NCBI GenBank assembly: GCA_012964825.1 | Contig: DTTI01000075.1 | Coordinates: forward strand, 14,488-67,533 | DNA from: Candidatus Neomarinimicrobiota bacterium | GTDB taxonomy: Bacteria; Fidelibacterota; Marinisomatia; Marinisomatales; S15-B10 | Direction of reading: 5' to 3' | DNA length: 53,046 nt | Shown here: positions 1 to 53,046 of the stretch, piece by piece | How positions within the stretch are numbered: the stretch's first letter is position 1 | Layout of the letters: every line of letters begins with the position of its first letter | The notes under the pieces: model-generated | Told to the model about the DNA's origin: nothing | Database searches by the model: none | What the model saw: the letters and a program-made list of their open reading frames with translations, nothing else | Translations under genes and position numbers: made by a program

Positions 1-1325
1 CCGATGTTTCTTACCCTTCCCAAGAATTCTTCGCGGTTGGGATACTCTATTTTTTCATAATCACCGACAAATTCTACTTTAGGACCAGGAAAATATTGCT
101 CATCGTATTCAAGGATGTAATTCTGATCTATCACTAGTTTTCCCAAGGTAGTTTCCATAATGATCACATCGAGGTTCTCAGCAAGTTTGTATCCAACAAT
201 GACAGTGCCGTTTTTTAAAGTAATTTTGTGTCGTAATACTGGAAGCTTCAAAATGTTCAGGACATCTTCGTCAAGTTCAGGGAGCCCTTTTTCAGCAAAC
301 TCGTAATAGCGGACCACACCTTTTAAAGAATCGATCTGGGTGCGAAAAAATGACATGCTTGTACCCAAGGAAAAGAAAAGTGAGTCTGATTCATTTTTTT
401 GGCTTGTGATGCTGTCAACGATACTTACTGAAAGATTTCCAATCTGATCCTTCAATGCCGCATCAGTCTGTCGAATGACCGTGCCCATAGAATCAGCGAC
501 TTGTGTCTGTCTGGTCCGTGTTGTATCAATTCTGGCACTCAGTTGATCTATACGTGATTTGCTTTCTTCCAGATCGGTGGTGAGTTTTTTCTCCCGATCA
601 AGAAAAGAAACCATTTCCTGTTTGGCCGTACCGTAATCGGCGACTGTCTGCCTCAACTCTTCCATCTCTTTCGTCATTTCCTCTACGCTTTTTACAACTT
701 CGAAGAAAAGATCCACCGAATCGGACTCAAAGATAAACGTGCTTCCCGTTTCGAGACTATCTGGTGGTAACGGCAGAGCTGATTCAATTGTGCGGAGTTC
801 TTCTACCAGAACGCGAGCATTTGATTCAATGGCACTTTTCTCAATTTCATCGATTACCTGATCAATAGCACTGCCGGAAACGGAGAGAGAATAACTGGCA
901 TATTTGGCTTCCAGATTGTTTCGGCCTCTGGTTGTGGTTGCGTAAGATTTACTGTCCGTAGGTAGATAGCCGATGAATGCGTCCAAATCAAAAATTAGAT
1001 CTTTGAAAGTGGTTTCTTCCTGAGATTGGAGACTTGTCATTTCATTGTTTTCACTTGTTGTAATCAGTTCATCAGACAAGGCTGTAATGGTAGCATCTAC
1101 GCGGCTTTCAGATAGTGTGATTAGAGTGCCGATGTTTTTCCGTGCCCGGTTGGCAGTGGGGAAAAACTCCAGTCGCTCCTGGGCTGATCCTCCGGCGGTG
1201 GGAACTTGAGCAGTGGTGGCTATCGGTTTAGGCGGTGAAGGGCGCGACTGCAATGTTTGAGAACCGCCGCAGCCCCAAGTCATGGCTAGAACAATGAGAC
1301 AAAGAAACAACCGAGGAATATTCAT
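1..1325 (-). CDS. Coiled-coil lipoprotein, 3' end beyond the window
   Basis: An open frame starts at ATG 1325 and runs off the left edge (about 441 codons visible, no stop). The first 19 residues form a signal peptide ending in TWGC, so Cys19 is a likely lipidation site. A low-complexity Pro/Ser/Thr linker follows. Residues about 210-290 are rich in Glu, Lys, Gln and Leu in heptad-like spacing, so a coiled coil is likely. The last visible stretch looks like a small beta-rich domain (hydrophobic/charged alternation, with a GTVIVGYKL stretch). The start overlaps the stop of the upstream HEAT-repeat lipoprotein as ATGA, so the two are translationally coupled. I do not recognise a named family. 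An envelope-associated structural or scaffolding role is inferred from the lipobox and the neighbours only. Confidence 0.75.
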   Translation of the reverse strand, partial: MNIPRLFLCLIVLAMTWGCGGSQTLQSRPSPPKPIATTAQVPTAGGSAQERLEFFPTANRARKNIGTLITLSESRVDATITALSDELITTSENNEMTSLQSQEETTFKDLIFDLDAFIGYLPTDSKSYATTTRGRNNLEAKYASYSLSVSGSAIDQVIDEIEKSAIESNARVLVEELRTIESALPLPPDSLETGSTFIFESDSVDLFFEVVKSVEEMTKEMEELRQTVADYGTAKQEMVSFLDREKKLTTDLEESKSRIDQLSARIDTTRTRQTQVADSMGTVIRQTDAALKDQIGNLSVSIVDSITSQKNESDSLFFSLGTSMSFFRTQIDSLKGVVRYYEFAEKGLPELDEDVLNILKLPVLRHKITLKNGTVIVGYKLAENLDVIIMETTLGKLVIDQNYILEYDEQYFPGPKVEFVGDYEKIEYPNREEFLGRVRNI

Positions 1326-2503
1326 TTTTCCAGTTTAGAAGCTTCTAACGCTTTTTCCTGGGCGATGAGGCCAGCATTTCTGATCTTTGTTTTGTACGTA
1401 TCGTAGGCACCTAGTGTATGCGCAAGTTCAATGATGTATGGGTAATATTCGTAGCTTTCAGGATCTTCCAGCATGGGGAGGATCAATTCAAATGTTCCCG
1501 GATCTCTGAAGTTACCGAGATTCAGGATTGCCTTGACTCGGAGCGACCGCGGCACATTATCTTGCATGGCGATCTCAACAAGAGTTGGTTTCACTACCGG
1601 GTCGTTGAAATTACCCAATGCATCTAGAAGTGTGCTGAGAAGGGAGTAGTAGGATGCTTGTCCCTGACTGTAGGTATCCAGCAATGCGAGAATGAGACGC
1701 TCTTCCTTCACATCTTTCATAGTGTGAATGGCGAAATCACGGATCTGAGACTCCATAGAGGGATCGGTGAGCATTTCAACGAACATTCCCACAATTCTGG
1801 CATCATTTTTTCTTCCGGCGAGGATTTCTAGTGAACGGTTTCTGGTCTTTACATCTAACGACTCATCTTTTGCCAAGAAAATGAGGACGGGAACAACTTC
1901 GTTCTCATCCATAGATGCCAAGGTGTTGGAAACCATGGTAGCGGTACTGTAAAAAGCGGCCCTACTCCGCTCATAAATGTCTATGAGTGCAAGGACCTTA
2001 TTCTCGGGTTTAACGTTCTTGAGACTTTTGAAGGTGGCGGCCTGAACTTGTCTGAGTTTATCATCCACTGCAAAGATAGATTCCATCAGAGCGCCTGAAG
2101 CAACGGGGTCTTCCTGAAATTCTGAAAGAACTCCCACACTGGTGATCATCAGTTCAATATTGAGTGCTTTGGCCTTTTTTACATATTCGGCCAGAGCGTC
2201 GAGGGCGAGGGGGTGCTGTGTTTCCGCCATGGCGCGGACGGCCGATTTTCGCACATCCAGATGCTGTTCCTCATCCTGATAAATGGCAATGAGTTCTTCC
2301 AGCGCACCCATGTCGCCTTCAATGTAGGAGACGCGAAGTTCTTCAACCGTTTGCGGAGAGACGGCCTCAACTTCACCCTTTTTACTCAAGCGGTTGAAGA
2401 GATTTTTTGCCTGGGAACATCCTGTTGATGACAGACTCGTAAACACAATCAGCAACGCGACAGACCACCTTTTCACCCTTGGATTAATATTCAACTTTCT
2501 CAT
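1322..2503 (-). CDS. HEAT-repeat lipoprotein
   Basis: 393 residues. The N-terminus is basic, then hydrophobic, and ends in the lipobox SSTGC (Cys29), so the mature protein is probably an inner- or outer-membrane lipoprotein. The rest is built of repeating 30-40 residue helical pairs with phrases such as 'LDALAEYV', 'VLIFLAKDESLDVKTRNRSLEIL' shortened forms and 'RVKAILNLGNFRDP', typical of HEAT/PBS-lyase-like repeats that form a superhelical protein-binding surface. No catalytic motif is visible. It overlaps the lpxH-like gene upstream by 20 bases and the coiled-coil lipoprotein downstream by 4, so the three are probably one operon. The binding partner is unknown; the coupled coiled-coil lipoprotein is the obvious candidate. 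Confidence 0.8.
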   Translation of the reverse strand: MRKLNINPRVKRWSVALLIVFTSLSSTGCSQAKNLFNRLSKKGEVEAVSPQTVEELRVSYIEGDMGALEELIAIYQDEEQHLDVRKSAVRAMAETQHPLALDALAEYVKKAKALNIELMITSVGVLSEFQEDPVASGALMESIFAVDDKLRQVQAATFKSLKNVKPENKVLALIDIYERSRAAFYSTATMVSNTLASMDENEVVPVLIFLAKDESLDVKTRNRSLEILAGRKNDARIVGMFVEMLTDPSMESQIRDFAIHTMKDVKEERLILALLDTYSQGQASYYSLLSTLLDALGNFNDPVVKPTLVEIAMQDNVPRSLRVKAILNLGNFRDPGTFELILPMLEDPESYEYYPYIIELAHTLGAYDTYKTKIRNAGLIAQEKALEASKLEK

Positions 2504-3233
2504 TCTCCCAACTTTTCAGGAAAAGACTTTCTCCATCAAAATAACCGTAGGAATGATACTTAATCCAGTCACCGAGGATGAGAAACTGACCATTCTCCAG
2601 CCGGATATCCTTATGCTGATGATAATGCCCCATGATGACATAATCAATACCATTTTTACACTGTTCCTCAGAGTATTGCGTCAGTTCTTCAACAATTTGT
2701 TCTTTCTGTTCTGGCGTGTAGTGGTCGTAGTCCCCGTTTCTTGAAAAGTTTTTTGCGATGGCATAAGCAATGTCCGGATGAAGCCATCGATAAAAAAATA
2801 TAAATACACGATTCCGTAGAAGGCCCCGAAGTGCACGGTAACCCCGATCCCAAGACAGCAGGCCGTCTCCATGGTTGATCAGGAATCGTTTTCCTTCTAT
2901 GTCGAGGGTGACTCCCTTTGGGTATACTTTATTGAAAAGTGTCTCCTCCAGGAATTCCCGCCCCCAGAAGTCGTGATTCCCCGGAATAAAGTGGAGATTC
3001 ACACCATTTAACTTTGCATCATTGAGGACAGTCAAAATATCGAAATACGCTTTCGGCATGACATGTTTGTATTCGAACCAAAAATCGAACAGATCACCCA
3101 CGATAAAGAGCGTTCCTCCCGTTCCGGCGACGTGCCGGACGAACTCAATCAGTCGTTCGCGCTTTCCGACCTCATCGGCGGAGCCGTTCAGACTCAGGTG
3201 AACATCTGATATGAAATACAGAGGAAGCTTCAC
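2484..3233 (-). CDS. lpxH: UDP-2,3-diacylglucosamine diphosphatase-like metallophosphoesterase
   Basis: A calcineurin-type phosphoesterase with the expected metal-binding motifs in order: DVH near the N-terminus, GDLFDFW, GNHDFW, a central HGD and GHYHQH. The GDLFDFW form and the length (about 250 residues) match the LpxH/LpxH2 group, which hydrolyses UDP-2,3-diacylglucosamine to lipid X in lipid A synthesis at the cytoplasmic face of the inner membrane. I chose GTG 3233 because it places the first motif ten residues from the start as in the family; a TTG at 3266 would add 11 residues and neither has a clear ribosome binding site. The gene heads the leftward lipoprotein operon. A YbbF-type phosphoesterase of other specificity cannot be excluded. 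Confidence 0.82.
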   Translation of the reverse strand: MKLPLYFISDVHLSLNGSADEVGKRERLIEFVRHVAGTGGTLFIVGDLFDFWFEYKHVMPKAYFDILTVLNDAKLNGVNLHFIPGNHDFWGREFLEETLFNKVYPKGVTLDIEGKRFLINHGDGLLSWDRGYRALRGLLRNRVFIFFYRWLHPDIAYAIAKNFSRNGDYDHYTPEQKEQIVEELTQYSEEQCKNGIDYVIMGHYHQHKDIRLENGQFLILGDWIKYHSYGYFDGESLFLKSWENEKVEY

Positions 3234-3303
3234 AGCGCAGGAACTTAGTTTAAGGCTTCTCGTCAATCAAATAAAATGTGGGGAGTAATGTGCGTTGCCT
3301 CAC

Positions 3304-3332
3304 TTGACATAAGATATTTTTCTGCCTATGTT
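3304..3332 (+). promoter_or_regulatory. Sigma70-type promoter for the 3398 gene
   Basis: TTGACA (3304-3309), a 17-base spacer and TATGTT (3327-3332) give a near-consensus housekeeping promoter in the divergent intergenic region, about 65 bases before ATG 3398. Confidence 0.6.
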
Positions 3333-3397
3333 TTATGTGACATGTGGAGTTTGGATTAAAAGGAACTCACACTTATTATCTTGAGTAAGAAAATGAG

Positions 3398-6300
3398 ATG
3401 AAAAGACTTATTTTAATTACACTGTCAATTTTTCTGGTGGCCGATTTTGCCTCAGCTCAGGTATTTGGGCAGAACAAGGTCCAATACAGGAAATTCGACT
3501 GGCAATTTATCCAGTCTCCCCATTTTGATATTTATTTTTACAATGGAGGTCAGCCTCTGGCTGAGTTTACAACGGAAGCAGTAGAAGAAGCTTACTCTCA
3601 GGTCTCCAGATATCTCGACTGGCAACTCCGGAAGCGCGTTTCCATCATCATCTACAATTCACATAATGATTTTCAACAGACCAATGTTACGATGGAATAC
3701 ATGCCTGAGGGTGTCGGCGGCGTGACGGAGCTTTTTAAGAACCGGATCGTGATCCCTTTCGAAGGTTCTTATGATCAGTTTCGTCATGTGATCCACCACG
3801 AACTTGTCCACGCCATGATCAATGATCTGGTGTACGGTGGTTCAGTGCAAAGTATTGTCTCCAACAGAGTACAGCTGGTGATTCCTCTTTGGATGAATGA
3901 AGGTCTTGCCGAATACCTTTCCAGTCAGTGGGATACTCAGGCGGATATGATAATGAGGGACGTGGCCGTACACGACAGGATTCCTGAGATTCAAGAACTG
4001 AACTATTATCTAGCCTATAAGGGTGGGCAGTCGGTCTGGAAGTTTGTTGTTGAGAAATACGGCTGGCAGAAAGTGGGTGAGATATTTGCCCAGTCCAAAC
4101 GGCGGCAGGATGTAGAGAGAGGATTCCAAAAGTCTATGGGACTGAGTTTTGAGGACCTTACGGACCAGTGGCACAAAAATCTGAAAAAAGAATACTGGCC
4201 TGACGTAGCCGGCAGAGACGAGCTTGAAGACTACGCCCAGCAAGTTACAGATCACAAAGAGATCAACAACTATTTCAACATTTCTCCAGCTCTTTCTCCC
4301 GATGGGAGCCGTATTGCAATTATCAGTGACCGAAGTGGTTATTCTGACGTTATGTTGATCTCTGCAAGTGATGGTGAATTGATCAAGAAACTTGTAAAAG
4401 GAAACCGGACGCCGGATTTTGAAGAGCTGAAGCTTTTACAGCCGGGGATATCCTGGGCTCCGGATGGGAAACATATTGTTCTCGCCGCAAAAGCGGGCGG
4501 CTCTGATGCGTTGTTTCTTATTGATGTGGATAGCGGGGAAAAAGAAAAAATCACCTTTGAACTTGACGGTCTTTTCACTGCCGCGTGGAGTCCTGACGGA
4601 AAAAAAATCGCCTTTGTTGGCAACAAGAACGATGCTAGTGACCTTTATATCTACGATTTAAAGAGCAAGGAACTGGAAAATCTGACCAATGATGTCTTTT
4701 CTGACTCAGAACCGACTTGGTCTCCCGATGGTCAGTACATTGCTTTCGTTTCGGACCGTGGTGAATTTCCCGAGGCTCCAGATGATTTCAATATGTTCCA
4801 GCACGGCTATGACCAGACTGATCTTTTTCTTATGGAGTTTGAGACGAGAAAAATTGAGCGGCTCACCGATACACCTTTCAGGGAGAACTTTCCTGTTTTC
4901 GCCCATACATCTAATGCTCTGGCTTACACATCAGACGCCAGCGGTGTATGGAACCTCTATATACTTGATCTGGATAAAGATGAATCTCGGTCCATCAGCA
5001 ATGTCCTTACCGGTATCTTCCAGCTCAGCTTGTCGAGAGATGATCAGATGCTGGTTTTCTCAGGCTATTCGGGGGTTGGTTGGGATATTTATTCTCTCAG
5101 CAATCCTCTTTCGCATGAAGAGATGGAGGTTAAACCTTCTAATTTCGTTCTGACGGGTACAGATGAGGATCCTCTTGATCTTGTAAAGGCCGAGAAAGAC
5201 ACAGTTGGGCAGAGGATTGAATTAGAATGGGCAGATAATGCTTTTGCCAGATGGATTTTTGCTCCAGAATATGCGCACTATAATGATGGGATTTTTGATT
5301 CGACCACTGTGGAGTCTATTGAACCACTTGCTGTATCGAGTTACAAGGATTCAGATGGTTCATACCTTGCCCAATCTTATAAAACACGCTTTACATTGGA
5401 TCTTGTTAGTGGTCAAGCCATGTACAGCAATCTCTGGGGTGCCATGGGGACAACCATTTTTGCGTTCAGTGATATCTTGGGAGATCACCGGATTTATGTC
5501 GGCACCGAAATGGTGATGAATCTTGAAAATAGTGATTATTTTGTTATGTACAGCTATTTGAAACCACGAAATGATCTGAACGTCGGCATATTCCACACAT
5601 CAAACATCTTTGGTTCTCAGTGGAACTTTCTGAGGCTAAGATATCTCAGCATGGATATGTCTGTTTCAAGACCTATCAGCAGATTCCAGCGTTTAAATTT
5701 TGGTCTGACGAATCATTTCGTTAACAGCAAGGAGTACGTTCTCGTGGCGTACAACCAGTACTCTCTCGCCGTCGATGAATCACTTCGTATTTTGTCATAT
5801 TCTCTGAGCTGGACTTATGACAACAGTCAGTGGGGTTTTACGTCCCCATCGGACGGCTGGAGAGCTAATGCACAGTTCTCACAGAGTCTCGATCTTTTTG
5901 GATATCCTCTCGATTTCAAGACAGTCCTCTTTGATGCTCGCCGTTATTTCAGAGTCGGTAGACTCTACAGTTTTGCTTTCCGAGCCATGGGTGGATTTAG
6001 TTTTGGCGCGAATCCACAAAGATTTTTCCTTGGTGGCACGCAGAACTGGCTATTCGGTTCTGGCTATACTGATGGTAAACGTGATCCTGCCCGGTGGAAC
6101 GATGATGAGGATGCTGACATTTGGGATAGTGAAGACAGTAACTACCTTAAGGATCTTTATTTCTCGATTTTTGTACTTCCCGTCCGGGGTGCCAGGCTGG
6201 TGGAGAAAAATGGAACAAAGGTTTTCCTGACAAATTATGAATTCAGATTTCCATTTGTGAATTATCTTGCACTCGGCTTTCCGCTAAAAGTCATCTTAGG

Positions 6301-6538
6301 TAACATTCAAGGTGTTCTCTTTATTGATGCCGGTGCGGCATGGGATGAGAATTTTCAATTCCGATCTACCGATTCAGTCACGGGTCTCACCGATTTTGAT
6401 GATTTTGTTGCTACTTACGGAGCGGGATTGAGGATTAACATTGGCTATACCATCATCCGGTTCGATGCAGCCAAGGACTATACCATGCACGGCAGTTCCA
6501 AGTGGCAGTATTACATTTCTCTGGGTACCGACTTCTAG
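3398..6538 (+). CDS. Secreted HExxH (gluzincin-like) / TolB-like propeller / outer-membrane barrel protein
   Basis: 1046 residues in three parts. A signal peptide ends near ASA-Q21. Residues about 30-270 resemble the peptidase MA-like domain: HELVH at 134-138 with a downstream WMNEGLAEY in which Glu168 is the expected third zinc ligand. Residues about 285-600 carry repeated 'SPDG..IAF.SDR.G..D.Y..D' blades, a TolB/WD40-like beta-propeller. The C-terminal 400 residues alternate aromatic and polar positions, include an FFLGGTQNWLFGSGY-type segment of the Omp85/BamA-like surface antigen family and end in Phe, as barrel substrates of the BAM complex do. Predicted to sit in the outer membrane with the protease-like and propeller domains in the periplasm or outside. 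It is monocistronic with its own promoter. A second protein of the same design lies at 29969. Peptidase activity is inferred. Confidence 0.85.
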   Translation: MKRLILITLSIFLVADFASAQVFGQNKVQYRKFDWQFIQSPHFDIYFYNGGQPLAEFTTEAVEEAYSQVSRYLDWQLRKRVSIIIYNSHNDFQQTNVTMEYMPEGVGGVTELFKNRIVIPFEGSYDQFRHVIHHELVHAMINDLVYGGSVQSIVSNRVQLVIPLWMNEGLAEYLSSQWDTQADMIMRDVAVHDRIPEIQELNYYLAYKGGQSVWKFVVEKYGWQKVGEIFAQSKRRQDVERGFQKSMGLSFEDLTDQWHKNLKKEYWPDVAGRDELEDYAQQVTDHKEINNYFNISPALSPDGSRIAIISDRSGYSDVMLISASDGELIKKLVKGNRTPDFEELKLLQPGISWAPDGKHIVLAAKAGGSDALFLIDVDSGEKEKITFELDGLFTAAWSPDGKKIAFVGNKNDASDLYIYDLKSKELENLTNDVFSDSEPTWSPDGQYIAFVSDRGEFPEAPDDFNMFQHGYDQTDLFLMEFETRKIERLTDTPFRENFPVFAHTSNALAYTSDASGVWNLYILDLDKDESRSISNVLTGIFQLSLSRDDQMLVFSGYSGVGWDIYSLSNPLSHEEMEVKPSNFVLTGTDEDPLDLVKAEKDTVGQRIELEWADNAFARWIFAPEYAHYNDGIFDSTTVESIEPLAVSSYKDSDGSYLAQSYKTRFTLDLVSGQAMYSNLWGAMGTTIFAFSDILGDHRIYVGTEMVMNLENSDYFVMYSYLKPRNDLNVGIFHTSNIFGSQWNFLRLRYLSMDMSVSRPISRFQRLNFGLTNHFVNSKEYVLVAYNQYSLAVDESLRILSYSLSWTYDNSQWGFTSPSDGWRANAQFSQSLDLFGYPLDFKTVLFDARRYFRVGRLYSFAFRAMGGFSFGANPQRFFLGGTQNWLFGSGYTDGKRDPARWNDDEDADIWDSEDSNYLKDLYFSIFVLPVRGARLVEKNGTKVFLTNYEFRFPFVNYLALGFPLKVILGNIQGVLFIDAGAAWDENFQFRSTDSVTGLTDFDDFVATYGAGLRINIGYTIIRFDAAKDYTMHGSSKWQYYISLGTDF

Positions 6539-6635
6539 GTTACATTATTTGAGTTGGCGGTCTCTAATAACCGTCGAAAACCCTCTTTGTTCTTGATTTT
6601 CCTCGGAGGAATCATCAACTTCATCTTACTCAGTT

Positions 6636-7982
6636 ATGGCTAAGGCCTCACCCAAAACTGTCTTTCTCTGTTCTGAATGCGGCAACGATTTCCCCAAGTG
6701 GAACGGCAAGTGCCCTGCCTGTAATGAATGGGGCACGCTGAAAGAGTACACTCCGCCCGCTGGCGGCCGACGAGGACAAGGACGGGCGGATACTCCGCCT
6801 CTCACGTCTCTTGAAAACATCCTCGCCAATGGAAATTCGAAACGTGCCACCACAGGTATCAGTGAACTGGACCGTGTTTTAGGCGGCGGTTTCCTCAGAG
6901 GAGCCGTGGTACTGCTGGGTGGCAATCCAGGTATCGGTAAATCGACACTGGCTTTGCAGGCTGCGGTGGCGGTGAGAGGTTCAACGCTATATGTTTCAGC
7001 TGAAGAAAGTCAGGAACAGATTGGATTGAGAGCAAAAAGACTTGGCGCCTCGGGAGGAAAAGTCTCCATTACATCGGAAAATCGATGGGAAGGGATTGAG
7101 GAACAGATCAGTTTGTTGAAACCGGAATATTTTGTGATTGATTCCATTCAAACCATCTTTACAGAAAGGGGCGATGCACTTCCTGGTGCTATCAGTCAGG
7201 TGAGAGAATGCGGGCAGAAAATCCTTGATGTATGCAAGTCCCGAGGTACCACCGCAATCATTATCGGTCACGTCACCAAGGAAGGCGTTATTGCCGGACC
7301 GCGAATGCTGGAGCATATGGTGGATACAGTGCTTTACCTTGAAGGAGACACTCGTCACGACTATCGCCTACTCCGGGCGGTGAAGAATCGCTTCGGTTCC
7401 ACCAATGAAGTTGGTGTTTTTGAAATGACTGGTGAAGGGATGACGGAAGTGGAGAATCCGTCTGAAATGTTTTTGGCTGAGCGGCAATCTGATGCAGTCG
7501 GCTCGGCAGTTTTCCCCAGTATGGAAGGAACCAGAACAATCCTTGTGGAAGTTCAGGCATTGGTTTCCAATGCCAGCTTCGGAACGCCTCAGCGCAATGT
7601 TACCGGTTTCGATCTGAGACGTCTTTCAATGCTTCTAGCAGTACTGGAGAAACGGTTGGGTGTAATAGTTGGAACGAGCGATGTTTTTGTGAATGTGGTG
7701 GGTGGCATGCGAATAGATGAGCCGGCGGCGGACCTGGCAGTCATTTCCGCTGTGGCATCCAGCAAGAAAGATCAAGCAGTGCCAGGTGATACCGTCCTTA
7801 TGGGAGAAATAGGTCTTGCCGGAGAGTTGAGATCCATCGCTGGCATGGATAGCAGGCTGAAAGAAGCAAAGCGACTCGGTTTCAAACAGGCCGTCGTTCC
7901 TCACAAAGGGGCGAAGAAAGTGCAAGGGCTCCATCTGACGGCATGCCGAACCGTGTCAGAAGCCTTCAAAGCGATCTTCTAA
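6636..7982 (+). CDS. radA: DNA repair protein RadA
   Basis: 448 residues, the family length. An N-terminal C4 zinc finger (Cys12, 15, 26, 29) precedes a RecA-like ATPase with Walker A GGNPGIGKST at about 95-104, the RadA-specific KNRFG motif around residue 252, and a C-terminal Lon-protease-like domain (QALVSNASFGTPQR onward, VFVNVVGGMRI). RadA is a branch-migration helicase that processes recombination intermediates with RecA. GGAGGA at 6605-6610 is too far from the ATG to be its ribosome binding site. The Kunitz-lipoprotein gene and tgt follow directly on the same strand, so co-transcription is likely although functions are unrelated. Confidence 0.97.
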   Translation: MAKASPKTVFLCSECGNDFPKWNGKCPACNEWGTLKEYTPPAGGRRGQGRADTPPLTSLENILANGNSKRATTGISELDRVLGGGFLRGAVVLLGGNPGIGKSTLALQAAVAVRGSTLYVSAEESQEQIGLRAKRLGASGGKVSITSENRWEGIEEQISLLKPEYFVIDSIQTIFTERGDALPGAISQVRECGQKILDVCKSRGTTAIIIGHVTKEGVIAGPRMLEHMVDTVLYLEGDTRHDYRLLRAVKNRFGSTNEVGVFEMTGEGMTEVENPSEMFLAERQSDAVGSAVFPSMEGTRTILVEVQALVSNASFGTPQRNVTGFDLRRLSMLLAVLEKRLGVIVGTSDVFVNVVGGMRIDEPAADLAVISAVASSKKDQAVPGDTVLMGEIGLAGELRSIAGMDSRLKEAKRLGFKQAVVPHKGAKKVQGLHLTACRTVSEAFKAIF

Positions 7983-8027
7983 TTGAAACTCTACGGCATT
8001 TTTTCGTCGCTGACCTTTGTATGGCGG

Positions 8028-8285
8028 ATGAAATTTAGTTATAGTCGTTTGACAGCGGTTTTTCTGGCTTGCTTATTCTTTGGGTGCAATGAGCCGTGTT
8101 GGGAAGAGGATTCTGCCTGCAAGCTCGAGCCCGATCCGGGACCTTGTGAAGCGGCAATTATCATGTATTATTTTGACAAACGTTCCGGTGACTGCGAATT
8201 CTTCTATTGGGGTGGCTGTGATGGGGTTGCTCCATTTAACAGTTTGGATACATGTGAAGAGGCGTGTGTCTGCAACAGCGGGTGA
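8028..8285 (+). CDS. Small lipoprotein with a Kunitz (BPTI-type) domain
   Basis: 85 residues from ATG 8028 (an upstream in-frame TTG at 7983 would add 15 residues and spoil the signal peptide). A signal peptide ends in LFFGC, so Cys20 is probably lipidated. The mature part holds six cysteines at 31, 40, 56, 64, 76 and 80. Spacings 9-16-8-12-4 compare with 9-16-8-13-4 in bovine pancreatic trypsin inhibitor. The intervening residues also match: LEP, GPC, A-I-x-x-Y-x-F-D, GDC, F-x-Y-W-GGC, FNSLDTC. The residue after the second cysteine (the P1 position) is Glu41, so trypsin inhibition is not expected; a Glu-specific protease or a pure binding role is possible. Two extra cysteines flank the fold (24 and 82). 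It lies between radA and tgt. Function is inferred from the fold only. Confidence 0.85.
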   Translation: MKFSYSRLTAVFLACLFFGCNEPCWEEDSACKLEPDPGPCEAAIIMYYFDKRSGDCEFFYWGGCDGVAPFNSLDTCEEACVCNSG

Positions 8286-8288
8286 GGC

Positions 8289-9419
8289 ATGAGTTTTACA
8301 GTAGAATCAGAAGATACTGCTTCTTCAGCACGCGTTGGTTACCTAGTAACTTCCCGGGGCGATATACCAACGCCTGCTTTCATGCCTATCGGTACTTATG
8401 GTGCCGTTAAGACACTCTCACCAAGGAATCTGAAAGAGGTAGGTGCTGATATTATTCTGGGTAACACTTACCACCTTTATCTCCGACCGGGGATGGACAT
8501 TATCAAAGATGCGGGCGGGCTCCACAAGTTCATGGCGTGGGAGAGACCCATTCTTACCGACAGCGGTGGTTTCCAGATCTTCAGCCTGGCTGAGCTGAGG
8601 AAAATCAGCGACGACGGCGTCATATTCACGTCGACTCTTGACGGCAGTGGACATTTTTTGACGCCCGAACTTTCTATGGAGATTCAGCTGACGCTGGGTA
8701 GTGATATTATCATGGCATTTGATGAATGTCCGCCCGGCGGCTCAGATGACGCTACTCTAACTGGAGCCGTCAATAGAACAGAAAAGTGGGCTGACCGTTG
8801 CTATAAATTTCTGCAAGAAAATGAAGGATTTGGAGAGTCTGGCACTCATTTTTTCCCCATTGTTCAAGGCGGCGTGGACGAAGAGCTCAGAAAACAGAGT
8901 GCCGAGACCGTTCTTCCTTTCGCCCAAAGCGGAATTGCTATAGGCGGGTTGGCGGTAGGTGAAGAAAAAGAAGCAATGTTTGAAACGGTAGTGTTGATGA
9001 ACGATATTTTACCAAAAGATAAGCTGAGGTACCTCATGGGTGTGGGAAAGCCGGAAGATATTATCAATGCTGTGTTAAGAGGTATTGATCTGTTTGACTG
9101 TGTCATTCCAACCCGGAACGCAAGGAATGGCCAGTTTTTTACCTGGGACGGGAAACTCAATATCCACAACAGCCGATTCAAAGAAGACTTCTCTCCCATC
9201 AGTGAAAACTGCTCTTGTTATACTTGCGTCACATTCACCAGGGCTTATCTCCGGCATCTTTTTAAACTGAATGAGGTTCTTGTTCTTCACCTCGCTTCGC
9301 TCCATAATGTTACATTTTATCTCGAATTTATGAGCACGATCCGACAAGAGATTGAAGAAGGGACCTTTGACCGATGGGCAAAAGACACACTGTTAGCAGT
9401 CTCCTCCTCAAATGACTGA
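8289..9419 (+). CDS. tgt: Queuine/preQ1 tRNA-ribosyltransferase
   Basis: 376 residues, the usual size of bacterial TGT, which exchanges guanine-34 of GUN-anticodon tRNAs for preQ1. Visible signatures: GTYGAVKTLSP near the N-terminus, DSGGFQ (substrate-binding), the DECPPG segment, QGG, GGLAVGE, DCVIPTRNARNG carrying the nucleophilic aspartate, and the C-terminal zinc site CSCYTC followed by the His of LHLAS. The tRNA-Asn at 28582 has a GTT anticodon and would be a substrate. ATG 8289 lies three bases after the Kunitz gene, and the 3' end overlaps the NUDIX gene by 8 bases. Confidence 0.96.
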   Translation: MSFTVESEDTASSARVGYLVTSRGDIPTPAFMPIGTYGAVKTLSPRNLKEVGADIILGNTYHLYLRPGMDIIKDAGGLHKFMAWERPILTDSGGFQIFSLAELRKISDDGVIFTSTLDGSGHFLTPELSMEIQLTLGSDIIMAFDECPPGGSDDATLTGAVNRTEKWADRCYKFLQENEGFGESGTHFFPIVQGGVDEELRKQSAETVLPFAQSGIAIGGLAVGEEKEAMFETVVLMNDILPKDKLRYLMGVGKPEDIINAVLRGIDLFDCVIPTRNARNGQFFTWDGKLNIHNSRFKEDFSPISENCSCYTCVTFTRAYLRHLFKLNEVLVLHLASLHNVTFYLEFMSTIRQEIEEGTFDRWAKDTLLAVSSSND

Positions 9420-9879
9420 TATGGCAGTGACACATATTGACAGTTATCCTTATCGATTTGGTAAGGATGGCTGTCCTATCTTCCTGCTGTTAAGGCGACA
9501 GATGAAGAAACGTTACGGGCACCTTTGGCAAGGCGTTGCGGGAAAGATTGAAGAGGGAGAGACGGCGATGCAGACGCTCCTGAGAGAGATTGAGGAGGAG
9601 ACGGGACTTCGCCCAAAGCGTGTTTTTGTGGCCGATCATGTCACTTCTTTCTACCAGAGTTATAACGACAGAATAAACAGTGTCCCCGTTTTTGGTGTGG
9701 AAGTAGACTCAGCCGAAGTTCGCCTTTCTGAAGAACATGTGGATTATCAGTGGCTGCAATTCGAGAAGGCGGTGAAGATACTGACATGGAACGAGCAAAA
9801 AAAAGCGCTGTCAGTTATCAACGGCATGCTCATGTCTGACGACGGCCGGATCGATTGGTCCGAAGTCGAGATCGGTTAG
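9412..9879 (+). CDS. NUDIX hydrolase
   Basis: 155 residues with a complete Nudix box, G44-x5-E50-x7-R58-E59-x2-E62-E63-x-G65, which binds Mg2+ for cleavage of nucleoside diphosphate-X bonds. The neighbouring LWQGVAGKIEEGE resembles dihydroneopterin triphosphate diphosphatase (NudB) and other GTP-derived-substrate members, but the substrate cannot be set from sequence alone. It overlaps the end of tgt by 8 bases; an alternative ATG at 9421 would remove the overlap. Since Tgt uses a GTP-derived base, a folate/queuosine-related substrate is a reasonable guess, no more. Confidence 0.85.
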   Translation: MTDMAVTHIDSYPYRFGKDGCPIFLLLRRQMKKRYGHLWQGVAGKIEEGETAMQTLLREIEEETGLRPKRVFVADHVTSFYQSYNDRINSVPVFGVEVDSAEVRLSEEHVDYQWLQFEKAVKILTWNEQKKALSVINGMLMSDDGRIDWSEVEIG

Positions 9880-9885
9880 TTTGAA

Positions 9886-10989
9886 TCAGGAAATGGTCGC
9901 AAAGAATGACCTGACTCTTTCAGGACCGATCTGAGAAAGGCCGGTCAATCCCGTATTAAACCAACCGTGTGCAAAGGCTTTTCTATCGGCTTCTTTGTTG
10001 TTGAAATAACCTTTCATGATGTTGTGGCCACGCACCGCTATCTGTCCCTTCTCGCCGTTAGGTAACTTTTCCCCGCTTTCATCAAGGATTGTCATCTCAC
10101 AAAGGTGGAGAGGTGTTCCGACTGGAATCAGGTTTTCCGTAACTTTTTCACTGGCTTGGGAAAAACTGGCGAAACCCGTTAGCTCCGGCATGAAAAAGCC
10201 GGCGGTGATTTGGGGGTGATTTACTCCTGAAAAAGATGTGTGAGGGACAACTGTCTCATCTGCTTCAAGCCCTAGTTTCGGAGTGCAGGAAAATGCAGTG
10301 TGGACCGGTTCGATTAAATTGCCTGACGAACCATCTTTCGTGAAGAGGACCCGGCAGCCGGCGTAAAGGGCGGTCATCACCCCACCGCTGAGGGTCAAGA
10401 GCTCGCTGACCGGCTCGGGGCAAAGGAGGATATCATCGTCTCTGAAATTGAACCTTTCGGCAATAGCCATTCCGTTTACTATCAGGTTGTAGTGGGAGAG
10501 GACAACTATAAGATTATTTCCATTGTTTATCCTAAGACTGTCATCGGCAAGTTTTGATTTTTTGCCAACGGCCGCTGTGTCAGCTTCCCCATCCAGCGCG
10601 CCCTCAAATTCTGTTAGATCGCTGGGGAAAATGGGTGATGATATATTTATTAGATCTACTGTTCCACCCACAGCCCAAATCCCGAAAATTTGTATCAGTA
10701 CTGCCAGTGGTTCGTCCAAAGTGAGGCCGACCGTGTCACCAAATTTAATTTTCTCCCGGCGAAGGTAGTTGGCGCATTGTGAAACTCGTTTGAAGAAAAA
10801 AGTGAAGGAAACTTCTTCCCGGCCGCTCCCATCCTCAATGATAAGAAAAGTTCTATCTCCGTAACGCCTGACCTGGGAATCGAGAAGTGATCGGATACTG
10901 GGGTAGGGGATCATAATCTCCGATGGTGGGACCCCTCGAATGGACTGTGCTGATTCTCTGTTAGCCTGAAGTTTTTCGTCCACCGTCAA
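9886..10989 (-). CDS. Degenerate acyl-CoA-synthetase-like (ANL) protein, probably inactive
   Basis: 367 residues. The N-terminal third aligns in style with AMP-binding enzymes (RYGDRTFLII, ...YLRREKIKFGDTVGL...). Later PVGTPLHLCEMTILDESGEKLPNGEKGQIAVRG and MKGYFNNKEADRKAF..GWFNTG are family hallmarks. The adenylation P-loop normally read as SSGTTGxPKGVxLSH is reduced to NNGNNLIVVLSH, the Asp of GWFxTGD is replaced by Leu, and the C-terminal lysine-bearing domain is absent; the protein stops just after. It starts at TTG 10989, overlapping the flavin-reductase stop as TTGA, as the last gene of the tyrosine-degradation operon. It may be a binding or regulatory paralogue or a decaying gene; the intact frame argues for retained use. 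Confidence 0.72.
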   Translation of the reverse strand: MTVDEKLQANRESAQSIRGVPPSEIMIPYPSIRSLLDSQVRRYGDRTFLIIEDGSGREEVSFTFFFKRVSQCANYLRREKIKFGDTVGLTLDEPLAVLIQIFGIWAVGGTVDLINISSPIFPSDLTEFEGALDGEADTAAVGKKSKLADDSLRINNGNNLIVVLSHYNLIVNGMAIAERFNFRDDDILLCPEPVSELLTLSGGVMTALYAGCRVLFTKDGSSGNLIEPVHTAFSCTPKLGLEADETVVPHTSFSGVNHPQITAGFFMPELTGFASFSQASEKVTENLIPVGTPLHLCEMTILDESGEKLPNGEKGQIAVRGHNIMKGYFNNKEADRKAFAHGWFNTGLTGLSQIGPERVRSFFATIS

Positions 10990-11606
10990 TCGGGGTGGAC
11001 TTTGCGGACTATATCGAAAATCTCACTGATCTTGGTGTAGCTGTTCCCTGCCAGTCTGCCTAAGGGCTTGAGAGTGTCGATATCAATTTTTCCATCCTGA
11101 AAAACATCATCATCAACGTGAAACATGACAATTGTACCGATAACCACAAAACCGGCACCGGCACCGCCATCACCAATCTCCACAATCTGGTTTAGCTTAC
11201 ATTCAAAGCTCACTTTTGATTCGGCCACGCGGGGCGCTTTCACTTTTTCAGCCGTTCTAGGTGTGAGCCCTGAGATCTCAAATTCATCCACACTAGGCGG
11301 GTAATCGGTGGCGCAGGCTACCATCTGTTTACCTATTTCTTCTGAAACAATGTTAACCGTGAATTCTTCTGTTTCGCGAATGTTGTTAAGTGTATCCTTG
11401 GTTAAACCGTCATATCCACGTCTACCAGGCGCAAACATGATAGTAGGTGGATTGGAGCAAACACCGTTAAAATAGGAGAAAGGTGCCAAATTATTGAGAC
11501 CGTCGTTAGACACGCTAGAAACGAATGCTATGGGTCTCGGTACTATGGAACCGATCATCAGTTTGTGATTTTCAGCGAAAGTTTGTTTTTCCGGGTCGAT
11601 AATCAT
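10986..11606 (-). CDS. Flavin reductase-like domain protein
   Basis: 206 residues from ATG 11606, which overlaps the fahA stop as ATGA (a longer frame to 11675 lies inside fahA and is not needed). The split-barrel FMN-binding fold is recognisable by IGSIVPRPIAFVSSV, then NLAPFSYFNGVCSNPP, then a TVNIVSE strand, as in flavoredoxin and DIM6/NTAB proteins. Such proteins bind FMN and reduce flavins or act as small oxidoreductases in aromatic degradation. Its position between fahA and the ANL-like gene suggests it helps tyrosine/homogentisate catabolism, but the precise reaction is unknown. Confidence 0.85.
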   Translation of the reverse strand: MIIDPEKQTFAENHKLMIGSIVPRPIAFVSSVSNDGLNNLAPFSYFNGVCSNPPTIMFAPGRRGYDGLTKDTLNNIRETEEFTVNIVSEEIGKQMVACATDYPPSVDEFEISGLTPRTAEKVKAPRVAESKVSFECKLNQIVEIGDGGAGAGFVVIGTIVMFHVDDDVFQDGKIDIDTLKPLGRLAGNSYTKISEIFDIVRKVHPD

Positions 11607-12889
11607 TCTTCCATAGCCGGCAGAATTTTCCCCGCACATTCCCCAAAACCTACACGATAACCGTCTCCCTGGCACCAGCCTGTCAGGGTAACCGTATCAC
11701 CATCTTGAAGAAACTTTCTGGTTTCGCCGCTTGAGAGAGTAATAGGTTCCTCTCCTCTCCAAGTGAGTTCCAGCAGACTGCCCCGGTTTTTTTTGGCAGG
11801 TCCTGAGATGGTCCCTGAAGCCATGAGATCTCCTGTCCTGACATCACATCCCGTGGCAGTGTGATGGGCCAGTTGCTGATGTACATCCCAGTATAAATAG
11901 TTGAAATTGCTTTGGACAATAGTTCCCATTTTATCTGAACCTTCAGGGGTCAAATTGACTTCCAGGTGAATGTTGTACGTTCTGTTACCCTCAGATTTGA
12001 GATAGCGTAGGGGTTCCGGGTTTTGTTCCGGTGCCGGGCATTTGAACGGTGCCAATGCGTCCATGGAGACAATCCACGGAGAGATAGTGGTCCCAAAGTT
12101 TTTGGCAAGGAAAGGTCCCAGCGGTTGATACTCCCAAGTTTGGATATCCCGGGCTGACCAGTCATTCACCAAAACCATTCCGAAAATATGATCTATGGCA
12201 TCATTCACTGAAATCGATTTCCCCAATTTACTGGCCGGTCCCACAAAGAAACCCATCTCAAGTTCAAAATCAAGAACATTACTGGGACCGAAGACAGGGG
12301 CATGGGCATCTTTCGAAAAGGTCTGACCTTTGGGTCGATGGAGCGGCGTTCCGGAAATGATGACGGAAGAAGCCCTACCATGGTAAGCTACAGGTAGGTG
12401 AAGCCAGTTTGGCATGAGGGCTTTTTCCGGCCCACGAATCAAAGTACCCACATTGGTGGCGTGCTCCCTTGAAGAGTAAAAATCTGTATAGTCCCCGATG
12501 GAAACGGGCATGACCATTTCTACTTCTGAAGCAGGAATTAAAACCTTATTCTTCAAATCTTCATTGTCCCGGATGGCTGGGTTGTCAGCCTGGAACAGGT
12601 GACTTAGTGCCTGGCGAACGACCTTCCATGCATCTCGGCCAAGGGCCATGAAGTCGTTGAGTGAGGATCCTTGGAAAACATTTTTTCCGGCAATTTCGGT
12701 GGTTGAAAAGACACCACGTCTTTCAATCTCGGTGAGACTCAAAACAGAATCACCAATGGCTGTCACCAGAAAAGGTTTTTTACCAGTTTTTCTGATGGCG
12801 GCACCGTAAGGGAGGTTCTGGATGGGAAAGTGGGAGTCGGGTGATACATCAACCCAAGATTTCAGTTTTGGATCGGTAGTTTCGTCCAT
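11603..12889 (-). CDS. fahA: Fumarylacetoacetase
   Basis: 428 residues, close to the animal/bacterial FAH length of about 420-440. It cleaves fumarylacetoacetate to fumarate and acetoacetate, the last step of tyrosine degradation. Visible: DYTDFYSSREH with the metal-ligand Asp136 and catalytic His143, HLPVAYHGR, the metal-binding ELEMGFFVG and NDWSARDIQ, and the TSGTISG-like MASGTISGP loop. It lies 46 bases after hmgA in a leftward operon with hpd, and overlaps the flavin-reductase gene by 4 bases. No maleylacetoacetate isomerase gene is visible in the window. Confidence 0.96.
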   Translation of the reverse strand: MDETTDPKLKSWVDVSPDSHFPIQNLPYGAAIRKTGKKPFLVTAIGDSVLSLTEIERRGVFSTTEIAGKNVFQGSSLNDFMALGRDAWKVVRQALSHLFQADNPAIRDNEDLKNKVLIPASEVEMVMPVSIGDYTDFYSSREHATNVGTLIRGPEKALMPNWLHLPVAYHGRASSVIISGTPLHRPKGQTFSKDAHAPVFGPSNVLDFELEMGFFVGPASKLGKSISVNDAIDHIFGMVLVNDWSARDIQTWEYQPLGPFLAKNFGTTISPWIVSMDALAPFKCPAPEQNPEPLRYLKSEGNRTYNIHLEVNLTPEGSDKMGTIVQSNFNYLYWDVHQQLAHHTATGCDVRTGDLMASGTISGPAKKNRGSLLELTWRGEEPITLSSGETRKFLQDGDTVTLTGWCQGDGYRVGFGECAGKILPAMEE

Positions 12890-12935
12890 ATTTGGGATAT
12901 TAGTGGGCCGCGAGGTGTAAACCAGTCAGGAGCCG

Positions 12936-14117
12936 TTATTCCCCAAGAGTGTTATCGAAATTACCTTCCACCCAGGATTTGGAATAATTGGGATCTTCAA
13001 TATCAAGTGCCTCTTTGGCTACAAGAAGGGGATAAAAAGTATCTACCATCACAGCCAGTTCATTGGTCTCTTTCATACCAATGGATGCCTCGTACTTTCC
13101 AGGGTGAGGACCATGGGTGATACCGTCAGGATGTAGGGTGATTGAACCATATTCCACACCTTTCCGTGACATGAATTCACTCTTGGCATAATAGATGACT
13201 TCATCTGACATCACATTAGAGTGATTATAAGGTGCGGGTATAGAATCTTCACCAAAATCGTAGGGTCTTGGGCAAAAAGAACAAACGACAAAATTGTCGC
13301 CTTGAAATGTCTGATGGACCGGTGGTGGCTCATGAACACGTCCGACAATGGGCTCGAAATCGTGTATGCTGAAAGCATAAGGGTAATAATACCCGTCCCA
13401 TCCGACGACATCAAAGGGGTGGTGGTCGAGCGTCACTTCGGTCAGTTGATCTCGCTGCTTTACCATCACCGACGTCGGTTCTTTTTTGTCTACAGTAATA
13501 AGGTTCTCAGGAACACGAAAATCTCTTTCGGAGTAGGGGCTACGCTCAATGAGCTGACCGTAATCATTCCGGTATCTTGATGGTGTTCTCGTTTCTCCCT
13601 TGCCTTCGGTGATAAAAAAGTGTTGTTCACCCTTGGTAAAACGGTAACGATGCATGATACCTCGCGGAATAATGAGATAGTCTCCTTGAGAGTAGAGAAT
13701 TTCGCCAAATGCCGTTTCGAGTATGCCTTCTCCGTCACTTACATAGACGATCTCATCTCCCTGGGCATTACGATAGAAAAATTCATCTTCTTTATCAGGA
13801 AAAGCCATCCAGAGAGCCACATCATTATTGAACATAATGGGCGTACGATCCAATACAGGACTGCCTCCTTTATTAAGTTTAGAGGTATAGAAGTGCCGCA
13901 TCCTCAAACTGCGATCAGGATCTTCTTCTAGTTTCACTTCGCGAACCAGTTTGGTGCCGACAACAGCAGTGGGGCGGTAAATGTGGTAAATAAGAGACGA
14001 AGGTCCGTCAAAACCTTTATTGCCTTTCAGTTCTTCGTGGTAGATCTTGCCGTTATCATCGCGGAATGCTATATGCCTCTTCCGTGGAATCTTACCAAGT
14101 GTGTGATATCTGTGCAT
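12936..14117 (-). CDS. hmgA: Homogentisate 1,2-dioxygenase
   Basis: 393 residues from ATG 14117, whose first base is the last base of the hpd stop (TGATG); a start at 14147 would lie inside hpd. The cupin iron dioxygenase opens the homogentisate ring to maleylacetoacetate. It carries the family features FYRNAQGDEIVYVSDGEG, GDYLIIPRGIMHRYRF, GWDGYYYPYAFSIHDFEP, the metal-site segments VHEPPPVHQTF and SFCPRPYDF, and LHPDGITHGPHPGKYE near the end. It is shorter than human HGD (445) but in the range of many bacterial homologues. Confidence 0.95.
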   Translation of the reverse strand: MHRYHTLGKIPRKRHIAFRDDNGKIYHEELKGNKGFDGPSSLIYHIYRPTAVVGTKLVREVKLEEDPDRSLRMRHFYTSKLNKGGSPVLDRTPIMFNNDVALWMAFPDKEDEFFYRNAQGDEIVYVSDGEGILETAFGEILYSQGDYLIIPRGIMHRYRFTKGEQHFFITEGKGETRTPSRYRNDYGQLIERSPYSERDFRVPENLITVDKKEPTSVMVKQRDQLTEVTLDHHPFDVVGWDGYYYPYAFSIHDFEPIVGRVHEPPPVHQTFQGDNFVVCSFCPRPYDFGEDSIPAPYNHSNVMSDEVIYYAKSEFMSRKGVEYGSITLHPDGITHGPHPGKYEASIGMKETNELAVMVDTFYPLLVAKEALDIEDPNYSKSWVEGNFDNTLGE

Positions 14118-15250
14118 CAGAGGTTCCCTCTGAGAGCTTGCTCGCACTCGATTGCCTTGAACAACGCCTTAAAATTTCCAAAACCGAAACCTTGGCTTCC
14201 TTTACGTTGAATGATCTCATAGAAGAGAGTGGGACGGTCTTCAACCGGTTTTGTGAAAAGCTGTAGTAGGTAACCTTCATCATCCCTGTCCACCAGAATG
14301 CGGAGATCGCGTATGGTGTCCAGACTTTCATCGATCCTACCGACACGATCTTCAAGCATATCATAGTAGGAATCTGGTACTTCCAGAAATTCGACACCGT
14401 TTTCTCGGAGTTTTATAATTGTCCCAAGTATATCACCGGTAAGAAAAGCCACGTGCTGCACACCGGGGCCATTATAAAAATCGAGGTATTCCTCAATCTG
14501 AGATTTTTTCTTTCCCTTGGCTGGTTCATTAATTGGAAATTTTATCCTTCCGTTTCCGTTTTGCATCACCTTGGACATGAGGGCACTGTACTTGGTTGAG
14601 ATATCATCGTCCGTGAAGTGGAGCATTTGTGTAAAGCCCATAACCTCTGCATAGAAATCGACCAGTTCATTCATCTTGCCCAATTCAACATTTGCAACGA
14701 TGTGGTCTACAACTTTCAATCCGCATTCATTTCCTTTAATTAAAGATTTTTCATAACCCGGCAGGAACGGCCCGTTGTACTGATCTGTGGAGATCAGTGA
14801 ATGAATTGTGTCACCATATGCATGCACTGCAGCTTTTCGGACAATCCCGTTCTCATCTTTAATATCATGCGGTTCCAACACGGCTTGGGCACCTCTTTCT
14901 ATCATTACCTCAAAACAGGCATCCACATCATCGACATGGAAGGCAACATCCCGAACGCCATCGCCGTGAGCCATCAAGTGATTGGTCATTCCGTTTCCAC
15001 TGTTAAGAGGTGTTGATAGAACGAGGCGAATGTTACCTTGGGATAGGACATAAGAGGCATAATCCCGGTTACTCGTTTCCAGACCAGAATAAGCCAACTG
15101 TGAAAAGCCAAATGCATTACAGTAATAGTAGGTTGCCTGCTTGGCGTTACCGACCCATAATTCCACATGATGGACTGCCTTGATGGGAACCGGATCTTCC
15201 ACCGGTGGTGCTGATTTTTTGTTTTCGAGAGTGTCCATCTCCGAAGTCAT
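14117..15250 (-). CDS. hpd: 4-hydroxyphenylpyruvate dioxygenase
   Basis: 377 residues with two vicinal-oxygen-chelate domains. It converts 4-hydroxyphenylpyruvate to homogentisate using Fe(II). The three iron ligands are visible in the C-terminal domain as His183 (VVDHIVANV), His266 (GVQHVAFLT) and Glu345 ([10 protein letters not shown]), with the C-terminal [15 protein letters not shown] helix that closes the active site. The N-terminal 15 residues are an unaligned hydrophilic extension. It is followed directly by hmgA and preceded by a HisC-like aminotransferase that could supply its substrate. Confidence 0.97.
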
Positions 15251-15308
15251 TTAGGCTCCTGGCAAAGTGTAGTCAAAATTACGCAAAAGAGCAGCTCCTT
15301 CGCCACCC

Positions 15309-16394
15309 TTATAGCACTTTTCGGAAGACGTTTAAACAGGTCTCGTTTTCTTCAAGCAACCCCATGGAGATTCTAATATAATCGGGCCAGCCGAACGGTT
15401 TTAAATGGCGTAAAATAACACCTTCTTCCAGAATCTGCTGACAGATATCTCCCGCTTTTTTCTCTGAGGAGAATTTGGTAGTAATAAAGTTGGCGGCGGA
15501 AGGGATGGTATTGACCTCCAGCCGCCTAAGCTCTCTAGAAAAATATTCAATCCCATCTTGGGTGAGCTGGACAGTTTTTTCAATGTGATAGTTGTCTTCC
15601 AAAGCCGCCAACCCGGCCGCCTGAGCCAGAGAAGAAGGTTCAAAGGGAAGCTTTACTTTCATGAGATTTGATATAAGCTGATCGTGGGCAAAACCATAAC
15701 CAATTCGTAGACCGCCCAGCCCGTAAGCCTTTGAAAAAGTTCGGAGCGTGATAACGTTGTCGTAACGGTAATGCATGGAATCGGGGTAATCTTTTTGAGA
15801 TTGAGCGAATTCGAAGTACGCTTCGTCCATGATTATAAGAACACGCTCGGGAACTTTCTCCATGAAGGCATCGAATTCTTCCACTGTGAAATAAGTCCCC
15901 ATGGGATTATCGGGATTGGCAAGGTAAATGATCTTGGTATATTCATTAATAAATGTCGCCATGGCTTTCAGGTTGTAACGGTGCTCTTTCATGGGTACCC
16001 AGTGGACCTGCCTTCCGCTGGCTTTTGCCAAAACAGTAAAACCTATGAATGAGTTCTGTGCGGTGATGATTTCATCTTCAGGAAGCAAAAATGTTCGCAT
16101 TATAGTGGCCATGATCCCTTCTGAGCCGGCACCTAAGACCACATTGTCAATCTTTACATCGAAGCGTTCAGCCAGTCTCTTGCGCAGATTTAATCCACTG
16201 GCGTCGGGATAGCGGTGAAGGTCTTGTTCAGCTTTACGAATCGCTTCCAGTGCCAACGGAGAAGGGCCCAGTGGATTTTCATTAGAAGCAAGTTTTGTGA
16301 TCTGCTCAAGACCAAGTTCACGCTGAACTTCTTCAATGGATTTACCTGGTTTGTAAGGTGAGAGTTCCTTTATGTTTTTAGGAACCAGCGGCAT
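15309..16394 (-). CDS. HisC-family histidinol-phosphate/aromatic aminotransferase
   Basis: 361 residues of the fold-type I PLP family. The PLP lysine is Lys222 in TFSKAYGLGGLRIGY; other signatures are LASNENPLGPSP (residues 35-46), NPDNPMGT and MDEAYFEF. The sequence is of the HisC2/aromatic-aminotransferase type. No other histidine genes are nearby, and it sits 58 bases upstream of hpd, hmgA and fahA on the same strand. Transamination of tyrosine to 4-hydroxyphenylpyruvate is therefore the likelier local role, although a genuine HisC placed here by chance, or a dual-function enzyme, is possible. Confidence 0.85.
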   Translation of the reverse strand: MPLVPKNIKELSPYKPGKSIEEVQRELGLEQITKLASNENPLGPSPLALEAIRKAEQDLHRYPDASGLNLRKRLAERFDVKIDNVVLGAGSEGIMATIMRTFLLPEDEIITAQNSFIGFTVLAKASGRQVHWVPMKEHRYNLKAMATFINEYTKIIYLANPDNPMGTYFTVEEFDAFMEKVPERVLIIMDEAYFEFAQSQKDYPDSMHYRYDNVITLRTFSKAYGLGGLRIGYGFAHDQLISNLMKVKLPFEPSSLAQAAGLAALEDNYHIEKTVQLTQDGIEYFSRELRRLEVNTIPSAANFITTKFSSEKKAGDICQQILEEGVILRHLKPFGWPDYIRISMGLLEENETCLNVFRKVL

Positions 16395-16501
16395 TAGTTA
16401 AATAACATCCCAAACAGGATATTTGAGATCAAAACATTTCGGTTTTTTGCCACTTACCTCATTGGTTAGATTTAGAACGAAAAATTCTTCAAAAGACTCT
16501 G

Positions 16502-16530
16502 TTGGGCTGTGTCATAATTATAAGTAATAT
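16502..16530 (+). promoter_or_regulatory. Candidate promoter for the transsulfuration operon
   Basis: TTGGGC (16502-16507), 17 bases, then TAATAT (16525-16530). The -10 is good and the -35 weak. It would start transcription about 35 bases before the cystathionine beta-synthase ATG, in the divergent region facing the hisC-like gene. Confidence 0.4.
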
Positions 16531-16554
16531 CTCGAATTTACATTTAAAGGATCA

Positions 16555-16575
16555 ATGGTGAATGTAATATCATGA
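16555..16575 (+). other. Six-codon leader ORF overlapping the CBS start
   Basis: ATG 16555 opens a frame of six codons (MVNVIS) whose TGA overlaps the ATG of the next gene as ATGA. The only good ribosome binding sequence, AAAGGA ending at 16551, is placed for this ATG rather than for ATG 16572. Translational coupling through a micro-ORF is a plausible reading; leaderless or long-spaced initiation at 16572 is the alternative. Confidence 0.3.
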
Positions 16576-17540
16576 GCCTCAATCTGAGTCGGCTTGAGAC
16601 CATCCTGGAAACTGTGGGCGAGACACCCGTTGTGAAATTCCACCGGGTCGGCTCAGAGCTGGACTGCGACCTGTATGGCAAGTGTGAATTCCTCAATGCT
16701 GGCGGATCTGTAAAGGACAGGATCGGTGTGAGGATGGTGGAGGAAGCGGAGAAGTCTGGACGGATCAAACCGGGAGATACGCTTATCGAACCCACTTCGG
16801 GCAATACAGGGATCGGTATGGCACTGACGGCCGCCGTTAGAGGGTACCGGATGATCATCACCATGCCGGAAAAGATGAGCAAAGAGAAGGAGGTCGTTCT
16901 AAAAGCCCTTGGCGCAGAAATTGTGAGGACGCCTACGGAGGCGGCCTGGGATGATCCGGAAAGTCACATTGGAGTCGCAAAAAAACTAAACGAGGAGATA
17001 CCTAATTCTTACATACTTGACCAATACAGCAACCTCGACAATCCTGATGCCCATTATCACGGAACGGCGGGAGAGATCCTGGCTCAATTTGGGGAAGATC
17101 TGAAGATGGTTGTCATGGGTGTCGGCACAGGGGGGACTATTACAGGAGTGGCCAGAAGGGTGAAAGAAGAACGTCCCGACATCACCATTGTAGGCGCTGA
17201 TCCCGAAGGTTCCATCCTTGGTGGAGGTGATGAGGTGAAGTCATATATGGTAGAAGGGATCGGCTACGATTTTTTCCCCGATGTGCTTGACAATGCCCTT
17301 GTGGATGACTACGTCAAGACCAATGACAAGGACTCATTTCTCACCGCTCGCCGGCTCATCAGCGAAGAAGGACTGCTCATCGGTGGCTCATCAGGGTCTG
17401 CAGTTTGGGCGGCGTTGCAGGTTGCGGGACGTTTGAATAAGGGAGAACAGTGTCTTGTAATTCTACCTGATTCTATCAGAAATTATCTCACCAAATTCGT
17501 AGATGATGACTGGATGAAAGATCAGGGATTTCTGGATTAA
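16572..17540 (+). CDS. Cystathionine beta-synthase / cysteine synthase
   Basis: 322 residues of the fold-type II PLP family without C-terminal CBS domains. Lys48 in GGSVKDRIG is the Schiff-base lysine; [10 protein letters not shown] (73-82), GTGGTITG and GGSSGSA bind substrate and phosphate. Several stretches ([41 protein letters not shown]) resemble cystathionine beta-synthases more than O-acetylserine sulfhydrylases. With the two gamma-family enzymes downstream this suggests reverse transsulfuration from homocysteine to cysteine. Cysteine synthase activity remains possible. Its start overlaps a six-codon leader. Confidence 0.88.
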
Positions 17541-17602
17541 TGAGGCACCAAAAGAATAACAATCACCCTTCAAAATGTTCAAGTTAGAGAATGGAGAATA
17601 AG

Positions 17603-18745
17603 ATGAAATTTGACACACGTGTAGTTCGTGCTGAGATCGAGCCGGATCCCACAACTGGTTCGGTCATTCCGCCGATTTATCAAACAGCCACTTATGTTTT
17701 ACCTGAAGTAGGTCGGGACAAAGGTTATGATTATACCCGCTCCGCAAACCCCACACGGCAGATGCTGGAACAATATCTGGCCGCCATCGAAGGTGGAAAG
17801 TACGGTGTCTGTTTTTCCAGCGGTATGTCAACAGTAGACAGCTGCCTGAAACTGCTTAATTCCGGGGATCATGTCATCTGTTCCGATGACGTATACGGTG
17901 GTGTTTCTCGACTTTTCAACCAAATCCTTACAAGGTATAATCTCCATTTTTCTTATGTGGACACAAGTGAACCTGAAAATGTGAAAGAAGTTCTCAAACC
18001 TGAGACGAAAATGCTCTGGATTGAATCGCCTACCAACCCTCTCATGAAGGTGACTGATCTTGAGGCTATGGCCGTGATTGCTAAAGAAAATGGGTTGTAT
18101 TACGGGATAGATTCCACCTTCGCTACACCTGTTTTTCTTCGACCGCTGGAGTTCGATGCCGATATGGTGGTACACAGCACAACAAAGTATCTTAGCGGTC
18201 ACAATCAGCTTATAGGTGGTGCTGTAATCACAAACCGGGAAGACATCTTTGAGGAAATGAAATTTGTTCAAAAAACCATCGGTGCGGTGCCTAGTCCTTT
18301 TGATTGCTGGCTAACCATGCTGGGTGCCAAAACGCTCCACCTCAGAATGCTACGCCACGCCGAGAATGCGCAGATCATTGCCGAATTTCTAGAATCACAC
18401 TCTAAAGTTGCGAAAGTGGTCTATCCGGGTTTGCCATCCCATCCCCAGCATGAAGTTGCCAAGCGCCAAATGGAGGGTTTCAGCGGTATGATGTGTTTCG
18501 AACTGGAGGGGGGTATCCTTGCAGGCAAGACCCTCATGAATAGTGTAAAGCTGTGCGCACTGGCTGAAAGTCTTGGTGCTGTGGAAACCATGATTACCCA
18601 TCCCGCAACCATGACACATGCAGATGTTCCAGAAGAGGAAAGGCAATCCCGCGGCTTGACAGATGGCCTTGTGAGATTGTCTGTCGGTATTGAAGATCCT
18701 GAAGATATTGTGGATGATCTGAAGATGGCACTGGAGAAGGTTTAA
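17603..18745 (+). CDS. Cystathionine gamma-lyase/synthase family PLP enzyme (first copy)
   Basis: 380 residues from ATG 17603, which has GGAG six bases upstream; ATG 17591 in frame lacks one. The Cys/Met metabolism PLP fold is clear: YTRSANPTRQMLE, FSSGMST, ESPTNPLMKVTDL, and HSTTKYLSGHNQ with the PLP lysine (Lys195 in this numbering). Tyr of the VYGG motif and the Arg of YTRS contact PLP phosphate. Together with the preceding cystathionine beta-synthase it probably cleaves cystathionine to cysteine; the family also includes cystathionine gamma-synthase, and sequence alone does not separate them. Confidence 0.88.
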   Translation: MKFDTRVVRAEIEPDPTTGSVIPPIYQTATYVLPEVGRDKGYDYTRSANPTRQMLEQYLAAIEGGKYGVCFSSGMSTVDSCLKLLNSGDHVICSDDVYGGVSRLFNQILTRYNLHFSYVDTSEPENVKEVLKPETKMLWIESPTNPLMKVTDLEAMAVIAKENGLYYGIDSTFATPVFLRPLEFDADMVVHSTTKYLSGHNQLIGGAVITNREDIFEEMKFVQKTIGAVPSPFDCWLTMLGAKTLHLRMLRHAENAQIIAEFLESHSKVAKVVYPGLPSHPQHEVAKRQMEGFSGMMCFELEGGILAGKTLMNSVKLCALAESLGAVETMITHPATMTHADVPEEERQSRGLTDGLVRLSVGIEDPEDIVDDLKMALEKV

Positions 18746-18756
18746 AGGAGACTGTA

Positions 18757-19914
18757 ATGGCAGATAATGGGCATAAGATAGAGACAAAACTTATTCACGC
18801 CGGTGAGCCAGAGACGCGGCCGGCCGGCGCCGTTGTACTTCCTGTTTATCAGTCCGCAACCTTCGAGTATGGCGGTCAGACTAATTATAAAGATTTGAAA
18901 TATATCAGGCTGAACAACACACCCAACCATGACGCGCTTCACGAGAAACTAGCTGCACTGGAGAATGCTGAAGCTGCCTTGGTCACTTCCAGCGGTATGT
19001 CCGCCATCTCGACCACTCTATTGACATTTCTCGGCTCAGGAGATCACCTCCTCGCTCAGAAAACGCTCTACGGCGGAACCTACAGCTTCGTAACTCACGA
19101 CATTAAAAAGTGGGGTATCGATTTCACTCTCATCGATCCAGACAGTCATGACACCTGGGAACAGGTCATGACACCTGAGACAAAAGTTATCTATGTTGAA
19201 ACCATGTCAAATCCCCTTCTTGAAGTGGGTGATCTGGAAGCTGTTGTGGATTTTGCCAAAAACCACAATCTCATTTCTGTTATCGACAACACATTTGCAT
19301 CTTCGTTCAATTTCAGGCCACCTGAAATCGGTATCGATATCTCCATTCACAGCTGTACCAAGTATCTCAACGGGCATTCGGATATCGTCGCCGGCGCAAT
19401 AATTGGTCGCGAAGATCTTGTTGAGGAAATTATACCTGTGATGAATCACTTTGGCGGTTGCCTCGATCCCCACGCCTGTTTTCTTTTGCATCGAGGTGTG
19501 AAAACGCTGGCTGTGAGGATGAAACAACACAATGAAAATGCTCAAAGTCTGGCAGAGTTTTTAGAGCAACATCCGGCCGTTGAGAAAGTTAATTATCCGG
19601 GCTTAAAATCACATCCTCGCCACGGCAGAGCCAAATCCCTCTTTGACGGCTTCAGCGGCATGTTCAGCTTTGAACCAGCCGGCGGGCTGGAGTCGGCGGA
19701 GCGATTTATGACCCGTGCCAAATTTCCCGTTTCCGCACCGAGCCTCGGCGGGATTGAAACGCTTATGACACGACCTTCCACAACATCCCATTCCGGAATG
19801 ACGCCGGAGGAGCGTGAATCGGCCGGTATCAGCGACAGCCTTATACGGATCTCGGTGGGAATTGAAGCGGTGGAAGATCTTATAGACGATTTCGATCAAG
19901 CTTTATCAAACTAA
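18757..19914 (+). CDS. Cystathionine gamma-synthase/lyase family PLP enzyme (second copy)
   Basis: 385 residues, 11 bases after the first copy with GGAG before the ATG. PLP lysine Lys202 sits in HSCTKYLNGHSD; VTSSGMSAIS, LYGGTY and ETMSNPLLEVGDL are family signatures. It differs from the first copy at the active-site entrance: YIRLNNTPNHDALHEKL replaces YTRSANPTRQMLEQYL, so the usual Tyr-x-Arg phosphate contact becomes Tyr-Ile-Arg and the NPT motif becomes NTPN. This points to a different substrate, for example methionine gamma-lyase-like or an aromatic/branched thiol. It also contains a 13-base direct repeat in its DNA (19144 and 19164). Confidence 0.85.
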   Translation: MADNGHKIETKLIHAGEPETRPAGAVVLPVYQSATFEYGGQTNYKDLKYIRLNNTPNHDALHEKLAALENAEAALVTSSGMSAISTTLLTFLGSGDHLLAQKTLYGGTYSFVTHDIKKWGIDFTLIDPDSHDTWEQVMTPETKVIYVETMSNPLLEVGDLEAVVDFAKNHNLISVIDNTFASSFNFRPPEIGIDISIHSCTKYLNGHSDIVAGAIIGREDLVEEIIPVMNHFGGCLDPHACFLLHRGVKTLAVRMKQHNENAQSLAEFLEQHPAVEKVNYPGLKSHPRHGRAKSLFDGFSGMFSFEPAGGLESAERFMTRAKFPVSAPSLGGIETLMTRPSTTSHSGMTPEERESAGISDSLIRISVGIEAVEDLIDDFDQALSN

Positions 19915-19917
19915 CCC

Positions 19918-20622
19918 GTGAAGATTCCCGGCCCCCTAAGGGATGCCCGTTTTGTTGAAAGACCAAACAGATTCCTGACAGTGGTGGACATAGATGGCAA
20001 ACGCGTGAAGAGTCATCTCCCTGATCCTGGTCGGCTGAAGGAGCTGTTAATCCCCGGCGCTCAGCTGAAAGTTCGGCCCAGGGATAGCCAGTCATCACAC
20101 AGGCGTACCTCATGGACCACACTTCTAGTAAAAAAGGAACGGCACTGGGTCTCTATCGATTCAACGCTTCCCAACAGGTTTGTCCAGAGTCTTTTAGTAA
20201 ATGGAGAACTTTCCATTTTTGATTCGTACACTCTGGTTAGAAGAGAGGTGACAGTAGGCAATCACAGGTTTGATTTTCTGCTAAAAAAGAACGGAAAACC
20301 CTACTACTTGGAAGTCAAATCGGTGACGTTTGTGGAAGAGGATGTTTGTATGTTCCCAGACGCTATTACCGAACGGGGAGCCAAGCATGCATTGGCGCTA
20401 ACAAATATGGTGAAAAGTGGCGTTAAAGCAGGTATTCTTTTTGTTTGTCAACGGTCCGATGCGAAACTGTTCCGACCCATGTGGGACAGAGATTGGAAAT
20501 TTGCTGAAGCGCTGGTTACGGCTGAAAAGACCGGGGTTGAGATTAATGTTATCACAGCCAAGGTGACACCGTCATCCATCACCTACAACAACCAGATACC
20601 GTATGATCTAAGGCCGTTTTGA
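19918..20622 (+). CDS. sfsA: DNA/RNA nuclease SfsA
   Basis: 234 residues, the family length, starting at GTG 19918 three bases after the previous stop. SfsA signatures: RFVERPNRFLTVV (OB-like N-terminal domain), SHLPDPGRLKELLIPGA, then a PD-(D/E)XK-like core with FDFLLKKNGKPYYLEVKSVT (Asp, Glu and Lys of the metal site) and FPDAITERGAKH. Once proposed as a sugar-fermentation regulator, family members are now regarded as nucleases. Its 3' end overlaps the following lipoprotein gene as TTGA. Confidence 0.93.
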   Translation: MKIPGPLRDARFVERPNRFLTVVDIDGKRVKSHLPDPGRLKELLIPGAQLKVRPRDSQSSHRRTSWTTLLVKKERHWVSIDSTLPNRFVQSLLVNGELSIFDSYTLVRREVTVGNHRFDFLLKKNGKPYYLEVKSVTFVEEDVCMFPDAITERGAKHALALTNMVKSGVKAGILFVCQRSDAKLFRPMWDRDWKFAEALVTAEKTGVEINVITAKVTPSSITYNNQIPYDLRPF

Positions 20623-22286
20623 AGCGCTCTACACTACTTGTTGTCCTTTTTCTAAGGTGTGCGGCGGTTTCCCCACCGCCAGGAGGGCCGGAAGACAAAA
20701 CACTTCCATCCCTAATTGATGTCTCACCACTATCAGGAACCACAGGCATTGAAGGCGGGTTAAAACTGACATTGACATTTTCTGAGCGACTCCACGAACA
20801 GACAGATGTCCAAAGGATCCGTCTTTCGCCCTCTACAGATGAAAACCTCCAGGTTGATCTGAGAAAAGATATCCTCATCGTTACATTGCCTGAAGAGCTG
20901 AGGCGTGAGCAGACCTATATCTTGACCATTACTAGAGATATTATTGACGAACGGAAGAACAGGCTCGACAAAACTTACCAGCTTGCTTTCACCACAGGAA
21001 GCAAAATTGCCAACGGGCGAATTTCAGGCACTGTGTATGAACTCGGGGAAACCTCAGCACTGGTTTATCTCTTCCGGCGCAGGGAAGTTGCTGACGACAC
21101 CCTTTTACTACGTACCCCGGACTACTACACGGAAACCGATGATTCAGGCAGATTCACTTTTGATTTTCTTGACCCGGGTAAGTTCAGCGTGATGGCTCAC
21201 CGGGGCGGTGCGGCACCGGCACCTCTGTCACCTTCCCGATCAACCTACGGCCTCTACTGGGAGGAGTCAGTGACTATAGACAGTGAGAATGATGTCGTTG
21301 ATAATATAAACATCCGTCTTGGCAAAGAAGTGCCTCTATTTCGCGTTATTTCAACGGTCATGGAAGATGCCAAATTGGGAACGGTTACTTTTATGAATTC
21401 TTTCAAATTATCCGAATCTCCCGGTGCTGTAATTGAATTCTCTGATCCTGAGAGTTTCGCACCCATAAAAGCAGATCATATTTTCCAGTATGCCGATGAA
21501 AAGAGCCAGCTTCGCTTTTTTGTGGATGAGCTAACCGCCGGACAGGTTTATTCTCTCTCAGTATCCGGCCTGACAGACTCCGTTGGTCAATCGCTTCAAG
21601 CGGTTGACCGGCAAATCATAATTTCGGAAAAGGACAGCATCCCGCCAGAAATTCATTCCCCGCTCTCGGATAAACCTGTGACCCTTGCTCCCGGTGATGA
21701 GCCTTTGACATTTCAGTTCACTCGGCCAGTTACCGTTTCGGACACTGATTCGGTCATTACTCTAACTGACAGTGAAGAGACCTTGATTGCAATTTCCCTT
21801 ACTCAGCCTGATCCTACGAGGCTGGAAGTTGTCCCCGAAACAGGCTGGCCAGAGAGTGAAAGATTTGATCTTAAACTTTACGGTTCGGAGATACTATCGG
21901 AAGATGACATTGTTATGGTTGATTCACTGTTTAACTACAGTGTGTCAGTCAGCAGAGAAAGGGGAAGGGGCGGACTCTCCGGGTATGTTACCGGATCCTA
22001 TGTTGAAAAGACGATCGTGACCGCAAGACCTGTAGAAAAAAACCCGATTTCAGTGACTGTTTCGGTAAATTCCGAAGGCGAGTTTCAGATGAAAGAAATA
22101 CCTGCTGGTATGTGGCTCCTTGGTGCTTTTCAAGACAAAGACGATAATGGCCGTTATACTTTTGGAAAAGCATTGCCCATGATGCCGGCCGAACCTTTTA
22201 CATTGTTAAGTGATACGATTGAAGTGAGAGCCAACTGGGATGTAGAGGGAATCATCGTCACATATCCAGAGAATCAAAAACCATGA
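20619..22286 (+). CDS. Ig-like-domain lipoprotein (Bacteroidota-style)
   Basis: 555 residues starting at TTG 20619. A short hydrophobic N-terminus ends at Cys14 (FLRCA), followed by SPPPGGPEDKTLPSLIDVSP. This is the start typical of FCB-group lipoproteins with an N-terminal bacterial Ig-like (Big_5) domain, whose core here is LTFSERL..., ...ILTITRDIIDERKNRL, AFTTG. After residue 130 come beta-sandwich segments with TDDSGRFTFDFLDPGKFSVMAH, resembling carboxypeptidase-regulatory/SdrD-like domains, and a similar segment at the C-terminus (GEFQMKEIPAGMWLLGAFQDKDDNGRY). Probably a surface or periplasmic structural lipoprotein. The DNA encoding residues about 322-332 forms a strong hairpin. Confidence 0.82.
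   Translation: MKRSTLLVVLFLRCAAVSPPPGGPEDKTLPSLIDVSPLSGTTGIEGGLKLTLTFSERLHEQTDVQRIRLSPSTDENLQVDLRKDILIVTLPEELRREQTYILTITRDIIDERKNRLDKTYQLAFTTGSKIANGRISGTVYELGETSALVYLFRRREVADDTLLLRTPDYYTETDDSGRFTFDFLDPGKFSVMAHRGGAAPAPLSPSRSTYGLYWEESVTIDSENDVVDNINIRLGKEVPLFRVISTVMEDAKLGTVTFMNSFKLSESPGAVIEFSDPESFAPIKADHIFQYADEKSQLRFFVDELTAGQVYSLSVSGLTDSVGQSLQAVDRQIIISEKDSIPPEIHSPLSDKPVTLAPGDEPLTFQFTRPVTVSDTDSVITLTDSEETLIAISLTQPDPTRLEVVPETGWPESERFDLKLYGSEILSEDDIVMVDSLFNYSVSVSRERGRGGLSGYVTGSYVEKTIVTARPVEKNPISVTVSVNSEGEFQMKEIPAGMWLLGAFQDKDDNGRYTFGKALPMMPAEPFTLLSDTIEVRANWDVEGIIVTYPENQKP
21582..21612. repeat. Intragenic hairpin in the Ig-like lipoprotein gene
   Basis: GGTCAATCGCT (21585-21595), loop TCA, AGCGGTTGACC (21599-21609): an 11-bp stem with one G-U pair, extendable by three more pairs outward. 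It lies wholly within coding sequence. Confidence 0.45.
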
Positions 22287-23365
22287 AATCACAGAAGATG
22301 TTTGGAGTGATCCTAGCCGGTGGTCAGGGAACCCGGTTCTGGCCGGTGAGCAGGAAGAACCGCCCGAAACAGCTTCTGAACATTATCGGGGATCGGACCA
22401 TGCTTCAAATGACGGTGGACCGACTCCGCAAGATAAGGTTTGTAGAGGACATTTACATTGTTGTTGGATCGGACCTTGCGAAAACAATTGCGAAGGAAGT
22501 GGATGGTGTACTGAAGAAAAATATTATTGTTGAACCGTCCGGAAAAAATACGGCCCCTTCCATTGGCCTGGTGGCCTCTCATCTTCTTGCAAGAGATCCT
22601 GACGCCGTCATGGGTGTTTTCCCGGCAGATCACCTTATCGTGGGACACCGCCTTTTCTCAGGAGCACTTTCATCGGCGCTGAAGCTGGTAAACTCAGACC
22701 GCCTCCTGGTGACACTGGGTATTGTTCCTTCATCTCCTCATACAGGTTACGGCTATATTCAGTTTGATAAAAAACGACCTTTAGAAAATGGAAAGGCGTT
22801 TGGCATCAAAACTTTTGCTGAGAAGCCTACAGCCTCTGCCGCCAAACGGTTTCTTGAGAGTGGTGATTTTCTCTGGAACAGCGGCATGTTTGTCTGGAAA
22901 GCCTCAGTTTACCTCGAAGCCATGAGGGATCACATGGCCGTTCATCACGAAATCATGGAAGAGATCGGACAGGCTGTTGGGACAGGCAAGTATCAGTCAA
23001 CTCTGGAAGCGAAGTGGGACTCGCTTTCGCCCGAATCGGTTGACTACGGCATTCTTGAAAAAGCGTCCAACATTTACGTTGTGAAGTCCGAGTTCACGTG
23101 GAGCGATATGGGATCGTGGAATTCCTATTTTGAACTTTTACCGAAAAAGGGTGACGGCAATGTTGTGAAAGGTGACGGCTTGGTTATCGATGGCGGAGGA
23201 AACCTCATCTATTCTTTGGATAAACTAACAACAGTTATGGGACTTAGCGATATTGCTGTTATCAACACTGATGATGCCACACTCATCGTACCGAGAGACA
23301 GGGCGGAAGAAATCAAGACTATTGTATCAATTGTGAAACAGAAAGGGAGGGACGATCTTCTTTGA
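22283..23365 (+). CDS. manC: Mannose-1-phosphate guanylyltransferase
   Basis: 360 residues, matching single-domain GDP-mannose pyrophosphorylases that lack the isomerase domain. The nucleotidyltransferase signature GGQGTRFWPVSRKNRPKQ spans residues 13-30; further motifs are FPADHLI, TGYGYIQ, FAEKP with its lysine, LWNSGMFVWK and VKSEFTWSDMGSWNSY. It makes GDP-mannose for surface polysaccharide. The start overlaps the preceding stop as ATGA, and its end overlaps the next small gene as TTGA. No other sugar-nucleotide gene is adjacent. Confidence 0.94.
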   Translation: MKSQKMFGVILAGGQGTRFWPVSRKNRPKQLLNIIGDRTMLQMTVDRLRKIRFVEDIYIVVGSDLAKTIAKEVDGVLKKNIIVEPSGKNTAPSIGLVASHLLARDPDAVMGVFPADHLIVGHRLFSGALSSALKLVNSDRLLVTLGIVPSSPHTGYGYIQFDKKRPLENGKAFGIKTFAEKPTASAAKRFLESGDFLWNSGMFVWKASVYLEAMRDHMAVHHEIMEEIGQAVGTGKYQSTLEAKWDSLSPESVDYGILEKASNIYVVKSEFTWSDMGSWNSYFELLPKKGDGNVVKGDGLVIDGGGNLIYSLDKLTTVMGLSDIAVINTDDATLIVPRDRAEEIKTIVSIVKQKGRDDLL

Positions 23366-23628
23366 AGCCGGAAGAACTGTACAATCACTTTGAGGAACTT
23401 GCCGATCAGCTCAATGTAACCATTCTTGAGGGAAAAGGTGACTTTGAGGGAGGATACTGCACGGTGAACGGTGATCAGTTTGTGGTGTTGAACAAAATAC
23501 GACCTCTTGCTCAACGTCTCCGGATACTGGCGGTTTCATTCGGGGCGCTCGATCTGAAAGATCGCTACATTGTGCCAGTCCTGAGAGAATTTGTCGATTC
23601 TCATTTATTTGAAGAGGAGCGTGCTTGA
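23362..23628 (+). CDS. Small conserved-looking protein of unknown function
   Basis: 88 residues starting at TTG 23362, overlapping the manC stop as TTGA. It reads as a small soluble alpha/beta protein: an N-terminal helix (PEELYNHFEELADQLN), GKGDFEGGYCTVNGDQFVVLNKIRPLAQRLRIL with a single Cys, and a C-terminal amphipathic helix. The frame is supported by the tight overlap with both neighbours. I do not recognise the family. Confidence 0.7.
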   Translation: MKPEELYNHFEELADQLNVTILEGKGDFEGGYCTVNGDQFVVLNKIRPLAQRLRILAVSFGALDLKDRYIVPVLREFVDSHLFEEERA

Positions 23629-23732
23629 GGCGAAAAGCCTTGATTTGGCTGACGTTCGTTTTTATACTCCCGTCCCTTGGCGTCCAAGCGGACGGTTGTG
23701 TAGAGCTCGGGTTACCTTTTCAAAGTTTTTAG
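23625..23732 (+). CDS. Possible 35-residue secreted peptide
   Basis: TTG 23625 overlaps the previous stop as TTGA and opens a frame of 35 residues: basic MRRK, a hydrophobic stretch (ALIWLTFVFILPSLG), VQADG resembling a signal-peptidase site, then a short tail with one Cys and a stop at 23730. It may be a real secreted micropeptide, a fragment of a decayed exported protein, or chance. The overlap pattern matches neighbouring real genes; nothing else supports it. Confidence 0.33.
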   Translation: MRRKALIWLTFVFILPSLGVQADGCVELGLPFQSF

Positions 23733-23744
23733 AAAGGAATTTTC

Positions 23745-25832
23745 ATGAGCAATATTCAGACTAAAGATATCCGCAACATTGCGATTGTGGGTCACGGTAC
23801 GTCCGGCAAGACGATTCTTGCCGAAACGATGCTTTATAACGCTGGTGAGACAAACCGTATCGGGAAAATAGAAGACGGCACGACCATATCTGATTATCAT
23901 CACCAGGAGATCAACAGGAAAATTTCTATCAGCAGCACACCGCTACACTGCAACTGGCTAGATAAACGGGTGAATATTCAGGATGCACCCGGTTTCCTCG
24001 ATTTTCTGGGTGAAGCGAAAAGTTCGCTTCGGGTTTCCGACCTTTCTGTTATTGCTGTACCTGCCACAAGCGGTGTAGAAACAGGGACCGATATTGTGAG
24101 CGGTTATGCTGATGAATACGGAATTCCTAAAATGTTTGTGGTGACGATGCTAGACAAAGAGCACACCAAGTTTGATGCGATTTTGAGCGATCTTCAGAGT
24201 CATTTCTCACGGCGGGTCTTCCCGCTCACACTGCCGGTAAATGCCGGGGCAGGATTCAATCAGGTGGCCGACGTTCTCAGAAAGACAATGCTGACCTATA
24301 GCACTGATGCCAGTGGCAAGAGCGAAGAGGGTGATCTTCCCGATGATCTAAAAGATAAAATTGATCAGATGCACGAGGAGCTTATCGAGTTCATTGCTGA
24401 ATCAGATGATACTCTGCTTGAAAAATTTTTCGATCAAGGCGGACTTTCTGAGGAAGAACTGAGAAGCGGAATTCATGAAGCTATACTTAGCGGAAGTATA
24501 ATTCCTCTGGTCGCTACGGCGGCGCAAACCAATGTTGGTGTTACAAGACTCTTGGACTTTATTTCAAAGTACTGTCCTTCTCCTGCAGATGTTGCAGAGG
24601 TTAGCGTAAATAAATTGGGCTCAGATGATGAAACGATGATTACTGCCTCTACAGATCAGCCTACCTCTCTTTTCATATATAAAACTGTCAGCGAACCACA
24701 TGTAGGAGAACTTTCATTCTTCCGGGTCTACTCGGGATCTGTAAAAAGTGGTCAGGATCTGAAAAATACTTCTCGCCATTCCAATGAACGAATGGGACCT
24801 ATTTTTTCCATGAATGGAAAAAATAGGAAAGATGCAGGAGTGCTTAATGCAGGTGACATCGGTGCCGTAGTAAAACTGAAAAATACACATACAGGTGATA
24901 CCCTTTGTGATGCGAAACTGGATGTAGAGCTTCCCGGGATTGTTTTTCCCGCACCTTCAATCCATGAAGCTGTGATTACGAAATCCAAAGGTGATGAAGA
25001 AAAAATTGCCACAGGTTTAGCGACCCTTCATGAGGAAGATCCCACTTTTGTTTATCGTGTCGATTCTGAGTTGAAGCAGACAATCATTTCCGGTCTCGGT
25101 GAACTTCAGCTAGAAATTGTTGTTGATCGTCTGAAACAGAAATTTAGCGTTGAAGTTGACTTAATCGAACCGAAAGTCCCTTATCGTGAGACAATTCGTG
25201 GTAAAGGTGAATCGAAATATCGCCATAAGAAACAGTCAGGTGGCGCTGGCCAGTTTGCCGAAGTTTGGATGACCGTTGAACCGAAAGCTCGAGGAGAAGG
25301 TGTAGAGTTTTCTAACAGTCTTGTTGGGCAGAGTGTTGATCGTGTCTTTGTGCCATCTGTCGAAAAGGGTGTTAATGCAGCTTGTGGGGAAGGAATATTG
25401 GCCGGATGTATGGTTGTGGATGTAAAGGCGAATTTCTATGATGGAAAACAGCACCCTGTGGACTCTAAAGACGTGGCTTTCCAGATCGCAGGTAAAGGCG
25501 CATTTAAAGAAGCTTTCATGGATGCCAAACCTAGTCTTTTAGAACCTATTTTGGAGATTGAAGTGAAAGTACCGGAAGATCAAATGGGTGATGTTATGGG
25601 CGATATCTCAGGCAGGCGAGGAAAGGTTTTAGGGGTGGACACAGAAGGGGGATTCCAGGTAATCAAAGCTGAAGTGCCTCAAGCAAGCCTTTATCGTTAT
25701 TCCACGACACTGAGGTCCCTTACTGGTGGCCGAGGCACACACCGTGAGAAATTCAGCCACTATGAAAATATGCCTGGTGATGTCGAAAAGAAAGTGATTG
25801 CCGCGAATACAGAAACAGAAGAGGAAGAATAA
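23745..25832 (+). CDS. EF-G-like translation-factor GTPase
   Basis: 695 residues with the domain plan of elongation factor G. The G motifs are divergent: G1 GHGTSGKT (16-23) instead of AHIDAGKTT, G3 DAPGFLDF instead of DTPGHVDF, G4 TMLDKE instead of NKMD. Domains III-V are recognisable by GLGELQLEIVVDRLK, PKVPYRETI, the domain IV GAGQFAEVWMTVEP and the domain V PILEIEVKVPEDQMGDVMGDISGRRGKV. It belongs to the EF-G-like (FusA2/fusA-related) group whose members are usually not the main translocase. AAAGGA precedes the ATG. It contains a 30-base palindrome at 24798-24827. Confidence 0.9.
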   Translation: MSNIQTKDIRNIAIVGHGTSGKTILAETMLYNAGETNRIGKIEDGTTISDYHHQEINRKISISSTPLHCNWLDKRVNIQDAPGFLDFLGEAKSSLRVSDLSVIAVPATSGVETGTDIVSGYADEYGIPKMFVVTMLDKEHTKFDAILSDLQSHFSRRVFPLTLPVNAGAGFNQVADVLRKTMLTYSTDASGKSEEGDLPDDLKDKIDQMHEELIEFIAESDDTLLEKFFDQGGLSEEELRSGIHEAILSGSIIPLVATAAQTNVGVTRLLDFISKYCPSPADVAEVSVNKLGSDDETMITASTDQPTSLFIYKTVSEPHVGELSFFRVYSGSVKSGQDLKNTSRHSNERMGPIFSMNGKNRKDAGVLNAGDIGAVVKLKNTHTGDTLCDAKLDVELPGIVFPAPSIHEAVITKSKGDEEKIATGLATLHEEDPTFVYRVDSELKQTIISGLGELQLEIVVDRLKQKFSVEVDLIEPKVPYRETIRGKGESKYRHKKQSGGAGQFAEVWMTVEPKARGEGVEFSNSLVGQSVDRVFVPSVEKGVNAACGEGILAGCMVVDVKANFYDGKQHPVDSKDVAFQIAGKGAFKEAFMDAKPSLLEPILEIEVKVPEDQMGDVMGDISGRRGKVLGVDTEGGFQVIKAEVPQASLYRYSTTLRSLTGGRGTHREKFSHYENMPGDVEKKVIAANTETEEEE
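24798..24827. repeat. Perfect palindrome (14-bp arms) inside the EF-G-like gene
   Basis: CCTATTTTTTCCAT (24798-24811), GA, ATGGAAAAAATAGG (24814-24827). The arms are exactly complementary with a 2-base centre. The encoded GPIFSMNGKNR fits the protein family, so the coding frame is undisturbed. Confidence 0.85.
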
Positions 25833-25875
25833 TCTTTGGATTCATGCATGGTATAGGGTTGAAAGAAATTTCGCT

Positions 25876-25903
25876 TTGATCACTCATTCCGATTATCTAA
25901 TAA
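25876..25903 (+). promoter_or_regulatory. Candidate promoter for the HIT-symporter operon
   Basis: TTGATC (25876-25881), 16 bases, TAATAA (25898-25903), about 60 bases before ATG 25967 in an AT-rich 134-base gap. Moderate match only. Confidence 0.35.
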
Positions 25904-25966
25904 ATATCTTAGTTCGGGCATCATTTCATTACTGTAATTCTCCAATAATCCAGACCTACATATTCC

Positions 25967-26455
25967 ATGGATAGACTCTGGGCTCCTTGGCGCATTGAGT
26001 ACTTAAGGGCTCCCAAAGAAGAGGGGTGTATTTTCTGTGATAAGCCTGCTGCAGACGATGACCGAAAAGAACTTATCCTGTACCGCGGGGAATACAGTTT
26101 TATTTTAATGAATCTCTATCCCTACAACAATGGACATCTCATGTTAGCACCTTATGTTCATGAATCCGACCCATTGAATATTCCTGTGGAAACAAAGTCT
26201 GAGATAATGGTCCTGGCAGATGCAAGTATGGAGATACTAAAGTCTGCCTTGAAGGCTGAAGGCTTTAATTTTGGGGCGAATATCGGTAAAGCCGGAGGTG
26301 CTGGTATAGCGGATCATCTTCATTACCATCTTGTACCGAGGTGGAGCGGCGACACAAACTTTATGCCTGTATTGGGGCATACCAAGATAGTTATGGAAGG
26401 TCTCAGTGAAACTTACGACAGTCTAAGGCCAGCTTTCGATAAAATAGATGCTTGA
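25967..26455 (+). CDS. HIT family nucleotide hydrolase/phosphorylase
   Basis: 162 residues. The histidine triad is HLHYHLVPRW, with the three histidines at 117, 119 and 121, the middle-to-last forming the AMP-transfer nucleophile site. A CIFC pair at 21-24 suggests a zinc-binding N-terminus, as in Ap4A phosphorylase-like bacterial HIT proteins (MDRLWAPWRIEYL start and NLYPYNNGHLML are typical). Likely an Ap4A or nucleoside-phosphoramidate hydrolase. It overlaps the next gene by 8 bases and so heads the operon with the symporter. Confidence 0.92.
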   Translation: MDRLWAPWRIEYLRAPKEEGCIFCDKPAADDDRKELILYRGEYSFILMNLYPYNNGHLMLAPYVHESDPLNIPVETKSEIMVLADASMEILKSALKAEGFNFGANIGKAGGAGIADHLHYHLVPRWSGDTNFMPVLGHTKIVMEGLSETYDSLRPAFDKIDA

Positions 26456-26663
26456 TTTCGCCCAAACCTGGCTGCCATTTCTTTATCTCTATGGAGTAGG
26501 AGGTGCAGCCTTCGTTATTGGTATGATGTTGATTCTTAGAACGAAGGCACTCAACAGTGAAATACCTCGTCATAGACTCTGGATCAAGGTGCTTCTTTTT
26601 GGTTTTGGTTTTTATTTTACCTTGCACGCCGTCTTCATCATGTTGGCGTTGGGGAGTTCCTGA
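26448..26663 (+). CDS. Small two-helix membrane protein, partner of the symporter gene
   Basis: 71 residues with two predicted membrane segments (about 8-30 and 44-68) joined by a basic loop (RTKALNSEIPRHRLWIK). It overlaps the HIT gene by 8 bases and its TGA shares one base with the symporter ATG (TGATG), so it is tightly coupled to the transporter. Small helper subunits are known for some sodium:solute symporters (the YhdT/YhjX-like and DUF997 proteins), but I cannot assign it to those. A subunit or stabiliser role is inferred from context. Confidence 0.7.
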   Translation: MLDFAQTWLPFLYLYGVGGAAFVIGMMLILRTKALNSEIPRHRLWIKVLLFGFGFYFTLHAVFIMLALGSS

Positions 26664-28522
26664 TGGATTTGGCAGTCGGCACAAATCTCGACCGTTTCGT
26701 TATAGTCACATATTTCGTGATTGTCATGGGTTTCGGTGCCTATTTCGGGAAGTACAGCAAAACTACATCGGACTATTTTTTTGGTGGCAGGCGCTTTTCT
26801 TGGTGGCTCATATCAATCTCAATCGTTGCCACAGGGATCGGCTCCCATAGCTTTGTCAAGTATTCCACCAAGGCGTACCAGTACGGTTTCTCATCAACCA
26901 TGACATACATGAACGACTGGTTCTTCATGCCGCTTTTCATGTTCGGCTGGCTCCCCATCATCTATTACACGCGCGTTGGTTCTATACCAGAATACTTCGA
27001 AAAACGATTCAATAAAACAGCAAGATCCCTCGCCATGCTCATGATACTTGTTTACATGATCGGCTACATTGCAATTCAGTTCCTGACGCTGGCAACGGCT
27101 CTGTACAGGATTTATAGTATACCACTTATGGTAACCGTGGTGATTATTGCTGTAGCTACCACCATCTATATGCACTTCGGTGGACAAACATCAGTCATCT
27201 TCACAGATCTGTTCCAGGGACTCATACTTATCTTTGCCGGACTGTTACTTTTCTTCCTCGGTCTCAACTACCTGGCCGATCACACAGCGTTGGGTGGATT
27301 GCAAGCATTCTGGCAAAATCTTACACCTGATCAGAAACTTCCGCTTGCACATTTTAACCGTCCGCCCGATTTTAATTTTGTTGGGATTTTTTGGCAGGAT
27401 GGTATCGCGGGCTCTATTGGTTTTTTGTTTCTCAATCAAGGATTGATCATGCGTTTCATGGCTGCACGGAGTGTGAACGAAGGTCGAAAGGCTGCAGCCT
27501 TTAACGTACTTCTGGTATTACCTATTTCTGCCATTGTTGTTTCAAATGCCGGTTGGATCGGTCGGGCAATTGCCAACGCTGTGCCTGGAGCTCTACCTGC
27601 CGGCATGGAGGCGAATGATGTCTTTGTTGCCGTCACAAATGTGGTTTCCAGTCCGGGTGTTTTCGGCTTTATCATTGCTGCTCTATGTGCCGCCCTAATG
27701 TCTACCGCTGATACACTGGTGAACGCTTCATCAGCTATTATTGTAAATGACGTCTACCGCCCACTAGCGAAAAAAGAGGCTAATGATATAAAAGAGCTAA
27801 AAATTGCCCGTTTCACCTCCATTGGTGTGAAAGTTATAGCGGTGATTTTGGTACCTTTTTTCAATTCATTTGACTCGATCTATGAAGCTCACGGCTGGTT
27901 CCACTCAACATTCACACCGCCACTTGTTGTGGCAGTATTCCTTGGGATTTTCTGGAAACGGTTCACCACACCGGCTGTAATTGCCACGTTTGTATTGGGT
28001 GCTGCTCTGATGATTCTGGGCCAATTCTTTCCAGAACTAGTTAAACCATTTTCACACGGTATTGAATTGAGACCCGGCCGGGGATATTATTACATAGGTG
28101 CACTCTATAATATTGCAGTGTGTGCCGGTGTTGGAGTTATTGTTAGCCTTTTTACTAAGCCTGAACCTATGGAGAAGTTAAAAGGTCTAACGCTATCCGA
28201 TGTGAATTCGCTGCGGGAGATATTTAAAGGAAGTAAACCGAATGATCGTCTCGGCGAAGAAGTAACAGTACTCTGGAAACTGATTGACAGTGATAAAAAT
28301 ATTGTTCGCTTCTCTAAACATGAGATGGATAAAATGGCTGCGGAGGTTGGTGATCTTGTCTATGTCTCAGACAGCCGTAAATGGCTCGGGGGACTCAAAT
28401 CCATCCATTCGGTTTATGGTGAACCCCATGAAGAACAGGGTATTATTTACATCTCTAAAGAGCAGCTTGAACATGGACAGTTTGTTGAGGATAAATCAGT
28501 CACAGCTGAAAAAGAAATGTAA
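26663..28522 (+). CDS. Sodium:solute symporter family protein
   Basis: 619 residues with about 13 hydrophobic segments. The SSS family start is clear (TYFVIVMGFGAYFGKYSKTTSDYFFGGRRFSWWLISISIVATGIG), followed by SIPEYFEKRFNKTAR, and later ALMSTADTLVNASSAIIVNDVYRPL, the Na2-site helix. A cytoplasmic tail of about 120 residues follows the last helix. The substrate could be a sugar, proline or a carboxylate and cannot be set here. Coupled to the 71-residue membrane protein upstream. tRNA-Asn lies 59 bases downstream. Confidence 0.92.
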   Translation: MDLAVGTNLDRFVIVTYFVIVMGFGAYFGKYSKTTSDYFFGGRRFSWWLISISIVATGIGSHSFVKYSTKAYQYGFSSTMTYMNDWFFMPLFMFGWLPIIYYTRVGSIPEYFEKRFNKTARSLAMLMILVYMIGYIAIQFLTLATALYRIYSIPLMVTVVIIAVATTIYMHFGGQTSVIFTDLFQGLILIFAGLLLFFLGLNYLADHTALGGLQAFWQNLTPDQKLPLAHFNRPPDFNFVGIFWQDGIAGSIGFLFLNQGLIMRFMAARSVNEGRKAAAFNVLLVLPISAIVVSNAGWIGRAIANAVPGALPAGMEANDVFVAVTNVVSSPGVFGFIIAALCAALMSTADTLVNASSAIIVNDVYRPLAKKEANDIKELKIARFTSIGVKVIAVILVPFFNSFDSIYEAHGWFHSTFTPPLVVAVFLGIFWKRFTTPAVIATFVLGAALMILGQFFPELVKPFSHGIELRPGRGYYYIGALYNIAVCAGVGVIVSLFTKPEPMEKLKGLTLSDVNSLREIFKGSKPNDRLGEEVTVLWKLIDSDKNIVRFSKHEMDKMAAEVGDLVYVSDSRKWLGGLKSIHSVYGEPHEEQGIIYISKEQLEHGQFVEDKSVTAEKEM

Positions 28523-28530
28523 CATCCTCC

Positions 28531-28559
28531 TTGGGTGCGCCAGCGTGAAAAGGTAAATT
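28531..28559 (+). promoter_or_regulatory. Candidate promoter for tRNA-Asn
   Basis: TTGGGT (28531-28536), 17 bases, TAAATT (28554-28559), about 22 bases before the mature tRNA 5' end. Confidence 0.4.
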
Positions 28560-28581
28560 TGCCGCGCTTTGATTGAGATAT

Positions 28582-28653
28582 TCCGGAGTAGCTCAATGGT
28601 AGAGCGGGTGGCTGTTAACCACTAGGTTGGGGGTTCAAGTCCCTCCTCCGGAG
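28582..28653 (+). tRNA. tRNA-Asn (GTT)
   Basis: A full cloverleaf can be folded: acceptor stem 28582-28588 with 28646-28652 (7 pairs), D stem GCTC/GAGC, anticodon stem 28607-28611/28619-28623 with loop CTGTTAA (anticodon GTT at 28614-28616), T stem 28629-28633/28641-28645 with TTCAAGT loop, discriminator G at 28653. CCA is not encoded. The GTT anticodon makes it a Tgt substrate. Confidence 0.97.
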
Positions 28654-28661
28654 CAATAAAT

Positions 28662-28683
28662 AAGCCTCTTTCGAGGCTTTTTT
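28662..28683 (+). terminator. Rho-independent terminator after tRNA-Asn
   Basis: AAGCCTC, loop TTTC, GAGGCTT, then a T run (28680-28683). Seven perfect pairs with a tetraloop, nine bases after the tRNA. Confidence 0.88.
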
Positions 28684-28737
28684 CATTAATAGCACTATAT
28701 TTATGAAAGTGTCAACTGGTCTACAGAAAAGGAAAGA

Positions 28738-29976
28738 GTGTCTGATCTAACTCGTCGGGATTTTCTCCGCCAAACTATCCTTCTAGCCGCGGGTTCGGCA
28801 TTTATTTCTTGTGACAATGATCCGGAAGAAGCAGACAACGACTCTCCTGGAGCTTTGTCAGGCAACAAACCCTCCAAACAAGTCATTATTGTTGGCGCGG
28901 GTATGTCTGGGTTGGTTGCGGCTTACGAGTTAAAAAGAGCCGGTCATGATGTAACAATTCTGGAAGCCAGGGACCGTATCGGGGGACGTGTGTTTACTGT
29001 ACGCTCGCCATTTTCTGATGGACACCATGCTGAGGCCGGCGCCGCCCGAATCCCTCCTGATCATAACCTGACTCTAGGCTATGCTGACCATTTTGACTTA
29101 AAACTTGATCCCTTTTATCCCCTATCAGGTTCCTTTGTAGACTTAGCAGATGGGACTCGTACCGTGATTCCTACCAGCGATTTTCTGGAAGGTCGCCCCT
29201 GGCCCGGATCGGTTAAACACAAAGAATATGTAAAGATTCGGGGCGGTTCGGATTTGCTTCCTCAGTCTTTCGCTGAATCCCTTGCGGATAAGATCCAACT
29301 CTTGAAACCTGTTGAATCCATAGAGCAAAACGCCGATGGTGTGGTAGTAAAAGTTTCAGGTGGAGCCCAGTTTACCGCTGACAGAGTGCTGTGTACTGTC
29401 CCTTTGCCTGTGCTCAATAAAATCGATTTCAAACCATTACTTTCTGCTGAAAAAGTAGATGCTACGAGTGGTGGCTATAATTATGCTGCCTCTACCAGGG
29501 TTTTTGTTCAGTTCAAGGAAAGATTTTGGGAAAGCGAAGGTCTCAATGGATGGGGCTATACGGACTGGCCCGAGGAGGTCTGGCAACCGACCTGGGACCG
29601 GGATGGGCCCCGAGGAATCATTATGTCCTATTTAAGATACGATAGAGCTGTTGAACTAGATGGGATGAGTGAAGACAAACATGTTGAGAACGTGTTGAGC
29701 AGGTGGGAAAATGTCTTTCCTGGTGTGAATGATCACATTGAAAATGGTACTTCACACTCTTGGGCACTGCAGGAGTGGTCTGGTGGTGCTTGGGCATCCC
29801 CAACTGCTGCTCAATATGAAGCTTTACAGTCACACATTGGCAAGGCTGAAGGTAGAATCCACTTTGCAGGTGAACATGCATCGGATTATCATGGCTGGAT
29901 GCAGGGAGCACTGGTTTCTGGGCTGAGGGCGGCTCAGGAAATCCATGAGTATGAGTCGGATTCATTAGTTGTATAA
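28738..29976 (+). CDS. Tat-exported flavin amine oxidase (lipoprotein)
   Basis: 412 residues from GTG 28738. The N-terminus has a twin-arginine signal (TRRDFLRQ, Arg6-Arg7) and a lipobox-like FISC (Cys25), suggesting that folded, FAD-loaded protein is exported and lipid-anchored. The FAD-binding GAGMSG (53-58), [10 protein letters not shown] with the conserved second-strand Glu and the C-terminal IHFAGEHAS motif mark the monoamine/L-amino-acid oxidase family. It would oxidise an amine or amino acid to the imine with H2O2 release. The gene is followed by an 8-base overlap with the second HExxH/barrel protein. Confidence 0.9.
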
Positions 29977-32860
29977 ATTGACGCGCTCTGGCGCCCTTTG
30001 TTTATTCTTCACTTTCTCCATGGTATTAGGACAAGATCCTCCCACTATTCGATGGAAACAGATTGAAACCAGCCATTACCGCCTCGTATTTGCAGAGGAA
30101 CTCTCACTGGAAGCCAATCGGGCAGCAAATCTCCTTGAGGCAAATTATATTCGCACTGGTGGCAGTATGGGTGGGCGCCACAGAAAAATCCCCATTGTTT
30201 TACGTAACCGCAGCGCAATACCCAATGCCTTTGTTGGTTTGGCACCATGGAAGTCGGAATGGTACCATATCCCACTGTCCCTAAAAGAAATGGGATCCCT
30301 TGAATGGTATGAGCTTCTTGCCAGCCATGAAGGTCGACACATGTTCCAGTTCGGACAGGCAGACAAACGAATTAATCGTCTTTTCAGGCTTCTGGGTGGT
30401 GAGGGGATGCAATCCATAGCGGGTTTTTTGATGATACCCGGTTGGTTTTGGGAGGGGGATGCCGTAGTCACTGAAACTTTATTATCTGAAAGTGGTCGCG
30501 GTCGCCAACCTTACTTTAACAGAGAAATTCGCGCCCTACTTTTGGATGACACCCGTTACAGTTATCGCAAGGCACTTTACGGTTCATTCAAGGAGGAATA
30601 CCCAAACCATTATCATTACGGCTCTCTGATGTCGTCTCACGTGGTCAGGAGATATGGACCGGAAACACTTTCAGAGATTCTCTATCAGACGATGAAATGG
30701 CCTTTAATTAGGAATCCCTTTAATCCTTTCAGCGCTGCTTCAAAAAAAGTGACGGGTCGTTCCACTTCTCAGCTTTACCATGATGCCATGGATGAAATGG
30801 CCGGTGTTTGGAAAGATCATATCAAGGATGTTCAATTCACTGAACTTGAAGTTCTCAGTCCTGAGAACTTCAAGTTCAGGACCGACTATCTTTTTCCCGG
30901 TTATGACAAAGAAGGTAACCTTTATGCCGTTAAACGCAGTTTATCTCAATTAGCTTTGCTTGTTCAGCTAAATGAAGAGGGTGGTGAAAGGGTTATCACA
31001 GAGCTCCCCAGTATGGTGGAAGAATTGGGTATTCACATTGCCGGTGGGTTTGCAGTTTGGAATGAGATTCAACCGGATAGGCGATGGACAAAACAGAGTT
31101 GGTCCAATATAGTCCTTTGTGATTTGAAAAATGGTGGTAGAAAACAGCTTACGGAAGAGGTGCGGTACTATGCTCCTGCCATCTCAGCTGATGGATCAAG
31201 AATAGCAGTTGTAGAATTCAGTGAAACTCGAGAATGCTTTCTTGTTATCCTGGATAGTGATACAGGAAAGATTTTATACCGTTTCTCCTCAATTGGTAAC
31301 ACCTCCATTTTGCATCCCCGTTGGTCTGATGACGGAGAAAAAATTGTCTTTGTTTCACACCATTTAAATGGAAAGTCAATATCCGTAATCAATGTTACCA
31401 GTGGGGAGATAACAAACATCAAACCTGAATCTTGGGAGGAAGTATTTAAGCCAATTTTCAATGAAAATTTTATTATTTATGAGTCACCCTACTCAGGTAT
31501 AGATAATCTTTACGCAACTGAAATATCAACTGGGGCAACATTTCAGGTTGCCTCTGTTAAGGTTGCTTCTTCGAACGCGGTCCTTTCAGCCAGCGGAGAT
31601 AGTTTGGTTTTTAATGATTACACTTCCAAGGGTGATAGAATTGTATCCATATCCTTAGATCAAGACCGATGGATACCCATTCAATCAGTGAACATTCGAG
31701 ATGACATCACGACTGATTCCTTGGTAAAGAAAGGTCCATCTTCCGATAATGAATCAGTAAATAAAAAGTATGAGATTACAGATTACAACCATTCTGGCTT
31801 CTTTTTCAATTTTCACAGCTGGGAAGTCATCCCTGAAACCGTAGAACCGACTTTTTCCCTTTATTCGGACAATGTTCTAGGAACTGCCAGTTTCATTTTA
31901 CGGACATCTTACAACAGGAATGAAAAGAAGCTGTTTTCAGAACTGCGAGGAGGTTATCGGGGGTGGTATCCCATCTTAAGCGGCGGTCTCGGTTGGGGTG
32001 AAAGGGTCAGCCCGGACATTGTAGAAGTGCCTGTGGGTAGAGCGGACACAGCCAAAAGTCACCTCACTCATTTTTGGCAGGAGCAAAGCTTTGATTTAAG
32101 GGTCACCTTACCAATTATCAATCGGCGGTTTGGGGTCAGGATGGAAGCCTTAAACATTACAACCACCCTGCAAAGGACGACCACATCCAATCATGAAGTT
32201 GCCTTTACCTGGCAAGAGAGAGATGATCTGCCTGACACCACCCTTCCCAATACAGCTGCGGACGGCATTATTTTCCCCATTACCGTTGAGGCTAACTATG
32301 CTTTTTATACGGAAGATGCGCCAAGAGACGTGATGCCAAGAAAAGGGGCTGAGGTCGACATTGCTATTACAAATACGCCCTTCAAGAGCAATTTTAAAGG
32401 GAGCAGGGCATTTCTGGGCACAACATGGTTCCTGCCGGGGATATTCGCCCATGACGCCATTAGGGTTTCAGGGGCACTGGAGAAAAAGAAAGATGATGGA
32501 TACCCTTTCCAAAGTTTAGTGGAGATGCCCCTGACCCATGAATATGTTTTCCATGAAAGTGTAACAAGCATCAGAGGTTACTACAAAGTCCCCCTTTTCT
32601 ATCCCGATGGTGGATTGGACATGTTACCTCTAATGAGATGGCTAAAGTTCGGGTATGTTAAGAGGGTTTCCCTGGACATGTTTGGTGAGTGGATGCGTGG
32701 TCTTAATGGTGACACAGTCCGTGATTATCTTACCATCGGCGCCGGTTTCACTTTTGAATCAACTGCGTTCCACCTGCCGTTCACGTTGCCTCTCACCATC
32801 CTTTATGTTTATTCTCCAACTGAAGGTGTCGGATCAGTCAAATTTCGGCTCGATTTTTAG
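29969..32860 (+). CDS. Second secreted HExxH / propeller / outer-membrane barrel protein
   Basis: 963 residues from TTG 29969 (no ATG near the signal peptide). Signal peptide to about Gly21; then a peptidase MA-like region with HEGRH at 120-124 and WFWEGDAV, where Glu162 is the likely third ligand; then propeller-like repeats ([33 protein letters not shown]); then a C-terminal barrel ending in VKFRLDF. The layout repeats that of the 3398 protein although identity looks low. It is translationally coupled to the Tat amine oxidase. A perfect 40-base palindrome lies within the sequence encoding residues about 291-303, between the peptidase-like and propeller domains. Confidence 0.82.
30840..30879. 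repeat. Perfect palindrome with 19-bp arms inside the barrel-protein gene
   Basis: CTGAACTTGAAGTTCTCAG (30840-30858), centre TC, CTGAGAACTTCAAGTTCAG (30861-30879). All 19 pairs match. It lies within the coding frame at the junction of the peptidase-like and propeller domains, encoding [14 protein letters not shown]. Confidence 0.95.
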
Positions 32861-32918
32861 CTGGCTATGATTAACTCTGGTCGGTTTGTATATTCCTTTG
32901 AGTGATCAATCTAACAGG

Positions 32919-34106
32919 ATGAAGCGGAAGATTTACCTCGATAACAACGCCACAACGCCCATAGACCCGGCCGTGCTTAAGGCGATGATGCCTTACTTTA
33001 CCGAGAAGTTCGGGAACGCTGCTAGCAGGAACCACCCTTTTGGTTGGGAAGCGGAAGAAGCTGTTGAAAAAGCTCGCAAGATCGTTGCCGAAGATTTGAA
33101 ATGTCGCCCACGGGAAATTGTATTTACCAGCGGCGCTACGGAATCGATCAATCTTGCCATTAAAGGGTATTGCCATCGAAACAGTGAAAAAGGGAAACAT
33201 ATTGTAACGCAGGTAATCGAGCACAAAGCTGTACTCGATACTTGCAAAGAGATGGAAAATCGGGGTTGGACAGTGACTTATCTACCGGTAGACAAAAATG
33301 GTTTGATCGATCTGGCTGAATTGAACGAGGTTATCCATGACGACACCATTCTTGTGACAATTATGCATGCGAATAATGAGATCGGGGTCGTGAATGATAT
33401 AGCCAGGATCGGAGAGATATGTCGGAAACGGGATATCCGTTTCATGGTGGATGCGGCTCAGTCGTTTGGCAAGTTGCCCATTGATGTTGAGGCAATGAAT
33501 ATTGATATACTTGCTGCCTCTGGACACAAAATTTACGGACCAAAGGGGGTCGGTTTTCTTTATGTCCGTCAACGAAATCCGAAGGTGGAACTAAAACTCC
33601 AGATGGATGGCGGCGGTCACGAACGGGGCATGCGCTCAGGAACTCTCCCTGTGCCCCTTATTATTGGGCTTGCTGAGGCTGCCAAACTTTGCGCTGATAA
33701 CAGATTTGAAGAGTCAACACGACTTAAGTCAATGCGTGATAAATTGGTAAAGAAAGTGACTTCTGATCTGCCGGACACAATTATCAACGGCAGTCTGGAA
33801 CATCGACTGCCCCAGAATATCAATTTTTCTTTTCCCCACGTGGAAGGCGAGGCACTCCTCATGAAGTTGGAATCCATAGCCTGCTCATCGGGCTCGGCCT
33901 GTACCAGTGCAACACTTCAACCTAGTTACGTCATGAAAGCTCTGGGGCACAGTGAAGAACTGGCTCATTCATCTATACGCATCGCCTTCGGCCGCATGAA
34001 TAAGGAAGACGATGTGGAAATCGCAGCTAAAGAAATCATTGATGCGGTGATGACCTTGAGAGAAAAATCACCCTTTCATCATATAGCAAAGTCACAGCCG
34101 GCCTGA
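32919..34106 (+). CDS. Cysteine desulfurase (IscS/NifS type)
   Basis: 395 residues from ATG 32919 (MKRKIYLDNNATTPIDP), chosen because upstream frame to 32886 lacks homology-like sequence. PLP Lys204 lies in SGHKIYGPKG; the persulfide-forming Cys328 lies in SSGSACTSATLQPS, a group II-like/IscS-like loop; HANNEIGVVND and DAAQSFGKLP bind PLP. It releases sulfur from cysteine. Its place directly before moaA and the rhodanese-MoeB-like gene suggests it supplies sulfur to MoaD for molybdopterin, besides any iron-sulfur role. Confidence 0.93.
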   Translation: MKRKIYLDNNATTPIDPAVLKAMMPYFTEKFGNAASRNHPFGWEAEEAVEKARKIVAEDLKCRPREIVFTSGATESINLAIKGYCHRNSEKGKHIVTQVIEHKAVLDTCKEMENRGWTVTYLPVDKNGLIDLAELNEVIHDDTILVTIMHANNEIGVVNDIARIGEICRKRDIRFMVDAAQSFGKLPIDVEAMNIDILAASGHKIYGPKGVGFLYVRQRNPKVELKLQMDGGGHERGMRSGTLPVPLIIGLAEAAKLCADNRFEESTRLKSMRDKLVKKVTSDLPDTIINGSLEHRLPQNINFSFPHVEGEALLMKLESIACSSGSACTSATLQPSYVMKALGHSEELAHSSIRIAFGRMNKEDDVEIAAKEIIDAVMTLREKSPFHHIAKSQPA

Positions 34107-34298
34107 AAAAAAGAGCTCCCACTTCCTGTTTTTTCCTTAATTTCCACGCAAGTCTCTTAGCTGACTGACCTAAGTCGAACCCTTCGCAGGGATACTTCAG
34201 TAGCGATAAGGTCTGATGCCGGTACTGTTCTGTTGGAAACGACAGGATCAGCTCCCGATCCCGTTATTTGGCGGGATAAACTTGGAAGGGGACACCTA
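34107..34298 (+). promoter_or_regulatory. Possible structured leader before moaA
   Basis: 192 bases between the desulfurase stop and the preferred moaA start. Two adjacent hairpins are visible: CTGTTCTGT/ACAGGATCAG (34225-34251, one mismatch and one bulge) and ATCCCG/CGGGAT (34258-34277, 6 pairs). I could not match it to the Moco riboswitch consensus. If moaA starts at TTG 34233, part of this is coding. Confidence 0.3.
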
Positions 34299-35336
34299 TT
34301 GAATAGTCGAACGGAAACAGTAGATATATCATCCGCATCGCTTGCTAGACATGGCGAATTGATTGTCGATCAGTTCGGACGCACGTTTGACTATGTCCGT
34401 ATCGCGGTAAACGAACGATGTAATCTTCGGTGTGTTTACTGCATGCCTGAGGAAGGTGTCGATTTTCTTCCCCAAAAAGATCTCCTCACAACAGATGAAA
34501 TCAATCGATTAATATCCATCCTGGTCGAAAGTGGGGTAAAAAAAATCCGATTTACGGGGGGTGAACCCCTTCTCCATAAAGATATTGTTTCTCTTGTGGG
34601 TTTTGCAGCAAATGCGGGGGTCAAATCAGTCCATCTTACCACAAACGGCTTGTTGCTGGAAAAAGTGGCAAAACCTCTTCTGGATGCGGGACTAACGGGC
34701 ATCAACATCAGCCTGGATACTCTAGATCATCAAAAATTTGTAGAGATTACCCGACGAGAAGGGGTGGAGAAAGTAATAGATGCGCTAAACCTTGCCCTCT
34801 CTTTGGAATTTCGATCCGTGAAAATAAATGTTGTGTTCATGCGGGATTTTAACCACAGGGAGATCGGAGACTTTATTGAACTGACACGGGAAAAACCTCT
34901 GACAGTTCGATTCATCGAATTGATGCCCTTTGACGCTCACCAGATCTGGAAGACGGGAAAATTTTTCGGTGCTGAGCTTATCGAAAAAGAAATTCGCCGT
35001 CTCCATCCAGGAATTGAACCCGATTCCGGTACAGCCACGGAACACAGTTTATTCAAAGTGCCCGGTTATGCCGGTAAAGTGGGAATTATCCCCGCCTTTA
35101 CCCGCAGCTTTTGCGGTGAGTGCAACCGTATTCGGGTTACAGCCGATGGGAAGATCAGGAACTGTCTCTACTCAGATGATGAATTTGATCTGAAGGGACT
35201 TATTCGGAACGGTGCTAACGACGTGGAGATTGGTAAGGTGATCCGTCGTGCCATGTGGATGAAGCCGGAAGACGGGTGGGTAGCCCAAAGACAGGAAGAC
35301 CACGGCAGGGAAAGTATGACAAAGATCGGAGGATGA
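34299..35336 (+). CDS. moaA: GTP 3',8-cyclase MoaA
   Basis: 345 residues from TTG 34299, preferred because GGAAGGGG lies 7 bases upstream; TTG 34233 and TTG 34359 are alternatives in frame. The homologous part begins at [16 protein letters not shown]. The radical-SAM CxxxCxxC ([13 protein letters not shown]) and the C-terminal second 4Fe-4S site ([22 protein letters not shown]) are both complete, as are FTGGEPLL and TTNG. MoaA makes 3',8-cyclo-GTP, the first step of molybdopterin synthesis. It is followed by the moaC-moaB fusion with one base between. Confidence 0.93.
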
Positions 35337-35337
35337 A

Positions 35338-36279
35338 TTGATCAAATTTTCTCATTTAGATGAAAAAGGCGATGTGGAAATGGTGGATGTTACTGATAAG
35401 CCAGCTACCGAGAGAACAGCCAGAGCTGAAGGCAAAATCAGCATGAAAAAAGAGACTCTGGCGTTGCTTCTTGAAAATGAACTTCCCAAAGGCAATGTTC
35501 TGACCACCGCCAAAATCGCCGGTATCCAGGCGGCGAAAAAAACATCCGATCTTATCCCTTTATGTCATCCCTTGAATGTTTCCTGGGTTAATATTGAGTT
35601 TGAGCCTGAGGGGGACCATATTCTCATTAAAGCAGTAGCAAAAACAAAAGAAGCAACAGGAATTGAGATGGAGGTGCTTACAGCGGTTAGTGTAGCAGCA
35701 CTCACCATTTACGATATGTGCAAGGCTGTGGATAAGACCATGGTCATTTCGGACGTTCATCTGTTGGAGAAAAAGGGCGGCAAAAGTGAACATCGAACCG
35801 ATTACTCTGTCAAAACGGCCGTTCTGGTTCTCTCCCAGTCGGTCCATGAAGGAAAAAGTGAGGATACCTCCGGTAAAATATTGGAACAAGGGCTGTCCAA
35901 AAACGGATGCAAAATTGACCACACCGAGGTGATTCCCGACGACAGCGAGCAGTTAAAGACAGTTATGAATGATCTCATTTCAAAGAATTTTGAACTTGTG
36001 GTCACCTCCGGCGGAACCGGGGTAGGGCCCTATGATATTACCATCGACATCATAGAGCCGATGCTCTCGCAGCGACTGCCCGGTGTTGAACAGGCTCTTC
36101 ACAGCTACGGCCGATCTAAAACACCGACAGCCATGCTTTCCAGGCTTCTGGCCGGCCGGATTGGTAACACCTTTGTCATTTGTTTGCCGGGCAGTCCCGG
36201 TGCGTCGAAGGATGCACTTACAGTACTCATTCCGGATTTCCTTCATGTGTTCCCAATGATAGAGGGAAAACGACACTAA
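35338..36279 (+). CDS. MoaC-MoaB/MogA fusion
   Basis: 313 residues from TTG 35338 with GGAGG five bases upstream. Residues 1-158 are MoaC, the cyclic pyranopterin monophosphate synthase: [55 protein letters not shown]. Residues about 160-313 are a MoaB/MogA molybdopterin adenylyltransferase domain: [54 protein letters not shown]. One polypeptide thus carries an early and a late Moco step. Such fusions occur in other bacteria. Its stop is two bases before the TauE gene. Confidence 0.93.
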
Positions 36280-36281
36280 AT

Positions 36282-37046
36282 ATGGAATTCCAGATCGGAC
36301 TTCTCTTTTCACTGGCGGTTATTGCTGCACTGTACGGTTCTGTGGGTCACGGCGGTGCTTCAGGATATCTGGCTGTCCTATCTCTGTCAATTTTTGCGTC
36401 TTACGGTGCGGTCTGGTTGAAACCTCACGCTCTCGTCCTCAACCTTGTGGTTGTTTCCTTGGGGCTTTATCACTACGGCCGGCAAGGATATTTCAATATG
36501 AAGCTGATACTGCCGTTTGTCTTGACGTCTATACCGTTCGCATACCTGGGGGCTTACCTCCCGATTATCAATTGGCTTTTTGACACGCTTCTTTCTCTAA
36601 CCCTTTTGTGGGCTGCCTGGCGACTTATGATGTCAGTCAAGAGCAATAGTCAAGTTCAGAAATCACCGTCGATGGTTGTCAGCCTTGGTGTTGGGGCGGG
36701 GCTTGGATTTTTGTCGGGACTTGTTGGTGTGGGAGGCGGTATTTTTCTTTCCCCCCTTATTATCCTCAAAGGTTGGGCTACAGCTAAAGAGACTGCTGCT
36801 GTGAGTGCTTTCTTTATTCTTGTCAATTCTCTGGCGGGCTTGACGGGTGCTTTTATATCAGACCAAGTCCAATTGGATGGTGATTTGATCATCCAGTTTG
36901 CTGTGGCTGTTCTTATTGGTGGATTCTTGGGTACTCGCTTTGGTGCCAACCATGCTTCAGACCAGATGATTCGCCGTCTTTTGGTAGTGGTCCTTGTGGT
37001 TGCCGCCCTCCGCCGAGTGTTGGGTCTTGTTGGGCTGTGGCCATGA
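36282..37046 (+). CDS. TauE/SafE family permease within the Moco operon
   Basis: 254 residues from ATG 36282. About eight hydrophobic segments; the two family repeats are visible as ALYGSVGHGGASGYLAVLSL and SGLVGVGGGIFLSPLIIL. Members export or import small sulfur-containing anions such as sulfite or taurine breakdown products, with uncharacterised members common. Being inserted between moaC-moaB and moeA with overlaps or 2-base gaps it may serve sulfur or oxyanion movement linked to Moco, but this is inference. Confidence 0.87.
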   Translation: MEFQIGLLFSLAVIAALYGSVGHGGASGYLAVLSLSIFASYGAVWLKPHALVLNLVVVSLGLYHYGRQGYFNMKLILPFVLTSIPFAYLGAYLPIINWLFDTLLSLTLLWAAWRLMMSVKSNSQVQKSPSMVVSLGVGAGLGFLSGLVGVGGGIFLSPLIILKGWATAKETAAVSAFFILVNSLAGLTGAFISDQVQLDGDLIIQFAVAVLIGGFLGTRFGANHASDQMIRRLLVVVLVVAALRRVLGLVGLWP

Positions 37047-38266
37047 TATCAGTCGCTGAAGCTCACAAGATTATTCAAGACCGGATTCGGAGGCCGGAAA
37101 TCGAGACTGTTAAGGTTAATGATGCTACAGGGAGAGTTCTTGCTCGTGAGATAGTGGCCACCTTCCCTCAACCCCGTTTCGACAACACCGCCATGGACGG
37201 TTTTGCTGTCCGCGCGAGAGACACGATAGGCGCATCAGCTGATTTGCCAGTCACACTTTCAATGAAAGGTGTTATTCCTGCCGGTAGTTCAGCCGACACC
37301 GTCATCGGCAAGGGTGAATGTTGCCAGATTATGACAGGAGCTCCCATTCCCGAAGGGGCAGACGCTGTTGTGGTGGTGGAAGAGAGCAGCGGGTTTAGCA
37401 ATAACCGTTGTGTTGAGGTTTTCCGGGAGGCGACGGATGGTGAAAATATTCGCTATGGTGGAGAAGAAATTGCTGAAGGAGAGACACTTATTCGCCCCGG
37501 TAACCGTCTGGGTGCCGGCGAGATCGGTGTTGCTGCTACTTTCGGTTTCGGGGAGCTGGAAGTTTACCGTCGACCTAACATTTCCTTATTTGCTACAGGA
37601 GATGAGTTGATTGAACCGGGGGAAGAATTGAAACCGGGCCAGATTTACAATTCCAATCTTCACGTCTTCGCCGAACTTTCAGAACGTGTTGGCACTCTGG
37701 TAGCCATGCAGCGTGTGTTGAAAGACAGCCGCGAGTCACTGAAGGATTTCCTGTCGGAAGCCATGGAAAAAAGTAACCTCATAGTCTCCTCCGGTGGTGT
37801 TTCCATGGGGAAACACGATTATGTCCGGGATGTTTTCCTAGAGTTGGGCGTGAAGGAATATTTCTGGAAAGTGGCACAAAAACCGGGACGCCCCTTTTTT
37901 TTCGGAGAATCAGAAGAGACACTGATATTTGGACTGCCGGGCAATCCCGTTTCCTCCTTTGTCTGTTTTATGGAATATGTGTGGCCCACCTGTGAAAGGT
38001 TTATGGGTTTAATACCAATAAATAAAGTAACTGCCCGACTCGTTGAGTCTTTCCCACGGGAAACAGAGAAACGGCGCTACCTTTTAGGGCATGTTGAAAT
38101 GGACGGCCGGGAGATGGTGGCAAAACCGTCCGGCAAGTACGGTTCCCATATGTTTACCTCTGCTCTTATGGCCAACGCTATTCTGGAATCACCCCGAGGA
38201 GAAGGTCCTCTCAAATCCGGTCAAGAAATTACAGCCCGGCTCCTTCCATGGAGCGAATTACAATGA
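37043..38266 (+). CDS. moeA: Molybdopterin molybdotransferase MoeA
   Basis: 407 residues from ATG 37043, overlapping the TauE stop as ATGA. Four-domain MoeA layout: SVAEAHKIIQ start, FDNTAMDGFAVRA, PAGSSAD, QIMTGAPIPEGADAVVVVE (the typical MTGAPIPxGADAVV), LFATGDEL, NSNLHVF, SSGGVSMGKHDYV, KPGRPFFFG and GLPGNPVSSFVCF. It inserts molybdate into adenylylated molybdopterin. Overlaps the next gene as ATGA. Confidence 0.96.
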   Translation: MISVAEAHKIIQDRIRRPEIETVKVNDATGRVLAREIVATFPQPRFDNTAMDGFAVRARDTIGASADLPVTLSMKGVIPAGSSADTVIGKGECCQIMTGAPIPEGADAVVVVEESSGFSNNRCVEVFREATDGENIRYGGEEIAEGETLIRPGNRLGAGEIGVAATFGFGELEVYRRPNISLFATGDELIEPGEELKPGQIYNSNLHVFAELSERVGTLVAMQRVLKDSRESLKDFLSEAMEKSNLIVSSGGVSMGKHDYVRDVFLELGVKEYFWKVAQKPGRPFFFGESEETLIFGLPGNPVSSFVCFMEYVWPTCERFMGLIPINKVTARLVESFPRETEKRRYLLGHVEMDGREMVAKPSGKYGSHMFTSALMANAILESPRGEGPLKSGQEITARLLPWSELQ

Positions 38267-39249
38267 ATATTTCAGCTAAAGAGTTGGCCCAGTGGCTTGA
38301 CGGGAGCCGCAAGGTTGAAGTTGTGGATGTTCGCCGTGAGGACCAGCGGAAACAGTGGCCCTTGAGAGAACTTGAGACATTGGAGACAGATCTTGACCAA
38401 CTGTCCCCGGAAAAGTTGAAGACGACAACGGTTCTTATCTGTCAGTTCGGAATTATTACACAGCGGTGGATTGAAATAGAGGATCCGGATGAGGTGTACA
38501 ATCTCATCGGCGGTGCTCAGGCGTGGAACGCCTACAAAAAAGATGAACGTGATCTGTCTCGGTACAGCCGGCAGATGGTTCTGCCAGAAATTGGTGAAGA
38601 AGGTCAACGTAGGCTTCTCGAATCCAAGGTAACTATTGTAGGTATCGGAGGGTTGGGATGTCCTGCCGCTCAGTATCTTGCCGCAGCCGGAGTGGGGAAA
38701 CTTTGCCTTATTGATGGCGATGTGGTGGACCTCACCAATCTCCAACGCCAGCCTCTCTTCAGATCAGACCGTATAAGCGATCCAAAAAGTGATGTGGCGG
38801 TTGAGGCTCTATCCGGGCTGAATCCTGACTGTAACGTGGAATCACATCACACATTTCTTTCGGAAAAGAATTGCCAGACATTGCTGGCCGGAAGCGATGT
38901 GGTGCTGGATGCCACAGACACCATTGCCGCACGCAGAGTAATGGATCAGTATTGTTTCCGAAAGTCTATTCCTCTCATCTACGGCGGACTCTACAAGTTT
39001 GAAGGCCAAGTCTCTGTTTTTCATTTCAACGGTGGACCTTCATATGCTGACGTTTTCCCAGAGAGTGTTACTGATGGCGGCTCATGCAGTGACGATGGTG
39101 TTCCAGGGATGTTACCAGGAATTATTGGAAGCATTCAGGCATTGGAGGCGATCAAGGTTATCCTGGGAATTACGCCCAACCTATCGGGAAAGCTGTTGCT
39201 TTACAACGGTCTCAGCCACACCATGGAGCAAATCGAACTTAACGTATGA
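38263..39249 (+). CDS. N-terminal rhodanese fused to a MoeB/ThiF-like adenylyltransferase
   Basis: 328 residues from ATG 38263 (ATGA overlap with moeA). Residues 1-95 form a rhodanese-like domain: VVDVRREDQ and a loop CQFGIIT whose Cys60 would carry the persulfide. Residues about 100-328 are the E1-like domain (SRYSRQMVLPEIGEEGQ, GIGGLGCPAAQYLAAAGVG, DGDVVDLTNLQRQ, LDATD, MLPGIIGSIQALEAIK). It would adenylate the MoaD C-terminus made by the next gene and perhaps pass sulfur to it. In MoeZ/MOCS3 the rhodanese is C-terminal, so the order here is reversed. The zinc cysteines are missing: PCYRCLFPE-type sequence is PSYADVFPE and the C-terminal CxxC is absent. Confidence 0.9.
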   Translation: MNISAKELAQWLDGSRKVEVVDVRREDQRKQWPLRELETLETDLDQLSPEKLKTTTVLICQFGIITQRWIEIEDPDEVYNLIGGAQAWNAYKKDERDLSRYSRQMVLPEIGEEGQRRLLESKVTIVGIGGLGCPAAQYLAAAGVGKLCLIDGDVVDLTNLQRQPLFRSDRISDPKSDVAVEALSGLNPDCNVESHHTFLSEKNCQTLLAGSDVVLDATDTIAARRVMDQYCFRKSIPLIYGGLYKFEGQVSVFHFNGGPSYADVFPESVTDGGSCSDDGVPGMLPGIIGSIQALEAIKVILGITPNLSGKLLLYNGLSHTMEQIELNV

Positions 39250-39494
39250 GTCTACAGGTGACCGTTCGCTGCTTCTCTCATGTTCGTGAGGCGTTGGGAA
39301 AAGAAACTGTAAATCTGGAGTTGGAAGACGACGCTGATACATCCACCGTTGAAAATAAAATTCGCGAAATGGCCGGGGACAACCTTCATGGAATAACTCT
39401 GAGAGTAGCAGTCAACAAAAAATATATGCCTGAACCTATTGCCCTGAAAAACGGTGATGAGGTGGCACTGATTCCTCCAGTCCAAGGGGGATAA
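39246..39494 (+). CDS. moaD: Molybdopterin synthase sulfur carrier MoaD
   Basis: 82 residues, ubiquitin-like, ending in the required Gly-Gly (IPPVQGG) that becomes the thiocarboxylate. LKNGDEVALIPPV is the family signature. Overlaps the preceding gene as ATGA and is 8 bases from moaE. It pairs with MoaE to form molybdopterin synthase. Confidence 0.94.
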   Translation: MSLQVTVRCFSHVREALGKETVNLELEDDADTSTVENKIREMAGDNLHGITLRVAVNKKYMPEPIALKNGDEVALIPPVQGG

Positions 39495-39502
39495 AAAACA
39501 AC

Positions 39503-39916
39503 ATGATTAAGACAGAAATCGTTCAGGGAAAAATCGATCCGTTCCCTAGTGAAAACAATCATACCAGTGAAGGAGCTGAGGTTGTATTCAATGGTCGGGT
39601 GAGAAAGACAGAGCACGGCAAACCCATCATCGCACTGGAATATGAACAGTACGAGGGAATGGCCGGTGAGGAACTGGAAGCTTTGGCCAAAGAAACGGTG
39701 GAGAAATTCCCCATTCACGATCTGCTTTGCCGCCATAGGGAGGGTGAAGTGCCCGTAGGAGAATCCTCTCTGCATATATCTATCTGGGCTCCCCACCGAA
39801 AAGAATCGCTGGATGCACTCTCCTGGTTTATTTCGGAACTGAAGAAACGGGTACCCATCTGGAAGTGGGCTGTCTATCCTGATGGGACAAAAGAGGCCAC
39901 CAGTCATGAATGCTGA
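39503..39916 (+). CDS. moaE: Molybdopterin synthase catalytic subunit MoaE
   Basis: 137 residues. EVVFNGRVRKTEHGKPIIALEYEQYEG corresponds to the conserved GxxRxxxxGxxVxxLxYEAY region, HREGEVPVGE and HRKESLDA..FISELKKRVPIWK to the active-site lysine region. With MoaD it adds two sulfurs to cyclic pyranopterin monophosphate. The fusion, moeA, moeB-like, moaD and moaE genes are contiguous, so most of Moco assembly can be made from this one operon. Confidence 0.94.
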   Translation: MIKTEIVQGKIDPFPSENNHTSEGAEVVFNGRVRKTEHGKPIIALEYEQYEGMAGEELEALAKETVEKFPIHDLLCRHREGEVPVGESSLHISIWAPHRKESLDALSWFISELKKRVPIWKWAVYPDGTKEATSHEC

Positions 39917-39989
39917 AAGTGGATGGGCAGCGGCGATCTGTGTAAATTATAACGGGGTGATTCTTTAACTGATCTCAAGGGTGTAAATA

Positions 39990-41927
39990 ATGATTAACAA
40001 CAAATTTCCACCTCCTGGTTCTTTTGCCTCAAATGCGCATATTAGTTCCATGGACCAGTACCATGAACTGTATAAACAGTCCATCGATAATCCCGAAGAT
40101 TTTTGGGCGGACAAGGCTGAGAGACTGGACTGGAGCGAAAAATGGAGTAATGTCCGGGCCTTCGATTTTGTGGATGGTAATATCAGCTGGTTTGAGAACG
40201 GTAAGCTGAATGTGAGCCAGAATTGCCTCGACCGGCATGTGGATGGTGGTCACGGCGACCGACCTGCCATCATTTGGGAAGGGAATGATCCCAATGAAGA
40301 CCAAACCTTCACCTATTCAGAACTTCTGTCTGAAGTAAAGAAGTTTGCCAATGTGCTCAAAAATAATGGGATAGAAAAAGGAGACAGGGTTTGCTTTTAT
40401 CTTCAGATGGTGCCTCAGTTGGCCATCGCCATGCTCGCCTGTACCCGGATCGGTGCCGTTCATTCTATTGTGTTTGGTGCTTTTAGTGCAGATTCGCTGA
40501 GAGACCGTATCAACGATTCTGCCTGCAAAATACTTATTACGCAAGATACGGGTGTGCGGGGGATCAAAACGGACATCCCAATGAAAGCTAACGCTGATAA
40601 AGCTGTGGCGCAGACGCCGTCCATTGAGACGGTGCTTGTCGTGAAGCGTACCGGCGCCGATGTCAATTTTGAGAGTGGGCGTGATTTCTGGTGGCATGAA
40701 GAGATGGACAAAGCCGATGCCGAATGCCCGCCTGAGCCCATGGATTCTGAAGATCCTCTCTTTATTCTCTATACCTCCGGCTCAACCGGAAAGCCGAAGG
40801 GGGTTCTTCACACGACAGGGGGATACCTCACATACACGTCCTATACGCATGAACTGATCTTTGATTATCATCCGGAAGATATTTTCTGGTGTACAGCGGA
40901 TATCGGTTGGATCACGGGCCACTCCTACATTGTTTACGGTCCTCTAGCTAATTGCGCCACTACCGTCATGTTTGAAGGGGTTCCCAATTACCCGGATTTT
41001 GGCCGGTTCTGGGACATTGTTAAGAAACATAAGATAAACCTGTTTTATACCGCCCCCACCGCACTCCGGGCACTCATGAAAGAAGGTGACGACCACGTCA
41101 CTTCACGAGACCTGTCATCCCTGCGACTGCTGGGCACGGTAGGTGAACCAATCAAAGAACCAGAGTGGATGTGGTATCACTCCGTGGTGGGCAAGGAAAA
41201 ATGTCCCATTGTGGACACCTGGTGGCAAACGGAGACAGGCGGTATTCTCATAACCCCTCTTCCCGGGGCCACACCAACCAAACCCGGCTCCGCAACGCTG
41301 CCTTTTTTTGGTGTTGAACCGGTTCTTTTAGAAGAAAACGGAAAAGAAATTGAAGGAAATGATGTTTCCGGACTGCTGGCCATTAAAGCTTCCTGGCCTG
41401 GGCAGTTGAGAACGGTTTATGGCGATCGTAAAAGATTCATCGATACCTACTTCAAAATGTATCCCGGTTACTATTTTACCGGTGACGGCGCCCGGCGGGA
41501 TGAGGAAGGCTACTACTGGATTACGGGTAGGGTGGATGACGTCATGAATGTGTCAGGTCATCGCATCGGTACGGCGGAAGTGGAGGGAGCCATAGGAAAA
41601 GCTAACGGAGTTGCCGAAGCTGCTGTGGTGGGATTCCCCCATGATATCAAAGGTCAAGGAATTTACGGTTTTGTTACCCTTATGACAGGTGTGGATGAGA
41701 GTGATGAAATCTATGAAGATATCTTGAAGAGTGTGACAGAGGAAATTGGTCCTCATGCCAAGCCGGACAAGCTCCAGTTTACACCGGCCCTGCCCAAGAC
41801 CCGCTCCGGGAAGATCATGCGGCGAATCTTGAGGAAAATTGCTGAAGGAGATGTTGACAAAATGGGTGATACATCAACCTTGGCCGATCCTTCCGTGGTG
41901 GATGCGCTGGTTGAAGGGCGTAAGTAG
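39990..41927 (+). CDS. acs: Acetyl-CoA synthetase
   Basis: 645 residues, the normal Acs length. The ANL P-loop reads [12 protein letters not shown], the acyl-binding region has WWQTETGG, the hinge [18 protein letters not shown], and the catalytic, regulatory lysine lies in [11 protein letters not shown] near the end. It activates acetate via acetyl-AMP. It lies between moaE and the convergent OsmC-like gene (9 bases between stops). Its own start follows a 73-base gap after moaE in which no strong promoter was recognised. Confidence 0.96.
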
Positions 41928-41936
41928 CGTCAGTGC

Positions 41937-42404
41937 CTACTCTAATTCAGTTTCGAGACTTAAAGTAAAATCGATGGCGTCCCGGAAGGTCATATAAGCA
42001 GGGCATTTTACCGGATGGTGCTTATAGGCACGGTTCACGGCATTCATCTGATCATCTGAACATTTCAAATGATAGGCTACGCGGATTTTTGTGATCCTTA
42101 AAACGCCGTCTACAGCATCAATATCACCTTCCACATCTGACCAAAGTCTGTTTGGGGAACTTTGAACTCCACGCGCTTCCAGCGCGCTACCAAAGGTGCC
42201 CGTTAGTCAACCGGCGGCTCCGGCGATAATATAATCCAAAGTGGCGGGGTGCTCCTCCTTTGGCTCCACTCCGTAGAAATCCTTGATGTTGGTATGAACA
42301 CCAAAAATGGCAGGCTCGTCGAATCCTTCAATGTAAGCCCGGCGAACCAAGTTCTCATCCCGGTAGATCTTTATCTTACTGGTGTGGACATGTTCAGTGG
42401 CCAT
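41937..42404 (-). CDS. OsmC-like selenoprotein with in-frame UGA (Sec66)
   Basis: Reading from ATG 42404 gives 65 codons, a TGA (42207-42209) and 89 further codons in the same frame to 41937, 155 residues in all. Both halves are OsmC-like. The N-terminal half ends in HPATLDYIIAGAAG; the C-terminal half begins LTGTFGSALEARG. In OsmC/YhfA homologues the residue between GAAG and LTGT is the redox-active cysteine, so UGA stands exactly there. The second redox cysteine is intact (HHPVKCPAY). A SECIS-like stem-loop follows. OsmC proteins reduce organic hydroperoxides through a thiol pair; selenocysteine would raise reactivity. The ATG shares a base with the XdhC stop (TAATG), so it belongs to the leftward cox operon. 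A nonsense mutation or sequencing error is the alternative. Confidence 0.78.
42160..42195 (-). promoter_or_regulatory. Candidate bacterial SECIS element
   Basis: On the minus-strand RNA, CGCGC/GCGCG (plus an outer G-U) encloses the loop UGGAA (42177-42181), with GG at loop positions 2-3. An outer stem CUUUG/CAAAG (42191-42195 with 42160-42164) supports it across an internal loop. The apical loop begins 25 bases after the UGA, within the 16-37 base range known for bacterial SECIS elements. Confidence 0.65.
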
Positions 42405-43219
42405 TAGGATGTTTCTTTCTCAGATTCAACCGCGGACACGCTTCTCAAAGGATGCCCCGTGCCGCCGTTGCGATGCATTACCATTTCAGACAGGATACTC
42501 AGGGCGATCTCTTCCGCTGTTTTTGCCTCCAAGTCAAGTCCTGCCGGGGCGTGGAATCGCTCCAGATCTTTATCGGTTATACCGTTTTCCCGGAGATAAT
42601 CAATGATGATGCCCGTTTTTTTCCCACTGGCCACCACCGCTACAAATGGGATGCCCCGCTTAATGGCCTCGCATGATATTCTATCGTCGTCCCGATGGTG
42701 TGTGGCAAGAACAAAGTAATTCACATCAAAATCGATATCGTCCATCTCCAGTGGATCGGTGATAATCTTATCGACATCCGGGTACCGTTCCACTTCTTCT
42801 TCAGGTGTCTGAATTACCACCTTGAAATTGAGGGTGTGCGCTATCTGGCACAGCACCTCCACCGCCCGTCCCATTCCTCGCACCAGCAAGGTGGGCACTT
42901 TTAACTGAGGTTCTACAATTACTGACATATATCCTCCACAAGGGATGCCCATCCCCATTTCATCGCTGTCCAAATCTATGTTAACAGTTTTTGGTTTACC
43001 TTCTGCAATGGCTTCCTGAGCCGTGGCCGCCACGCGATTTTCGATACAGCCGCCGCCGATGTAACCGATAATTCGTCGACCGTTTGCATCGTAGAGCGCT
43101 TTGTCGCCTACTTTCCCTGAGGAAGAACCCTGTACCATGAACACAGTGGCAAGACCGTAAGGGGTGTCAGCCGCTTCCAACTCCCCAATTTTATCAAAAA
43201 GATCCTTATGTCTGGACAT
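42404..43219 (-). CDS. XdhC/CoxI family Moco-enzyme maturation protein
   Basis: 271 residues. XdhC-type signatures: N-terminal ATVFMVQGSSSGKVGDKALY, GYIGGGCIENRV, GIPCGGYMSVIVEP, then a Rossmann-like C-terminal half (LLVRGMGRAVEVLCQIAHTL, VNYFVLATHHRDDD) and FHAPAGLDLEAKTAEEIALSILSEM. Members bind Moco and help sulfurate or insert it into xanthine-oxidase-family enzymes. Overlaps the MocA-like gene by 14 bases and the OsmC-like gene by one. With the XdhC-YHS protein at 50580 this gives two XdhC paralogues flanking the CO dehydrogenase genes, as CoxF and CoxI do elsewhere. Confidence 0.9.
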   Translation of the reverse strand: MSRHKDLFDKIGELEAADTPYGLATVFMVQGSSSGKVGDKALYDANGRRIIGYIGGGCIENRVAATAQEAIAEGKPKTVNIDLDSDEMGMGIPCGGYMSVIVEPQLKVPTLLVRGMGRAVEVLCQIAHTLNFKVVIQTPEEEVERYPDVDKIITDPLEMDDIDFDVNYFVLATHHRDDDRISCEAIKRGIPFVAVVASGKKTGIIIDYLRENGITDKDLERFHAPAGLDLEAKTAEEIALSILSEMVMHRNGGTGHPLRSVSAVESEKETS

Positions 43220-43820
43220 TTAACTCCTCGGAATAATCTTTCAATTTAAGGTAGTCCTCATTTGTGTCACAATCAAGGATCACTTCATTTGAATCGATTG
43301 GAACGGGAACGGCATGGTCGGGATATTTACTTAATACTCTTTTGCAGCCCCTGTCTCCGGTGGAGGACATTATCTCATAAAAATATTTTTGAGGGAACAG
43401 TACAGGGTTTCCCTGCCGGCCGTCATGCTTAGGGTAGATTATGTGCTTTCCCTCGTGAGAAATAAAACTGTTTTTCAATTTTTCCAGTGTTTCAACAGAC
43501 ACAAAGGGCATATCTCCCAGTGCAATGAGGTTACCATCGGTGTTATCTGGAAGAGCCACCAAACCGGAAAAGATAGAGGTCGCCATGCCATCAGCCCAGT
43601 GACTGTTGTGGGTGAATTGAAGCTCCAGCTTATTCAAAGCTGCTTCAACCTTATCTTTTTCAAAACCAGTCACCACTACAACAGGATCAAAACCTGTGGC
43701 CAGAACTGATTCACAGACTCGTTTGACCATAGGGTTACCATCAATGGTCAAAAGCAACTTGTTTGTGTTATCCATGCGGGTAGATTGTCCCGCAGCCATG
43801 ACTGTGGCTGATATTCTCAT
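43206..43820 (-). CDS. MocA-like molybdopterin nucleotidyltransferase
   Basis: 204 residues. The NTP-transferase start MAAGQSTRMDNTNKLLLTIDGNPMV, then ALGDMPFVSVETL and GRQGNPVLF, and a C-terminal VILDCDTNEDYLKL match MocA/MobA-like proteins. For CO dehydrogenase the cofactor is molybdopterin cytosine dinucleotide, so CTP transfer to Mo-molybdopterin is the likely reaction. It overlaps coxE by 4 bases. Confidence 0.88.
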   Translation of the reverse strand: MRISATVMAAGQSTRMDNTNKLLLTIDGNPMVKRVCESVLATGFDPVVVVTGFEKDKVEAALNKLELQFTHNSHWADGMATSIFSGLVALPDNTDGNLIALGDMPFVSVETLEKLKNSFISHEGKHIIYPKHDGRQGNPVLFPQKYFYEIMSSTGDRGCKRVLSKYPDHAVPVPIDSNEVILDCDTNEDYLKLKDYSEELNVQT

Positions 43821-45049
43821 GCGTAGACAGGTACTGTTGATGCGGATCGCCGGCTGTTGAGTGTCGCCAGAACATTCCCCAGGTCCACCAGGCTGTTTAG
43901 ATTATGAATGGGGAGAAAATCATCGGCGTGAGGAAGCAGAGTCTGAACGCCTCGAGTCAGGGGCTGAAAATCGTCATAGCCCAGGTTGGGGTTGAGCCAG
44001 ATGAGTCGGTGACAGCTCCTGTGTAGGCGGTCAATCTCTTTCTCTAGTTTATCAACGTCACCAGTATCCCAACCGTCACTGATGACCAGTACCACCGCAC
44101 CGCTACCGAGGACCCGCCGCGCCCAGAGCAAGTTGAATGTCTCAATTGTTTCACCGATTCGTGTTCCTCCTGACCAATCCTTTATGGAGTTGGCTAAAAT
44201 ATCCATGGTATCCTCCACATCTTTATGGCGGAGAGTGTGGGTGATTCTGTTAAGCCGTGTCCCGAATGTGAAAGCCTCCAGCCTAGGGTTGATGGCGTGG
44301 AGAGTAAAGATAAAATGCATAAGAATTCTCGTATAAGTCTCCATGGAACCGCTGATATCACAAAGAATAATGAGTGGTCTCGGTTTCCATTTTTGCTGGC
44401 GCCAAGCCAACTCAACAAAATCCTGCGTGGGAAAGATGTTATTTCGAATTGTACCTCGAAGGTTAAGTCGGTGTCGTTTTCTTCCCGGTTTCAGTCTGCG
44501 AAGGCGCCGTTCACCAAACTCCCAGCGCCATCTGTTCAAAAACTCTTTCGCTTCTTTCAACTCTTCTTCCGTATAGGCATCAAACCTTTTTTCCCGCAGT
44601 ATTTCCGCAGGGCTGTACATAAAAAGATCAAATGTCTTATTTTCGTGCTCTTGGTCTTCTTTGCCTTCCTCTGTTGGTTGAAATGAATCGAGGCGTCTCT
44701 CTTTCATCTGTTCCGCCTGCTGCTTCATACTTTCCAGTTCAGCCTGAGCTAACCGTGATTCATAGAGTTTCCGAAGGATATCGGAAACATTCTCCAACCT
44801 GTCCGGGTTTCGCCAGTAGAGATCGAAGAGCTGATCAAAAACGGGAATAAACCTGTGGGAAGTGATGAAGGTAGTACGCAAGGCACTCTTAAAATCTTCC
44901 CGGTTGGTGATATCGACGCAGGAGGCAGCCTGTACTCCGTTCATGATTTCACCAGTTCCCAGATCACACCCCGCCTGTCGGACAAACCGGCCGAAACTAG
45001 CGATGGCGTCATGAAGGTGTGATTCAGCAGTTGTTGATGATTCTGTCAT
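43817..45049 (-). CDS. coxE: CoxE-like von Willebrand factor A protein
   Basis: 410 residues. The VWA MIDAS motif DISGS (Asp231, Ser233, Ser235) lies in PLIILCDISGSMETYT; a helical N-terminal part and VLVISDGWDTGD follow the CoxE pattern. With the CoxD ATPase it assists assembly of the Mo-S-Cu site of CO dehydrogenase (known for Oligotropha). It lies 49 bases after coxD on the same strand and overlaps the MocA-like gene as ATGA. Confidence 0.92.
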   Translation of the reverse strand: MTESSTTAESHLHDAIASFGRFVRQAGCDLGTGEIMNGVQAASCVDITNREDFKSALRTTFITSHRFIPVFDQLFDLYWRNPDRLENVSDILRKLYESRLAQAELESMKQQAEQMKERRLDSFQPTEEGKEDQEHENKTFDLFMYSPAEILREKRFDAYTEEELKEAKEFLNRWRWEFGERRLRRLKPGRKRHRLNLRGTIRNNIFPTQDFVELAWRQQKWKPRPLIILCDISGSMETYTRILMHFIFTLHAINPRLEAFTFGTRLNRITHTLRHKDVEDTMDILANSIKDWSGGTRIGETIETFNLLWARRVLGSGAVVLVISDGWDTGDVDKLEKEIDRLHRSCHRLIWLNPNLGYDDFQPLTRGVQTLLPHADDFLPIHNLNSLVDLGNVLATLNSRRSASTVPVYA

Positions 45050-45098
45050 TACAGTTGAAGAGATTTATGACCGCAAAAGAAAATCCAACGCTTCGGAA

Positions 45099-46019
45099 TC
45101 AGGCTGAAATCATATCAGCTTCAGCCACAGCTCGCTGGACAAGACCTTGGGTCACTTCACCCTTCATCTTTTCGATATCGTCCTGATATTTGAGAAGTGT
45201 TCCCAGGGTATCTTCCGTTATTTCCGTAGACAGTTCGGTAGTCCCCAATTGCATGAGAGCGTTGGCCCAGTCAATGGTTTCAGCTACACCGGGGAGTTTG
45301 TAGAAGTCTTTTTCACGAACGGCCTGAACAAAGGTTACCACCTGTTTCCCCAACTTTTCGTTTACATCCGGAATCCGCCGCCTGACTATCTCGAATTCCC
45401 TGTTTGCAGAGGGATACCCGATCCAGTGATAGAGACATCTCCGTTTCAGGGCATCGTGAATTTCCCGTGTTCTGTTCGAGGTGATGACCACAAAAGGTCG
45501 CTGCTTGGCGGTAATGGTGCCGATCTCCGGAATGGTAACCTGAAAGTCTGACAAGATCTCCAACAAAAAAGCTTCAAATTCTTCGTCGGCTCGGTCCAGT
45601 TCATCAATGAGAAGAACGGGGGGAACCTTCTTATCATAGTCCACGGCTTGCAAAAGTGGCCTTTTGATAAGGAACTCTGAGCCGAAAATTTCGGCTGTTA
45701 ATTTCTCCTTATCTTTTTCACCGCCTGCTTCCATAAGGCGAATCTGGAGAATCTGCCTGGAGTAATTCCACTCGTAAATGGCATTATGAACGTCAAGGCC
45801 TTCATAGCATTGGAGGCGGATCAGTTCAGTTCCCATCATTTTTGCCATTACTTTACCGACTTCCGTCTTGCCCACACCCGGCTCCCCTTCCAAGAAAATG
45901 GGTTTTCCCATTTTCATCATGAGAAATATGGATGTACTAAGAGATCTGTCAGAAATATAGTTGTGTTTGCTAAGCTTATCATGCACCGCATCAATTGATT
46001 TAGGGATTCTCACCTTCAT
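45099..46019 (-). CDS. coxD: CoxD-like MoxR AAA+ ATPase
   Basis: 306 residues. Walker A GEPGVGKT (45-52), Walker B LLIDELDRAD, sensor TSNRTREIHDALKRRCLYHWIGYP: a MoxR-type AAA+ ATPase. In Oligotropha CoxD drives maturation of the binuclear copper-molybdenum site. It is transcribed away from coxMSL across a 163-base region that holds the cox promoter candidate. Confidence 0.92.
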   Translation of the reverse strand: MKVRIPKSIDAVHDKLSKHNYISDRSLSTSIFLMMKMGKPIFLEGEPGVGKTEVGKVMAKMMGTELIRLQCYEGLDVHNAIYEWNYSRQILQIRLMEAGGEKDKEKLTAEIFGSEFLIKRPLLQAVDYDKKVPPVLLIDELDRADEEFEAFLLEILSDFQVTIPEIGTITAKQRPFVVITSNRTREIHDALKRRCLYHWIGYPSANREFEIVRRRIPDVNEKLGKQVVTFVQAVREKDFYKLPGVAETIDWANALMQLGTTELSTEITEDTLGTLLKYQDDIEKMKGEVTQGLVQRAVAEADMISA

Positions 46020-46069
46020 GGCTAGGAAAATAACTCAAAGCGTTTAGAAAACCAACGTGGTGAAATACC

Positions 46070-46098
46070 TTGACTTTCATGCCTATCCTAACTACAAT
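46070..46098 (+). promoter_or_regulatory. Sigma70-type promoter for coxMSL
   Basis: TTGACT (46070-46075), 17 bases, TACAAT (46093-46098). One mismatch from consensus in each box; it would start about 80 bases before the coxM ATG. Confidence 0.6.
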
Positions 46099-46110
46099 TT
46101 GTTGGCGCGA

Positions 46111-46148
46111 GTGAGATAAGAGTTATGTTGATAGGTCAACAAGCTCAC
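46111..46148. promoter_or_regulatory. Nested inverted repeat in the cox leader
   Basis: GTTGA-TAGG-TCAAC (46127-46140) lies inside the complementary pair GTGAG (46111-46115) / CTCAC (46144-46148). Just downstream of the promoter, it could be an operator or a 5'-UTR stem. Not matched to a known regulator. Confidence 0.35.
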
Positions 46149-46182
46149 ACAAATAACTTCAAAAAAAGAAGGAGCATCAGTT

Positions 46183-47073
46183 ATGATTCCCGGATCCTTC
46201 GATTACCATAAACCAGAAACTTTGGAAGATGCTGTTGGATTGCTGAATGAACTAGGTGACGACGCCAAGGTTCTTGCAGGTGGTCACAGTCTTATTCCAC
46301 TCATGAAACTTCGGTTGGCAGAGCCGACACATCTTGTGGATATCAATGGCCTTGAAGGTCTTGACTATATCAAGGAGGAGGGTGGTTATCTTAAAATCGG
46401 TGCCATGGTCACTGAAGCTCAGCTGGAAGAGTCGGATTTAATCGCTGAGAAGTATCCCATTCTCAAGGACACTTCGAAAGTGATTGCCGATCCCCTGGTT
46501 AGGAATAAAGCGACTGTTGGAGGCAATATTGCCCATGGAGATCCTGCGAATGACCATCCAGCCACCATGATGGCCATGAATGCAGAAGTTGTGGTAAAAG
46601 GTCCCAGTGCTCCAATGACTGATGGTGTACGGACCGTAGCTATTGATGAATTTTTTGTGGGTCCGCTAATGACTGCCTTAAGTCACAACGAGATTTTAAT
46701 GGAGATACGAATACCAGAACCAGATGGCATGTGCGGTGCAGCTTATTTGAAACTGGAAAGAAAAGTTGGTGATTATGCAATCGCTGGTGTTGCGGTATCA
46801 TTAGTTGTTGACGGCGAAGGGAATTGTTCCAATGCAGGTATTGCCCTTACAAATGTTGGGCCGACACCCGTTCGTGCTACGCAAGCCCAGGAAGCACTGA
46901 TAGGTAAACCACTGGATGAGAATAACATTGCTGAGGCTGCCCAATTGGCTGCTGACGCTGCCCAACCGGTTGGTGATCATCGGGGTTCTGAAGAATTTAA
47001 ACGGGCTATAGTAAAAACCATGACCACAAGAGCAATTGATAAGGCAAAAACAAGAGCCGAAGGAAAGAAATAA
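46183..47073 (+). CDS. coxM: CO dehydrogenase medium (FAD) subunit CoxM
   Basis: 296 residues; GGAG lies eight bases before the ATG. FAD-binding signatures AGGHS (32-36) and [21 protein letters not shown] are present, as in the vanillyl-alcohol-oxidase-type FAD subunits of xanthine oxidase family enzymes. CoxM receives electrons from CoxS and passes them to quinone. The order M-S-L is that of form I CO dehydrogenase operons. Confidence 0.95.
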
Positions 47074-47074
47074 T

Positions 47075-47569
47075 ATGGCAACACGATCAATTACTGTAAC
47101 AATTAACGGAGAGGCCAGAACCGCTGAAGTCGAAGATCGACTACTTTTAGTTCATTTAATTCGAGACAACTGTGGCTTAACTGGCACTCACATTGGATGT
47201 GACACGACCCACTGCGGTGCTTGTACCGTGCTTCTGGATGGAATAGCTGTTAAATCCTGTACGGTATTTTCAGTCCAGGCAGATGGAGCTGAAGTAACAA
47301 CCATTGAAGGAATGGAAGGAGAAGCTCTTCATCCTTTGCAGGAGGGATTCATGGAAGAGCATGGTTTGCAGTGCGGTTTTTGTACACCAGGCATGATCAT
47401 GTCATCCAAGCATCTCCTCGATAAGAATCCAAACCCGACGGAAGATGACATTCGTTGGGGTATATCAGGGAATCTGTGTCGTTGTACCGGTTATCAAAAC
47501 ATTGTAAAGGCGGTACAGTACGCTGCGAAAAAACTTCAAGAAACACCCGCAGAACAAGGAGCAAAGTAA
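47075..47569 (+). CDS. coxS: CO dehydrogenase small (2x[2Fe-2S]) subunit CoxS
   Basis: 164 residues from ATG 47075, one base after the coxM stop. Plant-type [2Fe-2S] cysteines 42, 47, 50 and 62 ([12 protein letters not shown]) and the second cluster cysteines 100, 103, 135 and 137 ([14 protein letters not shown]) are complete. It relays electrons from the molybdenum site of CoxL to FAD in CoxM. Confidence 0.97.
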
Positions 47570-49932
47570 TGGCAAAATGTAAAACGTCACCCGAAGTTGG
47601 AGGAATGGGGCACTCCGTTAAGCGAAAGGAAGATCCAAGATTCATTCGTGGACAGGGTAATTATGTAGATGATGTCGTGCGACCAGGAATGGTTTTTATG
47701 GACATTGTTCGCAGTCCATATGCACATGCAAAAATTAAAAGTATTAACACGGAAAAAGCGCTGGCACACCCCGGTGTTGCTGCTGTGATTACTGGAGAAA
47801 CTCTCAAGGAATACAATCTCCATATGATGCCGACACTTATGTCCGACACCCAGATGGTTTTACCGATAGAAAAGGTATGTTACCAATCCCAGGAAGTAGC
47901 TGCTGTGGTTGCCACGGACCGCTACAGCGCCGCGGACGGAGTGGAACTGGTGGAAGTGGAATACGAACCTCTACCAGTTGTTGTAGACCCTCATAAAGCT
48001 AACGATCCTGATGCACCTATTATACGGGATGATAAGGAAGGGCAGGAAAATAACCATATTTTCCACTGGGAAGCAGGGGATAAGTCAGGAACAGATGAAA
48101 TCTTCAAAAATGCAGACGTTACAGTCAAAAAAGATATTTACCTTCCTCGCATTCATGTTGCCTCCATCGAAACCTGCGGCTGTGTGTCAGAATTTGACAG
48201 CGTTACCGGCCAACTGACAGTTTGGATGACTACACAGGCACCCCATGCTATCCGTACAGTGTTGGCTCTGGTAGCCGGACATGTTGGACTACAGGAAGAT
48301 AAGATCCGCATCATTGCACCGGATATTGGCGGCGGGTTTGGCGGTAAGGTTCCTATTTATCCTGGTTATGTGATCGCTATCGCAGCATCTGTGGTGACAG
48401 GTCTACCTATAAAATGGATTGAAGATCGTCGAGAAAACCTGCAGGCAGATTCTTTTGCCAGAGATTATCATATGACATGTGAGATAGCAGCAGATAAAGA
48501 TGGTACATTAAACGGATTGCGAATTAAGACACTAGCAGATCATGGTTATGCTGATGCAGCGGCGAATCCATCTAAGTTTCCTGCTGGAATGTTCTCGATC
48601 TGTACAGGTTCTTATAATTTTAAGAACGCCTTCGTTGAAGTTGATGGTGTGTACACTAATAAACCGCCAGGGGGAATAGCCTACCGATGCTCTTTTCGTG
48701 TTACAGAAGCTGTGCATGCTATCGAACGTCTGGTGGACCTGGTTGCTGATGAATTAGGGATGGATGCGGCTGAAATCAGAATGAATAATTTCATTCCGAA
48801 AGATGCTTTTCCTTATAAATCACCTATGGGGTGGGAATATGATAGTGGGGATTACCATGCAGCTCTGAAGTTGGCCATGGAAAAGATAGGCTATGATCAG
48901 CTACTCAAAGAACAGGCCGAAAAACGTAAAAAGGGTGAATTGATGGGAATTGGGATCTCCTCTTTTACTGAAGTTGTGGGAGCGGGTCCTTCCAAGGATT
49001 TTGATATTCTTGGGATAAAGATGTTTGATAGTTCCGAAATACGAATTCACCCCACTGGTAAAGTCATGGCCCGATTCGGCACGAAATCCCAAGGTCAGGG
49101 GCATGAAACAACATATGCTCAGATCATCGCAGAAGAATTAGGTATTCCTCATACAGATATTTCTGTTGAAGAAGGGGATACCGATACAGCACCCTATGGT
49201 CTAGGGACTTATGCCAGTCGTTCAACACCTACAGCAGGGGCTGCTGCTGCTGTGGCCTGTAGAAAAATCAAGGATAAGGCCCAGAAGATTGCTGCACACT
49301 TGTTGGAAACTGCTGAAGATGACTTGGAATGGGAAGTTGGTAAATTCTCGGTGAAAGGCGTTCCGGACAAATCGGTTACAATTCAGGATATAGCTTTTGC
49401 AGCTTATACCAATCACCCGCAGGGATTAGAAGCTGGACTGGAGGCAACTCATTATTATGATCCGCCTAACATGACTTATCCCTTTGGCAGTTACATTGCG
49501 GTGGTGGATATTGACTCGGATACTGGTGTAGTAAAGGTGCGTAGGTTTGTGGCGGTTGATGATTGTGGAAACATTATCAATCCCATGATTGTTGATGGTC
49601 AGATCCACGGGGGCCTTACTCAGGGATTGGCACCTGCTCTCTATGAAGAAATCAGCTATGATGATGAAGGCAATATTACTGGGGGCAGTTTCATGGATTA
49701 TCTTGTTCCCACTGCAGTAGAAACACCCCACTGGGAGACACATAAAACGGTAACTCCTTCACCTCATCATCCTCTTGGTGCTAAAGGGGTTGGTGAATCA
49801 GCAACTGTTGGTGCACCGCCTGCTATTGCTAATGCTGTAGTGGATGCCCTGTCGCATCTTGGTGTGAGGCATTTGGATATTCCACTCACGCCAGAGAAGG
49901 TCTGGCAAGCAATTCAGAGCGCTAACGCTTAG
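47569..49932 (+). CDS. coxL: Form I aerobic CO dehydrogenase large subunit CoxL
   Basis: 787 residues from ATG 47569, whose A is the last base of the coxS TAA (a longer frame from 47455 would lie in coxS). The active-site loop AYRCSFR, with Cys374 expected to bind the copper of the Mo-S-Cu cluster, is the form I signature; form II (putative) enzymes have AYRGAGR. GGGFGGK, GQGHETTYAQ and the catalytic Glu743 in GVGESATVGAPP are intact. It oxidises CO with water to CO2. The match with form I makes CO use probable rather than another aldehyde/purine substrate. Confidence 0.96.
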   Translation: MAKCKTSPEVGGMGHSVKRKEDPRFIRGQGNYVDDVVRPGMVFMDIVRSPYAHAKIKSINTEKALAHPGVAAVITGETLKEYNLHMMPTLMSDTQMVLPIEKVCYQSQEVAAVVATDRYSAADGVELVEVEYEPLPVVVDPHKANDPDAPIIRDDKEGQENNHIFHWEAGDKSGTDEIFKNADVTVKKDIYLPRIHVASIETCGCVSEFDSVTGQLTVWMTTQAPHAIRTVLALVAGHVGLQEDKIRIIAPDIGGGFGGKVPIYPGYVIAIAASVVTGLPIKWIEDRRENLQADSFARDYHMTCEIAADKDGTLNGLRIKTLADHGYADAAANPSKFPAGMFSICTGSYNFKNAFVEVDGVYTNKPPGGIAYRCSFRVTEAVHAIERLVDLVADELGMDAAEIRMNNFIPKDAFPYKSPMGWEYDSGDYHAALKLAMEKIGYDQLLKEQAEKRKKGELMGIGISSFTEVVGAGPSKDFDILGIKMFDSSEIRIHPTGKVMARFGTKSQGQGHETTYAQIIAEELGIPHTDISVEEGDTDTAPYGLGTYASRSTPTAGAAAAVACRKIKDKAQKIAAHLLETAEDDLEWEVGKFSVKGVPDKSVTIQDIAFAAYTNHPQGLEAGLEATHYYDPPNMTYPFGSYIAVVDIDSDTGVVKVRRFVAVDDCGNIINPMIVDGQIHGGLTQGLAPALYEEISYDDEGNITGGSFMDYLVPTAVETPHWETHKTVTPSPHHPLGAKGVGESATVGAPPAIANAVVDALSHLGVRHLDIPLTPEKVWQAIQSANA

Positions 49933-49953
49933 AGTCCTAAATAAGAGTTTCAT

Positions 49954-50541
49954 ATGAAGATTAAAATGGAAAAGAACTTCTCTGTTGCTGCGTCCATTCA
50001 GGACGTTTGGGACTTCATGACTAATATCGAGAAAGTTTGTGCCTGTGTCCCTGGCGCTCAATATTCTGAAGATCTCGGGGATAACAAACATGCCGTTATG
50101 CTCACTGTGAAAGTAGGTCCTATAAAATCGAGTTACCGGGGTGAAGCAACCATTCGGAATATGGATGCCAATTCCTACACCATCGAGATTGAAGGCAAAG
50201 GAACTGACACGAAAGGAAAGGGCGGAGCCACCATGGAACTGGTTGGAACACTGACCGCAACTGATAACCATACGACCGAAGTAAACGGTGACTCCACAGT
50301 TACCATACAGGGAATGCTGGCCCAGTTTGGTTCCCGCATGATCGAAGATGTTTCTAATCAACTGTTTGATCAGTTTGCTACTTCTCTACGAGGGAAGTTG
50401 GAGGGGGATGCTTTAAGTACAGCTGGTGCGGCTCTGAATGAAGGTGATCAAGCATTAAGCGGACTTTCAGTCGCAGGTGCTGCCATCAAGGGGGCAGCAG
50501 GTCGCTTGGTAGACTCGGTGAAAAAGAAGACTGAGAAATAG
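49954..50541 (+). CDS. coxG: CoxG, SRPBCC-fold CO dehydrogenase partner
   Basis: 195 residues. The SRPBCC fold start MEKNFSVAASIQDVWDFMTNIEKVCACVPGA is the CoxG signature, then SYRGEATI and GTLTAT, with a C-terminal extension rich in Ala/Gly that could sit on the membrane (LSGLSVAGAAIKGAAGRLVDSV). CoxG anchors CO dehydrogenase to the membrane in Oligotropha, and recent work gives it a quinone-delivery role. It lies 21 bases after coxL. Confidence 0.93.
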   Translation: MKIKMEKNFSVAASIQDVWDFMTNIEKVCACVPGAQYSEDLGDNKHAVMLTVKVGPIKSSYRGEATIRNMDANSYTIEIEGKGTDTKGKGGATMELVGTLTATDNHTTEVNGDSTVTIQGMLAQFGSRMIEDVSNQLFDQFATSLRGKLEGDALSTAGAALNEGDQALSGLSVAGAAIKGAAGRLVDSVKKKTEK

Positions 50542-50579
50542 TCTCTCGCCCAAATGGGCAATATTATGTATACTTTTTC

Positions 50580-51515
50580 GTGAAGTTAAACTGGATACAA
50601 CGGGCCGCTGAATTAGATAAGGAAGGGAAACCATTCGCCCTCGCTACTGTAATCAACGCTTCTGCCCCTACTTCAGCCAAACCAGTGGCAAAGGCTATTA
50701 TCACTGGGGACGGCAAAATGGAAGGATGGATCGGTGGTGGATGTTCCAAGGAAGTGGTGGTTGAAGAAGCACTGAAATGCCTGAATACAGGTAGGTCCAC
50801 TATCCTTAGGGTTACACCACAACCCGACACTTCACCGAATCATTATGTAAAAGAGGTCTTGCTGACCTGTGAGAGTGGAGGTACACTTGAACTGCACATT
50901 GAACCGATACTTCCTGTGACTAAACTTTTGATATACGGGTCGACTCCCACAGCCACTGCTCTTGCTCGGATGGCATATGTCATGGATTTTGATATTCATC
51001 TTTTCGGGGCTGGAGTAACCGAGATAGAGATGACTAAAGGTATTCAGCTTGAAGAACAGTTTCAATCTCCTCCAGGTCGTTCTGTAGCTATAGTGGCGAC
51101 CCAGGGAGAAGGTGATATAAAAGCCCTGAAAGCTGCGATTAAAACTGATGCTCTTCATATTTTCTTTATCGCCAGTAGGAAAAAGGGGGGGGAAGTGACA
51201 GCTGGATTCTCCCCTGAAGATATGGACAAGATCAAATTTCCTGCCGGTCTTGACATTGGTGCAGTTACACCGGAGGAAATTGCGGTCTCAATCCTTGCCG
51301 AGATTGTTCAGGTGACCAGAGAAGATAGCTTGGCCGAGAAAGTTAAGGAAGACTCTGGTCTGACTTCAGAAATAAAGGACCCAGTTTGCGGCATGACGGT
51401 CAATCCTGCCACCTCCGAATATTCTCTAGAGCACAACGATGAGATGTACTATTTCTGCTGCGGAGGCTGTAAAGACAGTTTCGAGGCCGAACCCGCCCAG
51501 TTTGAACTAGCCTGA
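50580..51515 (+). CDS. XdhC/CoxF family protein with C-terminal YHS domain
   Basis: 311 residues from GTG 50580 with no clear ribosome binding site; an ATG at 50565 is out of frame. Residues 1-255 are XdhC-like (ATVINASAPTSAKPVAKAIIT, GWIGGGCSKEVVVEEAL, FPAGLDIGAVTPEEIAVSILAEI), though the second Cys-Gly-Gly motif is CESGGTLELHIEP. Residues about 268-311 form a YHS domain with DPVCGMTV and YYFCCGGCKDSF, a heavy-metal-binding fold found in copper chaperones and P-type ATPases. A combined Moco and copper handling role for the Mo-S-Cu site is an attractive inference. It ends the rightward cox genes. Confidence 0.88.
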   Translation: MKLNWIQRAAELDKEGKPFALATVINASAPTSAKPVAKAIITGDGKMEGWIGGGCSKEVVVEEALKCLNTGRSTILRVTPQPDTSPNHYVKEVLLTCESGGTLELHIEPILPVTKLLIYGSTPTATALARMAYVMDFDIHLFGAGVTEIEMTKGIQLEEQFQSPPGRSVAIVATQGEGDIKALKAAIKTDALHIFFIASRKKGGEVTAGFSPEDMDKIKFPAGLDIGAVTPEEIAVSILAEIVQVTREDSLAEKVKEDSGLTSEIKDPVCGMTVNPATSEYSLEHNDEMYYFCCGGCKDSFEAEPAQFELA

Positions 51516-51534
51516 TTAACTACCAGCCCTAATC

Positions 51535-51579
51535 TGAGGGAAGACCCTCAATAAACCCTGACACATCATGTATGTCAGG
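51535..51579. terminator. Two hairpins between convergent genes
   Basis: TGAGGG/CCCTCA with AAGA loop (51535-51550) and CCTGACA/TGTCAGG with a 9-base loop (51557-51579). They lie in the 78-base gap between converging genes and may stop transcription from both sides; T runs are weak. Confidence 0.5.
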
Positions 51580-51593
51580 TTATATAGCCTTTA

Positions 51594-51980
51594 TTAAGCC
51601 TCGGCTCCTTTTCCAAAGCCGAAGTAGCCATATGCAGCAGCAAAAATGGCATATAGGGCTACGGTTGACCAACCAAGAGGACCCATTTCACCGGACATTT
51701 GGATAAAAATAGAGACCAAACAAGCCACTCCAAATCCAAGAGCGGTTGCTTTGACCACTGCTGTTCTTGCATCTGAGGATGCTGTACCCCTCATAAACCA
51801 GAAAAGCAGTGCATATCCAAAGTTGGATGCACCGAAAAAGCGAGCCATCATTGCGGATTCAGCTGCCTGATGTGCGGAAATGCCATAAGGTGCCAGCATT
51901 GCCTCTGGGGCCAATATGAATCCGAGGCCAAATATACCTGCCACTGGGATATTTATTGTGAAGAGTGTATTTAGATTCAT
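51594..51980 (-). CDS. Small four-helix membrane protein of unknown function
   Basis: 128 residues with about four hydrophobic segments and short polar loops, starting at ATG 51980 with GGAG upstream on its strand. No motif that I recognise; the overall look is of a DoxX/DUF4345-like small integral membrane protein. It lies 14 bases after the PrpE-like gene and is likely in its operon; a link to cox function is not shown. Confidence 0.72.
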   Translation of the reverse strand: MNLNTLFTINIPVAGIFGLGFILAPEAMLAPYGISAHQAAESAMMARFFGASNFGYALLFWFMRGTASSDARTAVVKATALGFGVACLVSIFIQMSGEMGPLGWSTVALYAIFAAAYGYFGFGKGAEA

Positions 51981-51994
51981 TGTATTCTCCTTTC

Positions 51995-53046
51995 TTATTT
52001 AAAAGCATTACCGATATTACGTGACTTCATGACGATCCTGATCTCATTAATAATGGCAGGATCATCAATTGTTGATGGTAGGGCAGCATCACCTTCGTTA
52101 GCAAGTGTTCGAATGGTTTTTCGAAGTATTTTCCCTGATCTTGTTTTTGGAAGTCTTTGAACAATGGCAGCCTGACGAAAATTAGCAATAGCACCAATAT
52201 TGGATCGAATGGATTGAATCAGTTCAGGTTCTAATTCTTCGACCGAGATATCAAAACCATCTTTTAGAACAACGAATCCTGCAGGAACTTCTCCCTTAAG
52301 CTCATCGGCAATTCCTACTACGGCACATTCGGCCACGGCTTGGTGAGCACCAATGAGTTCTTCCATCTCACCTGTTGAGAGGCGATGCCCAGCAACGTTG
52401 ATAACATCATCTGTGCGGCCCATGACAAAGACGTATCCGTCCTTGTCCTTGTAACCGCCGTCGCCTGTTAGGTAGTGCCCCGGAAATTCTGAGGTGTATG
52501 AATTTCTGTACCGCTCATCATCGTTCCACAGTGTTGAGAGACATCCCGGAGGCATGGGCAGTTTCACCACAATGTTTCCTGTCTCCCCGGGCTTTGATTC
52601 ATTTCCCGCCTCATCCATAATACGAACATCAAAACCGGGGACCGACACCGTGGCCGAACCAATCCTGATCTGTTTTAATTCTGTTCCCAGCATGTTGGAG
52701 CAAATGGCCCACCCTGTTTCCGTCTGCCACCAGTGATCGATGACAGGGCAATGGAGAATCGAAGCAAGCCAGTCGTAAGTGGGTGGATCCAGCCGTTCTC
52801 CGGCAAGAAAAACAGAGTTTAAGGAGGACAGGTCATATTTCGCTTTATACATTGCTTCGGGGTCCTCTTTCTTCACCGCGCGGAAAGCGGTAGGGGCGGT
52901 AAAAAAACAGTTGACATCGTATTCCGACATTACCCGCCAAAATGCACCGGGATCAGGTGTCCGCACAGGTTTTCCTTCGTAAAGAATAGTTGTGCATCCT
53001 CGAATCAGAGGCGCATAGACGATATAAGAATGTCCAACTACCCACC
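51995..53046 (-). CDS. Propionyl/acetyl-CoA synthetase, 5' part beyond the window
   Basis: The frame is open to the right edge, so only the last 350 or so residues are seen. The visible start WVVGHSYIVYAPLIRGCTTILYEGKP is characteristic of PrpE/ACSS3-type short-chain acyl-CoA synthetases; WWQTETGWAI, YVFMGRTDDVINVAGHR and the C-terminal catalytic lysine in [14 protein letters not shown] follow. GWAI where acetyl-CoA synthetases have GGIL supports propionate or a similar acid. With acs at 39990 two AMP-forming acyl-CoA synthetases flank the cox locus. Confidence 0.93.
   Translation of the reverse strand, partial: WVVGHSYIVYAPLIRGCTTILYEGKPVRTPDPGAFWRVMSEYDVNCFFTAPTAFRAVKKEDPEAMYKAKYDLSSLNSVFLAGERLDPPTYDWLASILHCPVIDHWWQTETGWAICSNMLGTELKQIRIGSATVSVPGFDVRIMDEAGNESKPGETGNIVVKLPMPPGCLSTLWNDDERYRNSYTSEFPGHYLTGDGGYKDKDGYVFVMGRTDDVINVAGHRLSTGEMEELIGAHQAVAECAVVGIADELKGEVPAGFVVLKDGFDISVEELEPELIQSIRSNIGAIANFRQAAIVQRLPKTRSGKILRKTIRTLANEGDAALPSTIDDPAIINEIRIVMKSRNIGNAFK

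Follow-up and report, generated by a model that had tools for sequence, protein, structure and literature searches.

The window, by which we mean the whole 53,046-nt stretch of DNA that was analysed, comes from Candidatus Neomarinimicrobiota bacterium (GCA_012964825.1, contig DTTI01000075.1, positions 14,488-67,533 of the forward strand). On its plus strand lies a small gene (8028..8285) that runs from the ATG at 8028 to the TGA at 8285 and encodes a protein of 85 aa plus stop, identified as an open reading frame with a match to the Kunitz profile PF00014. The protein consists of the signal part MKFSYSRLTAVFLACLFFG followed by the mature part CNEPCWEEDSACKLEPDPGPCEAAIIMYYFDKRSGDCEFFYWGGCDGVAPFNSLDTCEEACVCNSG. 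Its upstream neighbour is radA (sms; 6636..7982, plus strand; TIGR00416, 528 bits) and its downstream neighbour is tgt (8289..9419, plus strand; TIGR00430, 481 bits), the ATG of which follows the Kunitz stop codon after a gap of 3 nt. A NUDIX hydrolase gene (9412..9879, plus strand; PF00293) is next in the gene run. These neighbours are housekeeping genes, and no protease gene or other telltale partner was found beside the Kunitz gene. Just upstream of radA, window positions 3398-6538 encode a protein of 1046 aa that combines a Peptidase_MA_2 domain with TolB-like propeller repeats and a C-terminal barrel of the Omp85 type; it is conserved at L033 and L034.

The GC and GC3 of the Kunitz gene equal those of its neighbours. 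When the mature Kunitz part is compared with its 94% identical orthologue in G066 (L033), dN is 0.038 and dS is 0.37 (NG86); the same comparison for the flanking genes gives a dN of 0.045 and a dS of 0.20 for tgt, and 0.028 and 0.25 for radA. The Kunitz gene is under purifying selection comparable to that on the flanking genes.

An earlier note on this DNA had described a strong match to animal Kunitz domains with six cysteines spaced 9-16-8-12-4, and had proposed a profile search and a structure prediction as checks. The spacing is correct as described, and differs from the 9-16-8-13-4 spacing of BPTI in that the C38-C51 loop is short by one residue. The Kunitz core extends from Cys31 to Cys80 (8118..8267, plus strand; BPTI C5 to C55), as judged by profile, PDB sequence, and structure matches. 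In a Pfam profile search PF00014 scores 53.2 bits against a cut-off of 21 (E=3.5e-14), far above both the cut-off and chance, and a phmmer search against PDB chains returns SmCI at E=2.4e-21 together with many TFPI and BPTI chains and boophilin. The AF2 model, built from a 42-row alignment, is confident (mean pLDDT 85, approximately 90 over the core, and lower at both ends). A Foldseek search with this model yields 66 PDB matches at E<=0.001, and 50 out of 50 among the matches listed are Kunitz domains; a VIA structure comparison to boophilin gives a Z of 9.4 and an rmsd of 1.9 over 60 residues. The six framework cysteines (BPTI 5-14-30-38-51-55 pattern) are invariant across 42 aligned domains. 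Thus the Kunitz assignment is upheld: by sequence and by predicted fold, the window protein belongs to the Kunitz/BPTI family.

Residues 1-19 (8028..8084, plus strand) form a predicted lipoprotein signal peptide that agrees with a PROSITE PS51257-like lipobox rule. The lipobox, LFFG followed by C20, matches the strict form of this rule, with its Cys within residues 15-35 as is usual for a signal peptide plus lipobox, in keeping with the lipobox reported in the earlier note. Each of the 25 stand-alone members checked has a hydrophobic signal that ends in a Cys at the +1 position, Cys20 in the window protein (8085..8087, plus strand); 17 of the 25 match the strict rule. All 25 also have an odd number of cysteines (7 or 9) in the mature part, as would be expected from one lipid-bearing Cys plus pairs. 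In Bacteroidetes lipoproteins, K-(D/E)2 or Q-A-(D/E)2 just after the lipid-bearing Cys serves as a surface export signal, LES (PMC5080379). No such motif follows the lipid-bearing Cys of the window protein, whose mature N-terminus is CNEPCWEED. In three relatives (L008, L012, and L013), K-(D/E)2 stands directly behind that Cys.

The mature window protein has nine cysteines, namely the lipidated C20 and eight that are available for four pairs. Two of the eight, absent from the earlier note, lie outside the Kunitz framework: Cys24 (8097..8099, plus strand), which is conserved in G066, G063, and G064 (both tandem copies), and its candidate partner Cys82 (8271..8273, plus strand), part of a C-terminal C-x-C seen in the relatives' alignment. 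A fourth disulfide, C24-C82, is likely in the window protein and in the relatives closest to it, judging from cysteine parity, from the co-conservation of the two residues, and from the proximity of the chain ends in the Kunitz fold. Two Bacteroidota Kunitz lipoproteins (L058 and L059) carry the same type of extra pair, C-x3-C ... C-x-C, with the Cys24 equivalent at the matching place; their loop, YSGCSQ-x-GF, differs from that of the window protein, and their P1 is Gln.

The P1 residue of the window protein, at BPTI position 15, is Glu41 (8148..8150, plus strand; alignment A1), as the earlier note had it, and is followed by Ala42 at P1'. All of 29 GGC-type domains keep G12, C14, G36, G37, and C38, and have either Ala (28 domains) or Gly (one domain) at P1', whereas P1 and positions 11, 17, 34, and 39 are variable. 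A loop with a small P1' and these residues intact is, as read from the alignment, of the inhibition-competent type. P1 is Glu in 14 of the 29 domains, Lys in seven, Arg, Asp, and Leu in two each, and Gln and Asn in one each; two copies beyond this set have Met. All four window orthologues have Glu. Five genomes were found to have two stand-alone copies, and in every case the two differ at P1: Lys and Glu in the tandem pairs of G063, G064, and G092, and Arg and Met in G098 and G102, where the copies are on different contigs. These are not five independent events, G063 and G064 being related to each other, as are G098 and G102. The differing P1 residues in paired copies fit a diversification of target specificity. 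Taken together, the contact positions show no significant excess of variability over the remaining positions (Mann-Whitney p=0.23), and therefore provide no clear arms-race signature.

P1 Glu is unfavourable for most well-known S1 proteases, and the earlier note had concluded that it would favour a Glu-specific protease or no protease at all. Among the Foldseek matches are 1T7C, in which P1-Glu BPTI is bound to chymotrypsin, and 3BTE, which belongs to a series of complexes between trypsin and P1 variants of BPTI. Since these complexes are in the PDB, P1 Glu is compatible with a canonical complex, and ordinary serine proteases are not excluded as targets. Thus, that conclusion describes possible outcomes but is too narrow.

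An alternative is that the domain is a non-inhibitory binding module, a stable disulfide-rich scaffold for a surface ligand such as an envelope protein, a polysaccharide, or a partner cell. Animals offer models for this in the C5 domain of collagen VI and in the channel-blocking Kunitz peptides. The frequent acidic P1 (Glu in 14/29 and Asp in 2/29), which is poor for common S1 proteases, would suit a binding role, as would the occurrence of Kunitz domains, in other members of the phylum, at the C-terminus of large secreted proteins with dockerin-like repeats, an arrangement suited to attachment or an accessory function. However, strict retention of the features of an inhibitory loop (Ala or Gly at P1', G12, C14-C38, G36, and G37) is not what a binding module would lead one to expect, nor is the exchange of K, R, E, and M at P1 between paired copies. 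An unbroken canonical loop, together with P1 residues that differ from copy to copy, speaks for the inhibitor reading, and we regard a pure binding role as rather unlikely.

The dockerin-associated domains are of a GCC variant found in other Neomarinimicrobiota lineages (L020-L024, L027-L030, and L087), in which BPTI positions 18 and 37 carry additional cysteines and P1 is Asp or Glu. They are mostly C-terminal modules of secreted proteins of 300-1200 aa, and possibly represent another four-disulfide Kunitz type.

Kunitz domains are commonly treated as an animal hallmark, and the earlier note had called them rare in bacteria. This holds in general, as PF00014 matches were found in none of 14 control genomes and in 6 of 395 sampled Bacteroidota, but not for this phylum, where 32 of 245 Neomarinimicrobiota genomes have them. 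Within the host's family, a survey of the kind that the earlier note had proposed finds them in 5 of 10 genomes. No match to the Kunitz gene was found in the plasmids and phages searched. In a group that we name by its record title, Thaumarchaeota, 2 of 87 genomes have PF00014 above the cut-off (L039:4962-5669 and L089), one of the domains being in a lipoprotein-like protein.

The bacterial domains share a signature after the fourth framework cysteine. In the window protein this is D-G-V-A-P-F following Cys64 (8220..8237, plus strand; BPTI C38), one residue shorter than the animal loop. Nearly all of the bacterial domains have a C38-C51 segment that is one residue short, with G-V/T-V/A-P-F instead of the animal N-N-F; it is shorter still in some GCC-type domains, and the exceptions are L042 (Chitinophagales, with an animal-like NNY) and L058/L059, which have another loop. 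Position 35 is Trp in 26 of the 29 GGC-type domains. In a tree made without these exceptions, 42 bacterial domains are separated from seven animal domains with support of 98/95; with 53 columns only, the other deep forks of the tree are weak. By sequence, then, there is a conserved bacterial Kunitz clade with its own loop signature.

The position of the gene is also conserved. One Kunitz gene lies between radA and tgt in G000 and G066, and two lie there in tandem in G063 and G064, so that four genomes from two genera, each assembled separately, share this location and strand. Elsewhere in the family, where no Kunitz gene intervenes, radA and tgt are approximately 9 nt apart in G060 and G061 and approximately 50 nt apart in G067 and G068, and the 300-nt gap between them in G062 holds no Kunitz relic. 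G065, of the same genus and without the Kunitz gene, is uninformative because radA and tgt are missing from it too. The presence of this gene pair with and without the Kunitz gene across the family indicates that the latter either joined an old gene pair or disappeared from it. The Kunitz gene has been passed on vertically in two genera. In family f11, a Kunitz lipoprotein gene (L073, L075, L077, L080, and L083) occupies another fixed place, with a DUF2905-like gene of 73 aa on one side and a gene resembling that of homocysteine S-methyltransferase on the other (both identified by eye); no protease gene adjoins it there either.

A fold so typical of animals raises the question of recent acquisition from an animal or of assembly contamination. 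Against this stand the shared radA-tgt location in the four genomes, a GC and GC3 equal to those of the neighbours, the bacterial lipoprotein signal on the Kunitz protein, and the separation of the 42 bacterial domains, with their shorter loop, from the animal ones. We consider such an origin extremely improbable, and reject it on the four-genome synteny and the matching GC.

As candidate targets we considered trypsin-family proteases. The 2.2-Mb host genome has only two PF00089 matches, both HtrA-grade (best E 8e-19), and no strong trypsin partner. Matches of this strength occur likewise in almost all relatives, with or without a Kunitz gene. The three strongest trypsins of the phylum are in genomes of other lineages (G177, G178, and G181) that also carry GCC-type Kunitz domains. 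The proteins at L061, L062, and L063 are strong S1 trypsin matches, two of which have DSCQGDSGGP (trypsin-like Asp189) and dockerin-like tails.

The HtrA-type matches and the operon-like run with housekeeping genes could be taken to indicate that the protein keeps envelope proteases of the cell itself, of HtrA/DegP or subtilisin type, in check as a housekeeping inhibitor. Yet PF00089 is found in 236 of the 245 genomes of the phylum and Kunitz domains in just 32, and P1 differs within two-copy genomes; moreover, inhibition of an HtrA protease by a Kunitz domain is not known. We judge this role quite improbable. With only HtrA-grade matches in the host genome, an outside target is more likely for the Kunitz lipoproteins, and proteases secreted by other organisms appear to be the most likely targets.

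We therefore favour, with a probability of roughly 60%, the prediction that the window protein is an envelope-tethered, canonical (standard-mechanism) Kunitz inhibitor of foreign chymotrypsin-fold serine proteases. In the proposed mechanism, the protein would be exported, lipidated on Cys20, and anchored to one of the envelope membranes, probably the outer one. The loop of residues 13-19 in BPTI numbering, which is rigid and braced by the equivalent of the C14-C38 disulfide, would then enter the active site of a chymotrypsin-fold protease and act like a substrate that stays bound and is not released. Glu at P1 would tilt the window lineage toward glutamyl-specific or broad-specificity proteases, and relatives' copies with other P1 residues would cover other targets. 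The probable result would be a cell envelope shielded from outside serine proteases. A broader and more tentative idea, possible rather than probable, is that Neomarinimicrobiota display on their surface a set of lipid-anchored Kunitz inhibitors that differ at P1 (Glu, Lys, Arg, Met, and others; in some cases in paired copies) and together shield the cell from proteases of predatory or scavenging microbes. Such a set would be the bacterial equivalent of the animal Kunitz defence repertoire, and its acidic-P1 members would be directed at glutamyl endopeptidases.

As a vertically inherited group with a distinct loop, a lipid anchor, a probable extra disulfide, and natural P1-Glu members, the bacterial clade would provide a clean test of bacterial Kunitz function, and bears on the question of whether the Kunitz fold is older than animals or has moved between domains of life. 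The P1-Glu members may also offer a naturally occurring scaffold from which to build inhibitors of Glu-specific proteases, of which few natural protein examples are known. Our literature search found no paper that mentions Kunitz together with Marinimicrobia.

The window protein has in common with the Kunitz/BPTI family (PF00014; MEROPS I2: BPTI, TFPI, SmCI, and boophilin) the six-Cys framework and strand-strand-helix fold, the GPC-x-A loop, F33, GGC, and the C-terminal helix with C51/C55. It is set apart from BPTI-type domains by the shorter C38-C51 loop, with G-V/T-V/A-P-F replacing N-N-F, and by W35 in place of Y35; unlike the reference members, it has a lipid anchor, the extra pair C24/C82, and P1 Glu, and is very acidic (mature pI about 4.05). 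Protection of the envelope from outside proteases is proposed for ecotin, Brucella U-Omp19, and bacterial alpha-2-macroglobulin; these have different folds, and the analogy is one of role only. Kunitz domains have also been reported in F6W77_19310 of Acinetobacter baumannii, whose KABP1 is called the first bacterial Kunitz-domain peptide and is reported to inhibit coagulation factors (PMC11511053). Like the window protein, it represents Kunitz domains from a record labelled bacterial; unlike the window protein, it has five domains, is described as secreted, and has Arg at P1 in KABP1.

Follow-up and report, generated by a model that had tools for sequence, protein, structure and literature searches.

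OsmC-like selenoproteins have been known for some time as a family. Three sequences were described from the Sargasso Sea in 2005 (PMC1088965), members with a UxxT motif were reported from the GOS survey in 2008 (PMC2398784), and the family is listed in a 2026 review (PMC13188914), in agreement with the preliminary description of the present locus, which had referred to earlier reports from marine surveys. The published proteins belong to PF02566/COG1765, have selenocysteine (Sec) at the place of the redox cysteine and are encoded with a bacterial SECIS-type hairpin downstream, and the gene reported here resembles them in all of these respects, its Sec and its hairpin being predicted ones. YhfA-type OsmC proteins are part of the same OsmC/Ohr superfamily, and we know of no Sec in them. 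The biochemical activity of YhfA is unknown; in Ohr, the peroxidatic cysteine attacks the hydroperoxide and a resolving cysteine closes a disulfide (PMC5962072).

The window, i.e. the whole stretch of 53,046 nucleotides that was analysed, comes from a Marinimicrobia MAG of 2.2 Mb (97.6% complete), hereafter G000. Among the long TGA-interrupted frames lying in the gene-poor gaps of the window there were four candidates, and the frame described below is the one recognised by similarity. Its main elements are the following.

41937..42404, minus strand: OsmC-like gene, predicted to encode a selenoprotein; 155 codons plus TAG, kept in nine loci
42207..42209, minus strand: in-frame TGA, predicted selenocysteine 66, at the redox cysteine place of OsmC proteins
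42003..42005, minus strand: codon of Cys134 (KCPAY), the second conserved redox residue

As had been noticed at first reading, the frame runs leftward from the ATG at 42404 through a single TGA. There are 65 codons before this TGA (42209-42207, codon 66) and 89 codons between it and the TAG at 41939-41937, which gives a product of 155 residues when the TGA is counted as one residue. The OsmC-like character of both sides was confirmed by the PF02566 (OsmC) domain, which spans the TGA from residue 51 to residue 148 with a score of 42.8 bits (cut-off 27.5). When the genome was searched as a whole, this gene, with one TGA inside, was the sole OsmC match. Automatic annotation would normally stop such a gene at the UGA. 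On the basis of its conservation, of the decoding machinery and of the selection pattern, we hold it very likely that UGA66 is decoded as selenocysteine in one 155-residue protein of the OsmC superfamily, which is the reading (Sec66) that had been put forward for this codon.

To compare related copies, nine loci were taken together, from seven Marinimicrobia genomes of two families and two Acidobacteria (49-97% identity). Relative to the window copy, identities were 97, 90, 81 and 70% within the same family, 66 and 64% for the two genomes of the other family, and 51 and 49% for the Acidobacteria. All nine loci, close and distant and in two phyla, kept TGA at codon 66, as predicted for the relatives, and a cysteine codon (TGC or TGT) was found at this position in none of them. 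In the non-saturated pairs, dN/dS was 0.02-0.05 for the upstream part of the gene and 0.10-0.13 for the part downstream of the TGA. These ratios indicate that both halves of the gene are under strong purifying selection, and the value after the TGA implies that translation, and selection with it, extends over the second half. Since the same codon is present in all nine loci and the downstream dN/dS is this low in close pairs, the TGA is beyond what chance would leave. A search of the plasmid collection returned no relatives of the gene.

These data bear directly on the explanation in which the TGA is a real stop in a pseudogene, or a sequencing or assembly error, and whatever follows it is no longer functional. 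An otherwise ordinary gene that is interrupted by one in-frame stop does usually point to a nonsense mutation, and the genome is a MAG. However, the TGA recurs in separate genomes and always at the redox cysteine position, and its conservation, together with selection on the part that follows, is a pattern for which neither a nonsense mutation nor a miscall can account. We therefore regard this explanation as exceedingly unlikely.

The identity of residue 66 was then considered through its cysteine equivalents. The preliminary description had located the UGA at the redox cysteine and had paired it with the intact cysteine of HHPVKCPAY, and the alignments agreed on both points. Of the 23 OsmC homologues from the same phylum that were aligned, 22 have the redox cysteine at residue 66, and the remaining one was a wrongly picked frame. 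Cys134, the cysteine of that motif, aligned with the second invariant cysteine in all 23. In addition, a single-sequence search of the PDB gave a weak match to the solved OsmC-like structure 2opl, which has a cysteine at the residue 66 position; a PDB search with the nine-sequence profile returned nothing at 0.01. The phylum-wide PF02566 scan missed the G000 copy that had been found by the genome search, and Sec forms were not counted from that scan. U66, C134 and R21/R22 are invariant.

The sequence that follows the Sec is U-L-T-G-T, i.e. UxxG with threonine at +2 and +4, whereas the published OsmC-like selenoproteins are listed as UxxT; the two are set apart here by the listed motif, not by sequences. 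As UxxT describes the few sequences that have been published and is not a defining catalytic feature, we place the gene among the PF02566 selenoproteins at large and not in the UxxT group. It adds no new kind of selenoprotein; what it adds is a clade of selenoproteins, well supported and shared by Marinimicrobia and Acidobacteria, in which the Sec codon is fixed across two phyla.

The genes required for selenocysteine incorporation were looked for in the same genome, and tRNA-Sec, SelA, SelB and SelD were all present, as anticipated. The tRNA-Sec of G000 scored 63.9 bits and has the anticodon TCA, SelA and SelB adjoin each other, and SelD is itself a UGA gene, with an in-frame TGA in GAGUACK (L060, G000:C28:52000-55000). 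Among the eight other genomes that carry the OsmC-like gene, tRNA-Sec was above the cut-off in seven and SelA was found in six. The gaps in the machinery fall in draft assemblies. One of these, G006, had no match to SelA or SelB, and since the two genes are neighbours in G000, a single missing stretch would account for both of its gaps. SelB is common in the phylum (174/244).

A complete Sec system also argues against a recoding in which TGA would stand for some other amino acid, such as tryptophan in code 4, or against general read-through. The frame is open whichever residue the TGA is read as, which is compatible with such a recoding. However, the aligned residue is cysteine, not tryptophan, and TGA terminates translation in the normal way elsewhere in the operon, where coxE ends in an ATGA overlap (43820-43817), so that Sec decoding rather than a changed code is indicated. 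The probability of a recoding is practically negligible.

Just after the UGA, a candidate hairpin was predicted.

42171..42187, minus strand: predicted hairpin of the bacterial SECIS type, with a stem of 7 bp (GCGCGCU/AGCGCGU) and GGA as apical loop

In the window copy its loop lies 26 nt after the UGA and its folding energy is -9.8 kcal/mol. Bacterial SECIS elements have been defined by a loop of 3-9 nt, a stem of 4-16 bp, a G in the first two loop positions, a spacing of 16-37 nt and an MFE of at most -7.5 (PMC13188914), and the window hairpin, with 7 bp and a 3-nt loop beginning with GG, lies within all of these ranges. Furthermore, when four members of the family were compared, synonymous differences were fewer in the ten codons that follow the TGA than in any other ten-codon stretch (3/53, against a mean of 0.36), and one stem pair was changed on both sides in the Acidobacteria, from C-G to U-A. 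Taken together, the evidence for the hairpin is good but not decisive, because covariation over seven sequences was not above that of shuffles (79 of 500), the 48-nt stretch did not exceed shuffles in stability (z -0.11), the hairpin of G008 is weak (a C.A mismatch, -5.8), that of G069 is altered by an insert, and the acidobacterial pair had no synonymous deficit after the TGA.

One of the related loci (L023, G069:C27:28859-29341, minus strand) carries a 45-nt GC-rich palindromic insert, in frame, in the loop of the predicted SECIS hairpin. This insert is absent from the sister genome G070, and a strict pattern search found no further copies of it. It constitutes a natural test of SECIS tolerance.

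The structure of the protein was modelled with AlphaFold2, which gave an OsmC/Ohr chain (pLDDT 85) in which residue 66, entered as cysteine, is placed in a long central helix, residues 53-77. The best Foldseek matches to the model were OhrB and OsmC (E ~1e-6, TM 0.42-0.56), with a high rmsd (10-13), and identity to the PDB chains listed was 11-20%. The protein thus resembles the Ohr/OsmC thiol peroxidases such as XfOhr and E. coli OsmC (PMC5962072) in its modelled fold, in a putative attacking residue on the central helix, in a second conserved cysteine at the resolving place and in invariant arginines. It differs from them in that a predicted Sec replaces the peroxidatic cysteine and in that position -9 is occupied by Asp57, where the aligned cysteine homologues mostly have Glu.

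The model is also relevant to the possibility that the UGA acts mainly as a regulated stop, giving at low selenium a 65-residue product with a role of its own. Selenoprotein UGAs compete with termination, and the start of the OsmC gene overlaps the stop of the xdhC-like gene (TAATG), two points that may be counted in favour of such a product. However, the 65-residue piece would be cut within the central helix, would keep a minor part of the fold and would be left without a redox residue. We find a functional short product very unlikely, and the full-length selenoprotein is retained in what follows.

The following scheme can be proposed, its catalytic part by analogy with Ohr. SelA, SelB, SelD and tRNA-Sec of the genome would decode UGA66, steered by the hairpin that follows it. 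Sec66, on the central helix, would be the attacking residue, of the peroxidatic type; Cys134 would resolve it by forming a selenenylsulfide with Sec66, which a cellular thiol would then reduce. A catalytic cycle of this peroxidase type is somewhat favoured for the Sec66/Cys134 pair. The label 'peroxide-reducing', which the preliminary description had attached to the protein, is best taken as inferred, and we leave the choice of substrate wide, because of the Asp at -9 and because the superfamily includes members with no known activity. An organic hydroperoxide would be the default putative substrate; sulfur or persulfide species linked to the sulfuration of the molybdenum cofactor are a guess.

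The neighbourhood of the gene was examined next to these considerations of function, and comprises the following genes upstream of it.

42404..43219, minus strand: XdhC/CoxI family protein
43206..43820, minus strand: MobA-like NTP transferase
43817..45049, minus strand: CoxE-like VWA protein, with a TGA stop overlapping the next start
45099..46019, minus strand: CoxD-like AAA ATPase
46183..49932, plus strand: coxM, coxS and coxL, aerobic CO dehydrogenase subunits, coxL with AYRCSFR

The OsmC gene closes the minus-strand run coxD-coxE-mobA-like-xdhC, which is divergent from coxM, coxS and coxL; its placement at the end of a CO dehydrogenase accessory operon was thus correctly recognised at the outset. 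The order AAA-CoxE-MobA-XdhC-OsmC was also found, with domains checked, in G008 and G070, and in G005, G006, G007 and G069 the portion of the cassette that was read agrees by sequence resemblance. Judged from these sequences, the tie between OsmC and the cassette is conserved in Marinimicrobia over four genera and two families. In G070, no cox structural genes flank the cassette on the one side covered by the reading. In one acidobacterial locus (L021), the gene is preceded by a multicopper oxidase and a ZIP-type protein and is not beside cox genes, and the upstream gene of the other (L020) is, by resemblance, the same as that of L021. Since the acidobacterial copies lie away from cox genes, the OsmC protein is not bound to these genes in general, and a link with a molybdoenzyme is not a general one.

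The AYRCSFR motif, which we take to be the form I signature, makes the CoxL encoded at 47455-49932 of this Marinimicrobia genome probably part of an aerobic CO dehydrogenase of form I.

The cox maturation cassette distinguishes the Marinimicrobia gene from the published OsmC-like selenoproteins as described. A limited library, searched by titles and abstracts, held nothing relevant that ties OsmC to CO dehydrogenase or XdhC, or Marinimicrobia to selenoproteins, and the conserved place after the AAA / CoxE / MobA-like / XdhC cassette was not found reported in this limited search. The position after coxD-coxE-mobA-like-xdhC suggests co-expression with maturation genes of a molybdoenzyme of the xanthine-oxidase/CO-dehydrogenase type. 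The most likely role would then be removal of peroxide, or sulfur/thiol redox handling, around the molybdoenzyme or its assembly; a part in its maturation or protection is put forward tentatively. It is equally a speculative suggestion that the UxxG proteins, Sec-only in the genomes seen, form a distinct clade of dedicated redox partners which help to assemble or protect molybdoenzymes of the CO dehydrogenase type, for instance by taking part in cofactor sulfuration or by removing peroxide. If this were true, selenoprotein synthesis would be linked to trace-gas oxidation. A connection between a Sec enzyme and the maturation genes of molybdenum hydroxylases is thus suggested by the arrangement in a form that can be tested.

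On its other side, the OsmC gene faces an acetyl-CoA synthetase gene (39990-41927) that converges on it, with 9 nt between the two stops. This acetyl-CoA synthetase/OsmC pairing recurs in relatives, including G070, which belongs to another family.
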